Source: Demequina sp. B12 (lineage in GTDB: Bacteria; Actinomycetota; Actinomycetes; Actinomycetales; Demequinaceae). From it: a stretch of DNA of 64,000 bases. The notes below the pieces were generated by a model, which did not search any database, was not told the origin of the DNA, and saw nothing but the letters and a program-made list of their open reading frames with translations. The DNA lies in NCBI RefSeq assembly GCF_028823635.1, contig NZ_JAPEHU010000001.1, positions 434,001 to 498,000 on the forward strand, in the 5' to 3' direction. Positions 1-64,000 of the stretch are shown piece after piece; within the stretch, counting starts at the first letter, position 1, and every line of letters starts with the position of its first letter. The position numbers and the translations under genes are program-made.

Positions 1-607
1 GGCGCTGCTCATGCGTCACCAACACGGTGGCGCATGAGCGGTCCGCTGTTTGCTGGGCAATCACATCGATCACCGCATCCCCACGTTGCATATCGAGAGC
101 ACTGGTGGGTTCATCCACCAGGAGCACCTGCGGCGCTGCCGCAAGAGCGCGAGCAAGACTGACACGTTGACGTTGGCCCCCAGATAGCGCCTGAGGAAGC
201 CGATGCGCCAAGGCCGCGACACCCACTGCGTCCAGGAGTTCCATGGCATAGGCCACGGGAACCACCGGGCCACCGCTCATCCGGGACACAATGCGTACCT
301 GTTCCACGACGGTGAGAGTGGGGATGAGTTGGGGCTGCTGAAACATGATTCCCACCTGGGTACGGCGAATCCTGTCCACCTCATCGTGAGGGAGGGCTGC
401 CAGATCATCAGAGCCGATGCGCACCGTTCCAGAGTCCGGCTGCGTCAGCCCAGCAGCAACAGATAGCAGGCTGGATTTTCCGGAGCCCGATGCCCCTGTC
501 ACTACCGTGACCTGCCCCGGCTCCGCGGTAAAGGACACACGGTCCAGTGCGGTGACCTGCGAGGTGCCGTCGGGATACGTCAGGGTGACGTCGGTCAGTG
601 TGATCAT
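1..607 (-). CDS. ABC transporter ATP-binding protein (C-terminus cut by window edge)
   Basis: This is the nucleotide-binding subunit of a MacB/LolD-type exporter and would power the permease encoded just upstream. Reading down from ATG 607, the frame stays open to base 1. It shows Walker A (GASGSGKSS, about residues 38-46), a Q-loop region (MFQQPQL), the signature LSGGQRQR (about 141-148), Walker B followed by the D-loop (LLVDEPTSALD, about 162-172), and the H-loop VTHE near the window edge. The start overlaps the permease stop by 4 bp (ATGA), so the two are translationally coupled. About 202 codons are visible, so only a short C-terminal stretch is missing. The substrate cannot be told from this subunit. 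Confidence 0.93.
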   Translation of the reverse strand, partial: MITLTDVTLTYPDGTSQVTALDRVSFTAEPGQVTVVTGASGSGKSSLLSVAAGLTQPDSGTVRIGSDDLAALPHDEVDRIRRTQVGIMFQQPQLIPTLTVVEQVRIVSRMSGGPVVPVAYAMELLDAVGVAALAHRLPQALSGGQRQRVSLARALAAAPQVLLVDEPTSALDMQRGDAVIDVIAQQTADRSCATVLVTHEQR

Positions 608-1650
608 GACAAAGCTCCAAGTGCGTTCAGCGGGTTGACCCTGGTGACAGAGCGGGTGGCAAGTGCCGATCCGGCAAGGGCGAGTAGCGCGACAATGACG
701 GCAGGCAGGGCGATGGTCCACGGGGAGACCACCACCGGAAGGGCGGCGCCAGCCAGCGCAATCCCACCCACTGCCAGCGCAACTCCACCCACAGTGCCGA
801 TGGTGACAACGATGGCCGCCTGGCTCATGGCATCTCGCTTGAGCCGCTGCCGCGGGACACCCAGGGCCCGCAAAATAGTGAGTGCGGGAGTTCGCTGCGT
901 GGTCCACACCATGAAGAAGGCTCCGGTGACCACTGCGCTGATGACGACCAACATGCCAATGATGAGTGTCAAGGAGCCCACCTCGCCCTTGAACGACGGC
1001 ACCGCAAGCATCGACTCCACTGTCGATAGCGCCGCCGTGTCACTGAGATCGCCGATGGTGTTCCACTCGGGAGCGCCCCAGACCAGCAGTGCAGACGGCT
1101 CTGCATGCAACATTCCAGAGCTTGCAGCTGCGTCCCGTGGAACGAACACCACAGGCATATGGCCATGGGATGCGTGACCCGCAGGCTCACCCACAGTCCA
1201 CTCGTGTCCCGCAATCATGACGCGATCGCCTTGGTCCACGCCCAGGTCCTCCATCGCTGCATCGGACAAGCTCACTGTGCCGTCGGTGGGAGTAGCACCC
1301 ACCCCTGCGGGCAGCGCAAAGACAGCGACCGACTGAGCAGTGCCGCCAGCTGAGGCGGGTACAACCACCACATCGAGTGCCGCAGTGTCCGTCACCCCGT
1401 CAGCATTAGCCCAGGTATCGACCTGGGCAGCGGTCAATGCTGACTCGTTGAAGGTGACCTCAACCGATGCGGGACCACTGAGGACCACTCGGTCCCCAGG
1501 CAAGTTCGCCACAGCAGATACCGACTCGGCCCCCAGGCCAGCGGTCAGCGCCGAGAGGAACGACACCAGCATCGATACGAGCGCCACAATCCCTGCGAGC
1601 AACGCAAATCGCAGTGGTGCCCTGCGGATTTCTGACCAGGCGAGCGCCAT
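604..1650 (-). CDS. FtsX/MacB-type ABC transporter permease
   Basis: This is the integral membrane partner of the ATPase at 1-607, about 348 residues. It has the FtsX-family layout: one N-terminal membrane segment (around LLAGIVALVSMLVSFLSAL), a large extracytoplasmic domain of about 200 residues, then three C-terminal membrane segments. I chose ATG 1650 because GGAGG lies 5 nt upstream; the in-frame ATG at 1680 has no such site, and still longer versions run into the divergent kinase gene. With the neighbouring histidine kinase and regulator it resembles signal-responsive export modules (peptide or antibiotic detoxification), but that role is inferred from context. The gene set lies back to back with the two-component system at 1803-3571. 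Confidence 0.88.
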   Translation of the reverse strand: MALAWSEIRRAPLRFALLAGIVALVSMLVSFLSALTAGLGAESVSAVANLPGDRVVLSGPASVEVTFNESALTAAQVDTWANADGVTDTAALDVVVVPASAGGTAQSVAVFALPAGVGATPTDGTVSLSDAAMEDLGVDQGDRVMIAGHEWTVGEPAGHASHGHMPVVFVPRDAAASSGMLHAEPSALLVWGAPEWNTIGDLSDTAALSTVESMLAVPSFKGEVGSLTLIIGMLVVISAVVTGAFFMVWTTQRTPALTILRALGVPRQRLKRDAMSQAAIVVTIGTVGGVALAVGGIALAGAALPVVVSPWTIALPAVIVALLALAGSALATRSVTRVNPLNALGALS

Positions 1651-1741
1651 GAATGCCTCCAAAGTTTCGGTGACTTCCATGCTGGCAACGGTCCAGAACT
1701 GAGGCATCGGCCATGCGGCCACATTTTGCCTCCAAGAGGAG

Positions 1742-1793
1742 TGACGTTGACGTCCAACTTTCGGTTGATGCGTCACACCGGTAGGCACGTCAC
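1742..1793. promoter_or_regulatory. cluster of TGACGT / CGTCA half-sites in a divergent promoter region
   Basis: The gap between the ABC exporter and the two-component genes holds two directly repeated TGACGT units (1742-1747 and 1748-1753). Two reverse-orientation units follow: GCGTCA at 1770-1775 and ACGTCA at 1787-1792. Such arrays are typical of response-regulator binding sites. The nearby regulator at 2951 is the obvious candidate, but no binding can be shown from sequence. Confidence 0.4.
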
Positions 1794-1802
1794 AATGACA
1801 AG

Positions 1803-2954
1803 GTGGACACCACATTGCGGCCTGTCGCGGCAACCCTGCGGATAGGGCTGCATGGCATCGTCGCTGCCCTCTGTGGTGTGGTGATCGCCCGCGCGTGGAT
1901 ATCTACACCTCACGTTCCGTGGCCGGCCATCCTTGGGGTGGCACTTGTCGCAGCGATCTATGCGGGTGGAGGCTGGGCGCTGCGGCGCGGCTGGGTGACA
2001 CAGTGGGCGATAGTGCTCGCGCTCGCATGGCTTGCTGTGCTGGCGGTCAGTGTCGATGCGGCCTATCTCGCGTTCCCCTTTGCTTTGTTGCTCGGAGCCC
2101 TGGGCGGATGGGCGCGGCTAGCGATTGGCGCAACAGTGCTCACCACAGGCTCCGTCGCCGCACTGTCGTATGAGTTGGGCTGGAGTGTTCCTGGGGTGGT
2201 GGGGCCGCTCACGGGCATTGCCGTGGGGGTTGGGGTGGGCCTGGGGTATCGCACCTTGGTGAATGCCATTGCCGAACGTGATGACCTGGTGGACGATCTC
2301 AAAGCAGCCCGTGACGAGACCCAGCGGCATGCTCACGCCTTGGGTGTGATGTCAGAACGAGCGCGCCTTTCGCGTGAACTCCATGACACAGTCTCACAGT
2401 CCCTATCGAGTATCCAGATGCTGATCCATGCTGCCCGCCAGGCTGCGAATGAGGGCGACCGGGACCGGTACCTCGACACGGCCCAGGCGGCCGCAGCCGA
2501 GTCGGTGAAGGAGACCCGGCGCATTATTGCCGCCTTGGCGCCGGAGGATCTTGAGGACGGGACGCTACGGTCAGCGCTTGAGCGGGTGGCGCATCGGCTA
2601 GCAACGTCCACGGGAGCCGATGTCGCTGTCACGGTCTCGGATCAGGTGCAACTCCCGGTGGAAGGGGAAGCGACCCTCTTGCGTATCGCCCAAAGTGCCA
2701 GCGCCAACATCGAACAACACGCTCAAGCCAGCCACGTGTGGATTGAGGTGGTGGCTGACGGTGGTGCCGCGGTGTTGACTGTGGCTGATGATGGCATCGG
2801 CTTTGATACGGGGTCTGTGCGTAGCGTCGGACGTCAATCCTTCGGGCTCACTGCGATGAGGGAACGGGTCGAGGTGTCGGGTGGGAGTTTGACGGTCTCG
2901 AGTGCACCAGGCCAGGGGTCCACCGTGGTGGCACGAGTGGAGTACGGCTCATGA
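1803..2954 (+). CDS. sensor histidine kinase, NarL/DesK class (HisKA_3)
   Basis: Membrane-bound kinase of 383 residues. The first ~150 residues form about five or six membrane helices with little extracellular sequence, suggesting membrane-stress or intramembrane sensing. A linker helix leads to the HisKA_3 dimerisation motif RELHDTVSQS, with the likely phosphorylated His at about residue 194. The C-terminal ATPase domain shows ADDGIGFD and a G2-like RQSFGLTAMRER segment. The expected N-box Asn is recognisable only as SANIEQHA. The GTG start at 1803 has no evident Shine-Dalgarno. The stop overlaps the response-regulator start by 4 bp (ATGA), so these are cognate partners. The divergent ABC exporter is a likely target. 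Confidence 0.92.
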   Translation: MDTTLRPVAATLRIGLHGIVAALCGVVIARAWISTPHVPWPAILGVALVAAIYAGGGWALRRGWVTQWAIVLALAWLAVLAVSVDAAYLAFPFALLLGALGGWARLAIGATVLTTGSVAALSYELGWSVPGVVGPLTGIAVGVGVGLGYRTLVNAIAERDDLVDDLKAARDETQRHAHALGVMSERARLSRELHDTVSQSLSSIQMLIHAARQAANEGDRDRYLDTAQAAAAESVKETRRIIAALAPEDLEDGTLRSALERVAHRLATSTGADVAVTVSDQVQLPVEGEATLLRIAQSASANIEQHAQASHVWIEVVADGGAAVLTVADDGIGFDTGSVRSVGRQSFGLTAMRERVEVSGGSLTVSSAPGQGSTVVARVEYGS

Positions 2955-3571
2955 TCCGCGTGCTGATCGCTGACGATCATCCCGTGGTGCGTGCCGGTCT
3001 AGCGGCAATGGTGGACTCCGTCCCTGACCTTGTGGTGGCCGGTCAGGTGGCGACACCGGGCCACGTGGTGACGGCTGTTGATGAGTTTCGGGTCGATGTG
3101 GTGCTGTTGGACTTGTCTTTTGGCAAGGATGGCTCGGGTGTCGAGGCGCTTCACGACCTCAGGAACCACGGCAGCACTGTTCCGGTGTTGATTGTGACGA
3201 GTTTCGAATCAGAGCGAGACATCCTTGCGGCCATTGAGGCCGGAGCTGCAGGCTACCTGTTGAAGGATGCGGAACCAGACGCTCTTGTGGCGGGCATCCG
3301 GGCTGCCGCTGCAGGCGAAATGGCGTTGGCGCCACGGGTGGCGCAACGGATGGCACAACGGCTGCGATCCCCGCATGAGGCTTTGACCTCGCGAGAGCTT
3401 GAGGTGCTGCATTTGGTGGCGAGCGGTGCCTCGAACTCTCAGATCGCGAACACGCTGGTCGTAAGCGAAGCAACCGTAAAATCCCATCTCACCCACGTGT
3501 TCACCAAACTTGATGTGAGTTCACGCACGGAGGCGGTGCACCAGGCACGCCAGCGTGGCCTCATGCCATAA
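2951..3571 (+). CDS. NarL/FixJ-family response regulator
   Basis: Transcription factor of 206 residues partnered with the kinase immediately upstream (4-bp overlap). The receiver domain occupies residues 1-120, with acidic pocket ADDH, phospho-acceptor Asp in VVLLDLSF (about residue 54), a Thr/Ser at TSF and Lys in LLKDAE. A LuxR/GerE helix-turn-helix follows at about 140-205 (LTSRELEVLHLVASGASN and SEATVKSHL). It likely binds the array between 1742 and 1793 and controls the divergent ABC exporter; this is inferred from layout. It converges with the next gene across only 14 bp, without a visible terminator hairpin. Confidence 0.93.
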   Translation: MIRVLIADDHPVVRAGLAAMVDSVPDLVVAGQVATPGHVVTAVDEFRVDVVLLDLSFGKDGSGVEALHDLRNHGSTVPVLIVTSFESERDILAAIEAGAAGYLLKDAEPDALVAGIRAAAAGEMALAPRVAQRMAQRLRSPHEALTSRELEVLHLVASGASNSQIANTLVVSEATVKSHLTHVFTKLDVSSRTEAVHQARQRGLMP

Positions 3572-3585
3572 CGCTTGGTCCTCCG

Positions 3586-4227
3586 TTAGGCCGTCAGATA
3601 CGTGATGACGGCTAGCACTCGGCGGTGGTCGTCGGCGGCTGGGGTGAGGCCTAGTTTGGCGAAGATGGAACTCACATGCTTCTCGACGGCTCCCGCACTG
3701 ACCACGAGCGCGTCCTGGATTCCTGCGTTGGAACGTCCCTCCGCCATGAGCGCCAGCACGTCACGCTCCCGTGGCGTTAACGCACCCAACGGGTCGGGAG
3801 CACGCGTCACCAGCCGCGCCGCAAGCTCCGGGTCCAACACCGTGCCGCCGGCAGCAACCGTCACGATGGCACGTTCAAATGCGTCAATGTCCGTGACACG
3901 GTCCTTCAGCAGGTAGCCCACGCCACCCGTTCCGCTCGCCAACAACTCTTCCGCATACGCCCGCTCGGTGTGCTGCGACAACAATATGCACGGCAAGCCA
4001 GGATGCTGCGCACGCAATGCGACGCATGCGCGCAGACCATCATCGGTGCCATCCGGAGGCATCCGAATGTCAGAAATCACCACATCCACATCCACGGCAT
4101 CGCGCACCGCGGTCACCAACTCTGTGGCCGTGGGCACGGCGGCGAGGACCTCGTGGCCCAACTCAACGAGCAGGCGCACCAGGCCCTCGCGCAACAACGC
4201 CGAGTCTTCAGCGAGGATTACTCGCAC
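3586..4227 (-). CDS. NarL-family response regulator
   Basis: Second NarL-type regulator, 213 residues. The receiver domain has acidic pair AEDS, phospho-acceptor Asp in VVISDIRMPP and Lys in YLLKDRV; a GerE helix-turn-helix follows (LTPRERDVLALMAEGRSN, then SAGAVEKHVSSIFAKL). The GTG start at 4227 lies inside the end of the kinase gene (10-bp overlap), so the pair is coupled. The receiver type (SDIRMPP, TDDGLRAC) is the form usually paired with DesK-like kinases in actinobacteria. Its target genes are not evident from the neighbourhood; the GH20 hexosaminidase gene upstream is on the same strand but has its own start signals. Confidence 0.92.
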   Translation of the reverse strand: MRVILAEDSALLREGLVRLLVELGHEVLAAVPTATELVTAVRDAVDVDVVISDIRMPPDGTDDGLRACVALRAQHPGLPCILLSQHTERAYAEELLASGTGGVGYLLKDRVTDIDAFERAIVTVAAGGTVLDPELAARLVTRAPDPLGALTPRERDVLALMAEGRSNAGIQDALVVSAGAVEKHVSSIFAKLGLTPAADDHRRVLAVITYLTA

Positions 4228-5516
4228 GGCACCTCCGCAGTCAGGACGGTCCCACCCTGAGGTCCGTTCGTCACGGTGAGGCTACCGCCAGCACCCGCCA
4301 GCCGCTCCTCAAGCCCACGCAACCCCGTACCCTTCGCCAGACTTGCGCCCCCGATCCCGTTGTCCGTCACGGTCAAGGTGACGGCGGCATCGTCCCTAGT
4401 AAAGACGGCCGATGCGCGGGTCGCTTGCGAATGCTTCGCGACATTCGCGAGGGCTTCCGAGGCCGCAAAATACAGTGCCGTTTCCGCGTGCGGGTTGATG
4501 CGGGTGGTGAGGCCGTAGGTGACGTCGACCGCGACGGGAGAACGTTCGGCCAGCGACCGCACCGCCGCCTCCAGGCCACGCTCGCTCAGCAGCGGGGGAG
4601 CGAAACCACGCGTGAGAGCACGCAGCTCCGCAAGGGCCTCAGCGGACTGCTGACGCAGCGTCGCCAACGCAGCACGTGCCGCCTCCGGATCGTTGTCGAG
4701 TGCGCGTTCCGCAGCGGCCGCATCCATCTGCAGGCGAATCAAACGCTGCTGCGGGCCATCATGCAAGTCCCGCTCAATGCGCTGAAGGGACGTGGACTCG
4801 GCGTGGGCTGCCGCCTGGGAAGCATCCTTCAGTCGCTGCACCTCCGCCCGCAGTGCACGCTTCTGGTTGGTGCCCAGCAACGCCTGCCCAATCATCAGGT
4901 GAAGACGCGCCAGACCGGTGAGCACCCAAGGCGCCGTCACCAGGAAAACCAGCCCCACCACACTCATGCCTTGAACAGTGTTGAGCCACTCAAGAATGGC
5001 CACATTCGTGGACTCGTTTTCAGGGAGGAAGCGCGCCCAAAGACTGCTCGTGGTGCCACCCACCGCACCCGCAATCCAGGTGATCGTCACCGACCAACTC
5101 ACCACCGCCAGCGGAAACGTCACGACCCCATGCAACAGATCGCGCCACATCTGCCCGTCACGGAAGTCACTCAAAGCACGCGTCAGCCACGGAGCCGATG
5201 CGGGGCGCTCGCGGTAGGTGCCCACCACCTCTCCCTCACCCAAACCGGTGAGGCGGGACCGCTCAAGATTGGCGAAGCCACGCGCCGTCCACAACGTCGC
5301 AACACCAAGGGGAAGGCCTACCCAAATGATGAGCGTGCCCGCGGATGTTGCGGCCAGCGTCACCAACACGGTGAACGCAGCAGTGGAGAGGAAAAGCAGG
5401 GGAAGCAGATAGCCCAAGTCACGGCTCAGGCGTTGCAGAAGGAACACCCAGTAGGGCCCTTCATGACGGAGATGCGCCACCGGCGCGGCTGAAGTGTTCA
5501 TGGTTGCAGTAGTCAT
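4218..5516 (-). CDS. sensor histidine kinase, DesK-like, with N-terminal membrane sensor
   Basis: Kinase of 432 residues, partner of the regulator at 3586-4227. The N-terminal half holds two hydrophobic hairpins (LLPLLFLSTAAFTVLVTL and following, then VVSWSVTITWIAGAV, and VVGLVFLVTAPWVLTGL). The HisKA_3 motif ERDLHDGPQQRL carries the phosphorylated His. The ATPase domain has N-box SEALANVAKHS, G1 DNGIGG and G2 GTGLRGLEERL, all intact. The start is ATG 5516, with a weak GGAAGC upstream. The motif HDGPQQRL and the layout fit the large actinobacterial family of soluble-core sensor kinases; the signal is unknown. Confidence 0.92.
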   Translation of the reverse strand: MTTATMNTSAAPVAHLRHEGPYWVFLLQRLSRDLGYLLPLLFLSTAAFTVLVTLAATSAGTLIIWVGLPLGVATLWTARGFANLERSRLTGLGEGEVVGTYRERPASAPWLTRALSDFRDGQMWRDLLHGVVTFPLAVVSWSVTITWIAGAVGGTTSSLWARFLPENESTNVAILEWLNTVQGMSVVGLVFLVTAPWVLTGLARLHLMIGQALLGTNQKRALRAEVQRLKDASQAAAHAESTSLQRIERDLHDGPQQRLIRLQMDAAAAERALDNDPEAARAALATLRQQSAEALAELRALTRGFAPPLLSERGLEAAVRSLAERSPVAVDVTYGLTTRINPHAETALYFAASEALANVAKHSQATRASAVFTRDDAAVTLTVTDNGIGGASLAKGTGLRGLEERLAGAGGSLTVTNGPQGGTVLTAEVPCE

Positions 5517-5592
5517 GCTTCCATCTCAGCCGCGCCGGAGCGCCATCACAGCGGTGTGTTCCTCCGTGTTGAGGTAGGGAAAACCCCCGTGT

Positions 5593-7371
5593 TTACGTGG
5601 CAGGCCAGGCAGCGTTGCCGTCGTCGTCCTCCCGGTAACCACCCGCGCCACCCCAGCCGGCAGCTTCCATCTCGCGGTCCAGGTCACGCACGATCGTCTC
5701 GATCGGTCCGCGCTCCTGCCACGGGTGAGGGCCATCGAGCGGGCGGAACTCAATGCCCGCCGCTTCCAACGTGGGCAGGTGACGGCGCAAACGCTCCATG
5801 AACTCCGCCGACGCGTCCGTGCCAGGCGCACGGTCCATCGCGGGAGACCACATCACCTCAGCGAACGCCGCAAGGCGTGGCCACGTGGCGTAGTCAATAC
5901 GGCGCGGGTTGTCCAAGTGCTCCGTCCATACCTGAGCTTGCGCACCCAGGAGGGCACCCTGCTCACCTTCCGCGCTAGGGGCGCGGTCGCCCGGGAACGG
6001 GACCACGACATCGGCTTTCGCAATGCTGTCGAGCTCTGGGTGGGCGGCCAGTACCTCCGGCGGAAGCGGGTCAAAGCCCAACACGTCCTCCACGGTGCGC
6101 ACGAACCCCACGGGGATGGGTTCACGCGGGTCGTCCGAGGCGCGGTGGTCCAGGTACACCACCTGCTCCGGCGCCATGATGGCGTCGTGGCCACTCTTCA
6201 AGGCGATCGCACCAGCTTCGATGCCACGCCATGACGTGACAGCGGCGTTGCGGGGAAGGAACTCGGTGAGACCTTCATCCCACACCACGGCACGGCGGCC
6301 GTTGCTCTCCAAGTAGTCGGCGAGCTGGCCCAGGAACCACCCGTGCAGGTCGGACACCTTCGCCAGGCCCATGTCCTGTGCGCGCTGCACGATCTCCGGG
6401 TTCTCGCGCCAGGCGGTGGTCGGAACTTCATCACCGCCGATGCCGATGAACGTCGAGTCGAAGACCTCCAGCACCTCGTCGAGCACTTTGCGGAAGAACT
6501 CCAGGCTTGCCTCCGACGGGTTCAGCACGTCCGCACTGATGCCCCAGGTCGTGCGCACTTCGCCACGCTCGCCCGTGGAGCTGAGCTCCGGGTACGCGGT
6601 GATCGCGGCCTGCACGTGCCCGGGGACGTCGATTTCCGGCATCACGGTGATGCCGCGGCTGCGGGCGTGCGCCACAATCTCGCGCAGATCGTCCTTGGTG
6701 TAGAAACCGCCGTGGGGACGTTCGTCCAACGTGGGTTCAATCCAGCCGTTGCCCAACTGCGAGCGGTGCCGCCACGCGCCATCCTGGGTGAGGTTGGGGT
6801 AGCGGTCGATCTGCATCCGCCAGCCCTGGTCGTCCGTGAGGTGGAAGTGGAACAGGTTGAGGTGGTGGGCGGCCGCGTTGTCGATGAACCGCAGCACCTC
6901 ATGCTTGGTCACGAAGTGGCGGGACACATCAAGGTGGATGCCACGCCAGCCAAAGCGGGGGTGGTCCTCGATCTCACATGGACCTACCTCGAGGGGCTTG
7001 CCGTCGATGGGGTTGCTGCGGAACGCCTGCGGGCCAGCGAGTTGGCGCAGGGTTTGCGCCGCGCTGTGGGCTCCGGCGAGGTCCGCGACGGTGATGGTCA
7101 CACCGTCAGTCGTGACGGCGAGGCGGTAGCCGCCTGGACGGATCGCGGCATCAAAGTCGAAGGTCACATCGGCGGCGGAAGGCTGTTCATTGGTGACGAC
7201 CAGCCGGGCGTCGAGTGCGAACGCGCCGGTGAGGTCCCGGGCGAGGGTGCGGGCTGCCGGAGCCAGCGGTTCGGGGGCGGAAACGGTGAGCGCATGGGTG
7301 GGTGCCCAGGTGCCATCGTGGGACATTGCCTGCACCGGTGCAGGGATCACATTCACAGTGGATTCAGTCAC
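5593..7371 (-). CDS. beta-N-acetylhexosaminidase, glycoside hydrolase family 20
   Basis: Releases terminal N-acetylglucosamine or N-acetylgalactosamine from chito-oligosaccharides or glycoconjugates by substrate-assisted catalysis. The 592-residue protein has the GH20b domain (about residues 5-135) followed by the (beta/alpha)8 GH20 barrel from GWRGIHLDVSRHF (141). The catalytic pair D314-E315 is in GIGGDEVPTTAW; HFHLTDDQGWR (about 175-185) and MPEIDVPGH (244-252) are classic barrel motifs. No signal peptide is visible, so it probably acts in the cytoplasm on imported chitobiose-type sugars. The start is GTG 7371 with no Shine-Dalgarno; a TACAGT -10 box ends 6 bp upstream, so the message may be leaderless. 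It fits functionally with the LPMO at 32456. Confidence 0.95.
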   Translation of the reverse strand: MTESTVNVIPAPVQAMSHDGTWAPTHALTVSAPEPLAPAARTLARDLTGAFALDARLVVTNEQPSAADVTFDFDAAIRPGGYRLAVTTDGVTITVADLAGAHSAAQTLRQLAGPQAFRSNPIDGKPLEVGPCEIEDHPRFGWRGIHLDVSRHFVTKHEVLRFIDNAAAHHLNLFHFHLTDDQGWRMQIDRYPNLTQDGAWRHRSQLGNGWIEPTLDERPHGGFYTKDDLREIVAHARSRGITVMPEIDVPGHVQAAITAYPELSSTGERGEVRTTWGISADVLNPSEASLEFFRKVLDEVLEVFDSTFIGIGGDEVPTTAWRENPEIVQRAQDMGLAKVSDLHGWFLGQLADYLESNGRRAVVWDEGLTEFLPRNAAVTSWRGIEAGAIALKSGHDAIMAPEQVVYLDHRASDDPREPIPVGFVRTVEDVLGFDPLPPEVLAAHPELDSIAKADVVVPFPGDRAPSAEGEQGALLGAQAQVWTEHLDNPRRIDYATWPRLAAFAEVMWSPAMDRAPGTDASAEFMERLRRHLPTLEAAGIEFRPLDGPHPWQERGPIETIVRDLDREMEAAGWGGAGGYREDDDGNAAWPAT

Positions 7372-7377
7372 GTTTCG

Positions 7378-7383
7378 ACTGTA
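7378..7383 (-). promoter_or_regulatory. probable -10 box for the GH20 gene (leaderless)
   Basis: On the minus strand TACAGT occupies 7383-7378, 6 bp before the GTG start at 7371. That spacing would place the first transcribed base at the start codon. No good -35 hexamer is seen 16-19 bp upstream. Confidence 0.4.
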
Positions 7384-7687
7384 CGTCGTGCCTGCTACCA
7401 GAATCTATTTTGTTGGGTCTGGGAGCATTTCGGTTTGGTAGCAAGTGGCCGTTTCGAGTCCGGTTCGACGGGCTTCTGGCGGGCCGTGTTGCATCCACTG
7501 CACGCGGGCTACGTGCCGCCGCCCCCGCGCCCAGCCGTGCATGCCCGCCGGCGTGCCCGGCCTGCCCGGACCGTTCTATGGCTGGCGCTGTGCCATCCCT
7601 GACATCCGTTGCCTCCGGCGCCCGGCGTGTCCGCGGCGACATGCCGCCTGCCGCCGTCCGGTTGTGTCAGGGACGGCTCGCTTCCGC
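7384..7687. other. ~300-bp gene-free stretch with a long-range inverted repeat
   Basis: I see no convincing gene here; the open frames are shadows with poor codon structure. The right part contains an inverted repeat: CCATCCCTGACA (7593-7604) against TGTCAGGGACGG (7665-7676), 11 of 12 pairs plus one wobble. It encloses a very GC-rich segment that could itself fold, so the transcript could make an 84-nt structured element. It ends 11 bp before the -35 box of the ArsR promoter. Its function is unknown. Confidence 0.35.
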
Positions 7688-7716
7688 TTGACAGCGCCCC
7701 CGCCCCGGCGTAACGT
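7688..7716 (+). promoter_or_regulatory. arsR promoter (sigma-70-like)
   Basis: A perfect -35 TTGACA (7688-7693) and -10 TAACGT (7711-7716) are separated by 17 bp. Transcription would begin about base 7723-7725, at the ATG of the regulator gene, predicting a leaderless mRNA. Confidence 0.75.
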
Positions 7717-7733
7717 ACAACCAAATGGTTGTA
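7716..7733. promoter_or_regulatory. ArsR operator palindrome overlapping the start codon
   Basis: TACAACC-AAAT-GGTTGTA is a perfect inverted repeat (7-bp arms, 4-bp spacer). It begins on the last base of the -10 box and contains the ATG of the regulator gene at 7725. A dimeric ArsR protein bound here would block initiation directly (autorepression). Because the downstream SRPBCC gene is co-transcribed, it would be controlled too. Confidence 0.75.
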
Positions 7734-8072
7734 GAAATGGAACTCTCCGACAGCGAGGTCGACCGCATCTTCCGGGCCCTCGCCGATTCCACACGCCGCG
7801 ACATCGTCAGGCGCACGCTCGCAGAAGAAGCGTCCGTCTCCGACCTCGCGGCCGCGTACGACATGTCCTTCGCGGCAGTGCAAAAGCACGTCGCAGTCCT
7901 CGAGGGAGCTGGTTTGGTGACCAAGCGGCCCCACGGTCGCGAACGGTACGTCCGCGGCAACCCCCACACCATTCGTCGCGCCCAGCAACTCCTGGACGCT
8001 TATGAGCAGATCTGGCGTGCCCGCATTGGCCGCCTTGATGACCTGCTCGCTGAAGACCCCCGTCCATCCTGA
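7725..8072 (+). CDS. ArsR-family winged-helix regulator (SRPBCC-partnered type)
   Basis: DNA-binding regulator of 115 residues. The winged helix spans about residues 10-90: IFRALADSTRRDIVRR, then recognition helix region SFAAVQKHVAVLEGAGLV and wing KRPHGRERYV. No clustered metal-binding cysteines are present (there is no Cys at all), so this is not a metal sensor. It belongs to the ArsR type that is regularly encoded just before an AHSA1/SRPBCC protein, as here. Codons 1-3 are part of its own predicted operator, and the message appears leaderless. It probably represses itself and the next gene; the inducer is unknown. Confidence 0.93.
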   Translation: MVVEMELSDSEVDRIFRALADSTRRDIVRRTLAEEASVSDLAAAYDMSFAAVQKHVAVLEGAGLVTKRPHGRERYVRGNPHTIRRAQQLLDAYEQIWRARIGRLDDLLAEDPRPS

Positions 8073-8121
8073 CCGCGACCGACCCGGCCGCCCAGCCACG
8101 CTAAGAGAGAAGGTCCTTGCC

Positions 8122-9132
8122 ATGCCTGTGACTTCTGTAGAGAAAGACCTTGATGCATTGACCATGACGGTCATTGCCGACTTTGCCGCCCCACGTGAAC
8201 GCGTGTGGGAGGCGTACACCGACCCCCGCCAGATCGAGAAGTTCTGGGGTCCGGTGGAGTGGCCCGCCACCTTCACACGACACGATGTCTATGTGGGCGG
8301 CCGGAGTCACTATGTGATGACTAGTCCTGAAGGGGAGCAGTCGGGGGGAGTGTGGGAGTTCCTGGCGGTGGATCCGGGGCGCTCCTTTGAGGTGCGCGAT
8401 GCGTTCGCCGATGCGGACGGCAACGAGAATGCGCAGATGCCATCCATGCGGATGACGTTCCAGTTTGAGGACACGGAGTCCGGTTCGCGCTTGGTGAGCA
8501 CCACATACTTTGGTTCGCTTGAGCAGTTGGAGCAGCTCATCGAGATGGGTATGGAGCAGGGCATGCAGTCCGCGATGGGCCAGATCGACGATGTTCTTGC
8601 AGACTTGGCGAGCTTCGCTTCCGGTGAGGCACAACTGACGTTGCTGTCCGACACTCAGGTGCGGGTGTCCCGTCTGATCCGGGGAACTGTTCAGCAGGTG
8701 TGGGACGCCCACCATAAGAAGGATCTGCTGCAGAAGTGGCTGCTGGGTCCTGATGGGTGGAGCATGCCGGTGTGCGAGATCGCCACGGCGCAGGGGCAAA
8801 CGTATCGCTACGAGTGGGAGCCTTCGGCTGACCTGCTTGCGGATGCTGCACAGGAGGGGGCCGATGCTGCCTTGCCTCAGCGGTTCGGTTTCACGGGGGA
8901 GGTGCTGGAGTTTGAGGCGCCGTACCGTGCGGTGAACACGGAGTCGATGATTGGCATGGATGCGCCGTCGACGCTCAATGAGATGACGCTGACGCCCCGT
9001 GGTGATCAGACTCTTCTCACGATTGTGATCACGTATCCGGATCAGCAGATGCGCGACATCATCCTGGAGACGGGCATGGTGGACGGCATGGAGGACTCCT
9101 ACGCACGTTTGGAGCGTGAGGTGTTGAGCTAG
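8122..9132 (+). CDS. tandem SRPBCC (AHSA1-type) protein
   Basis: Protein of 336 residues made of two Activator-of-Hsp90-ATPase-1-like START/SRPBCC domains, a hydrophobic-ligand-binding helix-grip fold. Domain 1 covers about residues 8-155 (FAAPRERVWEAYTDPRQIEKFWGP is the family signature region). Domain 2 covers about 170-336 (IRGTVQQVWDAHHKKDLLQKW). Most AHSA1 partners of ArsR regulators are single domains of ~150 residues, so this is a duplication-fusion. The start is ATG 8122 with purine-rich AGAGAGAAGG upstream; an upstream extension to 8002 would overlap arsR without its own signal. Ligand and role are unknown. A strong terminator follows. Confidence 0.88.
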   Translation: MPVTSVEKDLDALTMTVIADFAAPRERVWEAYTDPRQIEKFWGPVEWPATFTRHDVYVGGRSHYVMTSPEGEQSGGVWEFLAVDPGRSFEVRDAFADADGNENAQMPSMRMTFQFEDTESGSRLVSTTYFGSLEQLEQLIEMGMEQGMQSAMGQIDDVLADLASFASGEAQLTLLSDTQVRVSRLIRGTVQQVWDAHHKKDLLQKWLLGPDGWSMPVCEIATAQGQTYRYEWEPSADLLADAAQEGADAALPQRFGFTGEVLEFEAPYRAVNTESMIGMDAPSTLNEMTLTPRGDQTLLTIVITYPDQQMRDIILETGMVDGMEDSYARLEREVLS

Positions 9133-9155
9133 GTTCTCACCCGCAACGCTCACGC

Positions 9156-9193
9156 ACTGAGGCCCCCGGTTGGAGCAAACCGGGGGCCTCAGT
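9156..9193 (+). terminator. intrinsic terminator after the SRPBCC gene
   Basis: Perfect 16-bp stem: ACTGAGGCCCCCGGTT (9156-9171) pairs with 9178-9193 around a 6-nt loop, followed by GTTTCTT. It lies between convergent genes, so it could serve both strands. Confidence 0.9.
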
Positions 9194-9272
9194 GTTTCTT
9201 CCCCTGAATGTGGAGGTGCCGACGGCAAGTCAGGGTGGAGCGCACCCCTGGGGCACCTCCCAGGTGCGCGCT

Positions 9273-10019
9273 TTAGTCGTCGTCTTCTTCGAAGTCGTCA
9301 ACGTCCGTCAGGATGGTGCGGTCGTTGAGTGGCTGTGCCTCGCGGGTGTTGCCTTCGGGGAACAGTTCTTGGAATGCGGCGATCTGTGAGCGCGACATTT
9401 CGATGGGCTCGTCGAGCACGATCCAGTTGACGGGTTCGCTGTAGGGCGAAGTGGTGAGGGAGCCGCTGTAGCGGTAGGACTCGAGGTCGTCGGGGAGGAT
9501 GTCGTCGATGCGGAGGTTCTCGATGTCGACGCTTTCGTGTGAGGCGGGCAACTGGGAGAACAGTGGGCGTAGTGCACGGTTGCGGTCGTCTTCCTCAACG
9601 AACACTCCAATGACGAGCAGGTCGCCGTCGTCTTGCTGGTGGACGAAGTGTCCTTCCATGACGTAGGGCTCGCCGTTGCGGAGGTGTTCGGATTCGGTGT
9701 GCCAGTGGAACTGTGCGAGTGGCCACTTTTCGCCGCCCACGGTGACGTAGAGGTCTTCTGCCGGGGTCGCTTTCACGCTTGCTTCGTGGTCGGGTGACCC
9801 GTTGTTGTGGACGTGGACGTCTGAGGTGTCGTAGTGGACGCGCAGCCGTGGGAGGTTCTCGACATAGGTGAGGTCTTCATCGCGGATGTCGATGGGGGAT
9901 TGGCTGTCGCCTGTGGTGGCTTCTTCGCTGGCGGTGGCGGGTGTCGCTGTCAGGGCTGCTGCGGTGAGAAGTGCGGCGGCTCCGGCGACTCCGGTGAAGC
10001 GGATGGTGCGTGGGGTCAT
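9273..10019 (-). CDS. alpha-class carbonic anhydrase, exported
   Basis: Zinc enzyme that interconverts CO2 and bicarbonate outside the membrane. The 248-residue precursor has a signal peptide (MTPRTIRFTGVAGAAALLTA..., cleavage expected after about residue 27 at ATA-SEE). The mature part carries the alpha-CA signature SPIDI and the three zinc-binding His residues in QFHWHTESEH and EGHFVH. The C-terminus is acidic (FEEDDD). ATG 10019 is favoured by AAGGAG 7 nt upstream and by the signal peptide beginning there; longer frames would hide it. It is transcribed away from the ABC-F gene. Alpha-class enzymes are uncommon but known in actinobacteria. Confidence 0.93.
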   Translation of the reverse strand: MTPRTIRFTGVAGAAALLTAAALTATPATASEEATTGDSQSPIDIRDEDLTYVENLPRLRVHYDTSDVHVHNNGSPDHEASVKATPAEDLYVTVGGEKWPLAQFHWHTESEHLRNGEPYVMEGHFVHQQDDGDLLVIGVFVEEDDRNRALRPLFSQLPASHESVDIENLRIDDILPDDLESYRYSGSLTTSPYSEPVNWIVLDEPIEMSRSQIAAFQELFPEGNTREAQPLNDRTILTDVDDFEEDDD

Positions 10020-10186
10020 GATGACTCCTTCAGGTCCAGGCCCGTGTGGGGCTCGGCGAGAGCGGGGCGGCTGCCTCGCTGAGGCCATTGGGCCTCAAGG
10101 GGGCTCTCATGGTCAAGAAACTTACGCATATGCCCTTATCCGGACATACGGGTTGCGGTACGCGGTGGCGTGTGTCGTACCCTGAT

Positions 10187-10305
10187 GTGAGACACAGGGC
10201 CGAGTCGCTTGGAGCACTCCGTTGAAGATCTAGGTTCGCCAGACGCGTGAAGTCTGGCCATACGCATCTGAGCCGTTGGCAGTCATGCCCCAGACGTTTG
10301 CGAGA
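10187..10305 (+). promoter_or_regulatory. candidate attenuator leader of the ABC-F gene
   Basis: Upstream of the ABC-F start are three mutually exclusive pairing segments: CCAGAC (about 10239-10244), GTCTGG (about 10252-10257) and a second CCAGAC (about 10291-10296). Segment 2 can pair with 1 or with 3. AGGTTC (about 10232) can also pair with GAACCT near 10301-10306. A 12-codon GTG frame (10187-10225) precedes them, and TACCCT at 10178-10183 is a possible -10. This is the layout of ribosome-mediated attenuation seen before many antibiotic-resistance ABC-F genes, but the leader peptide is speculative. Confidence 0.35.
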
Positions 10306-10310
10306 ACCTT

Positions 10311-11906
10311 GTGTCTTTTCTTTCCTTTTCTTCTTTGACCTTTTCCTGGCCTGATGGTGCCCGTGTCCTAGATGGGGTGTCCGGGTCTGTGGATGGTGGA
10401 CTGCGTGCGTTGGTGGGTGCCAACGGTGCAGGTAAGTCCACGTTATTGCGGATCCTCGCGGGTGACTTGACCCCCGACTCGGGCACCGTTCATCGGCCGC
10501 TGCGCGTCGCGTACGTCCGTCAGGACGTTGCGCTGGATCCCTTGGCGAGGGCCGATGCCGCGATGGGCCTGGCATCTAAGCGTGCGGCTGTGCGCGCGAT
10601 CGAGTCCGGAGATGTGGACCCGGCGCACTTCGACACGGTGGGCCATGACTGGGATGTCGAGGAGCGCGCGGTGGCGACATTGGCGTCGTTGGGTTTGCCC
10701 GACGGCACGCTTGACCGGACTGTTGGCGAGCTGTCCGGCGGTGAGATCACCCGGCTCGCGCTCGCGGCGGCTTTGTGGGAGCGGCCGGAGGTGTTGCTGC
10801 TGGACGAGCCCACGAACAACTTGGACGCGGATGCCACGGCATTTGTGTTGGAGGCGTTGGAACGGCGTTCGGGTGCCACGTTGGTGGTGAGCCATGACCG
10901 GCGTGTGTTGCGCCGCGTGGCGGCGGTTGGTGAACTGCGGCGGGGCAGCCTGCGCTGGTTCGGCGGAAACATCGAGGCCTACGAAGCAGCGATCGCGTCA
11001 GAACGTGAGCGAGCTGAGGCTGAACTTGCGAATGCCAAGACCCAGGTAGCTAAGCAGCATCGCGAACTCCGTGCACATGTGGAGGGTGCGGGGAAGCGGC
11101 AGCGCGACGGCGAGCGTCAGGCGCGGCAAGCGGGGGTGCCGAAGATCATGATGGGTGCCATGAAACGCAAGGCGCAGGCCACGCAGGCACGGGTGACGGC
11201 GGTCCACGAGGACAGGCTGGGCGAGGCTCAAGGACGGCTCGACGCGGCACGGGCCGCGGCGCGCCAGGCCAAGGAGATCCGGGTGGACCTGCCTCAGACG
11301 GCTGTGCCCGCCCGGCGTGACGTCGCCAGTCTTGACTGCCGGATCGCGACGGGCACTCACGTCAGCGCTCTCATCCAAGGTCCCGAGCGCATCGTCCTTA
11401 GTGGGCCCAACGGGTCCGGGAAGACCACGCTGCTGCGCACGTTGCTGGGCGAGTGGGAGCCACTGGACGGAAACGTGACCGTGTCCGTTCCCTGCGGGTA
11501 CTTGCCGCAGCGGTTGGATGTGTTGGATCCGGACCGCAGTGTGGTGGACAACGTGATGGCGCGTGCCGTGGGTGCAGCACCGCATGAGGTGCGTGAGGGG
11601 CTGGCGAAGTTCCTGTTCAGGGGCGATGCCGGTCAGGCGATGGCTCGTCAGCTTTCGGGAGGCGAACGGCTCAGGGCGGCGCTCGCGGCGGTGCTGCTCG
11701 CGCGTCCCGCGCCTCAACTGCTGATCCTCGACGAGCCCACGAACAACCTTGATTTCGCGTCTCGCACGCACCTTTTGGAGGCGTTGGCTGGGTTTCAGGG
11801 TGCGGTCATCGTGGTCAGTCATGATGCGGAGTTCGTGGAGCAACTGCGCCCTACGCGGCGGTGGGTGGTGTCGGGTGAAGGGTTCACTGACCGTGCGTGG
11901 GGTTGA
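10311..11906 (+). CDS. ABC-F family ATPase (ribosome-associated, no membrane domain)
   Basis: Protein of 531 residues with two ATP-binding cassettes in one chain and no transmembrane segments, as in ABC-F translation factors and ribosome-protection proteins. Cassette 1 has GANGAGKST, LSGGE and LLLDEPTNNLD; cassette 2 has GPNGSGKTT, LSGGE and LILDEPTNNLD. The charged, helical interdomain linker (about residues 230-330, rich in Arg, Ala and Glu) corresponds to the P-site tRNA interaction motif region. It may act in translation-stall rescue or in resistance to macrolide, lincosamide or pleuromutilin-type drugs; sequence alone does not decide. The start is GTG 10311 without a Shine-Dalgarno, preceded by a foldable leader. 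Confidence 0.92.
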   Translation: MSFLSFSSLTFSWPDGARVLDGVSGSVDGGLRALVGANGAGKSTLLRILAGDLTPDSGTVHRPLRVAYVRQDVALDPLARADAAMGLASKRAAVRAIESGDVDPAHFDTVGHDWDVEERAVATLASLGLPDGTLDRTVGELSGGEITRLALAAALWERPEVLLLDEPTNNLDADATAFVLEALERRSGATLVVSHDRRVLRRVAAVGELRRGSLRWFGGNIEAYEAAIASERERAEAELANAKTQVAKQHRELRAHVEGAGKRQRDGERQARQAGVPKIMMGAMKRKAQATQARVTAVHEDRLGEAQGRLDAARAAARQAKEIRVDLPQTAVPARRDVASLDCRIATGTHVSALIQGPERIVLSGPNGSGKTTLLRTLLGEWEPLDGNVTVSVPCGYLPQRLDVLDPDRSVVDNVMARAVGAAPHEVREGLAKFLFRGDAGQAMARQLSGGERLRAALAAVLLARPAPQLLILDEPTNNLDFASRTHLLEALAGFQGAVIVVSHDAEFVEQLRPTRRWVVSGEGFTDRAWG

Positions 11907-12007
11907 AGCGATGGCAGCCGCGGATGGGTCACCGTTGAACGCGACGTGTGACGCGGGAGCGAGCATGATGGAAGGAACCTGCCAGTCACAGCGGAAGGGG
12001 AGTGGCC

Positions 12008-12352
12008 ATGCGGTTTCTGATGTTGGTGATGACGGAGCCCATCGACGATCCGTTGCCCGGGGAAGACGACGTGGAACCCTGGGTTCAGCGGCACGATGCT
12101 TCGGGGGCGCGCGTGTTTGGGGACCGGTTGGCGCCTGCTCGCCAAGCGAAAACGGTGCGGTTGCGCCAGGCAGGCACGCTCGTAACGGATGGTCCGTTCT
12201 CGCAGAAGCATGAGCAGATCGCTGGCCTGGACGTTCTGGAGTGCGACAGCATCGATCAGGCGGTGGAGATTGCGCGCGACCATCCGATGGCGCGGCTAGG
12301 GGTCATTGAGGTGCGGCCGTTCTACAACTGGCAGGCGGAACCGAGCTTCTAG
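12008..12352 (+). CDS. YCII-related (DGPF) domain protein
   Basis: Small protein of 114 residues. It begins with the hallmark MRFLMLVMTE strand and contains VTDGPFSQKHEQIAGLDVLEC, the DGPF motif of the PhnB-unrelated YCII/'DGPFAETKE' family; the family fold is ferredoxin-like. ATG 12008 follows AAGGGGAG with 5-nt spacing; GTG 12002 is possible. Members are often encoded beside ECF sigma factors or other small stress genes; here the partner is a DUF2087-like gene. Its last eight codons are almost identical at DNA level to the end of that next gene (see repeats). Confidence 0.85.
   Translation: MRFLMLVMTEPIDDPLPGEDDVEPWVQRHDASGARVFGDRLAPARQAKTVRLRQAGTLVTDGPFSQKHEQIAGLDVLECDSIDQAVEIARDHPMARLGVIEVRPFYNWQAEPSF
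12328..12352 (+). repeat. direct repeat, copy 1 (3' end of YCII gene)
   Basis: The final 25 bases of the gene, including the stop, recur at 12858-12882 with a single T/C difference. The reading frame is the same in both copies (codons for WQAEPS then stop). Confidence 0.9.
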
Positions 12353-12405
12353 CCGTGACCTTGAGTAGGGTCGAACCCACTGGAGTCAACGACATAGGGG
12401 GAATA

Positions 12406-12882
12406 GTGCTGACAGACGATGCCATGCGTGAGGTGTTGAGAAGCCAGCGAATGCTGGTGGGTTTCCTCAGAAATCCCAAGATGCGTGACGTCCTGGTGGA
12501 TGCACTGAACGGTGGCTCTGACGGCACTGATGCGCGGCTTGCTCCCCTGGGGTGGTGGCGCGAGGACGGCCCTGATCCAGACCGGCTCTCCCACCACTTC
12601 GCGGCGCTCACCACCCTGGCCTCCGAGCACGGTCTGTTGGCCTACGGTCCCATCAGTGCCTGGCCTGACAACGACTCGGAGAGGCCGGAACTGGTCCGGA
12701 CGGTCATTGACAGAGTGTTCGTGGGCGTGAGTCGTGGGTGGCTCACGGAGAGTGAACTGACGGCGCGGATTGGTGTGCTCTTCTTTGACGAGGCTGGGCT
12801 GCGTCGATACGCGGTGGATACCGGCTTGCTGGAGCGGGAGACTGACGGTTCGCGCTACTGGCAGGCGGAACCGAGCTCCTAG
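12406..12882 (+). CDS. DUF2087-like protein
   Basis: Protein of about 158 residues. The C-terminal part (ELTARIGVLFFDEAGLRRYA, then VDTGLLERETDGSRYW) matches the general pattern of DUF2087 (helical region, LRRYLVD, L-x-R-x-x-DG-x-x-YW), a domain often attached to helix-turn-helix regulators. The N-terminal helices (LRSQRMLVGFLRNPKMRDVL) fit such a role but have no recognisable DNA-binding signature. GTG 12406 is preferred because AGGGGGA lies just upstream; GTG 12355 is an alternative. The tail WQAEPSS duplicates that of the preceding protein. The stop overlaps the stop of the convergent kinase gene. Function unknown. Confidence 0.7.
   Translation: MLTDDAMREVLRSQRMLVGFLRNPKMRDVLVDALNGGSDGTDARLAPLGWWREDGPDPDRLSHHFAALTTLASEHGLLAYGPISAWPDNDSERPELVRTVIDRVFVGVSRGWLTESELTARIGVLFFDEAGLRRYAVDTGLLERETDGSRYWQAEPSS
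12858..12882 (+). repeat. direct repeat, copy 2 (3' end of DUF2087-like gene)
   Basis: 24 of 25 bases match 12328-12352; both copies end in a TAG stop and are read in the same frame. Confidence 0.9.
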
Positions 12883-14315
12883 GTCGCAGGGGTGGCGTGA
12901 GGCACCGTGATCGTGATGGTGGTGCCGTCGTCCGCAGTGGACTCCACTGTGAGTGTCCCGTGGTGCGCATCGACAATGGCCGCCGTGATCGCGAGCCCCA
13001 GTCCCGCCCCGCCGGTGGCACGGTGACGTGAGGAGTCTCCGCGTACGAACCGTTCCGTAGCTCGGGCGGCGACCTCGGGCGTCATGCCTGCACCGTTGTC
13101 GTGCACGATGACCCGAGCGTCGGCGTCGTCGCTGGTGACGGTCACCGTGACGGTGTCGCCGCCGTGGACGGCGGCGTTCGCCACCACGTTCAGCAGGGCT
13201 TGGCGGAGCCTGTCGCCGTCGGCGTTCACGGTGGCGGTGCCGCCGCCGAACTCGAAGGTGGTGTCGGGGTAAGCCACGGTCGCATCGGCAACAACGGAGG
13301 TGGCGAGGTCGCCCAGGTGGATGTCGCGTTGTTCCAGGTCGGGTTCGGCGTCGTACTTGGCGAGGGTGAGCATGTCTTCGACGAGTCGTCGCATGCGGGC
13401 GGCTTCGGCTTCGGTCCGGGCCCACGCATCGTTTTGGGCGTCGCTGTCGGCGAGCGCGCCGCGCTTGTGAAGCTCGGAGTACCCCAGGACTGTGGTGAGG
13501 GGGGTGCGCAACTCGTGGGAAGCATCGGCGACAAACTCTCGGAGACGTGTTTCCGACTTTTCGCGTTCGCGTAGCGAGTCGGTGAGGGTGCCGATCATGG
13601 CGTTGAGCGACTCGGCCAGCTCGTTTGTTTCGGTGCCGCCTTGGTCCGTGTTGAGGCGTACGTCAAGGTCGCCGTGGGCGATCTGGGTGGAGGCGTCCAC
13701 CATGCGGCGCATCGGCGTGATTCCTAGCCGGTTCACCCACCACGCCACCAGGCCCAGGGTGCCGATCAGGAGCACAATGCCGATGCCTTCGATGAGGATG
13801 AGCCGCTGGGTGGCAGCGGTGACGTCGTCCAAGGGGAGAGCGGTGATGTCCCAACCGCTGCCCGCGGGGCGTGCCAGGACACGGAACTTGGTGCTGCCGT
13901 CGGTGGAGTGGGCAGTGAAGTGGGCGGATTCGTCGGTCAGTTTGTGCAGCGGGATGGCGGGGACTTCATCGACGGCACCGTCCACGTTGGGCGCCACCAA
14001 CACATAGAGGTTGCCGTCGGCGTCGACGTAGCCGCGGGTCGCTTCGGAGAGGCGTTCGTCGTCTTGGAACTGTTGGAAACGGTCAGGCAACTGTTGGATG
14101 GGTTGGTCGTAGAAGCTCGGTCCCGCGTAGGAGTCCAACCGGTCGTCCATTTGCGACAGGAGGAACTGTTGCGTGGTGAGGGACACGATGATCGCGACCA
14201 CGATGGAGATGGCGCCCACTGCGGCCAGGCCGAGTCCGAGCCTGTCGCGAAGTGACAACGTGCGCCGATGCGCGGTGGGGGGTGCCGCATCGGGCTGGGG
14301 GGACGTGTCGGTCAC
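12879..14315 (-). CDS. HAMP-containing sensor histidine kinase
   Basis: Classical transmembrane kinase of 478 residues. It has an N-terminal membrane segment (LAAVGAISIVVAIIVSL), an extracytoplasmic sensor of about 120 residues, a second segment (ILIEGIGIVLLIGTLGLVAWWV) and HAMP. The HisKA motif is DASHELRTPLTTV (phospho-His), and the ATPase domain has an N-box (LLNVVANAAVH), G1 DNGAGM and GGAGLGLAI. The GTG start at 14315 overlaps the regulator stop (GTGA). It resembles TrcS/MprB-type kinases. The system is divergent from the DUF4956/VTC/lipoprotein operon, which it may control. Confidence 0.94.
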   Translation of the reverse strand: MTDTSPQPDAAPPTAHRRTLSLRDRLGLGLAAVGAISIVVAIIVSLTTQQFLLSQMDDRLDSYAGPSFYDQPIQQLPDRFQQFQDDERLSEATRGYVDADGNLYVLVAPNVDGAVDEVPAIPLHKLTDESAHFTAHSTDGSTKFRVLARPAGSGWDITALPLDDVTAATQRLILIEGIGIVLLIGTLGLVAWWVNRLGITPMRRMVDASTQIAHGDLDVRLNTDQGGTETNELAESLNAMIGTLTDSLREREKSETRLREFVADASHELRTPLTTVLGYSELHKRGALADSDAQNDAWARTEAEAARMRRLVEDMLTLAKYDAEPDLEQRDIHLGDLATSVVADATVAYPDTTFEFGGGTATVNADGDRLRQALLNVVANAAVHGGDTVTVTVTSDDADARVIVHDNGAGMTPEVAARATERFVRGDSSRHRATGGAGLGLAITAAIVDAHHGTLTVESTADDGTTITITVPHATPAT

Positions 14316-14995
14316 GGTGCCCTCAAGGTGTAGCCGGCGCCACGGACAGTGTGAATGAGTTTGGGGTCGGTGGCGTCGATTTTGCGGCGCAGATAGCCGA
14401 TGTATGTTTCCACGACGGAGGCGTCGTCGTCAGCGGCGTATCCCCACACGTTTTCGAGCAGCTGGCCGCGTGACAGGACGCGGCCCACGTTGCGCATCAG
14501 GTACATGAGCAGCCGGTACTCGGTGGGGGACAGGGCGATCTCGTTGCCGCCACGCGTCACCCGGTGGGACACGTCGTCGAGCATGAGGTCCGCAACTTCG
14601 TAGGCGGACGCGGAGGACGGTTCACGTTCAAAGCGGCGGGACACCGCTTCGACGCGGGCCACCAGTTCGTCCAGGTTGAAAGGCTTGTCGAGGTAGTCGT
14701 CGCCGCCAATGCGCAGGCCCTCGACCTTGTCTTCCGAACTGTCGCGGGCCGTCAGGAAGATGACGGGGGTCCGGTCACCCGAGTCCCGCAGGCGCCGGCA
14801 CATCGCGAAGCCGTCAACGTTCGGCATCATCACGTCGAGCACGATGAGGTCGGGCCGGTGCTCCTTGACCGCGCGCAAGCCTTCAGCGCCGTCGACAGCC
14901 TGCACCACGTCGTAGCCCTCGTACTTCAAGGCGGCGACAAGCATGGTGCGGAGGTTGTCCTCGTCGTCCACTACCAGGATGCGTCGTTCGGTCAT
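14312..14995 (-). CDS. OmpR-family response regulator
   Basis: Regulator of 227 residues. The receiver domain (1-115) has the acidic pair DDE, phospho-Asp in LIVLDVMMPNVDG, Thr in FLTARD and Lys in LDKPF; the C-terminal winged helix follows (LSPTEYRLLMYLMRN, then VVETYIGYLRRKID and TVRGAGYTL). ATG 14995 follows AAGGGC; longer frames to 15133 have no start signal and would extend past the receiver's normal first strand. Operonic with the kinase at 12879. The ~185-bp gap to the divergent DUF4956 gene presumably carries both promoters. Confidence 0.94.
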   Translation of the reverse strand: MTERRILVVDDEDNLRTMLVAALKYEGYDVVQAVDGAEGLRAVKEHRPDLIVLDVMMPNVDGFAMCRRLRDSGDRTPVIFLTARDSSEDKVEGLRIGGDDYLDKPFNLDELVARVEAVSRRFEREPSSASAYEVADLMLDDVSHRVTRGGNEIALSPTEYRLLMYLMRNVGRVLSRGQLLENVWGYAADDDASVVETYIGYLRRKIDATDPKLIHTVRGAGYTLRAP

Positions 14996-15180
14996 GCCCT
15001 TAAGTCTTGCACTCGACCCTGGGAGAACGCTGGGACTACGCCGCAAGCCCCACAGCAATCCCAGGAGGTTGTGTCTGCGTTCCCAGCCCATTCCCAGGTA
15101 GCGCCGGTGTGATGGAGTCATGCCCCGGCCCACTGGAGCAGCATCCGCACATCCTCGGGCCCTGACTCAAAGGTGACAAC

Positions 15181-15798
15181 GTGTCCATCTACACCCTCAT
15201 TGCTGCTGACCTCCTCGCCATTACGTTCCTGGTGTTCGGCTTGTACTTTCCGCGTCACCGTCGCCGCGACATGATCGTGGCGTTCCTCGCGATCAACGTG
15301 GGCGTCATGGGAGTGACGTACGCGATGGCTACCGCGGACGTCTCCTTGGGCTTTGGTCTGGGAATCTTCGCGGTCCTGTCGATCATCCGCTTGCGGTCCA
15401 CGGAGATGGATCACTCGGAGATCGCGTATTACTTCACCGCGATCGCCTTGGGTTTGCTGGGCGGCTTCCCAGGAATCAACGGCACCGTCGGTCTCACCCT
15501 GATGGTGATCCTGCTGTTGGCCATGACCATCGGAGACAGCCCCCGACTCCTGGGCCGTGCCCGCACCCAGCAGGTGGTCCTGGACCGCGCCGTCAGCACG
15601 GAAGCTGAAGCGGCGGAACTCTTGGATGACCTCTTGAACGCAGACATTCAGCGCGTCGTGATTCGCAAGACGGACCTGGTGCAGCAGACCACCGTGTGCG
15701 ACGTTCGCTACAACGTCCGCGCCACCGCGGACCTGCCCACTGCCGCCAGCACCACTGCCCCCGAGCGTATGCCCGCTACTGCCGGACGTGCCTCATGA
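15181..15798 (+). CDS. DUF4956 membrane protein
   Basis: Protein of 205 residues with about five membrane helices in the first 130 residues (AITFLVFGLYF, IVAFLAINVGVMGVTYAM, LGFGLGIFAVLSII, YYFTAIALGLLGGF, VGLTLMVILLLAM). A cytoplasmic tail of ~75 residues follows. The conserved core FAVLSIIRLRSTEMDHSEI between helices is characteristic of DUF4956. The family is repeatedly found beside VTC-domain polyphosphate-polymerase-like genes, as here. The start is GTG 15181; the stop overlaps the VTC gene by 4 bp (ATGA). A channel, assembly or scaffold role for the VTC enzyme is plausible but unproven. Confidence 0.88.
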   Translation: MSIYTLIAADLLAITFLVFGLYFPRHRRRDMIVAFLAINVGVMGVTYAMATADVSLGFGLGIFAVLSIIRLRSTEMDHSEIAYYFTAIALGLLGGFPGINGTVGLTLMVILLLAMTIGDSPRLLGRARTQQVVLDRAVSTEAEAAELLDDLLNADIQRVVIRKTDLVQQTTVCDVRYNVRATADLPTAASTTAPERMPATAGRAS

Positions 15799-16613
15799 CT
15801 ACCGCTGTCAGCCCGGTCGTAGCATCGGCCCTTCCATGGGCAGAGGACCTGGACCCGGTCACCCTCGACGAACTCAACGCCACCGCCGCACTTCAGCAGC
15901 GCGTGGACCGCAAGTACATCGTGGATCTGGATCTGTGGGAGACGGTGCTCGCCTCGCTCGATGCCGCTCCACGCGTCCTGGAGATTGGTGGCAAGCGCAT
16001 CTTCTCCTATGTGTCGACGTACTACGACACCCCGGACTGGGACACGTACCGCGATGCAGCCCACCGCCGTCCCAGCCGCTACAAGGTCCGCACCCGCACC
16101 TACGTTGACACTGCCACCGCCGCTATTGAGGTGAAGCTGCGCTCCCGTACGGGAGACACCGTGAAGCATCGTGAGTTCTTGACCACGCCCATGCCCGGCG
16201 CGGACAACCTCACGGATCAAGCGCTCGCTTTTGTGCAGGGCTTCCCCAGCATCGGCGCACACGCAGGGTCGTTGTCCGCAGCGCTCACCACCCGCTACCA
16301 GCGCACCACGCTCTTGACGGCCGATGCTCGCGTCACCGTGGACTCCGCGGTCCAGGGGGTTGCAGCGGACGGGCGTGTGGCGAGCTTTGGTGACCGTCTG
16401 ATTGTGGAGACCAAGTCCACTTCTCGTGCAGGAGTCGTGGACCGGGCCTTGTGGCACCACCACGTGAGGCCCGCGAAGGTCTCGAAGTACTGCACCACGT
16501 TGGCAGCGCTCCACCCGGACCTGCCTCATAACCGTTGGTCTCGCACCCTCCGCGGCCACGTCTCTGTTGTTCCGCCAGTGCCTGCCTCCGCGGCAGTCCC
16601 CGCTGGTCAGTAG
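15795..16613 (+). CDS. VTC-domain protein (polyphosphate-polymerase-like)
   Basis: Protein of 272 residues built almost entirely of one VTC domain, the triphosphate-tunnel fold that in yeast Vtc4 makes polyphosphate from ATP. The tunnel-lining basic and acidic residues seen are RVDRKY (36-41), YYDTPD (76-81), RYKVRTR (95-101), EVKLRSR (112-118), KHRE (about 124-127), RYQR and VETKS. This suggests an intact active site. There is no membrane segment; it probably works at the membrane with the DUF4956 protein. The start is ATG 15795, overlapping the upstream stop; a start at 15696 would overlap that gene by 100 bp. Product (polyphosphate or another polymer) is inferred. Confidence 0.87.
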   Translation: MTTAVSPVVASALPWAEDLDPVTLDELNATAALQQRVDRKYIVDLDLWETVLASLDAAPRVLEIGGKRIFSYVSTYYDTPDWDTYRDAAHRRPSRYKVRTRTYVDTATAAIEVKLRSRTGDTVKHREFLTTPMPGADNLTDQALAFVQGFPSIGAHAGSLSAALTTRYQRTTLLTADARVTVDSAVQGVAADGRVASFGDRLIVETKSTSRAGVVDRALWHHHVRPAKVSKYCTTLAALHPDLPHNRWSRTLRGHVSVVPPVPASAAVPAGQ

Positions 16614-16628
16614 ATAAGGATCCCCGCC

Positions 16629-18479
16629 ATGAAACACCATGTTTTCGCCAAGACCTCCGCCGTCGTTGCCGGCACCGCGCTGCTCCTGACGGGCTGCTCG
16701 CTGTCCAGCGGCGACGTCGAAACCACCACGGAAGCAACCGCGACCACTGGTGGCTCCGCGGATGACTCCACGTCCACCGACACCGCCACGACGACCGCTT
16801 CGGACACCACGGACGAGGCCATCGCGATTGGTGACCGTGTCGAAGCTACCTATGCGGACCTGGAGATTGAGGAAGTCGACCTCGACTACTCGACTGCTGG
16901 CGCGACCACCATCACGCTGGCCGATGGCGCCTCGACCGTGGACGGTTCGGGCGCCACGGTTGACGGCGACACCGTCACCATCACGGAGTCCGGCACCTAC
17001 GTCCTGTCTGGTGAACTGTCCGCGGGCCAAGTCGTGGTGAACGGCGACAAGGCGGACGTGGTGTTGGTCCTCGATGGGGTCGACATCACTGCGGCCGACG
17101 TCAGCGGTATCAACGTTGTTGACGCTGACTGGGTGGTCCTGGCGCTCGCGGCTGGCTCGACGAATGTGGTGTCAGATGCGGCCGATGCCGTGGATGCGGA
17201 TGACGCGGAAACGAATGCCGCGATCTATTCCACAGCGGACCTGTGGATCACCGGTGAGGGGTCGCTGCAGGTGAACGGCGTGGCTGCGGATGGCATCACC
17301 TCGAAGGACACCCTGGTGGTGAACTCGGGAGATCTCACCGTGACCGCTACGGACGATGGCCTTCGCGGCAAGGACCACCTGGTGGTGCTGGGAGGCGTTA
17401 TCGAGGTTGACGCAGGCGGCGACGGTCTCAAGGCCGACAACGTGAGCGACTCCGATGACACGAGCTATCCCGTGGGTGTCGTCTGGATCTCCGATGGCAC
17501 GTTGAATGTGACGTCTGGTGTGGACGCGATTGACGCAGAGAACCAGGTGACGATCGAGAACGGCACGTTGAGCCTCGCGGCAGGTGATGACGGCATCACC
17601 ACCAACGGCATCATGCGGGTCACCGACGGCACCATCGACGTCACGACCTCTGTTGAAGGCTTCGAGGCCGCGATCATGTACCTCGACGGCGGCACCGGCA
17701 GCATCGTGTCCAGCGACGACGGCTTCAACGCCACTGATGGCTCAACGAGCAGCGGCAACGACATGGGCGGCGGCATGGGTGGGGACACCGGCGGTCCCGG
17801 CGGTGAGCGCGGCGAGCGTTCCAGCCGGCCCGGGGAAGACACCACTGACGGTGCGTCCGCTTCCACCACGCCCGATGCGGCGGACACCAGCACAACGGTG
17901 ACCACCGCCGCGTACTCCTCATCGGACGCGTCCGAAGCGACCGTGGAGCAGACCGCAGGCGGTATGGGAGGCATGGACGCGGCTACCGAGGGTGTCATCA
18001 TCGAAATCTCGGGAGGAACCTGGAGCATCGATGCCGCAGGTGACGGCGTGGACTCCAACGGCGATGTGCTGATGACCGATGGCGTGGTGGTGGTCGCTGG
18101 TCCCACTAACTCTGGCAATGGGGCGGTGGACTACAACGGTTCGTTCCAGATGGATGGCGGCACGTTCGTGGCATCCGGTTCCGCGGGTATGGCGCAGGCG
18201 CCTGACTCTGGTTCCCAGGCAGTGATCGGGGTGTCGTTTGGCCAGACCATCACCGCCGGAACCCCCATCGCCGTGCTCGACGAGGACGGCACCTTGGTCG
18301 CGGCATACACCTCGACGAAGGACTCCCAAACTCTGGTGATTTCGAGCCCGGACCTGACCTCCGGCGACTCGTACACCGTGACCTTTGGCGGCACCGTGAC
18401 GGGTACTGCCACCGCCGGTCTCGTGACCGACGGTTCCATTTCCGGCAGTGAGACTGCTGGAACTGTAACGGCGAGCTAG
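16629..18479 (+). CDS. lipoprotein with Cthe_2159-type carbohydrate-binding beta-helix domain
   Basis: Secreted, lipid-anchored protein of 616 residues. The signal peptide ends in a lipobox (LLLTGC, Cys about residue 23). A Thr/Ser/Asp linker follows, then repeated beta-strand turns with SGV-type and DGI/DGL motifs (AADGITSKD, TDDGLRGKD, GGDGLKADN, VDAIDAENQ, GDDGITTNG, SDDGFNATD). This is the pattern of the PF14262 (Cthe_2159) parallel beta-helix, whose prototype binds calcium and acidic or cellulosic polysaccharide. A Gly/Met and acidic low-complexity insertion at about 370-450 interrupts the helix. It ends the DUF4956/VTC operon (15 bp gap), suggesting an anionic surface polymer theme. A terminator follows. 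Confidence 0.85.
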   Translation: MKHHVFAKTSAVVAGTALLLTGCSLSSGDVETTTEATATTGGSADDSTSTDTATTTASDTTDEAIAIGDRVEATYADLEIEEVDLDYSTAGATTITLADGASTVDGSGATVDGDTVTITESGTYVLSGELSAGQVVVNGDKADVVLVLDGVDITAADVSGINVVDADWVVLALAAGSTNVVSDAADAVDADDAETNAAIYSTADLWITGEGSLQVNGVAADGITSKDTLVVNSGDLTVTATDDGLRGKDHLVVLGGVIEVDAGGDGLKADNVSDSDDTSYPVGVVWISDGTLNVTSGVDAIDAENQVTIENGTLSLAAGDDGITTNGIMRVTDGTIDVTTSVEGFEAAIMYLDGGTGSIVSSDDGFNATDGSTSSGNDMGGGMGGDTGGPGGERGERSSRPGEDTTDGASASTTPDAADTSTTVTTAAYSSSDASEATVEQTAGGMGGMDAATEGVIIEISGGTWSIDAAGDGVDSNGDVLMTDGVVVVAGPTNSGNGAVDYNGSFQMDGGTFVASGSAGMAQAPDSGSQAVIGVSFGQTITAGTPIAVLDEDGTLVAAYTSTKDSQTLVISSPDLTSGDSYTVTFGGTVTGTATAGLVTDGSISGSETAGTVTAS

Positions 18480-18505
18480 GACTCTCACCTTTCTCGCGTC
18501 GAACT

Positions 18506-18543
18506 CGCCCCCATCCGGCACCGCCTCTCGCCGGATGGGGGCG
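18506..18543 (+). terminator. terminator hairpin after the VTC operon
   Basis: Perfect 14-bp stem CGCCCCCATCCGGC (18506-18519) with 18530-18543 and a 10-nt loop; the U-tract is weak (TTCGTCG). It lies between convergent genes. Confidence 0.75.
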
Positions 18544-18572
18544 TTCGTCGTGGTGCGGTGGGTGAGTGCAGG

Positions 18573-19445
18573 TTAGGGGGCGAGCAGGTCGGCGAAGGTT
18601 TGTGCGGCGGCCGAGGCTTCCCGGGGGAGCGCGAGGAAGGCTTTGCGGTAGGACGAGGGCGATGTGGGAATGGTGACGATTCCCGGGACATCGGGGGAGG
18701 CGGCAAGCGCCATGCGGGGCAGGATCGAGACGCCAAGCCCTTCGGCGACGAGGCGCTGCACCGTGACGTAGTCCTCGGTCTGGAACGCGATCGACGGCGT
18801 GAACCCACCCATGGCCGCCAATGCTTGCAAATGGGCGCGGCATCGTTGGCATCCGGAGATCCACGTGTCCTGTGCGAGCGAGCCGATGTCCACCGTGGTT
18901 CGCCGTGCCTGGTCGTGTGTGACCGGTAAGACAGCCAGGTACTCGTCGTGATCGAGCCACCGCACCGGAACATCGTCAGGCTCGGGAGTGGCGTCGTCGG
19001 CAAAACCAATGACCAAGTCCACCGTGCCGGCCTGCAACATCGCCAGGGCATCGTCCGTTTCCGTCTCCACGAGGCCCACTTCCACGCCGGGATAGCGGCG
19101 CGCAAACTGTGCCAGGGGAGACGGCAAAGCGACCGCACAGAATGATGTGAAAGCTGCGATGCGTAGACGCCCGCCGGACAAGTCGGCATGTTGGGCGAGC
19201 GCCCGTTCCGCACTCGCCAGCGACTCCGCGATCGAGTCCGCATGGAGCAGCAGTGACTCGCCCGCAGGTGTGAGCCGAGTGACGCGGCCCACGCGGGTCG
19301 TCAACGCGACGCCTGCGCGACGTTCGAGCGCCTTGAGGTGATGGGCCACGGTGGGTTCGGACAGCTGGAGTTCGCGGGCCGCCGCAGCCTTCGACCCATG
19401 GCGCGCCACTTCACGAAGAATGAGAAGTCGCTCCACATCGATCAT
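18573..19445 (-). CDS. LysR-family transcriptional regulator
   Basis: Regulator of 290 residues. The N-terminal winged helix-turn-helix spans residues 1-60 (LREVARHGSKAAAARELQLS, EPTVAHHLKALERRAGVAL), the linker helix runs to ~90, and a LysR substrate-binding domain follows (GRLRIAAFTSFCAVALPS, then VDLVIGF, and LVAEGLGVSILPRMAL near the end). It is divergently transcribed from the alpha/beta-hydrolase gene, 44 bp away, which is the classical LysR target arrangement. Codon 1 is ATG 19445. The inducer is unknown. Confidence 0.92.
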   Translation of the reverse strand: MIDVERLLILREVARHGSKAAAARELQLSEPTVAHHLKALERRAGVALTTRVGRVTRLTPAGESLLLHADSIAESLASAERALAQHADLSGGRLRIAAFTSFCAVALPSPLAQFARRYPGVEVGLVETETDDALAMLQAGTVDLVIGFADDATPEPDDVPVRWLDHDEYLAVLPVTHDQARRTTVDIGSLAQDTWISGCQRCRAHLQALAAMGGFTPSIAFQTEDYVTVQRLVAEGLGVSILPRMALAASPDVPGIVTIPTSPSSYRKAFLALPREASAAAQTFADLLAP

Positions 19446-19489
19446 TCAGCCATCATGGCACTGGCACGCGACATCAAGGAGGAACGTCC

Positions 19490-20068
19490 ATGGCAACAGT
19501 GATCTTGCTGCATTCTGCACTCGGAAAGACCCGTCACGTGCAGGACTGGGCAGACATCCTCACCCAAGACGACCATGACGTACGAGCGCCAGACCTCTAC
19601 GGCGGCGTGACCTTCACCGACCTCGACCAGGGCGTGGCGCACGCAGACTCCCTCGGTGGCCCGCTGGCACTCGCTGAGCGCGCCCGTGCCGCAGCTGCGG
19701 ACGTCGAAGAGCCTCTCGTGTATGCCGGCTTCTCCTTGGGTGCCGCTGTCGCTCAGGCGTGTGCGCTCGCGGACGAACGCGCCGTAGGGCTGGTGATGAT
19801 GCATGGCGGCCTCAACCCTGCGTGGCTCAACGTGGAAGTTTGGCCGGCGCGGCTCGCAGCCCAACTGCATTGGTCAGACCGTGAGCCGTGGGCCGAGCCG
19901 GAAGAGAATGCTGCGCTGATGGCGCTGGCAGGGGAGGCGTGCGAGGAGTTCCGCTACGAGGCCACGGGCCACTTGTTTGGCTTCCAGGGCTGGCCGGATT
20001 ATGACTCGGAAGAATCCCACCGCATGTACGAGCGGGTCGCGGACTTCATGGGCGCCTGCGACATCTGA
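19490..20068 (+). CDS. dienelactone-hydrolase-like alpha/beta hydrolase
   Basis: Hydrolase of 192 residues. It starts VILLHSALG (oxyanion region) and has the nucleophile elbow YAGFSLGAA with Ser (about residue 84), and a late His in EATGHLFGF. True dienelactone hydrolases use Cys at the elbow, so this Ser form is better described as a DLH-superfamily esterase or peptidase-like enzyme. The start follows AAGGAGGAACGTCC. It is divergent from the LysR gene, which probably controls it. The substrate cannot be inferred. Confidence 0.85.
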   Translation: MATVILLHSALGKTRHVQDWADILTQDDHDVRAPDLYGGVTFTDLDQGVAHADSLGGPLALAERARAAAADVEEPLVYAGFSLGAAVAQACALADERAVGLVMMHGGLNPAWLNVEVWPARLAAQLHWSDREPWAEPEENAALMALAGEACEEFRYEATGHLFGFQGWPDYDSEESHRMYERVADFMGACDI

Positions 20069-20078
20069 GCCTCCTTCA

Positions 20079-20101
20079 AGACCTCAATAATGTCGAGGTC
20101 T
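20079..20101. promoter_or_regulatory. inverted repeat before the aminotransferase gene
   Basis: AGACCTC (20079-20085) and GAGGTCT (20095-20101) form perfect 7-bp arms around a 9-bp AT-rich spacer. It sits 55 bp before the aminotransferase start and 11 bp after the hydrolase stop. It could be an operator or a weak terminator. Confidence 0.4.
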
Positions 20102-20155
20102 ACATGCCAACAGTCCGGTCTTGTGGGGGTCCGTGTTCCTACGGACCATAGAGGC

Positions 20156-21196
20156 ATGCTCAACGCACGCATCGCCTCCGCCTTTGAGAACTCCCGCGGA
20201 TACCTCGACACCGCCAGTTACGGCCTGCCCTCCCGAGCCACCGCGGCCGCTCTTGTGAACGCAGCAACTCAATGGCACCGTGCCGATCTGGACCCCGCAA
20301 GCATCGACGCACCCGTGGACCGCATGCGTGCCGCCTACGCCGCCATCGTGGGCTCCGAGTCCTCACACGTCACGATCGCCGGCTCCACCTCACAAGTCAT
20401 GGGCATGGTCGCAGCCTCCCTCCCGGAAGGCGCCCACGTCCTTGTCGCCCACGAGGACTTCACGTCCGTGGTGTGGCCCTTCGCGACGGACCCGCGCCTC
20501 ACTGTCCACCCCGTCCCCCTGGCACAACTCATTGACCACCTGCGCCCCGGCATCGACCTGGTGGCCGTCTCCGCCGCACAGTCCCGCAACGGCGCCGTCG
20601 TCGATCTCGACGCGTTGGCCACCCAAGCATCGGCGCTCGGTATCAAGACCGTGGTGGACGCTAGCCAAGCTGCAGGATGGCTCCCGCTGGACGCACACCG
20701 TTTCGACGTGGTGGTCGCCTCCGGCTACAAGTGGCTCACCACACCACGCGGTCTCACCTTTGCCGCCGTACGCCCGGAAGCCACCTGGGTGCGTCCCGTG
20801 TACGCCTCCTGGTACGGAGCCGATGCGCCGTGGGACCACCTCTACGGCGTTGAGCCCGCGCTGAGTGCCCACGCCCGCAGGCTGGACTCGTCCCCGCCCT
20901 GGTTGCTCGCCGAGGCAGGCGCGACAGCCCTCGAACTCATGGCGTCGCACCCCATCCACGACGCATACGCCCACACCACTGGGCTTGCCGACGAGTTCCG
21001 TGCGCGCCTCGGACTCGCGCCCGCAGGTAGCGCGATCGTCTCGATCGCCGCAGAACCCGCTGACCTGGCCGCCGCCGGCATCCGTGCCTCACACCGTGCC
21101 GGCCGGGTCAGAGTCGGGTTCCACATCTACAACTCCGCGGCGGACATGGAACGGGCCGCAGCCGTGCTGTCGCCACTACAACTCGTAGCCGCGTAG
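20156..21196 (+). CDS. class V (PLP-dependent) aminotransferase
   Basis: Fold-type I PLP enzyme of 346 residues, from the group that includes isopenicillin-N-epimerase-like and cysteine-desulfurase-like proteins. The start YLDTASYGLPSR is the hallmark N-terminal strand. The Asp/Gln pair appears in VVDASQAAGWLP, and the PLP lysine in SGYKWLTTPRG. A C-terminal domain closes with GRVRVGFHIYNSAADM. ATG 20156 matches the usual family start a few residues before YLDTAS and has AGAGGC upstream; ATG 20090 lies within the inverted repeat and would add 22 odd residues. The substrate is unknown. Confidence 0.88.
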   Translation: MLNARIASAFENSRGYLDTASYGLPSRATAAALVNAATQWHRADLDPASIDAPVDRMRAAYAAIVGSESSHVTIAGSTSQVMGMVAASLPEGAHVLVAHEDFTSVVWPFATDPRLTVHPVPLAQLIDHLRPGIDLVAVSAAQSRNGAVVDLDALATQASALGIKTVVDASQAAGWLPLDAHRFDVVVASGYKWLTTPRGLTFAAVRPEATWVRPVYASWYGADAPWDHLYGVEPALSAHARRLDSSPPWLLAEAGATALELMASHPIHDAYAHTTGLADEFRARLGLAPAGSAIVSIAAEPADLAAAGIRASHRAGRVRVGFHIYNSAADMERAAAVLSPLQLVAA

Positions 21197-21295
21197 GCTT
21201 ACCTGCTATCCACAGCACGGCCAGGCGCACCACCGCCCCGTGATGCCTCCCGCATTACACTGTGGACTCACTAGACCCGACACATCGGAGCAACT

Positions 21296-21982
21296 GTGAT
21301 CTCCCTACTCCTGCTCAACGGAGGCATTGGCGCCCGCGCCAAGACTGCCGGTCCCAAGCAGTTCGTCAAGATCAATGGCGTCCCCATCCTCGTGTACTCG
21401 CTCAAGGAAGCGGACGAGGTTGAGGCCATCACGGAAATCGTGGTGAATTACCCCGCTGGCCACCTCGACACCGTGGAACAGCTGGTGCGCGACTACGCGA
21501 TCGCCACCCCCGTGAAGTTCGTCGAAGCCGGCACGACCCGCCAGGAGTCCGTCGCCAAGCTGCTCGACGCCGCGGACAACGACACCGTGATGATTCACGA
21601 GTCGGCACGTCCCTTGGTCACTGCCCAGGACTTCGCTGCACTTGCCAACTCGGAGCACGCCAACGTGGGCTTCATGCGTGAAATCTCGTTCACCGTCGCC
21701 CCCGTGGACCCCGACACCCAGCGCGTCACCGGTTCGCTCGAGCGTGCCCGCCTGCGTAATGTTCAGCTCCCGCAGAAGTTTGCTGCCGCGGACCTGCGCA
21801 AGGGCCACGAGTTCGCGATCGCGGAAGGCCGCACCTTTACCGAAGACGCCACCATGTGTGCGGACGCCGGTATCGACGTGTTCTTCATCGAAGGCGACGA
21901 AAGCAACCTGAAGGTCACCACGCCCGGTGACGTGCGTCTCGCGACGCACCTGTTCCGCACGCGAGGTGAAGACGATGAGTAA
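21296..21982 (+). CDS. IspD/TarI-like cytidylyltransferase (probable ribitol-5-phosphate type)
   Basis: Nucleotidyltransferase of 228 residues that would transfer CMP from CTP to a polyol phosphate. The CTP loop is LLNGGIGARAKTAGPKQF; the TarI and Bcs1 group has this -GGIG-R- form rather than the AAGxGxR of housekeeping IspD. Further motifs are TTRQESV and the late TEDATMCADAG and KVTTPGD. The GTG start at 21296 has GGAG 5-6 nt upstream, and TACACT at 21256-21261 is a possible -10. The next gene is a reductase, overlapping by 8 bp. In Haemophilus these two activities are fused in Bcs1/Acs1, which makes CDP-ribitol from ribulose-5-phosphate. The pairing therefore supports CDP-ribitol synthesis. 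Confidence 0.85.
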   Translation: MISLLLLNGGIGARAKTAGPKQFVKINGVPILVYSLKEADEVEAITEIVVNYPAGHLDTVEQLVRDYAIATPVKFVEAGTTRQESVAKLLDAADNDTVMIHESARPLVTAQDFAALANSEHANVGFMREISFTVAPVDPDTQRVTGSLERARLRNVQLPQKFAAADLRKGHEFAIAEGRTFTEDATMCADAGIDVFFIEGDESNLKVTTPGDVRLATHLFRTRGEDDE

Positions 21983-22682
21983 AACTGCACTGGTGACCGG
22001 TGCCTCCAAGGGCATCGGCCTCGAGACGGTGCGCCGTCTCGCTACTTCCGACCTGAACATCACGACCATCGTGCTGATGGCACGTGCATCGCAGGACTAC
22101 GACGACAACTTCGCTGAACTGCAAAAAGACATCCCCGAAGGTGTCACGCTGGTCCGCGAAACAGTGGACGTGGGCGACCGCGACGTGCTGATCGAAGCCA
22201 TCCACCGCGTGTATGCGCAGGTGGGTCGCATCCACTACCTGATCAACAACGCTGGCTACACCAACCCGGTCGCGATCCACCAGGTCGAGTTCGACGACTT
22301 CGAACGCACCATGGCCGTCAACGTGTACGCGCCGTTCACCCTGGTGCAGGAGCTGCTGCACCTGGGCAACAAGTTCAAGGTCATCGTCAACATCGCCTCC
22401 ACCGCCGGCATCAACGGCCGCGCCGGATGGTTGACCTACAGCGCCTCCAAGGCCGCTGTGATCAACATGTCCGAGGTCATGCGCGACGAACTCAAGATCT
22501 ACGGCACCCGCGTGGTCTGCTTGTCACCGGGACGCACCGCCACCGCGTTGCGCCGCGTGCTTGCGCCCGAAGAGGACCCCACGACGATCATGCAGCCGCA
22601 GCACGTGGCCAAGGTCATCGAGACGATGCTCGGGTCCACCGGCCAGTACATCGACCAGCAGAACGTCATCGTTCGCCAGTAG
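21975..22682 (+). CDS. short-chain dehydrogenase, probable ribulose-5-phosphate reductase
   Basis: SDR of 235 residues with the classical features: cofactor motif VTGASKGIG (residues 7-15), NNAGY, the catalytic Ser region NIASTAG and Tyr/Lys in YSASKAA. ATG 21975 has AGGTGA upstream and overlaps the cytidylyltransferase gene by 8 bp. Context (cytidylyltransferase before, polyol-phosphate transferase after) suggests it reduces ribulose-5-phosphate to ribitol-5-phosphate, as the C-terminal half of Haemophilus Bcs1 does. The SDR fold itself does not prove the substrate. It is not the TarJ type, which is a zinc-type alcohol dehydrogenase. Confidence 0.83.
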   Translation: MSKTALVTGASKGIGLETVRRLATSDLNITTIVLMARASQDYDDNFAELQKDIPEGVTLVRETVDVGDRDVLIEAIHRVYAQVGRIHYLINNAGYTNPVAIHQVEFDDFERTMAVNVYAPFTLVQELLHLGNKFKVIVNIASTAGINGRAGWLTYSASKAAVINMSEVMRDELKIYGTRVVCLSPGRTATALRRVLAPEEDPTTIMQPQHVAKVIETMLGSTGQYIDQQNVIVRQ

Positions 22683-24404
22683 ATGCGACGGCTCTCTGCA
22701 TTCCAGGGCTTGGTGAAGCCCTGGCGTTTGGTTGCGCTCGCACTCGCGATCCTCACGGTCGCTGCGGCGGCGGCCGATGTGTCCTGGACCTGGGCGGCAG
22801 CACTCGCCCTGTGTGCAGCGCTCATTGGTATGCCGCTGACGCGACCCGTGGGGCCGCGCATGCGGTCGCGTCTGTCGTCTGACAGTCCGCTTGCCCGTTT
22901 GGCTGCCGCGTCCCACCTGGGAGCGGCCGCTACCTGGCTGGTCCTTGGTGCCTTGGGTGTTGCTGCGATTCGCGATGGCGAGCGTGACCTGTTGGCCGGC
23001 GCGGTCGTGATCGTGGGCGCACTCGCTACTGCAGCGACATCTGTGGCGACCCGTCCGGCAACGCGTGGAGACCTCCGTCTCAGCACCACCGCGAAGGCTT
23101 CAGCGAAGTCTCTGCCGTGGGCGTTGGCTTCACTGTCACTGTCCAAGACTGCCGCGATTGCAGCACTTGCGCTGTGGCCGGGCGTGCTGGCAAGGAGCCT
23201 TGCTGCAGCATCGGCCCTCCTGCTGATCGTGGGGGGAGTGCTGGTGGCTCAACGGCTCGCGGGCCGGGCCTCCCAGCGCGACCGTGTCTTGGCTGACATT
23301 GGCACGCTCGACATCGACTTCTGCATCTATCAGTCCGGTCCGGCGGGTTCGTCGTACCAGCTCAAGATGTGGTTGCCGTGGCTCGAGGCAAGCGGACTGA
23401 ACTACGTGGTGATCGCACGCGAGGAACCGCTGTTCACGGAACTGTCGGAGATCGTCGACAAGCCCGTGATCTATGCAGGCTCGCTCCGGGCGGTTGACGA
23501 CGTCCTTGCCCACAGCGGCGGCACGGTCGTCTACGTCAACAACGCGGCCACGAACACCCACGCGGTGCGCCGGTACCAGCTCAACCACATTCAGATCCTG
23601 CACGGAGACTCGGAGAAGGCTTCGAGCCGTAACCCCATGTCCGCCATGTATGACGAACTGTGGGTGGCCGGCCAGGCTGCGGTTGACCGGTACGCCGACT
23701 TTGGGGTGATGATCCCGGAGGAGAAGTTCCGCATTGTGGGACGGCCTCAGGTGGCTGGCATTGAAGGGCCCCGCGACGGTAGCGAACCGTTCACGGCGCT
23801 CTACGCACCCACGTGGAATGGGTTCTTTGGCGACGCGGACTATTCGTCCTTGCGGTTCGGGACGCAGATTGTGCAGGCGTTGCTGGATGAGGGCTGCACG
23901 GTGTTGTTCCGTGAGCACCCGTATTCGGCGAAGTCGGCGGAACTGCGCGAGTACATCGCCCAGATCCAGGCGTTGCTGGAAGCGGACCGTGCGAGCACTG
24001 GTCGCCAGCATCGTTGGGGTCCGGAACTGTTCGCGGAACTCGACTTGGTGGGCTCATTCAATGCCTCTGACGTGGCCGTGACGGATATCTCCGCCGTGCC
24101 GAACGACTACCTCTTCAGTGGGAAGCCGTTGGCGATGATGGAGATGCAGCCGGACATCATGATCGAGATGGAGGGCCGTCCCTCGCTCGCGTCTGCGGTG
24201 TATCGCGCCAACCCAGAAACCGACATTCCTTCGTGGATTGCGGAGTTGGTGGCGGATCGCACGCTGGCGGAGGCCCGTGTGGAGGCTCGGAAGTACTACT
24301 TGGGCGATCTGCCCCGTGACGGCTATGACGGTGTCTTTGTGACGGCGTTGCAGGAGTCGGTCCGGGAGCATGCCTTCAAGGGTGAACTCGACACCGAGGT
24401 GTAA
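22683..24404 (+). CDS. CDP-polyol polyolphosphotransferase (TagB/TagF/TarL family) with membrane domain
   Basis: Protein of 573 residues that would polymerise or prime glycerol- or ribitol-phosphate from the CDP-polyol made by the two preceding genes. The first ~200 residues form about six membrane helices; the rest is the PF04464 catalytic domain. Its hallmark is HGDSEKASSRN (usual form HGDSDKxxS), with YAPTWNGFFG, FREHPYS and the late DISAVPNDYLFSGKP, all seen. ATG 22683 abuts the upstream stop with no gap. The integral membrane N-terminus is unlike the Bacillus and Staphylococcus enzymes, which are peripheral. A very strong terminator follows. Confidence 0.88.
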   Translation: MRRLSAFQGLVKPWRLVALALAILTVAAAAADVSWTWAAALALCAALIGMPLTRPVGPRMRSRLSSDSPLARLAAASHLGAAATWLVLGALGVAAIRDGERDLLAGAVVIVGALATAATSVATRPATRGDLRLSTTAKASAKSLPWALASLSLSKTAAIAALALWPGVLARSLAAASALLLIVGGVLVAQRLAGRASQRDRVLADIGTLDIDFCIYQSGPAGSSYQLKMWLPWLEASGLNYVVIAREEPLFTELSEIVDKPVIYAGSLRAVDDVLAHSGGTVVYVNNAATNTHAVRRYQLNHIQILHGDSEKASSRNPMSAMYDELWVAGQAAVDRYADFGVMIPEEKFRIVGRPQVAGIEGPRDGSEPFTALYAPTWNGFFGDADYSSLRFGTQIVQALLDEGCTVLFREHPYSAKSAELREYIAQIQALLEADRASTGRQHRWGPELFAELDLVGSFNASDVAVTDISAVPNDYLFSGKPLAMMEMQPDIMIEMEGRPSLASAVYRANPETDIPSWIAELVADRTLAEARVEARKYYLGDLPRDGYDGVFVTALQESVREHAFKGELDTEV

Positions 24405-24419
24405 CGAGTCCCTGACGTG

Positions 24420-24465
24420 AAGGACCCCTGGACGGTAGCCATGTGGCTACCGTCCAGGGGTCCTT
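24420..24465. terminator. bidirectional terminator
   Basis: Perfect 22-bp inverted repeat: 24420-24441 (AAGGACCCCTGG...) pairs with 24444-24465, followed by TTTGCTG on the plus strand. It separates the polyol-phosphate operon from the convergent MFS gene, whose stop is 15 bp away. Confidence 0.92.
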
Positions 24466-24479
24466 TGCTGTGCAGCGAG

Positions 24480-25928
24480 CTATCCGACTAGGGCGCCCGC
24501 GGGGGACGGAGTGCGCGGCGCCGATGCGTCACCCGGCTGGGGCGAGCGAGGTGTGCGCTCGTGCGCGGGCAGTAGCGCTCCGATGGCGGTGGCGCCCACC
24601 AGCACTGCGGCGCCCACGAACACGGCGATGCGGGCAGAGTCCGTGTAGCCGTCGGGAGTGAAGTCGCCGCCGGTGCCGGTAAACACGGCGGTGAGGACTG
24701 CGATTCCGAGTGCCACACCAATCTCACGGACCGTGGAGTTCGTGCCGGAGGCCTTGGCGTGGTCAGCCTCGCGCATGTGGGCGAGCACCGCCGTCGCTGA
24801 CGGCGCGAACACCATTCCCATGCCAACGCCACACAGAACGAATGCAGGGACGAAGGTGCCGTACGCGACGGCGGGGTCCATGACGGCGGCGATCCAGGCG
24901 AGTCCGAGTGCTTGGGCCGCGAGTCCGACCACGATGAACGCGCGGGTGCCGATGCGTGGGGTCAGGATGCCGGTGATAGGAGCCACGATCAGGGGAGCCA
25001 TGGTCCACGGCATGGTCATGAGACCGGCTTCCAGGGGCGAGTGGCCTTGGACTACCTGCAGGAACTGGATCAGGATGAAGATCGCGCCGAACATGCCCAG
25101 ACTGAAGGTGAGTCCCACGGCGTTGGCGACGGAGAAGGAGCGGTCGCGGAACAGTCCGAGGGGGAGCAGGGGTGCCGATGTGCGGGCCTCCCACGCGAGG
25201 AAGGCCAGCAGCAGGAGGGTGCCGCCAATGAGGCCGGCGAGGACTTGGGTGCTGGTCCAGCCAGCTTCGTTTCCGCGAATGATTCCAAAGACCAGGGCGA
25301 AGACGCCGGCCATGCCCAGGATGAGTCCGGGGATGTCGAGGCGGACGCGGTCTCCGCGGGACTCACGCAACGCGTAGCGGACGAGCGGGATCGCGACGAG
25401 TCCGACGGGGACGTTGAGCCAGAAGATGGCGTGCCAGGTCAGGCCCTCGACGACTGCGCCGCCGATGATGGGGCCGAGCGCCACTCCGAGCCCGGAGATT
25501 CCTCCCCACACGCCAATCGCGAGGGGGCGTTTCGCGGCCGGGACGTTGGACGCGAGGATGGCAAGTGAGAGCGGCAGCAGTGCTGCTGCGCCGACGCCCT
25601 GGATGGCGCGTGCGGCAATGAGTTGCGCGGGGGTGTCGGCGAGCGCGCACGCGATGGATGCGAGTGTGAAGAGGGCGATGCCACTCATGAACACGCGGCG
25701 GCGTCCCAGGCGGTCGCCCAGGGCCACGGCCATGAGGATGAACGACGCGAAGCTGAGCGAGTACGCGTTGATGAACCACTGAAGCTCTTCGATGGAGGCG
25801 TTGAGGTCTTGCGCAAGCGCTGGAAGGGCGTTGGTGACGACGAGGTTGTCGAGCATTGCCATGAACATAGGCAGGGATGCTGCAGCGATGACGAGGGCGA
25901 GGGGTGCCCTGCGGTCCGGGATGGCCAT
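24480..25928 (-). CDS. MFS drug efflux transporter, DHA2 (14-helix) type
   Basis: Proton-coupled exporter of 482 residues with about 14 membrane helices. It shows motif D1 near helix 1 (MAMLDNLVVTNALPAL), motif A GDRLGRRRVF between helices 2 and 3, and motif C-like GLGVALGPIIGG in helix 5. These are typical of QacA/EmrB antiporters. The start is ATG 25928. It is divergent from a TetR regulator across 75 bp that contain two matching palindromes, so it is almost certainly TetR-repressed. The drug or metabolite exported is not predictable. Confidence 0.94.
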   Translation of the reverse strand: MAIPDRRAPLALVIAAASLPMFMAMLDNLVVTNALPALAQDLNASIEELQWFINAYSLSFASFILMAVALGDRLGRRRVFMSGIALFTLASIACALADTPAQLIAARAIQGVGAAALLPLSLAILASNVPAAKRPLAIGVWGGISGLGVALGPIIGGAVVEGLTWHAIFWLNVPVGLVAIPLVRYALRESRGDRVRLDIPGLILGMAGVFALVFGIIRGNEAGWTSTQVLAGLIGGTLLLLAFLAWEARTSAPLLPLGLFRDRSFSVANAVGLTFSLGMFGAIFILIQFLQVVQGHSPLEAGLMTMPWTMAPLIVAPITGILTPRIGTRAFIVVGLAAQALGLAWIAAVMDPAVAYGTFVPAFVLCGVGMGMVFAPSATAVLAHMREADHAKASGTNSTVREIGVALGIAVLTAVFTGTGGDFTPDGYTDSARIAVFVGAAVLVGATAIGALLPAHERTPRSPQPGDASAPRTPSPAGALVG

Positions 25929-25946
25929 AAGTTGTCCTCTCTCGAT

Positions 25947-25962
25947 GTAATCAACTGATTAC
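25947..25962. promoter_or_regulatory. TetR operator 1
   Basis: Perfect palindrome GTAATC-AACT-GATTAC, 18 bp upstream of the MFS start. It shares the pattern GTWATCN4GATWAC with operator 2. Confidence 0.8.
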
Positions 25963-25979
25963 TACATATGAGGAACTTA

Positions 25980-25995
25980 GTTATCGGTTGATAAC
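25980..25995. promoter_or_regulatory. TetR operator 2
   Basis: Perfect palindrome GTTATC-GGTT-GATAAC, ending 8 bp before the TetR start codon. It is 33 bp (about three helical turns) from operator 1, so bound dimers would lie on the same DNA face. Confidence 0.8.
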
Positions 25996-26003
25996 ATGTC
26001 AAC

Positions 26004-26630
26004 ATGTCCGCCGAAGAAACTAGCCGCCTCAGCGCCCCCGAGCGCCGCGAACAAATCCTCGCGGCAGCCGCCATCGTGTTCGGCGAACGCGGCTACGCAG
26101 GAGGCACCACCGACGCCATCGCCCGCCAAGCCGGCGTATCCCAGGCCTACGTGGTGCGCATGTTTGGCAGCAAAGAAAAACTCTTCCGAGCATCGGCCCT
26201 ACGCGCCGCAGACAAAGTCGGCCACGCCTTCCGCGACACCATCGCCACCTTCAACGGAGATGAAGACGCAGAGCAGAAGACCCTAGCCCTCGCCGCCGCC
26301 TACACCTCGCTCGTCGCCGACCGCGGCATCCTGCTGACGCTGCTTCACCTGTTCGCACTCGGCCACGACGACACCCTCGGCCCACTCGCCCGCGAATGCT
26401 TCCTCGACACCTACCGCATCGCCCGCGACGAGGCCGGCCTCACCCCAGAAGAAGCCAACGCCTTCTTTGCCCGCGGCATGCTCACCACCGTCATGCTCGC
26501 CATGCGTCTACCGGACGACGCCGCAAACCCCTACGCCTCCGAACTCATGTCCTGCACCTTCGGAGAACTCACCACCGACCTCATCACGCTGTCACAAGGG
26601 CAAGTCCCCATCGACACCAGCGGTCGTTAG
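26004..26630 (+). CDS. TetR-family repressor of the divergent efflux gene
   Basis: Regulator of 208 residues. The N-terminal helix-turn-helix runs from about residue 12 to 60 (ERREQILAAAAIVFGERGYA, DAIARQAGVSQAYVVRMFGS, KEKLF), followed by an all-helical ligand and dimer domain. The ATG at 26004 has no clear Shine-Dalgarno and lies just 8 bp after a palindromic operator; a GATAAC hexamer at 25990-25995 would allow a nearly leaderless message. It very probably represses both itself and the MFS gene, with an exported compound as inducer (family knowledge). Confidence 0.93.
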   Translation: MSAEETSRLSAPERREQILAAAAIVFGERGYAGGTTDAIARQAGVSQAYVVRMFGSKEKLFRASALRAADKVGHAFRDTIATFNGDEDAEQKTLALAAAYTSLVADRGILLTLLHLFALGHDDTLGPLARECFLDTYRIARDEAGLTPEEANAFFARGMLTTVMLAMRLPDDAANPYASELMSCTFGELTTDLITLSQGQVPIDTSGR

Positions 26631-26660
26631 CGTCTGCGGCGCGCACCGCCGGCAGCTGCC

Positions 26661-28112
26661 CTAGGCAGCCGTGAGCGCGTCGTACAAGTCCAGGAACTGC
26701 TGCGCCTGGCGAGCCCACGTAAAGATCTCGTTCAGCTCCGGATGAGCGGCCAAGTGTGCGCGCGCCTCATCGGCATGCGCGATCAGCTCGGATGCTTCGC
26801 GGGCGAACGACTCCCGATCCCCTGCGACATGCACAGCACCGATGCCGTACTGGGTCACCAGGTCAGCTTGAGCAGGCGTATCGCTCGTCAGAATCGGCAG
26901 GCGTGCGTGGATGTACTCACAGAACTTGTTCGTGATCGCCACGTCATGATTGGGAGTGCGTTGCAGCGGGCTCACGCCAATAGTGGCATCGCTCAAGAAA
27001 GGGCTCACATGCCGCGCATTGACGAACGGCAACTGATGAACCCTGTCCTCCACACCCAGGTCGCGAGCGAGCGCCAGGTAGCGGGGCATCGTCCTGTTGG
27101 TGGGCTGTGTCAAGACTGCGAGATGTACGCCGGGCATCTCCGGAAGCGCCTCAATGGCGGTATCGACGCCCCTCATCAGGTTGACGTTCCCTGAGTACGC
27201 CATGATCGGAGCATCGCCGACATCCAGGGTCTCGCGCACGGTCACAAATCCGGCAGGAGGCTCTTCAGGCTCCGTCACATTCATCACGACCTGCGGACGC
27301 TCGGCCAACCCAAAGTCCGCCACAAGGTAGTCCGCGAGCCGCTCAGAAACAGTGATCACCTTGTCGACATCGCCCATGAGCGCGTTCTCCATCGCGATCA
27401 AACCAGCGCGATACCGGGCAGGGAGATGCGTCTGTCCCTTGACGTACTCGTGCGCGTCGTAGACCAACGTCACCTTGCGCCCCTGAGCCCGTGCCCGTTG
27501 AGCAGCCCGCACCGCCACACCCAGGAGGTGCACGTCATGAGCGTGGATGATGTCGGGCTCAAATGCGTCAATACGTGGCCCCAGGTACTCCTCGGCCCCG
27601 TCGTACACGGTGAACTCACTCTCGCCGTCGAAGTTCGGGTCAGCGACGAAAGGCATCACCTCGGCCATCTTCAGGCCTGGGTCATCAATGCCGGCATTGT
27701 CTGCCCGCAGCCACGGCTTCGACCACGCGCCTGCGACCCGAACCCAGGCGCCCGCGAGGCGCACGTGGGCTGTGCGCACGAGTTTCTGAGCACCGCTGGC
27801 ACGGCGAGCCCGCCGCTGCCAGCTGTGGAGTTGCGTCGAGGCCGATTCCAACTGCCACGGGTAGGAGTAGCGCCACCTCAGCACTACCCGGTGCGGCGCC
27901 TCGTCCCACTTGGGGATCCGGGGAGACACGTCTGCGTCACGTCCGTGGATGTCGAGGTCCACACCGTTGTAGTGCTCGACGCGTGCTGGCTTCGTAGTGT
28001 CCGAGCCGAAGCCCCGCACTTCGTGGCCGGCCCCCACAGCCGAATCGATGTACTTCAGCACACGAGCATCAACGAGAATGTTGTTCCCCGCAATGTAGGC
28101 AATACGCGCCAA
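26661..28112 (-). CDS. GT-B fold glycosyltransferase (GT4-like)
   Basis: Glycosyltransferase of about 483 residues. It begins RIAYIAGNNILVDARVLKYI, the usual first strand and helix. DIIHAHDVHLLGVAV and VYDAHEY mark the N-terminal Rossmann domain. The C-terminal half has the sugar-nucleotide domain (MAYSGNVNLMRGVDTAIEAL), though the usual E-x7-E is replaced by SPLQRTPNHDVAITNKFCEY. I place the start at TTG 28112 (GGAG 8 nt upstream), because the family start fits there; the upstream extension to 28271 is Cys/Gly-rich and implausible. It is divergent from the uronic-acid sugar genes and presumably transfers a sugar during synthesis of the same surface polymer. Confidence 0.8.
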   Translation of the reverse strand: MARIAYIAGNNILVDARVLKYIDSAVGAGHEVRGFGSDTTKPARVEHYNGVDLDIHGRDADVSPRIPKWDEAPHRVVLRWRYSYPWQLESASTQLHSWQRRARRASGAQKLVRTAHVRLAGAWVRVAGAWSKPWLRADNAGIDDPGLKMAEVMPFVADPNFDGESEFTVYDGAEEYLGPRIDAFEPDIIHAHDVHLLGVAVRAAQRARAQGRKVTLVYDAHEYVKGQTHLPARYRAGLIAMENALMGDVDKVITVSERLADYLVADFGLAERPQVVMNVTEPEEPPAGFVTVRETLDVGDAPIMAYSGNVNLMRGVDTAIEALPEMPGVHLAVLTQPTNRTMPRYLALARDLGVEDRVHQLPFVNARHVSPFLSDATIGVSPLQRTPNHDVAITNKFCEYIHARLPILTSDTPAQADLVTQYGIGAVHVAGDRESFAREASELIAHADEARAHLAAHPELNEIFTWARQAQQFLDLYDALTAA

Positions 28113-28280
28113 CGTTCCGTCTCCGCATCCAAATCGTGAAGGGTCACTGTCACGGCACCAACCGCCGCACAAGGTGAGGCCAACGTACCGGAGTGAAGGA
28201 ACTAGAGTAGGCGCTAACACTTGCAATGTCCCAGATGTCCGCATACGGACCGGGAACCCATAGGAGGGCACAGAGTTTTC

Positions 28281-28889
28281 ATGACTGTTCGGATTGTTGA
28301 CTCTGCAGATGTTTCTGACCGCGCCACTATCGGCGACGGCTCATCGGTCTGGCACCTCGCCCAAGTACGTGAAGACGTCGTGATGGGCGACAACTGCATC
28401 GTGGGCCGCGGCGCCTACATCGGTACCGGTGTCACCATGGGAAACGGCTGCAAAGTCCAGAACTATGCGCTCGTCTATGAGCCCGCGAAGCTCGGCGACG
28501 GGGTGTTTATTGGCCCCGCCGTCGTCCTGACCAACGACCACTTCCCGCGGGCTGTTAACGCAGACCTCACCCCCAAATCTGCTCACGACTGGGAGCCAGT
28601 CGGTGTCACGATTGAGGAAGGGGCCTCAATCGGGGCCCGGGCAGTGTGCGTGGCACCCGTCACGATTGGCGCGTGGGCAACAGTCGCCGCAGGAGCAGTC
28701 GTCACCAAAGACGTGCCTCCCTATGCACTTGTGGCAGGCGTTCCCGCCCGACGCATCCGGTGGGTAGGCCGCGCAGGTGTGCCCCTCGAATCTGTGGGGG
28801 ATAGCCTGTGGAAATGCCCCCACACTGGTGACACATACGTGGAGTCCGGAGATAAACTTTCACCACAAGCGTCCCCCCACGACAACTAG
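28281..28889 (+). CDS. hexapeptide-repeat N-acetyltransferase, WbpD-like
   Basis: Left-handed beta-helix acyltransferase of 203 residues. Hexad repeats run through ATIGDGSSVWHLAQVREDVV, GDNCIVGRGAYIG and beyond, and GPAVVLTNDHFPR marks the catalytic loop. The protein ends with VPARRIRWVGRAGVPL, as in WbpD/WlbB enzymes, which acetylate the 3-amino group of UDP-GlcNAc3NA (UDP-2-acetamido-3-amino-glucuronate). Context strongly supports this: the next three genes encode the matching aminotransferase, oxidoreductase and 6-dehydrogenase. AGGAGG at 28262-28267 is 13 nt upstream, longer than usual. The C-terminal ~30 residues include a CPHTGDTY segment of unknown role. Confidence 0.87.
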   Translation: MTVRIVDSADVSDRATIGDGSSVWHLAQVREDVVMGDNCIVGRGAYIGTGVTMGNGCKVQNYALVYEPAKLGDGVFIGPAVVLTNDHFPRAVNADLTPKSAHDWEPVGVTIEEGASIGARAVCVAPVTIGAWATVAAGAVVTKDVPPYALVAGVPARRIRWVGRAGVPLESVGDSLWKCPHTGDTYVESGDKLSPQASPHDN

Positions 28890-28921
28890 GAGCGCGGTGC
28901 GCCCGCGCCGGAGGACCCCCT

Positions 28922-30013
28922 ATGACACAAACGAACATTCCAGCGGCTAAGCCCATCGTCGGTGACGAAGAGCGCGAGGCCGTTGATCGCGTCATGCGCT
29001 CCGGCATGATTGCCCAAGGCCCAGAGGTCGCGACATTCGAAGCAGAGTTCGCGCAGGAGCTCGTGGGCGGGCGCCAGTGTGTGGCCGTTTCCTCAGGAAC
29101 AGCAGGCCTCCACCTTGGCCTCATTGCTGCAGGCGTGGGACCAGGCGACGAAGTGATCGTCCCGTCGTTCACGTTTGCCGCGACCGCTAACTCTGTTGCT
29201 CTGACCGGCGCTACTCCCGTCTTCGCTGACATTGAGCCGGACTTCTTCTGCTTGGACCCTGTCGCTGTCGAAGCCGCGATTACCGAGCGCACCAAAGCGA
29301 TCATGCCCGTACACCTGTACGGTCACCCCGCGAACATGACGGCACTTCGGGCCATCGCCGACAAGCACGGCATCGCACTGTACGAAGACGCCGCCCAGGC
29401 GCACGGCGCCACCTGGGATGGCGCGCCGGTGGGATCGTTCGGCGACTTTGCCATGTTCAGCCTGTACCCCACCAAGAACATGACCTCCGGCGAGGGCGGC
29501 ATGGTGTCGTGCGCCACCGACGAGATCGCGCGCATGGTGAAGCTGCTGCGCAACCAGGGCATGGAACGCCGGTATGAGAACGAAGTCGTGGGATTCAACT
29601 CCCGCATGACGGACATCCACGCCGCCATTGGTCGCGTGCAGTTGACCAAGCTGCCTGGATGGACAGCAGACCGTCAGCGCAACGCCGCCTTCCTCAGCGC
29701 CAACATCGAGGGTGTGACCGTGCCCAAGGTTGCGGACAACGCGACGCACGTCTACCACCAGTACACGATTCGCGTCGAAGGCGACCGCGATGGGTTTGCG
29801 AAGGCACTCCTCGACGACCACGGCGTCGGATCCGGCGTGTACTACCCGATTCCGAACCACGAACTCCCGTCCTTTGGCCTCGAACTCGACTTGCCTCAGA
29901 CCCGCAGCGCTTGCAATGAGGCGCTGTCGTTGCCCGTTCACCCTTCTCTCGATCAGGAAGACCTGGACCGCATCGTCGAAGCAGTCAACACCGTCGCAAA
30001 GGCAGGTGCGTAA
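28922..30013 (+). CDS. DegT/DnrJ/EryC1 sugar aminotransferase, WbpE-like
   Basis: PLP-dependent sugar aminotransferase of 363 residues, predicted to convert UDP-3-keto-GlcNAcA to the 3-amino sugar using glutamate. The PLP lysine lies in FSLYPTKNMTSGEGGMVS, the WbpE-type motif. Other family features are SSGTAGLHL, VPSFTFAATANS, EDAAQAHGA and the substrate-loop NSRMTDIHAAIG. The ATG follows GGAGG with a 9-nt spacer, and the stop overlaps the next start by one base (TAATG). It is the second gene of a likely four-gene operon. Confidence 0.9.
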   Translation: MTQTNIPAAKPIVGDEEREAVDRVMRSGMIAQGPEVATFEAEFAQELVGGRQCVAVSSGTAGLHLGLIAAGVGPGDEVIVPSFTFAATANSVALTGATPVFADIEPDFFCLDPVAVEAAITERTKAIMPVHLYGHPANMTALRAIADKHGIALYEDAAQAHGATWDGAPVGSFGDFAMFSLYPTKNMTSGEGGMVSCATDEIARMVKLLRNQGMERRYENEVVGFNSRMTDIHAAIGRVQLTKLPGWTADRQRNAAFLSANIEGVTVPKVADNATHVYHQYTIRVEGDRDGFAKALLDDHGVGSGVYYPIPNHELPSFGLELDLPQTRSACNEALSLPVHPSLDQEDLDRIVEAVNTVAKAGA

Positions 30014-30999
30014 TGGCGAACTTGCGTGTAGGACTTGCCGGAGTCGGCATGATGGGCCGTCACCACGCGCGTGTGCTGCGTGGCCTCGACGGCATTGACC
30101 TGGTCGGTATCGCCGATGCGGCCGGAGACGCCCACGGGGTCGCCGCTGGTTTGCCCGTCCACGAGTCCTTCGACGGACTCCTCGAGATGGGTCTCGACTA
30201 TGTCATGATCGCGGTCCCCACTCACCTTCACGAGGACTTTGCGCTGAAGGCTGCCGCGGCAGGCGTTCACGCCATGGTGGAGAAGCCCCTCGCTCCCTCG
30301 CCGGAGTCAGCAGAGCGCGTCACGGCCGCATTCAAGGACGCCGGACTCGTCGGCGCCGTGGGTCACATCGAGCGCTACAACCCCGCCCTGCAGCAGTTGC
30401 GTGCACGTCTCGCTCAGGGTGACCTGGGTGAGATGTACCAGGTCGTCACCCGTCGCCAGGGCCCGTTCCCTGCTCGAATCGCGGACGTGGGCGTCGTGAA
30501 GGACCTCGCTACCCACGACATCGATCTGACCGCGTGGGTCACCCAGTCCGAGTTTGCCACCGTAGCCGCCCAAGCGGGATTCCGTTCCGGTCGCGAGCAC
30601 GAAGACCTGATCGCCATCACGGGGCGCCTCGCCAACGACGCTGTGACCAGTCACCTGGTGAACTGGTTGTCGCCCATCAAGGAACGCCTGTCCGTGGTGA
30701 CTGGTGAACGGGGCGCGTTCGTCGCGGACACCCTCACGGCAGACCTGTACTTCTACGCCAACGGCACCGTGCAGACCGAATGGGATGCCCTCGCTGGATT
30801 CCGCGGCGTGTCCGAGGGTGACATGGTGCGTTTCTCCTTCGCCAAGCCGGAGCCGCTCAAGACTGAGCACGAGGCCTTCCGCGACGCAGTGCTGGGCAAG
30901 GATGCAGACATCGTCACGATGGAACAGGGTCTCGCGACCGTCCGTGTGGCCGATGCTGTGCTTGAGTCCGCGCGCTCCCGCCAGACCGTAACTCTTTGA
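30013..30999 (+). CDS. Gfo/Idh/MocA oxidoreductase, WbpB-like
   Basis: NAD-dependent sugar dehydrogenase of 328 residues, predicted to oxidise the 3-OH of UDP-GlcNAcA. The nucleotide-binding motif is GLAGVGMMGRHH (residues 7-18), the conserved EKP loop (MVEKPLAPS) includes the catalytic-region Lys, and ATHDIDLTAW carries the His and Asp of the second domain. In Pseudomonas and Bordetella the WbpB/WlbA enzyme recycles NAD by coupling with 2-ketoglutarate and works with WbpE; the close coupling of the two genes here (TAATG) agrees. Substrate assignment rests on context. Confidence 0.88.
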   Translation: MANLRVGLAGVGMMGRHHARVLRGLDGIDLVGIADAAGDAHGVAAGLPVHESFDGLLEMGLDYVMIAVPTHLHEDFALKAAAAGVHAMVEKPLAPSPESAERVTAAFKDAGLVGAVGHIERYNPALQQLRARLAQGDLGEMYQVVTRRQGPFPARIADVGVVKDLATHDIDLTAWVTQSEFATVAAQAGFRSGREHEDLIAITGRLANDAVTSHLVNWLSPIKERLSVVTGERGAFVADTLTADLYFYANGTVQTEWDALAGFRGVSEGDMVRFSFAKPEPLKTEHEAFRDAVLGKDADIVTMEQGLATVRVADAVLESARSRQTVTL

Positions 31000-31054
31000 C
31001 ATTCCAACTGACACACGTGGACGCATGCTGCGCCACGATGGTGAGGAGCCATTC

Positions 31055-32347
31055 ATGAAGATTGCCGTCATTGCGATGGGCAAGATTGGACTGCCGTTGG
31101 CAGTGCAGTTCGCATCGAAGGGCCACGAGGTCATCGGTGTCGACGTCAACGAGGCCGTCGTTGACTCCGTCAACAAGGGCATCGAGCCCTTCCCCGGCGA
31201 GGCAGAACTGCAAGACCGCCTCAGCGAACTCGTCCCCGCGGGCAAGCTCCGTGCCACGACCGACTACTCCGACGCCGTGCCCGGCGCGGATGCCGTCGTC
31301 ATCGTGGTGCCGTTGTTCGTCAACGACGAGACCTGGCAGCCCGACTTTGGCTGGATGGACGCCGCCACCCGCTCTCTGGCGGAGAACCTCACCCCCGGCA
31401 CGCTCGTCTCGTACGAGACCACGCTGCCGGTGGGGACCACGCGTAACCGCTGGGTGCCGCTCATTGAGGAAGTGTCCGGACTCAAGGAAGGCGTGGACTT
31501 CCACGCCGTGTTCTCCCCTGAGCGAGTGCTCACGGGCCGGGTTTTCCGCGACCTGCGGGCCTACCCCAAGCTCATCGGTGGACTGTCCGAAGCCGGTGCC
31601 GCGCAGGCCCGTGAGTTCTACGAGGCCGTGCTGGACTTCGACGAGCGTCCCGACCTAGACCAGCCGAACGGTGTCTGGGATCTGGGCTCCGCGGAAGCGT
31701 CAGAACTGGCGAAGCTCGCGGAAACCACCTATCGCGATGTCAACATTGGCCTCGCCAACCAGTTCGCGCGCTTCGCCGACCGCAACGGCATCGACGTGTA
31801 CAAGGTCATTGACGCGTCAAACTCGCAGCCATACAGCCACATTCACCGCCCCGGTATCGCGGTGGGCGGGCACTGCATTCCCGTGTACCCCCGCCTGTAC
31901 CTGTTTAACGACCCGGACGCGACCGTCGTGCGCTCGGCGCGCGAAGCGAATGCCGCTATGCCGAGCTACGCCGTTGACCTCGCTGCCGCCGCCCTGGGCG
32001 GATCTGTTGCCAACAAGACCGTTGCAGTCCTGGGCGCTTCCTACCGTGGCGGCGTCAAGGAGACCGCATTCTCCGGCGTGTTCGCGACCGTTGCTGCGCT
32101 GCAAGAGCGCGGTGCCACCGTGGTCGTTCACGATCCGATGTACACCGATGACGAACTCGCAGGGTTCGGTTGGACGCCGTACACCATCGGCGAACCGGTG
32201 GATGCTGCCGTGATCCAGGCAGACCACGCCGAGTACGCGGACCTGACGCCAGCACAGCTCCCTGGAATTGTGGCCCTTGTCGATGGCCGCAATGTCACTG
32301 ACGCTGGCGCGTGGACCTCGATCACCCGGATCGTGATCGGCGCGTAA
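31055..32347 (+). CDS. nucleotide-sugar 6-dehydrogenase, WbpA-like (UDP-GlcNAc dehydrogenase)
   Basis: NAD-dependent enzyme of 430 residues that oxidises C6 of a UDP-sugar to the uronic acid, the first step of the pathway served by the three preceding genes. The Rossmann start is KIAVIAMGKIGLPLAVQFAS, with YETTLPVGTTR and FSPERVLTGR in the middle. The catalytic Cys is in VGGHCIPVYP, and the third domain follows (VLGASYRGGVKET). ATG 31055 has GAGGAG upstream. The active-site and domain layout match the UDP-GlcNAc/ManNAc group rather than compact UDP-glucose dehydrogenases, but the exact sugar is inferred. It is followed by a terminator with a poly-G tract. Confidence 0.9.
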   Translation: MKIAVIAMGKIGLPLAVQFASKGHEVIGVDVNEAVVDSVNKGIEPFPGEAELQDRLSELVPAGKLRATTDYSDAVPGADAVVIVVPLFVNDETWQPDFGWMDAATRSLAENLTPGTLVSYETTLPVGTTRNRWVPLIEEVSGLKEGVDFHAVFSPERVLTGRVFRDLRAYPKLIGGLSEAGAAQAREFYEAVLDFDERPDLDQPNGVWDLGSAEASELAKLAETTYRDVNIGLANQFARFADRNGIDVYKVIDASNSQPYSHIHRPGIAVGGHCIPVYPRLYLFNDPDATVVRSAREANAAMPSYAVDLAAAALGGSVANKTVAVLGASYRGGVKETAFSGVFATVAALQERGATVVVHDPMYTDDELAGFGWTPYTIGEPVDAAVIQADHAEYADLTPAQLPGIVALVDGRNVTDAGAWTSITRIVIGA

Positions 32348-32370
32348 CGCTACGCCCACAAGGGCACACA

Positions 32371-32431
32371 AGAGGCGGGGGGGGGGGGGGGGGAGGGCGG
32401 GGTCCCGGAGCATAGGCTCCGGGGCCGCCTC
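32371..32431. terminator. terminator structure containing a 17-G tract
   Basis: AGAGGCGG (32371-32378) pairs with CCGCCTCT (32424-32431). Inside is a second hairpin, CCCGGAGC-ATAG-GCTCCGGG at about 32404-32423, followed by TTCTCG. It lies between two convergent genes and could end both transcripts. Confidence 0.7.
32377..32393 (+). repeat. poly-G homopolymer of 17
   Basis: Seventeen consecutive G residues, the longest homopolymer I saw in the window. It is intergenic, inside the terminator region, 30 bp after the dehydrogenase stop. The number of Gs may not be exact if the assembly misread the tract. Confidence 0.85.
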
Positions 32432-32455
32432 TTTCTCGTGCAGGAGGGGAAGTGA

Positions 32456-33496
32456 CTAGCAGGTCACGATCTCCCACGGACCCCACGGCTCCGCAGCCGA
32501 AGGAGCCTGGTTCTGGTTCCACCAGCGGGCCTTCCACAGCTGGTTGTCATACGTCACCAGGTCGCCGCCGATGTACACCTCACCCGCAACGTAGGCAGGC
32601 GCATCGCACACCGGAGTGGTGGTCGACGTAGGAGTAGGGCTGGGGGTCGACGTGGCCGTTGCCGTCGGGGTAGGCGTTGATGTCGCCGTTCCCGTAGGCG
32701 TGGGCGTCGGTGACGACGAACCGCATGCTCCCTGGTCTACCCAGGGACCCCACTGCTCGCCAGGCGTTTCGCCCTGAGTCCACCACTTGGCTGACCACTC
32801 AGTGCCGTTGTACGACACCACATCGCCACCGTTGTACTGCGTGTCCGCGTTCCAAGCCGCTGCACACTCGCCGGGGGTGGTGGGAGTGGGCGTCGGAGTT
32901 GGTGTGGACGTGTCGGTGGGGGTCGGGGTGGGCGTCGAGGTCGAGCCCCCGACCGTGATGTCAACACAGTTGTAGAACGCCATGGGCGTATCAGCAACAT
33001 TCCAGCGAGCCAGAATGGTGTGATCGCCCTGCGGCAGCCCGGTCAGCGTGTGCTGAATGTTGGACGGTGGCTGCTGGCCACCCTGGTCATATGTGGCCCA
33101 CAGTTGGCCGTCAACGAAGTACTCCCACGTGCTGGTGGCGTGCGCGGCAGTGAGCTTCCACTGCAACGTGACGGAGTTGCTGACGTTGGTGCGGGGCCAT
33201 GGCAGCGACTCGTCGTCAAGGACGTCGAAGCCAGAGCCGCCCGAGCACAGCATGGAGCCCTTGGGGGCTTCCACGGACTGTGGCTCGTAGGAGATTCCGC
33301 CACAGCTGAAGGACGTGGTGCCATCGGCACAGTGATCCTGTCGGCTCGGTGGGTTGGTGATCCAGCCATGCGCAGAGGCAGGCGTGGAGGTCAGGGCAGG
33401 GACGGCAAGGACGGCCAAGAAAGCCGCAATGATTGCTGATACCGCAATCCTTGCTCCGCGCCCGTGCAGCCGACCGGAAATGGTCGTTGTGTGCAT
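32456..33496 (-). CDS. secreted AA10 lytic polysaccharide monooxygenase with two CBM5/12 modules
   Basis: Copper enzyme that oxidatively cleaves chitin or cellulose. The precursor is 346 residues. A signal peptide (MHTTTISGR... to TPASA, about 43 residues) is followed by mature N-terminal His (HGWITNPPS). The second histidine-brace residue is in TAAHATSTWEYFV. The catalytic domain ends near NCVDITVGG; a Pro/Thr linker, a CBM5/12 (AWNADTQYNGGDVVSY...), a second Pro/Thr linker and another CBM5/12 (AYVAGEVYIGGDLVTY...) follow. ATG 33496 follows GGAGTG and gives the proper signal peptide. It partners functionally with the GH20 hexosaminidase for chitin use; whether it prefers chitin or cellulose is not resolved. 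Confidence 0.93.
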   Translation of the reverse strand: MHTTTISGRLHGRGARIAVSAIIAAFLAVLAVPALTSTPASAHGWITNPPSRQDHCADGTTSFSCGGISYEPQSVEAPKGSMLCSGGSGFDVLDDESLPWPRTNVSNSVTLQWKLTAAHATSTWEYFVDGQLWATYDQGGQQPPSNIQHTLTGLPQGDHTILARWNVADTPMAFYNCVDITVGGSTSTPTPTPTDTSTPTPTPTPTTPGECAAAWNADTQYNGGDVVSYNGTEWSAKWWTQGETPGEQWGPWVDQGACGSSSPTPTPTGTATSTPTPTATATSTPSPTPTSTTTPVCDAPAYVAGEVYIGGDLVTYDNQLWKARWWNQNQAPSAAEPWGPWEIVTC

Positions 33497-33654
33497 CGAA
33501 CACTCCATGGTTGAGGGGACGGCATGCACACCCCCTAGGGGGCTACTGCTGACACTGGCGCCAGCGTGCATCCCACCTTGAGGCTAGGAAGTCTTCGCAA
33601 ACCGCACAATTGTGGCTTTCACCTACGTGATCCCCGCCACTACCTGGAGAGTTC

Positions 33655-35022
33655 TCAGAAACCGAAGTTTTCGTAGAAAGTCTCCACCGCATCGGCCGGT
33701 CCCGACAAGACGAACACCGCGGTGCCGTTGCGCCACACCTTGCCCGGGTTGTCGCCTGCGATGGTGACGCTGTCGCCGACCGTGGCGCCGCCGACCTCCA
33801 CGGGCTGCGGGTCGGTGCCGCCCTCGCTCAACGCGGTGAACTGCTCGGTTGCGGCTTCGGCGTTGTAATGCTGGATGGCGCGGACCGTGATGTCGTTCGT
33901 GCCGTCCGAGTAGACCAGGTCGTTGACCTCAGCCGCGCGCACGTCCAGGCCAGCATCCGTGGTGGGCACCGGCGTGGCTGCAGTCATGGCGTATGTCCCC
34001 ACGATCGCTGGCATCGCGGCAAGGAAGTCGCTGGGCTCCTCCAGGGTGATGGGATCCACGGTCGCTTGCGCCGGCGCCTCCACCAGAACCTCCGGCGCCA
34101 GTTCCACGTCGTCCTGGGCGAAGAACAGGACATAGGCGCCGTACCCGATCCCACCGAGGCACAACAACCCCACCACGATCAAGAACGCTGCACTCGTGTA
34201 CCAGGGCGACTTATCGTCACCCGCGGTGTCACGTGGCTCCTCAGGGGAACCGCCGTCGGTGCTGTCGCCCGGCAGTACCGGCGGGACATATGCGGGGGTG
34301 CCATCAGAGAAATCTGGAATCCCCGCATCGGCTGCACTATCTGCCGAAGGAACGCTAGGGGATGACGGCTGGCTCGCCGGTGACTCCACACTCGCCGCGC
34401 TCGGGGCCGATGCGGGCGACGCCATCGACGCGGGGGTGCCGGGTGAACTCGGCGTGCCCGTTGACACGGGGGAGTAGGGGACTGCGCCCGGCTCCGCAGA
34501 AGGGGCCGATGCTGGCGTGGATCCGCTTGCGGCCTCTGGTGGCGTGCGGTTGGACCATTGCGACGCCGAGTCAGGCGCGTCGATGCGAGGGTCGCCTGCG
34601 ACCCAGGCTGGAGCGACTGAGCTGGGGCCGTCTTCCGGCTCAAAAGTGGTCTGCTGCGCCCCCGTCACGACCGGAACACCGGCCAACGGTGTGGGCGCCC
34701 CCGATGCCGACAACGAGGCCGAGCGCACGGCGGAATCGCCCAACTCTTGGATGGCGTCGGCGGAGCCCGCATAAGGAGATGAATCTCGGGGCTGCCACGG
34801 GTTGGTGCCGGCTTCGGGCATGATCTCTGCGCCGTCGGGTTGTGGCACGGGAGCGATGATTTCCCCGTCCTCGCCCTCAATCGACTGCGGAACAATCGGC
34901 ACGGAGCCGGTGACCGGCATCGACGGCTTCGACGGTGCCACCGCCTCGCGTGCATCGTTCGCGGGGTCCCACGGTGATGCTGCCGACGGGCTCTTACGGT
35001 CCTGCTCGTGCTCCTGCGCCAT
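33655..35022 (-). CDS. single-pass membrane protein with long disordered Pro/Ala/Ser N-terminus
   Basis: Protein of 455 residues that I do not recognise. The first ~290 residues are low-complexity (Pro, Ala, Ser, Gly, Asp), with repeated ASPAS/PASAPS units, and probably cytoplasmic. One membrane helix follows (SAAFLIVVGLLCLGGIGYGAYVLFF), then a folded extracellular domain of ~135 residues ending NFGF. The outer domain contains short strands such as VGDSVTIAGDNPGKVWRNGTAVFVLSG (shortened here to its idea), suggesting a small beta-rich module. The start is ATG 35022; the 5' end faces radA. Two GGCCGATGC copies are in the low-complexity part. Function unknown. Confidence 0.75.
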   Translation of the reverse strand: MAQEHEQDRKSPSAASPWDPANDAREAVAPSKPSMPVTGSVPIVPQSIEGEDGEIIAPVPQPDGAEIMPEAGTNPWQPRDSSPYAGSADAIQELGDSAVRSASLSASGAPTPLAGVPVVTGAQQTTFEPEDGPSSVAPAWVAGDPRIDAPDSASQWSNRTPPEAASGSTPASAPSAEPGAVPYSPVSTGTPSSPGTPASMASPASAPSAASVESPASQPSSPSVPSADSAADAGIPDFSDGTPAYVPPVLPGDSTDGGSPEEPRDTAGDDKSPWYTSAAFLIVVGLLCLGGIGYGAYVLFFAQDDVELAPEVLVEAPAQATVDPITLEEPSDFLAAMPAIVGTYAMTAATPVPTTDAGLDVRAAEVNDLVYSDGTNDITVRAIQHYNAEAATEQFTALSEGGTDPQPVEVGGATVGDSVTIAGDNPGKVWRNGTAVFVLSGPADAVETFYENFGF

Positions 35023-35143
35023 GACGCCCAGACTACGACTCTCACTGCCGCCAGGCCCGGTAGACCGCCCCGAATGGGGACAACCCGCGACCAAAACGGG
35101 ACAAAACGGGGCGATGTCACAGCCCACCGCTAGCGTGGTGGCC

Positions 35144-36517
35144 ATGCCAGCCGCGAAGAACGCCACCAAACCTGCCTACCGGTGCACCGAGTGTGGATGG
35201 ACCGCCGTCAAGTGGGTGGGACGCTGCGGCGAATGCCAGTCCTGGGGGACAGTGGAAGAAGTGGGCGTCGCGCCGGCGGGGCCCGCCACCAAGGCCACGA
35301 TCGCCACCACGCCCGCCACCCCCATCAACGAGGTTTCGGCGACCGCATCCGCACGCCGCGGGACCGGGGTGCCAGAGTTTGACCGCGTCCTGGGCGGTGG
35401 GCTCGTTCCTGGTGCCGTGATCCTGCTCGCAGGAGAGCCCGGCGTCGGCAAGTCCACCCTGCTGCTGGACGTAGCCGCGCGCGCCGCGCGGGAGCAGCAA
35501 CGCGTGCTTTACGCCACCGGGGAAGAGTCCGCCGGGCAAGTGCGCTTGCGCGCCGAACGGATCGACGCGCTCGAACCCGGCTTGATGCTCGCCGCGGAAA
35601 CCGACCTCGGCGCAGTCCTGGCACACATCGACCAGGTCGAACCCCAGCTGCTGATCGTGGACTCCATCCAGACCATCGCCTCCGCCCAAGTCGACGGAGC
35701 CCCCGGCGGTGTCAGCCAAGTGCGGGAAGTTGCCTCCGCCCTCATCCAAGCCGCCAAGACCCGTGGATTCGCGATGGTCATCGTGGGCCACGTGACCAAG
35801 GATGGCTCGGTCGCGGGACCACGCATTGTGGAACACCTCGTGGACGTCGTCTGCCAGTTCGAAGGCGAACAGCATTCGCAGCTGCGGCTCCTGCGCGCGA
35901 TCAAAAACCGCTTCGGCTCTGTTGACGAGGTGGGGTGCTTCCAACTCCACGACACCGGCATCGAAGGCGTGGCTGACCCCTCCGGACTATTCCTGTCCCG
36001 TGAAGGAACCCAAGTCCCAGGCACCTGCGCCACCATCACCATCGACGGCAAACGACCCCTTCCAGCCGAAATCCAAGCCCTCGTCGCCCCCAGCGCACTG
36101 AGCAACCCACGGCGCGCCACCTCCGGCATTGACTCCGCCCGGGTGTCGATGATCCTGGCCGTGCTGCATCGCCGCGTAGGACTCGCGGTGGCCGCAGACG
36201 ACGTCTACGTCTCCACGATTGGCGGCGCCCGCGTGACCGAACCCGGAGCAGACGTCGCACTCGCACTAGCGCTCGCATCGGCCCGCGCCGACGCTCCCGT
36301 GAAACCCGGCTTCGCGGCGGTGGGGGAAGTCGCGCTGTCAGGAGCCGTCCGCCCCGTGAACGCCATGGCGCAACGCGTTGCGGAAGCAGCCCGCCTGGGC
36401 TTCACCGACGTGATCGTTCCAGAAAGCGCCGGGAAAACGGATAACCCGCCAGGCGTGCGCGTCCACCGCGTGACTAGCCTGCGAGAGGCCGTTCACGTGG
36501 CCCTGCCACGAGACTGA
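35144..36517 (+). CDS. radA: DNA repair protein RadA (Sms)
   Basis: Branch-migration helicase-like RecA paralogue, 457 residues, that processes recombination intermediates. It has an N-terminal zinc finger (CTECGW...CGECQSW), a RecA-like core with Walker A GEPGVGKST and the RadA-specific KNRFG motif, and a C-terminal Lon-protease-like domain (VGLAVAADDVYVSTIGGARV...). The length is normal. ATG 35144 lies close to the zinc finger as in most relatives; ATG 35114 in the same frame is an alternative, and neither has a strong ribosome site. It is divergent from the low-complexity membrane protein. Confidence 0.96.
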   Translation: MPAAKNATKPAYRCTECGWTAVKWVGRCGECQSWGTVEEVGVAPAGPATKATIATTPATPINEVSATASARRGTGVPEFDRVLGGGLVPGAVILLAGEPGVGKSTLLLDVAARAAREQQRVLYATGEESAGQVRLRAERIDALEPGLMLAAETDLGAVLAHIDQVEPQLLIVDSIQTIASAQVDGAPGGVSQVREVASALIQAAKTRGFAMVIVGHVTKDGSVAGPRIVEHLVDVVCQFEGEQHSQLRLLRAIKNRFGSVDEVGCFQLHDTGIEGVADPSGLFLSREGTQVPGTCATITIDGKRPLPAEIQALVAPSALSNPRRATSGIDSARVSMILAVLHRRVGLAVAADDVYVSTIGGARVTEPGADVALALALASARADAPVKPGFAAVGEVALSGAVRPVNAMAQRVAEAARLGFTDVIVPESAGKTDNPPGVRVHRVTSLREAVHVALPRD

Positions 36518-36570
36518 CACGACGCGAACTGTGGCGACGCGAGACGACTCGACACGAACTGACGCGACGC

Positions 36571-36602
36571 GGCTGAAGCGGCGCGGCTGAAGCGGCGCGG
36601 CT
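36571..36602 (+). repeat. 14-bp tandem repeat in the radA-lipoprotein gap
   Basis: GGCTGAAGCGGCGC occurs twice in tandem (36571-36584 and 36585-36598) plus a partial third copy GGCT. It is preceded by degenerate GACGCGAACTG / GACACGAACTG units from 36521. The gap is between convergent genes. Confidence 0.8.
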
Positions 36603-37222
36603 TACTCCACCATGGAGAAGGACACGACTTCAGCGGGGATTCCGCCAATGGAAACCGCAGCCTGATAGGTGCCCGGTTTCACCTCGCCGCGTTCCTCCGA
36701 GCAGTCCTCTGTCCGCCACGTCCCAGGCCAGGTCACTTGCAGCGCCTCTTTGCCCTCGGGCTGCAACACCCACGTCTTGGACTCAAAGCCCGGATCCTGA
36801 GGACACCACACCGTCGAGTAGTACTGGTCCGCACCGGAACTAATCGCAAGTTCCGTGCCTTCCGAGTCCGTCGACAACGTGCACGCCGTAATCCCTGTGT
36901 GCTCGATCGAGAGGTCGAACGCCGGCATCGTCCCAATGGTGGGGGATGCAGGAGATGCCACTGCCGTAATTGTGACGTCGTCTGCCGTACACGGCTGAGA
37001 CGGATCGTTCAGCGCAGCCGCGTCCGCCGAACTCGTGGCATCAGGCGACACCGACTCCTCAGGCTCCGCACCGGTCCCCGCGCCGTCCTCAGAACTCAAT
37101 GCCGAGGACACAATGAACCACAACGCCGCGATGACGACGGCCGCCGCGACAAGGACAAGCACGCGGCGAACCCAATACACCTGAGGCGGCTGGTCGCCAA
37201 CCGGGTGTCTGAGGGATCCCAT
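36602..37222 (-). CDS. membrane-anchored protein of unknown function
   Basis: Protein of 206 residues. The short cytoplasmic N-terminus (MGSLRHPVGDQPPQVYWVRR) leads into one membrane helix (VLVLVAAAVVIAALWFIVSSAL). A Glu/Ser/Asp linker follows, then an outside domain of ~135 residues with four cysteines (PCTADDV, ACTLS, WCPQD, DCSEE) that could form two disulfides. The style (strand-rich, ending AEVVSFSMVE) resembles actinobacterial DUF4232-like outer domains, but I cannot assign a family. ATG 37222 is supported by AAGGAGG 6 nt upstream. It is divergent from mutY. Confidence 0.8.
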   Translation of the reverse strand: MGSLRHPVGDQPPQVYWVRRVLVLVAAAVVIAALWFIVSSALSSEDGAGTGAEPEESVSPDATSSADAAALNDPSQPCTADDVTITAVASPASPTIGTMPAFDLSIEHTGITACTLSTDSEGTELAISSGADQYYSTVWCPQDPGFESKTWVLQPEGKEALQVTWPGTWRTEDCSEERGEVKPGTYQAAVSIGGIPAEVVSFSMVE

Positions 37223-37284
37223 TTGTCCTCCTTGATCGTTCTCAGCAAAACCGTAACCCCGGCACCTCCTGGGACAATGAAGCC

Positions 37285-38187
37285 ATGCCGCCCACGTCCC
37301 CAACCCGCGAAACGGCACACACGCCAGACCACCGCGTCACCACCGTGATCGACTGGTTCCACCGGGAGGCACGCGACCTGCCCTGGCGCGAGGCCGACCG
37401 CACGCCCTGGGGAGTCCTGGTCTCCGAAGTGATGCTCCAGCAAACCCCGGTAGTGCGGGTCTTGCCGGTGTGGCGCGAGTGGATGGAACGGTGGCCCACC
37501 CCGCGCGACCTCGCACACGCCACACAGGCCGATGCGGTGCGAGCCTGGGGGCGACTTGGCTACCCTCGCCGAGCCAAACGCCTATGGGAGTGCGCGCTGG
37601 TTCTCGTCGAACGGCACAACGGCCATGTCCCCTCAAGCCGCGAAGACCTGCTCGCCCTCCCCGGCATCGGCGACTACACCGCAGGTGCCGTCCGTGCCTT
37701 CGCATTCGGGGAGCGCGACATCGTGCTCGACACCAACATCCGCCGTGTCATCGGCCGTGCCTGGCGTGCCGAACCCCTGCCCGCCGCTCACCAAACCCGT
37801 GCGGAACGGGAACTCGCCGACTCGCTGGTGCCGGCATCGGCCCCCGCGTCTGTTGCGTGGAACGCAGGCTCCATGGAACTTGGAGCCCTGGTGTGCACTG
37901 CACGCGCGCCCAAGTGTGCCGAGTGCCCGCTGCGCCACGACTGCGCTTGGATAGCAGCAGGGTCGCCAGGGCTTGATGATGCGCCCCGTCGGACTCAAGC
38001 GTGGCACGGCACAGATCGGCAAGTCCGGGGCCGCATCATGGCGCTCCTGCGGGAGTCCCGCGGCCCACTTGCGCTCGACGAGCACTGCGCGCTCGACGAT
38101 GTCGATGCGGACCAGCGCCACCGCGCTCTCACTGGGCTGGTCGCGGACGGTCTCATCACGAAGGCCGCCGACGGCTACTCCCTCTAG
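37285..38187 (+). CDS. mutY: A/G-specific adenine glycosylase MutY
   Basis: Removes adenine mispaired with 8-oxoguanine. The 300-residue protein shows the catalytic Glu in LVSEVMLQQT, the helix-hairpin-helix LPGIGDYTAGAV and catalytic Asp in VLDTNIRRVIGR. The iron-sulfur cluster cysteines are C-x6-C-x2-C-x5-C (CTARAPKCAECPLRHDC). The C-terminal NUDIX-like 8-oxoG recognition domain is much shortened or replaced by ~75 residues that look like a small winged helix (LDEHCALDDV...LTGLVADGLITK). Short MutY forms of about 300 residues are common in actinobacteria. A REP-like repeat follows the stop. Confidence 0.95.
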   Translation: MPPTSPTRETAHTPDHRVTTVIDWFHREARDLPWREADRTPWGVLVSEVMLQQTPVVRVLPVWREWMERWPTPRDLAHATQADAVRAWGRLGYPRRAKRLWECALVLVERHNGHVPSSREDLLALPGIGDYTAGAVRAFAFGERDIVLDTNIRRVIGRAWRAEPLPAAHQTRAERELADSLVPASAPASVAWNAGSMELGALVCTARAPKCAECPLRHDCAWIAAGSPGLDDAPRRTQAWHGTDRQVRGRIMALLRESRGPLALDEHCALDDVDADQRHRALTGLVADGLITKAADGYSL

Positions 38188-38210
38188 CCGGAGAACCCCT
38201 GCCCCCTATC

Positions 38211-38260
38211 CGCCAAATGGCTCCATTTGGTTGTTTTAGCGAGCTGTAGCAGCCATTTTG
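38211..38260 (+). repeat. REP-like dispersed repeat, copy 1
   Basis: Contains the palindrome CCAAATGG-CT-CCATTTGG (38213-38230). The segment 38214-38240 is 26/27 identical to the reverse complement of 39956-39982. It ends with a further CCATTTTG half. It sits in the convergent gap between mutY and the aldo-keto reductase gene. Confidence 0.85.
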
Positions 38261-38321
38261 TGCCACTAGGAGCGCAGAAGTTCGGTTGGCAAGGGCCGAT
38301 GCTGTGGCTGGCTGGCGCTGT

Positions 38322-39335
38322 TTAAGCGTGTTGCGTACCGTGCACTGCGAACGGTTCAACCGCCTCAATCTCAGTGGCGGTGAGCGCAGGGAAGTCGAGC
38401 GACGCCACCGTGTCCCGCAGCTGCTTCGCCGAGGAGGCTCCTACGAGCGCGGACGTCACGCGGTCGCCGCGCAGCACCCACTGAACCGCCAGTTGCGCCA
38501 ACGTCTGACCGCGCTCCTGCGCGATCGCGTTCAACGCTTGCGCACGCTCCACATACGTGGGGGAAAGCTGCTTGGACTGCAAAAAGTGCGAGTGCGTGAC
38601 GCGGGAACCCTCCGGAATGCCATTCAGGTAGCGGTCCGTCAGCAAGCCCTGCGCAAGCGGGGAGAACACGATCGACCCCAGACCCTCGGCCTCCAATGTG
38701 TCCAGCAGCCCCTTCTCGGGTGTGCGCTCAAACATCGAGTACGGGAACTGGTTGATGAGGATGGGCGTGCCGAGCTCGCGGGCAATGCGGGCCGCCTCAC
38801 GGGTCTGTTCAGGACCGTAGTTGGAGATTCCGGCGTACAGTGCACGCCCGGAGCGGATCGCAGTGTCGAGCGCCCCGATGGTTTCCTCGAGGGGCGTCTC
38901 CGGGTCGAAGCGGTGGGAGTAGAAGATGTCGACGTAGTCCACCTGCATGCGCTTCAACGACTGGTCGAGAGACGCGAGCATGTACTTGCGCGAACCCCAC
39001 TCGCCATACGGGCCGGGCCACATGTCGTAGCCGGCTTTCGTGGAGATCAGAATCTCGTCGCGATATGGCGCAAGGTCCTGCTGGAAGATGCGGCCAAAGT
39101 TCTCCTCCGCGGAGCCAGGCGGGGGACCGTAGTTGTTCGCAAGGTCGTAGTGGGTGACGCCCAGGTCGAACGCGGTGCGGATGGTCTCCCGCATGGTGTC
39201 AGCATTGTTGGCCCCGCCAAAGTTGTGCCACAACCCCAAGCTCACCCCAGGGAGCTTGAGACCGGACTTGCCGGTACGGCGGTACTGCATGGTGGCGTAG
39301 CGGTCGTCGGCGGCGACGTGGGGCGTGTGCGTCAT
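38322..39335 (-). CDS. aldo/keto reductase, YghZ (L-glyceraldehyde 3-phosphate reductase)-like
   Basis: NADPH-dependent reductase of 337 residues from the AKR14/Kv-beta-like group. It has the barrel motifs LGLWHNFGG, catalytic Asp and Tyr in THYDLANNYGPPPGSAEENFG, Lys in ISTKAGYDMWPGPYGEWGSRKY and His in FYSHRFDPETP. The PPGSAEENFGRI and SHRFDPETPLEET segments are characteristic of YghZ-type enzymes that detoxify methylglyoxal and reduce L-glyceraldehyde-3-phosphate. ATG 39335 matches the family start (MTHTPHVAADDRYATMQYRR region); longer frames are unsupported. Confidence 0.92.
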   Translation of the reverse strand: MTHTPHVAADDRYATMQYRRTGKSGLKLPGVSLGLWHNFGGANNADTMRETIRTAFDLGVTHYDLANNYGPPPGSAEENFGRIFQQDLAPYRDEILISTKAGYDMWPGPYGEWGSRKYMLASLDQSLKRMQVDYVDIFYSHRFDPETPLEETIGALDTAIRSGRALYAGISNYGPEQTREAARIARELGTPILINQFPYSMFERTPEKGLLDTLEAEGLGSIVFSPLAQGLLTDRYLNGIPEGSRVTHSHFLQSKQLSPTYVERAQALNAIAQERGQTLAQLAVQWVLRGDRVTSALVGASSAKQLRDTVASLDFPALTATEIEAVEPFAVHGTQHA

Positions 39336-39480
39336 GTAGATGAGCCTACGTCGGGACGATGCGTCCGGTCGAATCGTTTTGGTTGGGTGCTTGACCTGCG
39401 CGTGAGGGCCTTTGTCCCGTGCAAGTGGACGCTCCTGCAATAGTGTGGCGTCAGTACTGGTTGATCTGAGGAGGACCACC

Positions 39481-39867
39481 ATGGATGCAGCGCTGTGGGT
39501 CGCTGTCATTGCTCTCGCCGCGGTCTTTGTGCCGTCTGGTGCGGTGCACGCGTTCAAGGGAAAGAAGGGCACCTTGGCCGCGGGCCAGGAATGGGCCGAG
39601 GACTTCGAAGACAAGCATGTGCGCCTCATCGGCGCAGCGGAGATTGTGGGCTCGCTCGCGGTCTTGGTGTTCCCGATGGTGAGTTTCATCCCGTGGATTG
39701 TCCCGGTGGCTGCCGCGGGACTGATGGTGATTGGTGGAGGCGCTGCTTTCATTCACATTCGTCGTGGCGACCCGCTCGCGAATGTCACGGTTCCTGCGCT
39801 GCTCATGGTGATCGCGCTGATTGTGTTCGTGGGACGGATCGGCGAGTTCTCGTTCGGCGGCAACTAG
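39481..39867 (+). CDS. DoxX-like small membrane protein
   Basis: Integral membrane protein of 128 residues with four hydrophobic helices (LWVAVIALAAVFVPSGAVHAF; AAEIVGSLAVLVFPMV; WIVPVAAAGLMVIGGGAAFIHI; VTVPALLMVIALIVFVGRI). It has the DoxX-family pattern of a charged loop (KGKKGTLAAGQEWAEDF) after helix 1 and IGAAEIVGSLAVL. ATG 39481 follows AGGAGG with good spacing. Members are thought to be quinone- or stress-related membrane proteins, but the role here is unknown. A REP-like repeat lies 57 bp downstream. Confidence 0.85.
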   Translation: MDAALWVAVIALAAVFVPSGAVHAFKGKKGTLAAGQEWAEDFEDKHVRLIGAAEIVGSLAVLVFPMVSFIPWIVPVAAAGLMVIGGGAAFIHIRRGDPLANVTVPALLMVIALIVFVGRIGEFSFGGN

Positions 39868-39923
39868 GGGGCACTCCGCCCGGCCCCGCCGCCTAACCCT
39901 GCCCTCCGGCCCCGCCGGCCCCG

Positions 39924-39985
39924 CGTCAAATGGCTCCATTTCGCTGTTTTAGCTAGCCAAAACAACCAAATGGAGCCATTTGACG
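39924..39985. repeat. REP-like dispersed repeat, copy 2 (18-bp perfect arms)
   Basis: CGTCAAATGGCTCCATTT (39924-39941) and its exact reverse complement (39968-39985) flank a 26-nt loop that itself can pair GTTTT with AAAAC. It is in the opposite orientation to copy 1, with which it shares a 26/27 block. It sits in the convergent gap between the DoxX-like gene and clpC and could form a large cruciform or terminator. Confidence 0.9.
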
Positions 39986-40066
39986 GGGAAGGGGTGAGCA
40001 AGAAGGCGGGGACGGGGTGGGGGAGCGCGTGAGGTGCGGCGCTGCCGGGGAAAGTGAGCGGGATGC

Positions 40067-40103
40067 AGAAAGGCCCGGCCCCCTGACGGGGACCGGGCCT
40101 TTC
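40067..40103. terminator. clpC terminator
   Basis: GAAAGGCCCGG (40068-40078) pairs with CCGGGCCTTTC (40093-40103). The stem is extended inside by CCCC/GGGG around a short TGAC loop. It lies 18 bp after the clpC stop on the minus strand. Confidence 0.85.
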
Positions 40104-40120
40104 TTTGCGTCTAGCGGGGT

Positions 40121-42718
40121 TTACTCCTTGGCTGCTGCCTGTGCGTCGCCGCCGTTGTCGGAGGAGCCGCCCTCGCGAGGAACATCGGCCCCTTCAGCGT
40201 CGCCGCCACCTACGCGAACTTCACGCTCTTCCGCGGGAATGACAGGCTCGCCCAAGAGGTCGTCACGGTCGATGCCTTCGAACGTGAACTCACCCAGGAT
40301 GCCTTCGCCCTGAGCGTCAACACGCACCAACTGGCCCGAGGTGACCTCGCCGAACAAGATCTTCTCCGACAGCGGGTCCTCGATCTCACGCTGCAACGCG
40401 CGGCGCAACGGACGCGCACCCAGGACCGGGTCGTAACCCTTCTCCGCCAGCAGGTTCTTGGCGGCATCGGTCAGTTCGATAGCCATGTCCTTGTCGCGCA
40501 TACGCTCGTCCAGTCGCGCGACCATCAGGTCCACGATCTCCACGATCTCGTCCTGCGTGAGCTGCGGGAAGACCACAACGTTGTCGACACGGTTCAGGAA
40601 CTCAGGCTTGAAGTGTTCCTTCAGCTTGCCGTTGACCAGCTTCACCATCTCGTCGTAGGTGTGGCCGGTTTCCTGCATCACCGAGAAGCCCGTGGCCTGG
40701 CGGCGCGAGATCGCGTCTGCACCCAGGTTGGTGGTCATGATGATGATGGTGTTCTTGAAGTTGACTTCGCGGCCCTGGGCATCGGTCAGCTTGCCGTCTT
40801 CCAGAATCTGGAGCAGCGAGTTGAAGATGTCCGGGTGAGCCTTCTCGACCTCATCGAACAGCACGACGGAGAACGGCTTGCGGCGCACCTTCTCGGTGAG
40901 CTGGCCGCCCTCTTCGAAGCCCACGTAGCCGGGAGGGGCACCGAACAGGCGAGCAACGGTGTGCTTCTCGCCGTATTCGGACATGTCGAGCGAGATCAGT
41001 GCGTCTTCATCACCGAACAGGAACTCGGCGAGGGTCTTGGCGAGCTCTGTCTTACCCACACCGGTGGGTCCGGCGAAGATGAACGAGCCACCAGGACGCT
41101 TGGGGTCCTTCAGGCCTGCACGGGTACGGCGGATCGACTGGGCGAGGACCTTGATGGCCTGTTCCTGACCGATGACGCGCTTGTGCAGTTCGGATTCCAT
41201 CTGCAGCAGACGCGAGGACTCGTCGGAGGACACGCGGGTCACCGGCACGCCGGTGGACATCGCGAGAACTTCAGCGATCAGTTCCTCATCGACCACGGCG
41301 GCAACGTCGAGGTCGCCTGACTTCCAGGCCTCTTCCTTCTGCGTGCGCTCCTCCGACAGTCGGCGTTCCACGTCGCGGAGGTTCGCGGCCTTCTCGAACT
41401 GCTGTTCGTCGATGGCCGATTCCTTCTCGCGGCGGACCTCGGCGATCTTCTCGTCCAGGTCGCGCAGCTCCGGGGGCGACGTCATGCGGCGAATGCGCAG
41501 GCGAGCACCGGCCTCATCGATCAGGTCGATGGCCTTGTCTGGGAGGAAGCGGTCGGAGATGTAGCGGTCTGCCATCTGTGCGGCAGCCACGATCGCTTCA
41601 TCCGTGATGGTGACGCGGTGGAAGGCTTCGTAGCGGTCGCGCAGACCCTTGAGGATCTCGATGGCGTGGCTGAGTTCGGGCTCGGGAACCTGGATGGGCT
41701 GGAAGCGGCGTTCCAGCGCGGGGTCCTTCTCGACGTGCTTGCGGTACTCGTCAAGGGTGGTGGCACCGATGGTCTGCAGTTCGCCGCGGGCCAGCATGGG
41801 CTTCAGGATCGATGCTGCGTCGATGGCACCTTCTGCGGCACCGGCACCCACAAGGGTGTGGATTTCGTCGATGAACAGGATGATGTCGCCGCGGGTGCGG
41901 ATCTCCTTGAGGACCTTCTTGAGGCGCTCTTCGAAGTCACCGCGGTAGCGCGAACCTGCCACCAGCGAACCCAAGTCAAGCGTGTAGAGGTGCTTGTCCT
42001 TGAGGGTTTCGGGCACGTCGCCGCGGACGATCGCCTGGGCGAGGCCTTCCACAACGGCGGTCTTACCGACGCCGGGTTCACCGATGAGGACGGGGTTGTT
42101 CTTGGTGCGGCGGCTCAGGACCTGCATGACGCGTTCCTGAATCATTTCGCGTCCCACGACGGGGTCAAGCTTGCCTTCGCGTGCGGCCTGCGTGTAGTTG
42201 CGGCCGAACTGGTCGAGCACGGTGGAGCCGGCGGGGGTGCCTTCTGCGGGGCCGCCACCAGCGGTCGCGGGCTCTTTGCCTTCGTAGCCGCTGAGCAGCT
42301 GGATGACCTGCTGGCGGACGGAGCCGAGGTCCGCGCCGAGCTTGTCGAGCACCTTGGCGGCCACGCCTTCACCTTCGCGGATGAGGCCCAGCAGGATGTG
42401 CTCGGTGCCGATGTAGTTGTGGCCCAGCTGCAGCGCTTCGCGCAGCGATAGTTCCAGAACCTTCTTGGCGCGCGGCGTGAAGGGGATGTGGCCGGAGGGA
42501 GCGTGCGAGCCCTCGCCGATGATCTCCTGGACCTGCTCGCGCACGCCGTTGAGGGAGATGTCCATGGACTCCAGTGCCTTGGCAGCTACCCCCTCGCCTT
42601 CGCGCACCAGGCCGAGCAGGATGTGCTCCGTGCCAATGTAGTTGTGGTTGAGCATGCGCGCTTCTTCTTGCGCGAGCACCACGACGCGACGGGCTCGATC
42701 GGTGAACCGTTCGAACAT
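40121..42718 (-). CDS. clpC: ATP-dependent Clp protease ATPase subunit ClpC
   Basis: AAA+ unfoldase of 865 residues that feeds substrates to ClpP and is usually essential in actinobacteria. Domains in order: Clp N repeats ([20 protein letters not shown] and two [30 protein letters not shown] units, 1-150); D1 AAA with Walker [10 protein letters not shown] and Walker [11 protein letters not shown]; a UVR-containing middle domain ([19 protein letters not shown], about 430); D2 AAA with Walker [10 protein letters not shown], Walker [11 protein letters not shown] and the ClpP loop region; and C-terminal AAA lid. The Gly/Ala-rich acidic tail ends AAAKE. ATG 42718 has AAGGAGG 5 nt upstream. Length and layout are normal for ClpC1. 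Confidence 0.97.
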
Positions 42719-42893
42719 GGCTTCCTCCTTACAACGGGCCGGCCGATGCGCGGGGTCGCCACATCTGACCGGGTTCTGCTGTCCAGGCTAACCAGGGGGA
42801 GGGTGGGTTTATTGCCGTGTTCGCCAGGGGCGTGAACGCATCCCCAGCAAGCACAGTCGGGCCGATGCGTGGGTGGAGGGTGCCGACGGGGCG

Positions 42894-43580
42894 TCAGTTG
42901 TCGCGGGTGAGGCCTGCGCGTTCCACGAGAACGGCGATCTCTTCACGGCTACGGCGCAGTGTTTTGGTCTTGATGGATTCCACTTGGCTTTTGATGGTGG
43001 ATTCGGAGACGTAGAGCTGGTGGGCGATGGCTGCCCGGGGTGCGCCGGTGGCGATGAGGACGGCCACTTCGCGTTCTCGGGGTGAGAGGGTGGCGACCAG
43101 CTCTTGGGCTTCGCGCTGGGCGGCAGTTTCTTGGGTGTGGGTGAGTTTGGCGAAGAGGGCGGGCTGGCAGTGGGGTGAGACAAAACCGGCGCCGATGGTG
43201 ACGTGGCGGATGGCGCGTTCGAGGTCTTCGCCTGCGTACTCCTTGGGAACGAACCCGACGGCTCCTGCGCCCAACATGTCGAACAGCACTTCGTCGTGGT
43301 CCATGGCGGTGAGGGCGATGACGCGGGCGGGATTGCCTCGCTCTTTCAGGGCCCTGGTGGCGTCGATCCCGGTCATGACAGGCATGCTGACGTCCATCAG
43401 CACAATGTGGGGCTTCATGGACGTGGCGAGGTCCACGGCGGCTGCGCCGTCAGCAGCTTCGCCCACGATGCTGACGTGTGGTGCGCCGTCGAGAACGAGC
43501 CGCACTTGTTGGCGGACCATGGGGTCGTCGTCAACGATGATGACGGTGGTGAGTTCCGGGCCGCTGGCGTCCTGGGTCAT
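42894..43580 (-). CDS. NarL-family response regulator
   Basis: Regulator of 228 residues. The receiver domain includes acidic pocket VDDD, phospho-Asp in IVLMDVSMPVMTG, Thr in ALTAMD and Lys in FVPKEYAG. The GerE helix-turn-helix (LSPREREVAVLIATGAPR, then SESTIKSQVESIKTK) carries the DNA contacts. The start overlaps the kinase stop by 4 bp (ATGA), so it is the cognate partner. It is followed by clpC on the same strand after ~175 bp containing two GGCCGATGC copies; clpC has its own ribosome site and there is no evidence of co-transcription. Confidence 0.93.
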   Translation of the reverse strand: MTQDASGPELTTVIIVDDDPMVRQQVRLVLDGAPHVSIVGEAADGAAAVDLATSMKPHIVLMDVSMPVMTGIDATRALKERGNPARVIALTAMDHDEVLFDMLGAGAVGFVPKEYAGEDLERAIRHVTIGAGFVSPHCQPALFAKLTHTQETAAQREAQELVATLSPREREVAVLIATGAPRAAIAHQLYVSESTIKSQVESIKTKTLRRSREEIAVLVERAGLTRDN

Positions 43581-44821
43581 GCGCCCACCGTAGAGGAGGG
43601 GCCGGACATTCCTTCGCTGGTGGTGTCCGCGGTGGACCAGGGCAGGGTGACGTCCACGATGAACTCGCCTTCGTGGCGCCCGATCCAGGCTTCACCGGAC
43701 AGGGCTTTGACGCGTTCCCTAATCCCGACAACGCCGGCGCCTGCGCCTTCCGCGTCTGTGATGGCAGGGCCGAGCGCGTTGGTGACCCGGAGTCGCACGC
43801 CAAACTGTGGGGACGCTTCGAGGTAGAGCGAGATAGGTGAGGCGGGGGCGTGCTTGACGGCGTTGGTGAGTGCTTCTTGTGTGAGCCGGAACACCGCAGC
43901 GTCGAGCACTGCTGGTGCGGTCTCCATGCCTTCCAACATGACCACGGCGTCGATGGATGTTCCCGCCGTGCGTGTGGAGGAGATGAGTTCGTTGACTCCG
44001 CGCATGGATTGGCGGGGTGCTGGGGGAGTGGTGGGGCTGGTGCGGAGGTCTTGGACGAGTCCGCGCAGATCGGTCAATGCGGCGCGGGATTGTGATTGGA
44101 GTTGCCGGGCAAGTTCTTGTGCTTGCGGGTCCCCGCGGTCAACGGCGCGTTCGACGTTTCCGCCCATCATGGACAGCAGGGCGAGCCGGTTGGTGAGGCC
44201 GTCGTGAATCTCGCGGGCGATCTCATTGCGTTCGGCCTGGCGTGCCAGTTCGTCGCCCAACTGTGCGGCGAGGTTGTGCCCTTCTGCGGCCTGCTGGGAT
44301 GCGGCCGATGCTGCCTTGCGTGAGGACACGATCGCGACGGTGCCGAAGCACACTCCTAGCGACACCAGCGCGGTGATCCCTGAAACGGTGATGGCTGGCG
44401 CCGGTTCCAGTTCGAACAAGCCGGAACCATAGTCGGTGAGTGCTTCGCGAACCCAGAACAGGGTCACGACGCCGGTGGCACCTCCGCCAATCCACCACAG
44501 GGCTGGACGCCGTGCGTGGAGGAGTAGCTGGTAGACGCCAAAGAGGAACAGCAGGTATTCGATGCCGAAGAGCGCGAGGACGAAGCCAGCGATGGTGGTG
44601 ACCCAGGGGACCTGGCGGCGGAAGAACACGGTGACCCATGCGCCTAACGCGAGAAGCCACAGCAGCGCCCCCGCATCACTGACGCTGTCGCCATCTTGTG
44701 CGGCAGGAACGTTCGTCAGTGCCACCGCTGTGAAAAAGACCGCGCCTACATACAGGGCCGTGTCCCGGAGCCGTTGCGGCGCACGGCTGGGAGGCCTCAC
44801 GCTCTCAGGGTTCCCGCTCAT
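43577..44821 (-). CDS. sensor histidine kinase, HisKA_3 type
   Basis: Kinase of 414 residues. About five membrane helices fill residues 20-170 (ALYVGAVFFTAVALTNV, WLLALGAWVTVFF, VPWVTTIAGFVLALFGIEYLL, LWWIGGGATGVVTLFW, ITVSGITALVSLGVCFGTVAIV). The phospho-His is in REIHDGLTNRLALL and the N-box in LTQEALTNAVKHA. The G2-like GAGAGVVGIRERV fits the ATPase domain, but the G1 motif is unusual: LRVTNALGPAI replaces the usual DNGxG. Loss of the DxGxG could weaken ATP binding or reflect an altered enzyme. Start ATG 44821; divergent from the DUF4190-like gene. Confidence 0.9.
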   Translation of the reverse strand: MSGNPESVRPPSRAPQRLRDTALYVGAVFFTAVALTNVPAAQDGDSVSDAGALLWLLALGAWVTVFFRRQVPWVTTIAGFVLALFGIEYLLFLFGVYQLLLHARRPALWWIGGGATGVVTLFWVREALTDYGSGLFELEPAPAITVSGITALVSLGVCFGTVAIVSSRKAASAASQQAAEGHNLAAQLGDELARQAERNEIAREIHDGLTNRLALLSMMGGNVERAVDRGDPQAQELARQLQSQSRAALTDLRGLVQDLRTSPTTPPAPRQSMRGVNELISSTRTAGTSIDAVVMLEGMETAPAVLDAAVFRLTQEALTNAVKHAPASPISLYLEASPQFGVRLRVTNALGPAITDAEGAGAGVVGIRERVKALSGEAWIGRHEGEFIVDVTLPWSTADTTSEGMSGPSSTVGA

Positions 44822-44852
44822 GAAGCCACCTTAGAGGCGTGGGGTGACACCG

Positions 44853-44918
44853 GCATCGGCCTTCCTGGGACACGTTCACGTCCATATGGCCACCCGACCT
44901 TGACCACAAGGCCGATGC
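44853..44918. repeat. inverted pair of the GGCCGATGC motif
   Basis: GCATCGGCCTT (44853-44863) and AAGGCCGATGC (44908-44918) form perfect 11-bp arms around 44 bp in the divergent promoter gap of the kinase and the following membrane-protein gene. Confidence 0.75.
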
Positions 44919-45008
44919 GCCCACCCCGCCGCCGTCGAGAAAGTGAGTCATGCCCGTTCGGGCCGCACCTTCCCACCGGGTTGGTACGCACCATCATTGG
45001 AGAAAAGC

Positions 45009-45956
45009 ATGACTCAGAACGACACCCCACCCGTCCCGCCCGCCGGAGCCCCGCAACCCGCGGCGACACCCCCGGCGGAGGCGGCAGGCGAGCAGAAGAA
45101 CACCGTGGGCCTTGTGGCGCTCATCCTGTCGATCGTGGGCTTCATCTTTGCCTGCGTCCCAGGTGCGCTCATCGTGGGCTGGTTGTTGCTTCCGGCCGGA
45201 TTCATCACCGGAATCGTCGCTATCACCCGTAAGGGTCAGAAGAAAGGCACCGGCATTGCTGCGATCGCCGTGTCGGTGGTCGGCACGATTGTGGGCGCGA
45301 TCGTGTTCATGACGGTCGTCGCGGGAGCCGTCTCTGACGCCTTCGACGAGGCCGCCGACGAACTTACCGGTGGTGAGGTGACCGTCGCGGAGCCCACCAC
45401 TGACGCGCAGGACGCCGATGCTGAGGACACCGCCGCAGACGCCGCAGACACAGACGACACCGCGGCAGACGCCAGCACAAGTGACGACGATGTGGCCGCT
45501 GACGAGGACGCTGCTGTCGAAGCAGACACCCCCACCGGCACCCGCGACAACCCACTGGCCTTCGGTGCCGTGATCGAGAACAACGACTGGAGCATCAGCT
45601 TCACCGGGTTCAACGCGGACGCCAACGCTGAGGTCGCGGCAGGAAACATGTTCAACGACGAGCCCGAGCCGGGCACGCAGTGGATCATCGTCGAAGCGAC
45701 CGCCACGTACACCGGCTCTGACTCGTCGAGCACGCTGGGCCTGGGCTTCGACTACGTGGGCGCTGACGGCGCGGTCGCAGACTTCGCGTTCGCCTCGGGC
45801 CTCGAACCCGACTTTGACCGGTTCGCTGAGCTGTACGAGGGCGGCACTGAGGAAGGCAAGATCGCGTTCATGGTGCCTGACACGCTCGACGGTCTCTTGC
45901 GCATCACGCCCGGCTTGTTCGCCGACGACGTGTTCTTCGAGCTCCCGGCCGAGTAA
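45009..45956 (+). CDS. membrane protein with DUF4190-like N-terminus and DUF4352-like outer domain
   Basis: Protein of 315 residues. A Pro/Ala-rich start is followed by two membrane helices (VGLVALILSIVGFIFACVPGALIVGWLLL; IAAIAVSVVGTIVGAIVFMTVV), the DUF4190 pattern. An extremely acidic Asp/Ala/Thr linker of ~65 residues (about 128-190, nearly all Asp, Glu, Ala, Thr) follows. The outer domain (TRDNPLAFGAVIENNDWSIS..., WIIVEATATYTG) matches the DUF4352 style of telokinin-like folds on the actinobacterial surface. The start is ATG 45009 after GGAGAAAAGC. The role is unknown; the acidic linker may act as a wall spacer or bind cations. Confidence 0.82.
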   Translation: MTQNDTPPVPPAGAPQPAATPPAEAAGEQKNTVGLVALILSIVGFIFACVPGALIVGWLLLPAGFITGIVAITRKGQKKGTGIAAIAVSVVGTIVGAIVFMTVVAGAVSDAFDEAADELTGGEVTVAEPTTDAQDADAEDTAADAADTDDTAADASTSDDDVAADEDAAVEADTPTGTRDNPLAFGAVIENNDWSISFTGFNADANAEVAAGNMFNDEPEPGTQWIIVEATATYTGSDSSSTLGLGFDYVGADGAVADFAFASGLEPDFDRFAELYEGGTEEGKIAFMVPDTLDGLLRITPGLFADDVFFELPAE

Positions 45957-46010
45957 CGCGGGCGTGGCTTCCGCCGCACCTCGTCCCGCTGGGGGCGCGG
46001 TGCGGCGAGC

Positions 46011-46436
46011 CTATGCCTCGACCAGGATGGTGATGGGGCCGTCGTTCACGAGCTCCACATCCATATGCGCACCGAACACCCCGGTACCGACCTCGAGGCC
46101 GCGTTCACGCAATGCAGCAACGACAGCCTCAACCAACGGCTCCGCCACAGGCCCAGGCGCGGCACCGTTCCACGATGGGCGGCGGCCTTTGCGGACGTCG
46201 GCATACAGAGTGAACTGGGACACCACAATGACGGGGGCGTTCACATCCGTGACAGATTTTTCGTCGTCAAGGATGCGCAGTTCGGCAATCTTCCGTGCCA
46301 CAGTCGCGACCTGGTCCGGACCGTCCTCATGGGTGACGCCCACCAGGGCCACGATCCCTTGACGATCAAACGCCGCCGTGACCGCGCCGTCAACGGTGAC
46401 GGACGCACGCGATGCGCGCTGGAGAACCGCCCGCAC
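46011..46436 (-). CDS. dtd: D-aminoacyl-tRNA deacylase
   Basis: Hydrolyses D-amino acids mischarged on tRNA. The 141-residue protein begins (V/M)[16 protein letters not shown] and contains the active-site Thr region [17 protein letters not shown], with the cross-subunit [19 protein letters not shown] near the end (the Gly-cisPro-type motif is NDGPIT). The start is GTG 46436, 5 bp after the DUF2516 stop; extensions further upstream overlap that gene. Length is normal for DTD. Confidence 0.95.
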
Positions 46437-46441
46437 GCGTG

Positions 46442-46786
46442 TTACCAGCCGCCCTGCGAACGGTTGCCGTGGCCACCAATGTTGCGGCCGCCAAACTGCT
46501 GCAACTTGGGGCGGACGTCCACGAAGTACACGATCACCGCAACAATCGCCGCGATCCCCATGATTCCGCCAATGCCGCCCCCGGTGCCCAGCGGCCACGG
46601 CAGCGCCAGGAACGCCACCACCGACGCGGCACCCAGGATCAGGAGCCACAGGGTCTTGTTCAGTTTGCCCGCGGCCTGGAACGTGGAATCGGGGTACTTG
46701 ATGGCATCAATGAGCCCCCACAGTGCGCCCGCAAAGGCTGCGACGGAGAGGGCAAAGACGATGAGATGCTGCAGCGTGCCGAACAT
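46442..46786 (-). CDS. DUF2516 membrane protein
   Basis: Protein of 114 residues with three membrane helices ([59 protein letters not shown]). The [21 protein letters not shown] loop is the signature of DUF2516, an actinobacteria-specific family without a known function. It is closely followed by dtd (5 bp), so they are co-transcribed. The C-terminus is Gly/Arg/His-rich. Confidence 0.9.
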
Positions 46787-46819
46787 GATTCCCTTGGCGT
46801 GACTGGTGGGGTGAAGGAC

Positions 46820-47251
46820 TCAGGCCAGTGTAGGGGGCAGGACCGTGAGCCCTTCGGCACGTGCTGCGGCGGCCACTGAACGGTCCCACGCGGCGACCAC
46901 GGGGGCCACCTCCGCGAACATCAGCGCGCTCGCCAGATGGATAGCGTCTCCTGCACGGAGCGGGCGACGGTCGGTGAGGTCTCCCGCCAGATCCGCGATC
47001 TGTGCGGTCACTTCCACCTTGGTGAGGGAGGGCCACAACTCATCCCAGCGGGCACGAGCCTGCGCGGCGGGTGCCGCATCAAGCCGGCCAATGCGTTCCG
47101 CCGCGCCCAACACGGATCGCACCTCGGCGTCCGCGATGCGCGAGGTGACCACAGCATCGGCCCGGCTCCAGAGCCCCACAGCAAGGGGCGAGCCGGTTTC
47201 CAGGACACACAGCTTGACGAGGGCTGAGGTGTCGAAATAGACGAGCGCCAC
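46820..47251 (-). CDS. PIN-domain toxin (VapC-like)
   Basis: Ribonuclease toxin of 143 residues. The acidic triad and extra residues are seen as FDTSAL (Asp7), ADAEVRS (Glu), AGDAIHLASAL (Asp) and AAWDRSVAAA (Asp). The start is ATG 47251, 3 bp after the antitoxin stop, the typical toxin-antitoxin arrangement. Its specific RNA target is unknown. There are no mobile-element signs around it. Confidence 0.9.
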   Translation of the reverse strand: MALVYFDTSALVKLCVLETGSPLAVGLWSRADAVVTSRIADAEVRSVLGAAERIGRLDAAPAAQARARWDELWPSLTKVEVTAQIADLAGDLTDRRPLRAGDAIHLASALMFAEVAPVVAAWDRSVAAAARAEGLTVLPPTLA

Positions 47252-47254
47252 GCG

Positions 47255-47524
47255 TTACCTCCGGAGCCGGCTGAGCAGGCTGGAGAGGGCGTCTTTGGCG
47301 GCTTCCGCTTCCGGCAGGCGGGGCACCGCGCGCGATTCAGCGGGCGGGGTGATGAGGCCGTCTGCTTCGAGCTTGTCGAGCAGCGAAGCGGACTCCACTG
47401 CACACAGACGTGCGACCGGCACCCCACGTTCGGTGATGATGACGTCTTCACCCGCCTTGGCGGCGTCGAGGGCTTTGCTCAGTTCCTTACGCAGTTGCGT
47501 CACGGTGAGTTCCACGTTGTCCAC
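47255..47524 (-). CDS. Phd/YefM-type antitoxin (VapB-like)
   Basis: Antitoxin of 89 residues. Its N-terminal Phd/YefM fold shows VELTVTQLRKELSKALDAAK and GEDVIITERGVPVARLCAVE, which bind DNA. The C-terminal ~35 residues (helical, acidic then basic) should neutralise the PIN toxin encoded immediately downstream. GTG 47524 is the likely start; GTG 47515 is another candidate. Autoregulation is expected for the family. Confidence 0.9.
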   Translation of the reverse strand: MDNVELTVTQLRKELSKALDAAKAGEDVIITERGVPVARLCAVESASLLDKLEADGLITPPAESRAVPRLPEAEAAKDALSSLLSRLRR

Positions 47525-47576
47525 GTTAACCCCCGCGTCATCTCAGATGTCTGCAGGCGCGCTGGTAGTCCTGCTC

Positions 47577-48719
47577 CTAGGAGGGAAGGTCGCCGCCGTC
47601 TGCTGCGCAGCCCTTGCCCATCAGCAGGCCTTTCATCGTGGGGCCAGGCTTGGGGGGACGGTCTGCGGAGAAGCCGTCCGCGTTCACGATGAGTTCCTGG
47701 GAGGCACTCAGGGGGCCGCCGTCGGAGGGGACGGTCAGCACTGCTGACGGATCCACGGAGCGCTTCAAGACGGCGAGCGCAATAGGGCCGTACTCGTGGT
47801 GGCGGGCCACCGACGTGATGCGTCCCGCGGGTTTGTCGTCTTCTCCGATAGTGACGACCGCGCCCAGGTCTGGCACCGCATGCGCGGAACCGTCGAGGTG
47901 CAGCATGGTGAGCCTGCGCGGAGGCCGCCCCACGTTGTGGACCTTCGCCACCGTTTCCTGACCGCGGTAGCAGCCCTTGTGAAGGTGGACGCTGGTGCGT
48001 AGCCAGTCCAGTTCGTGAGGAAGGGTCGTGTCGTCGACTTCGGTGATGGCTCGCGGCCTGTGTGCGGCGATGCGTTCCGCCTCTGACGCCCAGGTTCCGG
48101 CGAGGGTCCAGCCGGAGGCAAGACGGGCGTCGACCTCAGCTTCCAGAGTCGTGCGCGGCACCAGCACGAGTCGCCATGCACGGTCAGCGCCAGCGTGAGC
48201 GGCGGATGGGTCGGCCGCATAGGTAGTGCCACCCACCGAGATGCCGGGCCAGGGATCCACCCAGGTCACGGGCTCTCCGTCCGTTGCCGGGTTGGCGACC
48301 GCTTCGCCCAGCGCGGCCCACTGCTCAGTGACGTCCGCGACTTCCACACGCAGCATGAACCGCATGCGGTCCAAGAATGTCGCCAGCGCGGGTGCGGTCT
48401 CGGAAATGAGCCACGCGGTCTCGCCGTCGTCCACAATGCCGGCGACGTGCTCGATCCGCCCCTGAGGCGACAAGATCATCAGTTCACTGGACTCGCCTGG
48501 GGCAAGGCCAGCAACCTGTTGGGTGGTGAGCGAGTCAAGCCAGCTCAGGCGGTCCGGACCCGTCACCGAGATGATTCCCAGATGCGACTGGTCCACGACC
48601 GCACGGCCTGCTTCGAGCGCTCGCTGTTCAGCGGTGGGGTCGCCGTAATGCCACGCCACACCGGCATCGGGCCCTGCGGCTTCGACGGCTCCGTGGCGGG
48701 AAAGCAAGGGGGAAGTCAT
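47577..48719 (-). CDS. ygfZ: folate-binding iron-sulfur cluster protein YgfZ
   Basis: GcvT-like tetrahydrofolate-binding protein, 380 residues, that supports iron-sulfur cluster enzymes. The diagnostic motif is KGCYRGQETVAKVHN, with the conserved Cys. Other features are GIISVTGPDRLSWLDSLTTQ, the LDWLRTSVHLHKGCY segment and the closing beta-barrel (GPIALAVLKRSV). ATG 48719 is chosen; the frame extends 12 codons further, but without a better signal. Same strand as, and ~90 bp after, the FABP gene. Confidence 0.93.
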   Translation of the reverse strand: MTSPLLSRHGAVEAAGPDAGVAWHYGDPTAEQRALEAGRAVVDQSHLGIISVTGPDRLSWLDSLTTQQVAGLAPGESSELMILSPQGRIEHVAGIVDDGETAWLISETAPALATFLDRMRFMLRVEVADVTEQWAALGEAVANPATDGEPVTWVDPWPGISVGGTTYAADPSAAHAGADRAWRLVLVPRTTLEAEVDARLASGWTLAGTWASEAERIAAHRPRAITEVDDTTLPHELDWLRTSVHLHKGCYRGQETVAKVHNVGRPPRRLTMLHLDGSAHAVPDLGAVVTIGEDDKPAGRITSVARHHEYGPIALAVLKRSVDPSAVLTVPSDGGPLSASQELIVNADGFSADRPPKPGPTMKGLLMGKGCAADGGDLPS

Positions 48720-48808
48720 AGCGGGGGAACGCCTCCAGGGGGTCAGAGATTCCACTGCAGCGCCGATGCACGGGCCAGAAGCGACGTGAGGTCAGCGGGG
48801 GGAGGGGG

Positions 48809-49342
48809 TTAGTCTTCGACGCGGGCGAGGCGTGCGCTCATGTAGGACTGGAGGTCGTGGCCGAATGCGGCGAGGTCCCAGGCCCACATCAGTTCACCTT
48901 CAACCAGGCCGTACATGCGAGTGCCGCCGCGGACCTCGGGTCCGGACTCGGTGGCGGCCGCGAACCGGGTGGCCATGTCGATACGGCCGTTCCCGACTGC
49001 TCCCATGTAGCAGGTCAGGACGCCGGAGGCTTCGGTGAGGACGATTTCGAGCGGGTGCTGGAAGTCCTGGAGTTCGATGCCTTCGGGGGTTTGCGGGGCC
49101 ACTCGCCAGAAGCCGGACTCGACGGACCAGACCTGGCCTGCTCCGCCATCGTCATTCTTCAGCGACGTGGTGCAGGTGTACGTCAGGTAGGGGCCGCCAT
49201 CGTGATCGAACACGATGTCCTGGACGATCTCCGCTTGGGGGATGCCGGGATAGTCAATCTCGCCGAACCCACGCCAACGACCGACCAGCCATGCCAGCGG
49301 GTAGATCTCTGGGGCAAGGTCGTCAGGAATGACAAAACTCAA
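48809..49342 (-). CDS. FABP-like / nitrobindin-family protein
   Basis: Beta-barrel protein of 177 residues. The family signature GRWRGFGEIDYPGI (usual form GxWxGxG) lies near the N-terminus, and the C-terminus has MWAWDLAAFGHDLQSYMSARL, matching the heme-binding nitrobindin/THAP4-type FABP family common in actinobacteria. A late His is present (FGHDL) as the candidate heme ligand. TTG 49342 is chosen as start: it gives the usual sequence (M)SFVIPDDL, and it overlaps the stop of the upstream 36-codon gene (TTGA), with GAGGAG 9 nt before. The role is possibly nitrogen-oxide or peroxynitrite related, by family. Confidence 0.88.
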   Translation of the reverse strand: MSFVIPDDLAPEIYPLAWLVGRWRGFGEIDYPGIPQAEIVQDIVFDHDGGPYLTYTCTTSLKNDDGGAGQVWSVESGFWRVAPQTPEGIELQDFQHPLEIVLTEASGVLTCYMGAVGNGRIDMATRFAAATESGPEVRGGTRMYGLVEGELMWAWDLAAFGHDLQSYMSARLARVED

Positions 49343-49449
49343 CGGCGTGGACTCCTCAATAGACGCCAACCCACGATGGCGGTAACCCAGGCGGCTCCGC
49401 CAAAGGCCAGCACAGCGAGGGCCGTGAAGACAGCTTCCAATGCAGTCAT
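49339..49449 (-). CDS. 36-residue single-pass membrane peptide
   Basis: ATG 49449 opens a 36-codon frame, starting MTALEAVFTALAVLAFGG and ending in a basic tail (GWRLLRSPRR). This gives one membrane helix with an N-out or N-in acidic start and positive C-terminus. Its TGA stop overlaps the TTG start of the FABP gene, implying translational coupling; the coupling explains that gene's odd start. No strong ribosome site is seen, so the gene is probable rather than certain. I do not recognise a family. Confidence 0.6.
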   Translation of the reverse strand: MTALEAVFTALAVLAFGGAAWVTAIVGWRLLRSPRR

Positions 49450-49515
49450 AGTGCGTCCGACTCTACTACGCCCGGGACTCATGTCCTAAGGCACGCGGAA
49501 GTGGGGCGCGGAAGG

Positions 49516-49977
49516 TTACGCGGCCCGGGTGGTGGCGCGCTTGAAGGCCAGGTAAAGCTCGCATCCCATGCAGAAGTTGAACACTGCGTTGAGGAACGAT
49601 GCGATGACCACCATGGCAATGAAGAAGTAGAAGCCGCCCCCTCCACCGATGAGTCCCAGGATGAGCGCAGCGGCGGACATGCCGAGCCCCATCTGCTGGG
49701 CAAAGCGCGGCGGGCGGAACGACTCGGTCTCGGTGGGTGCGTCCAGACGTGGGCGCACAAGTCGCGTGAACAGGAATGACTGCACCGTTGCTTGCGGACC
49801 GATGAAGGCACCAGGCAGGAACAGCACCACCAGAACTGCGGTGGCAATCAGACCCACGGCGGTGTTGCCTGCGAGCACAGCGATCAGCGCGAACAGCAAG
49901 GTGACGGCGGCACCGAAGCGCACGCCACGAGGATCAACCTGGCGGTCCTGGGCTGTGGGGGGAACAGATGCGGTCAT
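49516..49977 (-). CDS. DUF4395 membrane protein
   Basis: Protein of 153 residues with about four membrane helices. It contains FNFCMGCELYLAF, the C-x2-C motif of DUF4395. Family members lie beside or are fused to thioredoxin-like proteins; the preceding gene here encodes one (22 bp apart), so the pair probably forms a membrane thiol-redox system. The start is ATG 49977. Confidence 0.9.
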   Translation of the reverse strand: MTASVPPTAQDRQVDPRGVRFGAAVTLLFALIAVLAGNTAVGLIATAVLVVLFLPGAFIGPQATVQSFLFTRLVRPRLDAPTETESFRPPRFAQQMGLGMSAAALILGLIGGGGGFYFFIAMVVIASFLNAVFNFCMGCELYLAFKRATTRAA

Positions 49978-49998
49978 GGGGAACTCCTGAAGCAGGGG

Positions 49999-50433
49999 CT
50001 AGATGGTGTACTCGGTGCCTTCGCTGTGCACTTGGGCGAGCGCTTCGCGGGCTTGTTCGTGGGTGGGTGCGCCGTCCATACGGGCCACGATGACCCCGTC
50101 TCCGTCGAGCACCACGGTGGTGGGGGTTCGCATGACGGACAGTTCACGGGCCAGGTCGAGTTTCACTGAGGCGTCGACTTCGACGTGCGTGACGTGCGGC
50201 TGTTCCGCTGCGACGGTTTGGAGTACTCGCGCCGTGCCTGGGCACTTGGCGCACATGGGGGTGGAGAACTGGACGAACGTCGCGTAGTAGCCGCGCTGGC
50301 CGCCAATCTGCTCACTGGTGAGGGCATCGGCCCGCTGTGGTGCCTTGACGGCGCCTTGGCGACGTTGCCACCACCAGTAGCCCAGGCTCGACAACGCGAG
50401 CAGCGCTACTACGGCAATGATCCTGATCGTCAT
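49999..50433 (-). CDS. membrane-anchored thioredoxin-like protein
   Basis: Protein of 144 residues. An N-terminal anchor helix (IIAVVALLALSSLGYWWW) is followed by a thioredoxin domain with active site CAKC in FSTPMCAKCPGTAR and cis-Pro in MRTPTTVVLDGDG. The active-site sequence differs from the usual CGPC. It lies just upstream of the DUF4395 gene, which has its own CxxC, so electrons may pass between the two. Whether it works as reductant or oxidant outside the cell is unknown. Confidence 0.9.
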   Translation of the reverse strand: MTIRIIAVVALLALSSLGYWWWQRRQGAVKAPQRADALTSEQIGGQRGYYATFVQFSTPMCAKCPGTARVLQTVAAEQPHVTHVEVDASVKLDLARELSVMRTPTTVVLDGDGVIVARMDGAPTHEQAREALAQVHSEGTEYTI

Positions 50434-50466
50434 GACACCCTCTTTGCGTCCTTCATGCCTGCAGGT

Positions 50467-51204
50467 TTATGCACCCACGAGCAAGACGCCGCCCACGTAG
50501 ACCAAGACGCCTGACGCTAGAACAGGGGTAACACCCGAAGCTATTCCCGCCCACGCATCGGCCGGGCGCGGTTCACGGCGCGACAACTCGTTCATCACGA
50601 CCACCGAGGCGCCAGCGACCAGGCCCACCAGCGTGCCGGCGTACCAGGGAAGGGAGGTGAAAACAAAGGCCAGCCCAGAACCCGTAGCGCCGCCCATGAT
50701 GAGGGCCAGGATTCCGTTGACATTGCCGTTGCTGGTGAGGACCGATGCGACGGCCGCGACAGCGAGGGAGGCGGCGGCAGCGACAACGAGGTCCTCTGCG
50801 CCGGCCGTGCGGTTGGCGGCCACCCACGCGGCGCCGGTCGCGGCGATGGCGCCACCCGCGGCGGTCGCGGCAACACCCGTCACTGCGCGCCCACGCGGGC
50901 TGGCGAAGAACACCTCGGTGAGCAAAGCGGCGATCGCAATCGCAGCCAGGGCGACGGCCATGTATCGCAGGAACGGTTCAGTGCGACCGATGACGACAGC
51001 GCCCAAAGCGCCCAAAGCACCACCAAAGATGACGAGGCTACTCACTCGATGGTTCGCCACGCGCAACAAACGCGGCCAACCGACCGCCATGAAGGCCATG
51101 ATGAGAGCGACTCCAAGCGCGAGCCAGCGAGTGCCGTACAAGCCGGCCCCAGCCACGACGGCTGCGGCGACAGCGGTGATCGACGCACGTGTCGTGGGAT
51201 TCAT
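50467..51204 (-). CDS. polytopic membrane protein, unknown
   Basis: Protein of 245 residues with about eight predicted membrane helices and very short loops. The only notable loop is SRREPRPADAW near the C-terminus. No family-specific motif is recognised. It precedes the thioredoxin gene on the same strand with a 33-bp gap and may be in that transcription unit. It is divergent from glnR across 57 bp that hold TACAGT (51235-51240), a likely glnR -10 box. Confidence 0.78.
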   Translation of the reverse strand: MNPTTRASITAVAAAVVAGAGLYGTRWLALGVALIMAFMAVGWPRLLRVANHRVSSLVIFGGALGALGAVVIGRTEPFLRYMAVALAAIAIAALLTEVFFASPRGRAVTGVAATAAGGAIAATGAAWVAANRTAGAEDLVVAAAASLAVAAVASVLTSNGNVNGILALIMGGATGSGLAFVFTSLPWYAGTLVGLVAGASVVVMNELSRREPRPADAWAGIASGVTPVLASGVLVYVGGVLLVGA

Positions 51205-51261
51205 GAACGTTAGTGTCTCATCTGTTCCTGCCGGTACAGTGATGGCGAACGGAGGGCGCGC

Positions 51262-51984
51262 ATGGCAGACCTACTGGTGCTCACCCCGTCACCGGACGGG
51301 GCGACTGATGTCTTGCCTGCGCTCGCGCTCCTGCCGCATCGCGTGAGAGCGCTCCCACCGGACCCGAGTGCCATGCTCGATGCGTTCGACGCAGACGTGC
51401 TGATCGTTGACGGTCGCCACGACCTGGCTCAGGCACGTTCCAACTGCAAACTGGTGCAAGTCACCGGTGTCACCGCGCCCATGTTGCTGGTGTTGCGCGA
51501 AGGTGGACTGTCCATCGTGAACGCTGACTGGGGCGCCGATGACGTCGTGCTGGCCGATGCCGTCCCCGCCGAGGTGGAAGCCCGCATTCGCCTCCTGATG
51601 GGCCGCGCCAACCAAGAGGATCCGCTGGAAAAGGCCGTCGAGTTCTCCTCCGGAGACCTCACCGTGGACGTGGGCGGCTACACCGCGCGCCTCAAAGGCA
51701 AGCCACTGGACCTCACCTACAAAGAGTTCGAGCTGCTGAAATATCTGATGCAGCATCCTGGCCGTGTGTACACCCGCGACCAACTCCTCCAAGAAGTGTG
51801 GGGATTCGACTACTACGGCGGTACCAGGACAGTTGACGTCCACGTCCGCCGCCTGCGCGCCAAGCTGGGCGCAGAACACGAGCAACTCATCGGCACGGTG
51901 CGCAACGTCGGCTACCGCTTTGACCCTCCGCAACCCAAAACTTCTCAGTCCTCCGATTCCCCGGCTGACCGCAGCGCTCGATAG
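51262..51984 (+). CDS. glnR: GlnR-type orphan OmpR-family regulator
   Basis: Nitrogen-metabolism regulator of 240 residues, without a partner kinase. The N-terminal receiver-like domain retains the expected Asp in [10 protein letters not shown], but other pocket residues are lost (no D-D pair at the N-terminus: [12 protein letters not shown]). This atypical pocket is typical of actinobacterial GlnR. The segments [27 protein letters not shown] and the winged helix with [46 protein letters not shown] (given only as landmarks [12 protein letters not shown] and [16 protein letters not shown]) closely follow Streptomyces GlnR. GGAGGG lies before ATG 51262. Confidence 0.9.
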
Positions 51985-52027
51985 ACTTTCCCCCGTTCCC
52001 CGACCCCACGAGTGAACGGACGGCTTC

Positions 52028-53452
52028 ATGGCCTCTAGCGGAAATGCCCGCCTCTTCTCCCGGCTGACCCCCTCCACAGAACGCACCCTTGCCGATGTCC
52101 TGCGCACGGAACGTGCCGGTGGAATCCTGCTGTTGATCGGCACGGTCGTCGCTCTGGTGTGGGCCAACTCCGCTTGGGCAGACTCCTACGCAGCACTGCG
52201 TGACTTCGAGTTCGGCCCTGAGTCGCTGCACCTCCACCTGTCGATGGGGGACTGGGCCAAGGATGGCCTCCTTGCGATCTTCTTCTTCGTCGTGGGACTT
52301 GAACTCAAGCGCGAGATCGTCGTAGGAGAACTACGCAAGCCCTCCACCGCGATCGTTCCCATCGTTGCCGCGGTGGGCGGCATGGTGGTTCCCGCCGTGC
52401 TGTACGTCATCGTCAACCTGCAGGCCAATGGCTCCATGGACGGCTGGGCCGTGCCCACCGCCACGGACATTGCGTTCGCTGTGGCAGTACTCGCCGTGGT
52501 GGGCCGATGGCTTCCCAACGCACTGCGCGCCTTCCTCCTGACGCTCGCCGTCGTCGACGACCTGCTCGCCATCATCATCATCGCGGTGTTCTTCACCGAC
52601 GAAGTCCACTTCCAGTGGCTGCTGGCCTCCGCAGCGTGTGTCGCCGTGTTCGGCTACCTGGCACGCAAGGGCATCACCAAGTGGTGGATCCTCATCCCGC
52701 TCGGCGTTGCCGCCTGGGCCTTCATGCACGCCTCTGGCGTCCACGCCACCATCGCAGGTGTGGCGCTCGGCCTCGTGGTCCCCGCCATCGCTCGCAAGGG
52801 AGAGTCCCACAGCTACGCCGAACACTGGGAGCACTTGTGGCGGCCCGTCTCTGCCGGTGTGGCAGTGCCGATCTTCGCCCTGTTCGCGGCCGGTGTGGCC
52901 ATCAACAGCGACACCATCTCCACCGCCATCAGCGACCCCGTCGCACAGGGCGTGGTCGCCGGTCTGGTGATCGGAAAGCCGCTCGGCATCTTCCTCGCCA
53001 CATTCTTGGTCGCCACCTTCACGAAAGCCAGCCTGGATCGCGGATTGTCCTGGTGGGACGTCCTCGGGATGGGCTTCCTGGCCGGAATCGGCTTCACCGT
53101 GTCGCTCCTGATCGGCGAACTCGCCTTCGCCGGCGAGCGCGTCGAAGAGGTGAAGATGTCCGTGCTGTTTGCCTCGCTGATGTCTGCCCTGCTGGGCGTC
53201 ATCCTGCTGGTGTGGCGTGACCGCTACTACAAGAAGCTGTACGACCTTCGCTCCACGCCGCTCACCTCCGAGCAAGCGCAAGCCATCGCCAAGAAGCACG
53301 GCGTCAAGGCCGCAGCGTTGGACGAGGCCGAACGCACCCGCCGACTCACCGAGTACAGCGAAGGAAAAGCCGACCTCGAAGCCGAGGCCGCCGACTCCGC
53401 CGGAACCTCAGAAGGCGACGCCACTTCAGGCGAGGCGCACCCCACCAAGTAG
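52028..53452 (+). CDS. nhaA: Na+/H+ antiporter NhaA
   Basis: Electrogenic sodium-proton exchanger, 474 residues with about 12 membrane helices. The ion-binding Asp pair is in LAVVDDLLAIIIIAVF, and the family motifs GLELKREIVVGEL, VPTATDIAFAVAVLA and GFTVSLLIGELAF are seen. The ~70-residue C-terminal tail is cytoplasmic, Ala/Glu/Lys-rich and charged, longer than in E. coli. The start is ATG 52028. It converges on nth, with a motif-pair terminator between. Confidence 0.95.
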   Translation: MASSGNARLFSRLTPSTERTLADVLRTERAGGILLLIGTVVALVWANSAWADSYAALRDFEFGPESLHLHLSMGDWAKDGLLAIFFFVVGLELKREIVVGELRKPSTAIVPIVAAVGGMVVPAVLYVIVNLQANGSMDGWAVPTATDIAFAVAVLAVVGRWLPNALRAFLLTLAVVDDLLAIIIIAVFFTDEVHFQWLLASAACVAVFGYLARKGITKWWILIPLGVAAWAFMHASGVHATIAGVALGLVVPAIARKGESHSYAEHWEHLWRPVSAGVAVPIFALFAAGVAINSDTISTAISDPVAQGVVAGLVIGKPLGIFLATFLVATFTKASLDRGLSWWDVLGMGFLAGIGFTVSLLIGELAFAGERVEEVKMSVLFASLMSALLGVILLVWRDRYYKKLYDLRSTPLTSEQAQAIAKKHGVKAAALDEAERTRRLTEYSEGKADLEAEAADSAGTSEGDATSGEAHPTK

Positions 53453-53457
53453 TCGCC

Positions 53458-53505
53458 GCATCGGCCCTAGGACGCAGGCTTGACCTTCGCTCCTGGGGCC
53501 GATGC
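53458..53505. terminator. terminator hairpin formed by two GGCCGATGC copies
   Basis: GCATCGGCCCTAGGA (53458-53472) and TCCTGGGGCCGATGC (53491-53505) form a 15-bp stem with one wobble pair and an 18-nt loop. It starts 5 bp after the nhaA stop and includes the nth stop (53467-53469). No U-tract follows. Confidence 0.65.
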
Positions 53506-54180
53506 GCACATCGGCGCAATCTCGCATGCGCCGCATTCAGGCTTGCGAGCTTTGCAGCGGCGTCGCCCGTGGAAAATCACCCGGTGCGACCACAGCGTCC
53601 ACTCACGGCGCTCGATCAGCGCCATCAGTTCGCGCTCCACCACCACTGGGTCCTCATTCACCGTCAGCCCCAAGCGGCGTGCCAGCCGGCCCATATGCGT
53701 GTCGACAGTGATGCCCGGAACACCAAACGCGTTTCCCAGCACCACATTCGCGGTCTTGCGCCCCACGCCCCGGAGCGTCACCAGGTCCTTCAACTTTCCG
53801 GGCACCTCACCGCCGTAGTGCTCGACCAAGTCACGGGACAAACCCAGCAGCGACTCCGCCTTCGCACGGTAGAAACCCGTGGGCTTAATGAGTGCCTCCA
53901 GACGGTCACGGTCAGCACCAGCCATCGCCGGCGCATCCGGAAACGCTGCGAACAACCCAGGGGTCACCTGATTTACACGCACGTCTGTGCACTGCGCGCT
54001 CAACACTGTCGCGACCAGCAACTGGAACGGCGTCTCGTAGTCGAGTTCGCAGTGCGCGTCGGGGTATACCTCGGCTAATGCACGGTTCACGGCGCGTGCA
54101 CGGCGCACCAGCGCCACCGGGGGTGTCTCCATTGCGGCAGTAGCAACGGTGAGCGGGGTCCGAGAAGCCATGGCAGACAC
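53467..54180 (-). CDS. nth: endonuclease III
   Basis: DNA glycosylase/AP lyase for oxidised pyrimidines, 237 residues. The helix-hairpin-helix catalytic Lys is in [14 protein letters not shown], the catalytic Asp in [13 protein letters not shown], and the [4Fe-4S] cysteines are C-x6-C-x2-C-x5-C ([17 protein letters not shown]). Start candidates are GTG 54180 and ATG 54171; the exact N-terminus is uncertain, as the first ~20 residues are not conserved. Divergent from the gene at 54270. Confidence 0.95.
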
Positions 54181-54269
54181 CCTAAGCGACCCTCAAGAAC
54201 TGTGGGCAGAGGACCGATAAGTTCTACGTCGGAGCGTGCGGCTCCGACAGTCCAACCATGGAGGTGCAA

Positions 54270-54686
54270 GTGACAGCGTCCGACGCCGTGATCGCTCAAC
54301 TGCGCCACAGTCGCCAAGAGATGCGGCGAGAACTGGCTCGAGTGCGCTGGTGGCGTCGCCTCGTCACGGCGCGCAAAGAGCTCGAGATCGCGCTCCTGGC
54401 CGATGCCGAGGAGATGGGCTGCCTGGGGCTCGCCGACGCGTGGGAAGCGCTCGCGGCTGACGCTCCCACCACATCGGAGCTCTCTCAAGCGGTCTGGCCC
54501 CAACCACAAGGTGCGACACCCTCCAGCGTGGAGGCCCTCACATCACTCGATACGAGGCTAGAGTCATATGAAACACGAGTGGCAGAGAACCTGGAGACGG
54601 TGACAGCACAAATGGTCAAGGCACTAGGAGAGCAGCACCGCGAAGGTGCTCAGGGCCCGCACGCCCGGGGATATCTCCATGGCTGA
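54270..54686 (+). CDS. small helical protein upstream of crp (possibly RsiG-like)
   Basis: Protein of 138 residues predicted almost all helical. The N-terminal part, RHSRQEMRRELARVRWWRRL then VTARKELEIALLAD, looks like a charged helical hairpin reminiscent of RsiG/'aerial mycelium formation' type proteins; this resemblance is loose. The C-terminal half is another coiled coil (SLDTRLESYETRVAENLETV). GTG 54270 follows GGAGG with 5-nt spacing and is favoured over ATG 54258. It overlaps crp by 8 bp, so the two are translationally coupled. Its function is unknown. Confidence 0.72.
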   Translation: MTASDAVIAQLRHSRQEMRRELARVRWWRRLVTARKELEIALLADAEEMGCLGLADAWEALAADAPTTSELSQAVWPQPQGATPSSVEALTSLDTRLESYETRVAENLETVTAQMVKALGEQHREGAQGPHARGYLHG

Positions 54687-55371
54687 CGCATCGCGTGAAG
54701 AGCAGCTGCTGCGTTCGTCACCCCTGTTGGGTGGCATGGACGTGGCAAGCGCCCGAGCACTGATTGAACGGATGTCCCGCCAGGAACTCACCCGTGGGGA
54801 AGTGCTGTTCAACGAAGCCGACGAAGGCGCCGCGATGTTCATCGTCGTGAAGGGCAAGGTCAAACTTGCACGCACGGCGCGTGACGGTCGCGAGAACCTT
54901 CTGGGTCTCCTGGGTGTAGGCGACATGCTCGGCGAACTTTCCGTGTTCGACCCCGGTCCGCGAGTGTCGCGTGCGCACGCCGTTGAAGACACCGTCGTGT
55001 ACGAACTTGCGAAGGTCGACCTCGACGAGTGGCTCGCTGAGCACCTCGCGATGTCGCCGCATCTGCTCAGGGCGTTGGCGCAACGCATTCGTCGCCTGTC
55101 GAACTCCATGGCAGACCTGGTCTTCTCCGACGTCCCCGGCCGAGTCGCGAAGGCAATCCTGGACTTGGGACACCGCTTTGGACGCATGGAGCGCGGACAC
55201 GTGACGGTCCGTCACGGACTGACGCAGGAAGAACTCGCGCAGCTGGTGGGCGCCTCCCGCGAGACGGTCAACAAGGCCCTCGCCGACTTTGCGTCCCGCG
55301 GGTGGATCGACGTCCACATTGGTGCCGTCGACGTGTACGAGCCCGAGAGGTTGCGGGCCCGGTCCCGCTAA
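54679..55371 (+). CDS. crp: Crp/GlxR-type cAMP-responsive regulator
   Basis: Global regulator of 230 residues. The cyclic-nucleotide domain (about 10-125) has the cAMP-binding loop GELSVFDPGPRVSRA (Glu and Arg kept; Ser in place of the usual Thr). The dimerisation helix is followed by a winged helix with recognition segment LTQEELAQLVGASRETVNKA, nearly the same as in mycobacterial Crp (Rv3676) and Corynebacterium GlxR. ATG 54679 overlaps the upstream gene by 8 bp. Its stop overlaps that of the convergent RidA gene by 4 bp. Confidence 0.94.
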   Translation: MADASREEQLLRSSPLLGGMDVASARALIERMSRQELTRGEVLFNEADEGAAMFIVVKGKVKLARTARDGRENLLGLLGVGDMLGELSVFDPGPRVSRAHAVEDTVVYELAKVDLDEWLAEHLAMSPHLLRALAQRIRRLSNSMADLVFSDVPGRVAKAILDLGHRFGRMERGHVTVRHGLTQEELAQLVGASRETVNKALADFASRGWIDVHIGAVDVYEPERLRARSR

Positions 55372-55841
55372 GCGGAGCGCAACTGCGCCACGAGTTCAAT
55401 CTCGACAGGAGCTCCCAGCGGCAACGACGCGACACCGACAGCGGACCGAGCGTGACGGCCCTGCTCACCAAACACATCGGCCAAAATCCCACTGGCACCG
55501 TTAATCACGGCAGGCTGCGCGGTAAATCCGGGTGCGGAAGCCACGAAACCGGTGATCTTGAGGATGCCGCTGATGGAGTCCAGCCCGCCGGCGGCCTGCG
55601 CCGCAGCCGCCAACGCGTTCAGCACGGAAGCGCGCGCACACTCGAGCGCACGCTCCGGACTGACATCGCCGGAGCGTTGGCCCACCACGCCCACGGCAAG
55701 CAGTTCGCCGTCGACCAGCGGCAGTTGGCCCGAGGTGTACACCAGATCACCGTGGATCTTGGCGGGTACATAAGTGCCAACCGGAGTCGCCACCTCGGGA
55801 AGAGTTATCCCCAGTTGGGCAAGGCGGGCCGATGCGCTCAC
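55368..55841 (-). CDS. RidA/YjgF family protein
   Basis: Protein of 157 residues likely to clear reactive enamine/imine intermediates from PLP enzymes. It contains LVYTSGQLPLVDG, a central helix (ALECARASVLNALAAAAQAAGG) and the closing strand VGVASLPLGAPVEIELVAQL. The usual Arg that binds the substrate carboxylate (as R105 in classical RidA) lies here within ARSAVGVASLP, so the identity of the active subgroup is uncertain. It is an RidA form common in actinobacteria, coupled to a DUF4177 gene (GTGA overlap). Confidence 0.88.
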   Translation of the reverse strand: MSASARLAQLGITLPEVATPVGTYVPAKIHGDLVYTSGQLPLVDGELLAVGVVGQRSGDVSPERALECARASVLNALAAAAQAAGGLDSISGILKITGFVASAPGFTAQPAVINGASGILADVFGEQGRHARSAVGVASLPLGAPVEIELVAQLRSA

Positions 55842-55990
55842 GGCTTGGGTCGCTTAAGGTAGGCCACGAGACCACCGGTGGGGCCGGTGACAACCTGGAC
55901 AAGTTCCCAACCGTCATCACCCCACTGATCGAGGATCTGCTTGGTTACGTGGTCGATGAGCGGCACTGTCGCGTATTCCCACTTTGTCAT
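55838..55990 (-). CDS. DUF4177 small protein
   Basis: Protein of 50 residues, starting MTKWEYATVPLI and containing DQWGDDGWELVQVV, the DUF4177 pattern. It ends LKRPKP. The short ATG 55990 start is chosen; an extension to 56080 would run into the divergent PBP promoter. Its stop overlaps the RidA start (GTGA), and this gene pair recurs in actinobacteria (knowledge of neighbourhoods). Function unknown. Confidence 0.85.
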   Translation of the reverse strand: MTKWEYATVPLIDHVTKQILDQWGDDGWELVQVVTGPTGGLVAYLKRPKP

Positions 55991-56066
55991 AGGACGAGGG
56001 TAACGTGGAGCGCCGGAAACGTTCAGGGACTCCAGTGCGTTAAGTGGGTCAACGTAAGGTTGGTGT

Positions 56067-58733
56067 ATGGGTTTCTTCACTTCTGATCACGCGCGCCGTG
56101 ATGGCCGTGTGACCGCGGTGCAGCTTGTTAGCGCCCTGATGATGTTCATTGCTTTCTCCATCATCGGCGGATTCCTCCTGGCAGGTGTGGCACTTCCTGC
56201 CGCAACGGTGGTCAACTCCGCAGCTCAAGGCACCTCAGAACTGTTCGAAGAACTCCCCACGGAACTGCAGGACGTCAGCCTTCCCCAGCAGTCCAACATC
56301 TACGCACGTGATGGCAAGACCCTGCTCGCCACGTTCTACGACCAGAACCGTGTCGTGGTTCCGCTTGAAGAGATTTCCCCGTGGATGCAGATGGCGATCG
56401 TGGCCGTCGAGGACAAGCGTTTCTGGGAACACCACGGCGTCGACGGTGAAGGTCTCCTGGCGGCAGTGAAGACCAACCTGACCAGCGACTCCTCGCCCGG
56501 CGCGTCCACGTTGACCCAGCAGTTGGTGAAGAACACCCTGCGAACCGCTGCAGAGAACGCTGACGATGAAGAAGCGATGGACGCGGCGACTGAAGTGTCG
56601 ATGTCGCGCAAGATCCGCGAATGGCGTCTGGCTCTCGCGCTTGAAGAGAACCTCAACACCTCACTTGGATCCACCTGTGACGCTACCGACCCCGCAGTGA
56701 ACTGTGGGAAGGAAGAGATCCTCCAGCAGTACCTCAACATTGCGCAGTTTGGCCCCAACATCTACGGCGTTGAAGCGGCCGCGCAGTACTACTTCTCCAA
56801 GCCCGCGGCGGAACTCAACGCCGTCGAGGCCGCGACCATCGCGGGTATCACCCAGAACCCCAGCAAGTGGGACCCCACCCGCACCTTCATCTCTGACGAA
56901 GGCGAAGAGGTCGACAACTACGAGAACTCAGAAGTCCGCCGCGACACCGTGCTGGGCGTGATGCTTGAACAGGAAATGATCACGCAGGCCGAGTTCGACG
57001 AGTACGAAGCCGTACCTGTCGGTGAAACGCTCGACGTGAAGCGTCCCCTGCTGTCCTGCGCGGCATCGCAGGATGCGCCCTTCTTCTGCGACTACGTCAC
57101 CAAGGTGATTTCGAAGGACGAGGTCTTCAACTCTGACGGCCTCAACGGCCGCGACCTGCTCCTCAAGGGTGGACTCGACATCGTCACCACCTTGGACATC
57201 ACCAAGCAGAAGATCGCGAACGAAGAACTCTTGAACTCGCTGCCCATGGACGATGAGCACGGCCTCGCCATGGCCATGGTCGCGCTCGACCCCTCCACGG
57301 GACAGATTCTGTCGATGGCGCAAAACCGCATCTTCGACCCCACAGCGGAGTCAGAGAACTCGACATCCATCAACTACGCGGCCGACCGCGAAATGGGTGG
57401 CTCCAAGGGATTCTCCCCAGGTTCGACCTTTAAGACCGTGATCCTCGCCAACTGGCTTGAGACTGGGCACTCGCTTAAGCAGTACGTGTCCGGTAGCCAG
57501 CAGGAGTGGACCAGTGAAAACTGGGCAACCACCTGTGAAGGACCCGTTCTGGTGGGTCAGAAGTGGAAGCCAGGCAACGTGGGTTCCGACAACCAAGGTC
57601 AGATGACCGTGTTGAAGGCAACCGCAGACTCCATTAACACCGCCTACGCCGCGATGGCCAGCCAACTGGACCTGTGCGATGTCCGCGACACCGCGGAGGC
57701 GCTTGGCTTCGAGCGTGCTGACGGCGCGGACTTCGAGCTTGTGCCGTCGTCCGTGCTGGGTGTGCAGAACGCTTCTCCGCTCACCATGGCCGAGGTCTAC
57801 CAGACCTTCGCCAACGACGGCATCCACTGCGAACCGCTCGCGATCCTGTCCATCACGGATGCCGAAGGCAACGACATTGCCGTTCCGCAGGAAGACTGCC
57901 GTCAGGCAATCTCCAAGGAAGTCGCGGACGGCGTCACCTACGCCATGGAAGGCGTGATGACGGAGAGCTCGGGCCAGTACTTCCCGCTGGACGGAGGGCG
58001 ACCCTCCGCCGGCAAGACCGGAACTGCAAACGACAACACCCACACATGGTTCGCCGGCTTCACGCCGCAGCTCGTGTCGGTGTTCTGGCTCGGAAACCCG
58101 GACGAAGACGTCAAGCAGCAGTTCATGACGATCAACGGCCGCTGGCACAACTTTGTCTACGGCTCCACGATCGCCGGACCCACCTGGTCCAACTACATGA
58201 GCCGTGCTTTGGAAGGCGAGGAGTTCCTCGACTTCGACGAGCCCACAGACGAGATCCTCAACGGTGTTCCCGTGCGAGTCCCGACCGTCACCGGATCCAC
58301 CGAGTGGTGGGCACGTCAGCAGGCCAGCAAGGATGGCTTCCTGCTGAAGGTCAGTGACTCTGTGGTCTACGCCCCTGGAGTCGAAGCAGGCACGGTCATG
58401 ACTCAGACCCCGGCTGCGGGAACGATGATGACGCCTGGCACCACCATCACCATTCAGCTCGCCACGGACTCGCTACCTGGCTGGTGGACCAACTGGCCTG
58501 ACGGCTGGAACAAGAACCAGGCACCTGACGACTACTGGGGCACCACCTGGCCGCCCGCTGAGTTCGAGTCGAACCCGCCGAATGGCTGGGTTGACGAGGA
58601 AGACCTCGAAGAACAGTGTCAGGACCCGTCCGACTGGTGGAACGAAGCCACGAACGAGCCCTGCCCACTCCCCACTGACGGCGACGGCAATGGTGGCGGC
58701 AACGGCGGTGGTCGAGGCAACAACGACGACTAA
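56067..58733 (+). CDS. class A penicillin-binding protein (PBP1-type, bifunctional)
   Basis: Builds peptidoglycan by glycan polymerisation and cross-linking, 888 residues. Short cytoplasmic start and one anchor helix (LVSALMMFIAFSIIGGFLLAGVAL) are followed by GT51 with catalytic Glu in VAVEDKRFWEHHGVD and GASTLTQQLVKN. The transpeptidase domain has SPGSTFKT (active Ser), a SxN-type motif near DSINTAYAAM and KTGTANDN. One PASTA-like domain (VPTVTGSTEWWARQQASKDG) follows, then a Trp/Pro-rich, then Gly/Asn-rich tail. The start is ATG 56067 after AAGG. It is divergent from the DUF4177 gene. Confidence 0.95.
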   Translation: MGFFTSDHARRDGRVTAVQLVSALMMFIAFSIIGGFLLAGVALPAATVVNSAAQGTSELFEELPTELQDVSLPQQSNIYARDGKTLLATFYDQNRVVVPLEEISPWMQMAIVAVEDKRFWEHHGVDGEGLLAAVKTNLTSDSSPGASTLTQQLVKNTLRTAAENADDEEAMDAATEVSMSRKIREWRLALALEENLNTSLGSTCDATDPAVNCGKEEILQQYLNIAQFGPNIYGVEAAAQYYFSKPAAELNAVEAATIAGITQNPSKWDPTRTFISDEGEEVDNYENSEVRRDTVLGVMLEQEMITQAEFDEYEAVPVGETLDVKRPLLSCAASQDAPFFCDYVTKVISKDEVFNSDGLNGRDLLLKGGLDIVTTLDITKQKIANEELLNSLPMDDEHGLAMAMVALDPSTGQILSMAQNRIFDPTAESENSTSINYAADREMGGSKGFSPGSTFKTVILANWLETGHSLKQYVSGSQQEWTSENWATTCEGPVLVGQKWKPGNVGSDNQGQMTVLKATADSINTAYAAMASQLDLCDVRDTAEALGFERADGADFELVPSSVLGVQNASPLTMAEVYQTFANDGIHCEPLAILSITDAEGNDIAVPQEDCRQAISKEVADGVTYAMEGVMTESSGQYFPLDGGRPSAGKTGTANDNTHTWFAGFTPQLVSVFWLGNPDEDVKQQFMTINGRWHNFVYGSTIAGPTWSNYMSRALEGEEFLDFDEPTDEILNGVPVRVPTVTGSTEWWARQQASKDGFLLKVSDSVVYAPGVEAGTVMTQTPAAGTMMTPGTTITIQLATDSLPGWWTNWPDGWNKNQAPDDYWGTTWPPAEFESNPPNGWVDEEDLEEQCQDPSDWWNEATNEPCPLPTDGDGNGGGNGGGRGNNDD

Positions 58734-58781
58734 CGCCACGGCAGTGATCGTCACACCCCTCAGAACAGGAGCTCAGTCGTC

Positions 58782-59684
58782 GTGAATCGTGTTGTTGGTG
58801 CGGTAGGCCTCGTTGCCGCCGCAGGCCTGGCTTGGGGCTTGGCGGAAGCCCAGTCCTTCGTGGTGCGGCAGGTTTCTGCACCCGTGTTGGCCCCAGGGTC
58901 GCGCCCGGTACGGATCCTGCATGTGTCCGACCTTCACCTCACTCCGGGGCAACGCCGCAAGGTGGAGTGGGTGCGGTCACTCGCATCGTTCAAGCCGGAC
59001 CTCGTCATCAACACCGGAGACAACCTGGCACACCTGGACGCGGTCCCCACGGCGCTCGATGCACTGGAGCCGCTGCTGGACTTCCCGGGAGTGTTCGTCC
59101 ACGGTTCGAACGACTACTACGCGCCACGCCCCAAGAACCCCTTCACCTACTTCGCTTCGCCTACGAAGGTGCGCGGAGACGAAGCCGAGCACGATGTTGA
59201 CGCACTCACCGCTGGCATGGCTGACCGCGGCTGGCTCAACCTCAACAACTCGCGCGGCACGCTGACGGTGATGGGCACAGAAATCTCCTTCGTGGGCCTG
59301 GACGATCCACACCTGGAGCGAGACGCGCTCCCCACTCCCGGTGGTGCGCGGGGCGACCTACGCATCGGCGTGGTTCATGCTCCTTACCTGCGTGCCCTGG
59401 GTGCGCTGCACGGCGATGGTGCGGAAGTCCTGATTGCTGGACACACCCACGGCGGCCAGGTGTGCGTGCCGTTCATGGGGGCACTGGTCACGAACTGTGA
59501 CCTCGACACGTCCCGCGCGTCCGGCCTCCACGGATGGCCCGGCCCGCGTCCGGATGCTGCTGGCGGTGAAGACTCGGCTTGGCTGCATGTCTCGGCCGGC
59601 GTGGGGACCTCGCCCTACGCGCCTGTGCGTTTCGCGTGCCGCCCTGAGGCCACCGTGTTGACGTTGCTGCCACGCGACGGTTAG
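58782..59684 (+). CDS. membrane-associated metallophosphoesterase
   Basis: Calcineurin-like phosphoesterase of 300 residues with an N-terminal signal or anchor helix (VVGAVGLVAAAGLAWGLA). All metal-binding motifs are present: D-x-H in VSDLHLTPG, GDN in NTGDNLAH, GSND in HGSNDYY, H in VVHAP, and GHTHGGQ. This is the YkuE/LpxH-like subgroup found directly downstream of class A PBP genes in many actinobacteria. It may act on lipid-linked phosphates at the membrane; the substrate is unknown. GTG 58782; 48 bp after the PBP stop, likely co-transcribed. Confidence 0.92.
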   Translation: MNRVVGAVGLVAAAGLAWGLAEAQSFVVRQVSAPVLAPGSRPVRILHVSDLHLTPGQRRKVEWVRSLASFKPDLVINTGDNLAHLDAVPTALDALEPLLDFPGVFVHGSNDYYAPRPKNPFTYFASPTKVRGDEAEHDVDALTAGMADRGWLNLNNSRGTLTVMGTEISFVGLDDPHLERDALPTPGGARGDLRIGVVHAPYLRALGALHGDGAEVLIAGHTHGGQVCVPFMGALVTNCDLDTSRASGLHGWPGPRPDAAGGEDSAWLHVSAGVGTSPYAPVRFACRPEATVLTLLPRDG

Positions 59685-59725
59685 GAGCCACGCCGCGCAT
59701 CGGGTATTCTGGCACGGCTTGATTT

Positions 59726-59802
<77 letters not shown>

Positions 59803-59809
59803 CAAGTAC

Positions 59810-59839
59810 GAAGGGCCTGTCCATCTGGACAGGCCCTTC
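59810..59839 (+). terminator. terminator after tRNA-Pro
   Basis: GAAGGGCCTGTCCA (59810-59823) and its perfect reverse complement (59826-59839) form a 14-bp stem with a 2-nt centre (4-nt loop after opening one pair), followed by GTCGTTCC. Confidence 0.88.
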
Positions 59840-59912
59840 GTCGTTCCCGGGGTGCTGCGCCCCGGCAGACACTGAGGGTCACTTCCGGCAAGAATGTGAC
59901 ACCAGGTGCCTG

Positions 59913-61331
59913 CTACCGCGCGGTGGAGCTGTACTGGGCGCGGATGTGGGGCCGGGTGTCGATAGGCGGCGATGCGGCGACGCGAACCGTCCAGGCAGGT
60001 CGTTGCCCGGTGAGAGCCCATGCGGCCTGGACGGCGGCGCCAAGGGCCACGTACTCGGCTGGTGCGGGGACATGCACCGCGGTGTCGAAGACTTGTGCGG
60101 CGATCGTTTGAACAGCCGGGTTTTGTGCGGCGCCGCCAATGAGTAGGAGCCGGTGCGGGGTGAGGCCTTGCGCACGGATCCGGTCCAAGCCGTCGGCAAG
60201 TCCGCACAGCATGCCTTCGATTGCGGCGCGAGCCACGTTCTCACGAGTGGTGGAGGCGAGGGTGAGTCCGGCGAGCGTGGCGGTGGCGTGGGGAAGGTTG
60301 GGCGTGCGTTCACCCTCGAAGTACGGCACTAGGACGGCGCCACCGGCTCCGGGGTCGGCCTTGAGTGCGAGTTCTCCAAGGTCGTCGTGGCTGACGCCGA
60401 GCAGACGTGCGAATGAGTCCAGCACACGTGCCGCGTTGAGGGTTGCTACCAAGGGCAGGAATGCACCTGAGGCATCCGCAAACCCGGCGACGGCTCCGCT
60501 CGCGTCGCGTGCCGGTTCGCCCGACACACCAAACACCGTTCCGGACGTACCGATCGACACCACCACATCACCGTGGTCGGCGCCCAAGCCCAGCGCAGCA
60601 CCCGCGTTATCGCCGGCGCCAGGCCCCACCAGCACATCGGCCGCCTGCGCGTCGAGTCCGGCCGCTCCCTGTCCTGCCGCCTCTCCGGGTTGCAGGACAC
60701 GCGGGAGGATCACATCGTGCCCGAGCGCCGCGACCAGGAGGTCCCGGTCGTACTCACCGGTGGCGGGGTTCCAATACCCCGTGCCGGAGGCGTCGGACCG
60801 GTCAGTGGTGAGCGCCGTCAGGTCGGCGCCCAACGGAGACTCGTCTTGCGGCCCGTAGCCCCGCAACCGCCACGTCAACCAATCGTGGGGGAGGGCAACC
60901 GCCGCCACACGCCCTGCATTGTCGGGCTCGTGGTCTCTCAGCCAGCGCAGTTTGGTGGACGTGAACGATGCGACAGGGACCAGCCCGGTGCGGTTCACCA
61001 GGTCGGTGGCACCGAACTCGGCGATGAGCGCCTCGGCTGCGCCCGCGGACCGGGTGTCGTTCCACAGCAGCGCGTCACGCACCACCCGGCCCTGGGCGTC
61101 CAAAGCGACCATGCCGTGCTGCTGACCAGCAACTGACACAGCGGCCACGTCCCGCAGCCCGCCGGCATCGGCCATTGCCTCCTTCAGGGCGAGCCACCAT
61201 GCGGTGGGATCGACTGAGGTACCGTCCGGGTGGGCGGCGCGGCCCTCCCGGACGACGGCTCCGGTCTCGAGGTTGCGCACGACCACCTTGCAACTTTGCG
61301 TCGAGGAATCGACGCCTGCGACCAGGGTCAT
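59913..61331 (-). CDS. xylB: xylulokinase
   Basis: Phosphorylates D-xylulose to xylulose-5-phosphate, 472 residues, FGGY family. It begins [17 protein letters not shown] (phosphate loop 1) and has [44 protein letters not shown] and [14 protein letters not shown]. The late adenosine motif is [14 protein letters not shown]. The start is ATG 61331, just 4 bp after the xylA stop; an upstream ATG at 61349 would overlap xylA. It is the second gene of the xylAB operon and is presumably under XylR control. Confidence 0.96.
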
Positions 61332-61335
61332 GTGA

Positions 61336-62529
61336 CTAGCCTCGCGCACCCATCAGGTGTTCGGAGGCCAGTTGCTGCAGTCGGACGAACCCAAAGCCCT
61401 TGCCGCCAAAGTAGGCGTCGGGGTTGAAGTCTTCGTATGCGGTGCGGTCAGCGAGCAAGTCGTCGTAAGTCTCGCCTGTTGCGAGGGTGGGCTTGCCGAG
61501 TTCGTACACACGGGCCGCTTCAAGAGCCTCTTGCACTTCTGGGTCCGCCCGGAACGCGGCGGCGCGCTCCTTGAGGAGCAGGTACATGCGCATGTTGGCG
61601 CGAACCGACTCCCACACGCCCGTGCTGTCCTCCGTACGGGAAGGCTTGTAGTCGAAGTGGCGGGGGCCGTCGTAGGTGGGGCCGCCGTTGGGGCCTCCGT
61701 GCTCCAGGAGGTCCACCAGAGAGAACGCGTTGTGGAGGTCGCCGTGGCCGAACACCAGGTCCTGGTCGTACTTGATGCCGCGCTGGCCGTTGAGGTCGAT
61801 GTGGAAAAGCTTGTCGTGATAGAGCGCCTGGGCGATGCCGGCGGTGAAGTTCAGTCCGGCCATCTGCTCGTGGCCAGTCTCCGGGTTGAGTCCCACCAGT
61901 TCGGGGCGCTCAAGGGAGTTGATGAAGGCGAGCGCGTGGCCCACGGTGGGCAGCAGAATGTCCCCGCGGGGCTCGTTGGGCTTGGGTTCAATCGCGAACT
62001 TGATGTCGTAGCCCTTGTCGGTCACGTAGTCGCCTAGCAGGTTGACTGCTTCGCGGTAGCGCTCGAGCGCGGCGTTGACGTCCTTCGCGGAGTCATACTC
62101 TGCGCCTTCGCGTCCGCCCCACATGACGAAGGTGGTGGCACCTAGCTCTGCGGCGAGGTCGATGTTGCGCAGGACCTTCCGCAGCGCGAAACGGCGCACG
62201 TCGCGGTCGTTGGAGGTGAAACCGCCGTCCTTGAAGACGGGGTGCGTGAAGAGGTTGGTCGTCACCATCTCCACCACGATTCCGGTGTCGTCACAGGCTC
62301 CCTTGAGGTCGGAGATGGCGCGGTCACGGACCGCGTCGGTGGCGCCGAACGGGAAGATGTCGTCGTCGTGGAAGGTGATGCCCCACGCGCCTTCTTCGGC
62401 GAGGCCGTGGATGACTTCGACGGTGTCGAGACGGGGCCGGGTGGGGCCGCCGAAGGGGTCTTGCGCTTCCCAGCCGAGGGTCCACAGTCCGAAGGAGAAC
62501 TTGTCGGCGGGGGTGGGGGTGAGTGTCAT
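61336..62529 (-). CDS. xylA: xylose isomerase (class I)
   Basis: Interconverts D-xylose and D-xylulose, 397 residues, the short class I form found in actinobacteria. Catalytic His is in [12 protein letters not shown]; metal ligands are in [10 protein letters not shown] (Glu and Lys), [12 protein letters not shown] (Glu, His) and [15 protein letters not shown] (Asp residues). ATG 62529 has GAGGAG upstream and gives the usual N-terminus ([17 protein letters not shown]). Its promoter region contains the perfect XylR-type palindrome. It is divergent from xylR. Confidence 0.97.
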
Positions 62530-62547
62530 GGTGCTCCTCGCATCATC

Positions 62548-62565
62548 TTCGATAACGTTATCGAA
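62548..62565. promoter_or_regulatory. XylR operator
   Basis: TTCGATAACGTTATCGAA is a perfect 18-bp palindrome, 18 bp upstream of the xylA ATG and ~95 bp before xylR. The position suits repression of xylAB, with xylose-type sugar as inducer. I see no second copy in the window. Confidence 0.85.
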
Positions 62566-62661
62566 AGTATGCCGTGACTTGGTTGTGAATCGCAACTTTT
62601 GTAGGTTAGGCGATACTTCTATGGGAGTGGAGGGGTGCACACCCCACAACAAGGAGGCTCG

Positions 62662-63855
62662 ATGGACTCGCGAGACTACGGACGACCGCTGACCCCAGGT
62701 CGCGGCAGCCGCAATGAATCTACGCGTCAACACAACCTTTCGTTGTTGCTGTCGTTGGTTCACCACCATCCGCAAATCTCACGCGCAGAACTCACCCGCA
62801 TGACGGGACTGAACCGTTCCACCATCGGCGCGCTCGTGGCAGACCTGGTGGACGCACGCCTCGTCGTCGAGGTCGCAGCCCTCTCCGGCAACGTGGGCCG
62901 CCCCAGCCCCCGCGTCACCGCGCACCCCGGCATCGCAGCGGTCGCGGTCAACCCCGATGTCGACGCGATCATCGTCGGTCTCGTGGGCATGGGAGGTGTG
63001 GTGCTCGACCGCAAGCGCATCCCGCTCCCCGAGCTACCCAGCCCCGAACAGACCGTCCAAATCGCAGCAGACGCCACCCGCGACCTCCTGGCAGCCCATC
63101 CCGAGATCATCCGTATCGCAGGCGCTGGCGCGGCCGTCCCGGGACTCGCACGGCCCCTCGACGGCGTGATCACCCGGTCGCCGCACCTGAACTGGTACGA
63201 AATCCCCTACGCAGAGATGCTGGAGGACGCCCTCCAAACCCCCGCGTACATCGACAACGACGCCAACGTCGGCCTCCTTGCGGAAGCGGTGTTCGGTGCA
63301 GGACGCAACCTGTCCACGTACTTCTACATGAACGGCTCCGCATCCGGCATCGGCGGCGCGATCATCGCTGGCGGCACGGTGCTGCGTGGCGCTGACGGCT
63401 ACGCAGGTGAGCTCGGCCACACCGTCGTGGACTCCAACGGCCCCCTGTGCCACTGCGGACGCCACGGCTGCCTCGAAACGGAAGTCCAATACGCCCGGCT
63501 CAAGGACGCCGCAGCACCACACGAACTCGTGTTCGGTGACCTCGCCAACTCGCTGGCAGACATTGACAACGGCGCGGTAGCGGAAGAGATCGACCGCCAG
63601 GTCGAACTACTTGCCGGCGCAATCGCCTCTCACATGTCCGTGTTCAACCCCGAGGCCGTCATTCTGGGTGGCTTCCTGGGTGGCCTGTTCGAACGCCGCG
63701 GCGAAGAACTCCGTCAGCGCGTCAAGGACTTGGCCTTTGCGCCGCTCGCGGACGAACTAGTCCTCGAGCGCGACTCCATCGGAGAAGACCTGCTGCTCGT
63801 CGGCGCCGCTGAGTTGGCGTTCGCGCCCCTGCTGGACAACCCGCTGGGCGGCTAG
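62662..63855 (+). CDS. xylR: ROK-family xylose repressor
   Basis: Repressor of 397 residues. The N-terminal winged helix-turn-helix covers about residues 25-80 ([33 protein letters not shown]), and the ROK sugar domain follows. [15 protein letters not shown], the [12 protein letters not shown] motif and zinc-type G-x-L-C-x-C-G-x-x-G-C-L-E ([13 protein letters not shown]) are present. ATG 62662 follows AAGGAGG. It is divergent from xylAB and should bind the palindrome at 62548-62565. The wHTH and neighbouring genes make XylR the best assignment. Confidence 0.93.
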
Positions 63856-63928
63856 TTGCGGTCAGGTTGGTGCGGTTCCGGCCAGTCGCGTCACGAGTGA
63901 AAGTTCGTAGTCCCTACAATCGTGGCCA

Positions 63929-64000
63929 TGGCTCGCCGATCCCGCCCGCAGCTGGCCGCACCGGTGCTCCGTGCCGCATTGGGGATTGCGCTCGTGGCTA
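63929..64000 (+). CDS. start of a gene cut by the right edge (N-terminal signal or anchor)
   Basis: The ATG at 63929 opens MARRSRPQLAAPVLRAAL and continues into a hydrophobic stretch to the edge, as in a signal peptide or membrane anchor. There is no Shine-Dalgarno; TACAAT at 63916-63921 is a -10-like box, placing transcription start at about the ATG (leaderless). Only 24 codons are visible, so the product cannot be named. Confidence 0.5.

Follow-up and report, generated by a model that had tools for sequence, protein, structure and literature searches.

We analysed a window of 64,000 nucleotides from Demequina sp. B12 (GCF_028823635.1, contig NZ_JAPEHU010000001.1, positions 434,001-498,000 of the forward strand). 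The features that concern us are collected in Table 1. Genes for a DUF4956 membrane protein, a VTC domain protein and a Cthe_2159 lipoprotein follow one another, and the VTC gene, at its ATG, shares 4 bp with the stop end of the DUF4956 gene. The kinase gene start likewise shares 4 bp with the stop end of the regulator gene. An earlier sequence-only reading had described the three genes as an operon divergent from an OmpR-type two-component system. Its gene content and coordinates were confirmed by our coordinates and Pfam matches, and we read the same divergent layout in 29 Demequina loci. The two-component system was placed correctly in part: the regulator lies inside the span given for the operon (14312-18479), whereas the kinase lies outside it although the title of that reading included it. 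Within the stretch fetched for each locus, the regulator was present in 29 of 31 Demequina loci and Cthe_2159 in 28 of 31; together with the divergent layout in 29 loci this indicates that the arrangement is not due to chance. A plasmid location was set aside, as megablast gave no match in PLSDB.

Table 1. Genes and promoter features of the locus (positions within the window).
Feature	Position	Strand	Remarks
Histidine kinase (HAMP, HisKA, HATPase_c)	12879..14315	-	GTG start; PF00512 E=9.1e-18, PF02518 E=9.7e-26
OmpR-type response regulator	14312..14995	-	PF00072 E=6.2e-33, PF00486 E=6.6e-27
Direct repeat TCCCAG-N5-TCCCAG, oriented to regulator gene	15019..15035	-	Regulator start codon 40 bp from box start
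Additional TCCCAG half-site	15059..15064	+	22 bp upstream of the pair 15081..15097
Direct repeat TCCCAG-N5-TCCCAG, oriented to DUF4956	15081..15097	+	
Candidate -10 element TGTGAT	15108..15113	+	10 bp past box; inferred from sequence and similar spacing
DUF4956 membrane protein	15181..15798	+	GTG start; PF16316 E=3.5e-52
VTC/TTM polyphosphate-polymerase-type domain protein, 272 aa	15795..16613	+	PF09359 E=5.1e-19
Cthe_2159 beta-helix lipoprotein	16629..18479	+	PF14262 E=1.6e-63; lipobox LLLTGC, Cys23 by eye

Between the regulator and DUF4956 genes lie 11-bp direct repeats in mirror-image arrangement, of the form TCCCAG-N5-TCCCAG. The pho box has half-sites 11 bp apart and lies 10 bp before the -10 element. 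The Demequina box resembles it in both respects and in its OmpR-family regulator; however, the half-site differs and the regulator stays under the PhoB cut-off (230.1 vs 296.2 bits). The regulator was below the cut-offs of all the NCBIfam models listed (25 of the 105 matched); in the comparison with MtrAB it scored 213.6 (cut-off 300), and the kinase scored 166.2 against phoR_proteo (cut-off 334.2) and 185.5 against MtrB (cut-off 450). By these cut-offs the pair is not an equivalog of PhoB/PhoR or MtrAB.

We found four perfect copies of the box in the genome. Two are those of the operon intergenic region, one has its start 39 bp upstream of a CotH lipoprotein gene that is not linked to the operon and lies elsewhere on the contig, and the fourth (C21:86179) falls within the glutamyl-tRNA synthetase gene gltX and was taken as chance. 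With at most one mismatch the box occurs in 24 of 29 Demequina intergenics, a set of related genomes rather than independent draws that includes the window where the box was first noticed. Three of the 29 have no box at up to two mismatches, which we counted against the reading preferred below. All 17 Demequina CotH-family genes have the box upstream (≤2 mismatches; the scan covered ~420 to 1330 bp per gene). In another family a divergent regulator and mirror-image 11-bp repeats with TTTCAG were present in 4/4 loci. The recurring box and the divergent regulator support the earlier claim of a regulated unit, extend it to the unlinked gene and suggest a regulon of six genes in this genome. In one clade a box follows Cthe_2159; past it, in the single locus inspected (L038), nothing was convincing as a gene. 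A one-mismatch box was also seen before an ECF sigma-factor gene. On account of this copy MprAB was considered as the identity of the two-component system, and dropped because the C. glutamicum MprA motif reported in the relevant part of PMC12113857, TKTTAAGAAM, is unlike the box.

The VTC protein scored well over the cut-off of family PF09359 (69.2 bits vs 23). The Pfam search of its 272 aa gave the VTC domain alone, with no SPX domain, and a crude hydropathy scan showed no peak that would indicate a transmembrane helix. We aligned 42 VTC rows, and 34 for DUF4956, leaving out near-duplicates, some other Demequina loci and those that were broken or incomplete (for VTC these include L022, L050, L057, L061, L067, L071, L072, L074 and L075). 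The VTC alignment, aligned also to 3g3q/8i6v, has 19 invariant columns; those invariant in all 42 rows and aligned to Vtc4 include R36, K40, R99, R101, K114, K124, R170, R179, E205, K207, S230 and K231. The tunnel residues, described earlier as intact, are thus indeed so by comparison with both the 42 rows and yeast Vtc4. R99, R101, E205 and K231 are the equivalents of yeast Vtc4 R264, R266, E426 and K458, and the Lys at K231 is found in 42/42 rows. According to the passages available of the two papers, a triple change of R264, R266 and E426 leaves the yeast complex catalytically impaired (PMC9911596), and K458 is termed catalytic (PMC4641920). A sequence-profile search with the VTC domain returned ten matches, all of them Vtc subunits, and in the structure comparison Vtc4 (Z 12.3) was followed closely by hydrolases of the fold (Z 10.7 for ygiF). 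At the four positions of the hydrolase acidic patch, R36 and K207 are basic and replace Glu residues of the hydrolase metal site, K124 is basic but mapped less surely, and D38 is acidic. The D38 position is Asp/Glu in 41 of 42 rows, and this was counted against the reading preferred below. Judged by its residues, the domain resembles a polymerase more than it does a hydrolase. Among the matches listed in the literature on bacterial VTC, and in that on CotH together with polyphosphate, there was no enzyme test of a bacterial VTC; the relevant parts of PMC7112168, PMC12345266 and PMC2879425 name such loci by domain, without one.

For DUF4956 about five transmembrane helices are predicted. A low-confidence model (pLDDT 57.9, four-row alignment) has five, and a crude hydropathy scan gave five peaks, two of them overlapping, in agreement with the five-helix protein proposed earlier. 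R70 and R72 are invariant and R25/H26 conserved, all on the predicted cytoplasmic side, and the C-terminal domain is predicted as strand-helix-strand-strand. DUF4956 had no significant match among solved structures, which we counted against the reading preferred below. The model was not used as evidence of function, given its pLDDT and a best Foldseek E of 0.16 among scattered ribosomal and ACT-type matches. Kinship with MgtC found no support in a profile comparison (hhalign probability 0.3, against an MgtC profile of only two sequences).

Of 198 Actinomycetota genomes, 20 had DUF4956 and the same 20 had VTC, the two being adjacent in 21/21 pairs. Each of the 20 has at least one gene for a CotH kinase-like or a Cthe_2159 protein (CotH in 16, Cthe_2159 in 8), compared with 2 of the 178 others (Fisher 1.8e-25, a test that ignores the relatedness of genomes), and in 19 of 21 pairs the partner lies within 2 kb. 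The linkage with lipoprotein and kinase that the sequence-only reading had made the test of its own proposal was thus found in other genomes. For distant loci CotH was assigned by Pfam search, as most had escaped phmmer when a Deinococcus sequence was the query. A VTC match was present in 16 plasmid records, seven of which were examined: on three alphaproteobacterial plasmids a gene annotated as phytase-like follows DUF4956-VTC, with a PHO4 phosphate transporter between in one. Pfam confirmed one phytase-like protein and the PHO4 transporter.

The Cthe_2159 lipoprotein matches the solved chain 4peu_A (phmmer E=5.2e-31) and shares the beta-helix family of Cthe_2159 (PDB 4peu/4phb), from which it differs in being lipid-anchored, very acidic and encoded in an operon with VTC. 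A further difference is an insert rich in Gly and Met (about residues 371-455); the protein also has a Ser/Thr linker of acidic character. Because its net charge is ~ -84 and 3 of 31 Demequina loci lack it, the proposal that it retains an anionic polymer at the surface now appears weak, and it probably could not hold a polyanion by itself. The unlinked CotH lipoprotein (L103; PF08757 E=7.6e-27) has the motif NWDLN, which fits the pattern WDL(N/D) whose Asp we take to be important. Nine Demequina genomes have only a CotH remnant of 150-159 aa; by eye it has no signal peptide, and Ala or Thr replaces this Asp, so an active CotH kinase is not essential. Apart from these remnants, the Demequina CotH and Cthe_2159 proteins examined have lipoprotein-like starts. 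CotH was also found without VTC (B. subtilis control, G212), which we counted against the reading preferred below.

The reading we prefer, with a probability of roughly 0.45, is a regulon in which the synthesis of polyphosphate, or of a polymer like it, is coupled to export. It draws on the coupling of the genes, the shared box, the polymerase residues, the phosphate context on plasmids and the presence of PPK1 in the same genome, which would make a storage-only role redundant. We infer that the two-component system would bind and activate promoters in which two TCCCAG half-sites are spaced by one helical turn. The cytosolic VTC enzyme, docked to DUF4956, would build the polymer from ATP. DUF4956 would take the chain at its positively charged cytoplasmic mouth and move it across the membrane, as yeast VTC does into the vacuole. 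Outside, the Cthe_2159 and CotH lipoproteins may use the exported phosphate or build it with divalent cations into a surface layer.

Alternatively, and in our view doubtfully, VTC could make polyphosphate in the cytosol only. DUF4956 would then serve as a membrane anchor or regulator by way of its C-terminal domain, and the surface proteins would respond to the same stress but have no contact with the polymer. Weak structural matches (all E>0.1), among them several ACT-type domains, were indeed obtained for the C-terminal part of the modelled DUF4956, and the C. glutamicum MprAB envelope regulon, as far as described in the relevant part of PMC12113857, mixes unrelated genes. However, PPK1 is already there, the pairing with DUF4956 is strict and the surface partner accompanies it in every such genome, its Demequina members being lipoprotein-like but for the remnants. 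The basic residues on the predicted cytoplasmic side of DUF4956 also argue against it.

Somewhat less probable is a role of the module in modifying or tuning a secreted glycan, a polymer resembling teichoic acid or a protein of the surface, as supposed for the Pel accessory group. VTC-DUF4956 would then supply CotH with phosphate or signalling, and the product would be other than polyphosphate. Cthe_2159 is by name a carbohydrate-binding family, and the trio of CotH, VTC and DUF4956 is already published as Pel accessory: the relevant part of PMC7112168 places cotH, polyP polymerase and DUF4956 genes with Pel loci (Streptococcus, Clostridium, Bifidobacterium). In S. intermedius, as given in the corresponding part of PMC12345266, deletion of SIR_1592 (the DUF4956 gene, as we infer from gene order) raised Pel and deletion of the CotH homologue lowered it; that part suggests an MgtC-like nature for SIR_1592 and mentions no change in aggregation when VTC was deleted. 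We counted these phenotypes against the preferred reading. The same part of this 2025 paper states that no trio was found outside Pel loci, yet PelG, the only pel gene searched, was over cut-off in 0 of 59 genomes, this one included, so a Pel link was rejected for the genus: in Demequina DUF4956-VTC and CotH co-occur without PelG. The Demequina system further differs from the Pel group in its unlinked CotH under the same promoter box, its Cthe_2159 partner and its own two-component system. Genes for an IspD-type cytidylyltransferase, an SDR and a CDP-glycerol glycerophosphotransferase-like protein lie 3-6 kb downstream in the window; teichoic-type genes adjoin the operon in only one (L049) of 23 other stretches (L031-L053), many of which reach little further, and we took the cluster as a bystander. 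That the VTC domain acts as a TTM hydrolase, for instance a triphosphatase, in an operon unrelated to polymer synthesis is very unlikely: TTM folds carry many activities, ygiF ranks close and D38 is acidic, but R36 and K207 replace metal-site Glu, K231 aligns with the polymerase-specific catalytic Lys and every profile match was a Vtc subunit.

Synthesis coupled to export would parallel the yeast VTC complex (Vtc1/Vtc3/Vtc4), with which the Demequina system shares catalytic and tunnel residues in a TTM polymerase domain and an obligate pairing with a membrane part carrying conserved basic residues. In contrast to yeast it is bacterial and lacks an SPX domain, its polymerase has no transmembrane helices of its own, its membrane part is a separate five-helix protein of no detected kinship, and it is associated with lipoproteins of the surface and with a two-component system. 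New here are the DUF4956-VTC pairing in Actinomycetota, the promoter box with its recurrence and the Vtc4-equivalent residues. A yeast-like polymerase, a membrane protein and surface proteins under one switch suggest a bacterial machine that would both make and export a phosphate polymer. The strict pairing, the choice of CotH or Cthe_2159 and the box common to unlinked genes provide a defined regulon for the role of bacterial VTC, in a genus that is not known to be pathogenic. As an extension that we consider improbable, exported polyphosphate could be the phosphate donor of secreted CotH-family kinases, which have no ATP outside the cell; VTC-DUF4956 would then be a minimal bacterial counterpart of yeast VTC, and Cthe_2159 a substrate or cation-bridged scaffold. 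If true, extracytoplasmic phosphorylation powered by exported polyphosphate would be widespread in bacteria and archaea.

The unit formed by the DUF4956 gene, the gene for VTC (PF09359, a polyphosphate-polymerase-type domain) and the Cthe_2159 lipoprotein gene is real, conserved and co-regulated. The window (G000:C10:434001-498000) lies in a genome of 2.33 Mb in 52 contigs. Its VTC protein shares 73% identity with that of D. flava and 68% with that of D. globuliformis, and a megablast search with 14300-18500 returned no plasmid match. The CDP-glycerol glycerophosphotransferase-like gene downstream (E=1.1e-6) is part of a teichoic-type phosphate-polymer set, which adjoins the operon in one (L049) of the 23 stretches L031-L053.

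Features of the operon and its surroundings in the window
Feature	Position	Strand	Remark
Histidine kinase (HAMP)	12879-14315		divergent from operon
OmpR-type regulator	14312-14995		divergent from operon
Box TCCCAG-N5-TCCCAG	15019-15035	-	faces regulator gene
Box TCCCAG-N5-TCCCAG	15081-15097	+	faces DUF4956
DUF4956	15181-15798		first operon gene
VTC	15795-16613		4-bp overlap with DUF4956
Cthe_2159 lipoprotein	16629-18479		third operon gene
IspD-type cytidylyltransferase, short-chain dehydrogenase and CDP-glycerol glycerophosphotransferase-like genes	21296-24404		3-6 kb downstream of operon

VTC was present in 34 of 59 genomes (own genome counted), 30 of these among the 37 Demequina. We examined 31 Demequina loci, namely the 30 VTC-positive ones and D. 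globuliformis. The fetched stretch included the regulator in 29 (exceptions G019 and G029, short contig end) and Cthe_2159 in 28, so the linkage of the VTC pair with lipoprotein and two-component system proposed in the sequence-only reading is conserved. Genomes G008, G014 and G253 lack Cthe_2159 and each carry a full-length gene of the CotH kinase-like family (PF08757). Of the 30 VTC-positive Demequina genomes 17 have a CotH match, and of the 7 VTC-negative ones none (Fisher 0.009), two of the seven being less complete (85 and 94%). The 14-kb stretch of G019 (L047) has no regulator and shows two overlapping one-mismatch boxes before DUF4956 (L047:4956-4983). In G027 (L050, ~7592-8383) VTC is split over two overlapping frames by a frameshift or sequencing error.

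Across the phylum, a single draw of 198 Actinomycetota genomes (own counted, counts uncorrected for kinship) gave DUF4956 in 20 and VTC in the identical 20, and all 21 DUF4956 matches adjoin a VTC match (G168 has two). CotH occurred in 17 genomes and Cthe_2159 in 9, with 16 and 8 of these, respectively, within the 20. At least one of the two was found in all 20 genomes compared to 2 of the 178 others (G069, G212), and a CotH or Cthe_2159 gene lies within 2 kb of the pair in 19 of 21 cases (separate contig in G163 and G202). Four genomes of one family (G084, G122, G197, G229) have no CotH, and Cthe_2159 adjoins DUF4956; G241 carries CotH, Cthe_2159, VTC, DUF4956 and Cthe_2159 side by side. In a control set of 14 genomes VTC and DUF4956 again coincide: both match in Bacteroides ihuae, which also has Cthe_2159, and in C. 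glutamicum and Methanosarcina acetivorans, which also have CotH, and neither matches in the rest. Counter to this pattern, B. subtilis has a CotH match without VTC or DUF4956. VTC matched 16 plasmid records, of which we opened seven; two of the seven bear no annotation. On the Aminobacter and Shinella plasmids the gene after DUF4956-VTC is annotated as phytase-like, and in Nitratireductor a PHO4 transporter gene comes between the pair and a phytase-like gene; one Deinococcus plasmid has CotH-VTC-DUF4956 and another VTC-DUF4956 near a HAD acid phosphatase. A Pseudoalteromonas plasmid (L105) carries DUF4956 beside porin and lamin-tail protein genes; VTC was not found with it, either among the matches of that collection or by tblastn, and it is a possible exception to the pairing.

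The box, a direct repeat with a period of 11 bp, was found at ≤1 mismatch in 24 of 29 distinct Demequina intergenics, window included (perfect in 11). The same pair at periods 9, 10, 12 and 13 occurred in at most 1 of the 29, and dinucleotide shuffles gave a mean of 0.16. The intergenics of L007, L012 and L036 showed no box even at two mismatches. A -10-like element follows the box at a spacing similar among promoters. The geometry resembles that of the pho box. Because the regulator's own promoter has the box, the adjacent regulator would be the protein that binds it. The regulated unit of the sequence-only reading is supported.

The own genome holds 4 perfect boxes compared to 0.28 expected from a reversed-pattern control. 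Two of them are the intergenic pair of the window, the third begins 39 bp before the ATG of a CotH lipoprotein gene (L103:3789-5297), 355 kb away, and the fourth sits within a glutamyl-tRNA synthetase gene. A one-mismatch box with a -10-like sequence lies upstream of an ECF sigma-factor gene (L114:1501-1517; Sigma70_r2 E=4.2e-21). All 17 Demequina CotH-family genes have an upstream box (5 perfect, 6 one-mismatch, 6 two-mismatch) at 39-40 bp from the start codon as chosen in our analysis, with a chance expectation of 0.03 to 0.1 per gene for the lengths scanned. The one CotH gene tested of four from other genera (L138) had none. Over 44 Demequina genomes we counted 72 perfect boxes versus 14 in the control. 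By our reading of surroundings and distances, 54 fall at seven recurring places: DUF4956 (10), CotH (9), an HlyD/MacA-like adaptor (9), just after Cthe_2159 (9), the regulator (8), an FMN-binding protein (5) and a second Cthe_2159 lipoprotein (4), where for the last-named kinds one or two proteins each were Pfam-checked and the rest assigned by likeness. The other 18 are scattered at about the control level. The regulon is well supported.

Two of the scattered boxes, L160 (G020) and L192 (G011), have near-identical surroundings, either because this site too is conserved or simply because the genomes are related. The adaptor gene (two proteins Pfam-tested) has its perfect box in eight Demequina genomes (L162, L180, L182, L190, L191, L193, L197, L201). 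The FMN-binding protein gene is preceded by the box in five (L195:1583-6966, L173, L187, L188, L189), followed in L195 by two ferric-reductase-like genes and ApbE, possibly an extracytoplasmic electron-transfer operon of the same regulon. The second Cthe_2159 lipoprotein with a perfect box is shorter (L175:228-1454, L195:7924-9132, L200, L205); of its four genomes, the two covered by the CotH search (G024, G030) had no match, as though this protein took the place of CotH. The perfect box just after Cthe_2159 was seen in one clade (L164, L166, L167, L170, L174, L038:10395-10411), and in L038 no convincing gene lies behind it.

Outside the genus, four loci of another family (L076-L079) have the order Cthe_2159, DUF4956, VTC with divergent regulator and kinase. 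Each divergent region contains two mirror-image period-11 TTTCAG repeats (8 in total at ≤2 mismatches), compared to none at periods 9, 10 and 12 and one at 13. Shuffles gave 0.24 in total (maximum 2), a flattering figure because the half-site was chosen after the repeats had been spotted in the same loci. In a further family (L081, L082) CotH-regulator-kinase is divergent from DUF4956-VTC and the regulators score 310 and 259 bits against that of the window; neither has a TCCCAG box at one mismatch, and L081 alone has one at two. A regulator and kinase adjoin in 6 of the 20 stretches L076-L095, and no box was seen at two mismatches in nine non-Demequina-type stretches (L082-L085, L093, L095, L100, L033, L053).

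Ten sequences in the PDB match a profile of 42 VTC proteins at E≤0.01; all are Vtc subunits, and yeast Vtc4 ranks first (2.2e-17). The predicted model (pLDDT 73.0, pTM 0.75) also has Vtc4 as its best match (Foldseek 1.1e-10, TM 0.54; Z 12.3, 205 residues, 3.8 Å), followed by other TTM enzymes (Z ≤10.9). Residues R36, K40, K97, R99, R101, E112, K114, K124, R170, R179, E205, K207, S230 and K231, among others, are invariant in 42 of 42 rows. R99, R101 and E205 align with Vtc4 R264, R266 and E426, which PMC9911596 lists as changed in a catalytically impaired yeast complex, and K231 with K458, termed catalytic in PMC4641920. The latter paper describes four Vtc4 basic residues as glutamates in the triphosphatase AtTTM3 (Glu-2, Glu-4, Glu-90, Glu-171). 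In our alignment Glu-2 falls on R36, Glu-171 on K207 and Glu-4 on the acidic D38, while Glu-90 probably corresponds to K124. By the residues at these positions VTC looks more like a polymerase than a hydrolase, with D38 against. PPK1 occurs in the own genome and 55 of 59 relatives. Two good genomes of the order (G046, G054) have no PPK1 match, yet carry DUF4956-VTC-Cthe_2159, and VTC might replace PPK1 there.

All 34 aligned DUF4956 rows share Y22, R70, R72, G91 and G95, and at least 90% of them keep R25 and H26. The arginine-rich loops would lie inside and the N-terminus outside, which would place these basic residues at the cytoplasmic mouth beside the presumed VTC docking place. Basic residues of the yeast channel are required for vacuolar polyphosphate, according to PMC9911596. 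With a net charge of about -84, the lipobox-bearing Cthe_2159 protein is unlikely to hold a polyanion directly without cations. In nine Demequina genomes (L146-L154) the sole CotH is a piece of 150-159 aa, the C-terminal lobe alone, in which Ala or Thr replaces the WDLN Asp of full-length proteins. The box is retained upstream, no signal peptide was seen by eye, and these pieces look like co-regulated pseudokinases.

Genes for CotH, a polyphosphate polymerase and DUF4956 have been reported beside Pel loci (PMC7112168), and PMC12345266 reports having found no such trio elsewhere. The latter paper also describes more Pel after deletion of SIR_1592 (by gene order, presumably DUF4956), less after that of cotH-like SIR_1594, and lower aggregation in both. 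None of the 59 genomes here had PelG over the cut-off. VTC and CotH genes also occur in C. perfringens NELoc-2 (PMC2879425). Among the literature matches listed we found nothing on the Cthe_2159 partner, the two-component system or the box. The best reading, at a probability of 0.45, is a predicted chemistry in which the unit would couple the making of polyphosphate, or of a polymer like it, to its export, and the product would serve the surface lipoproteins.
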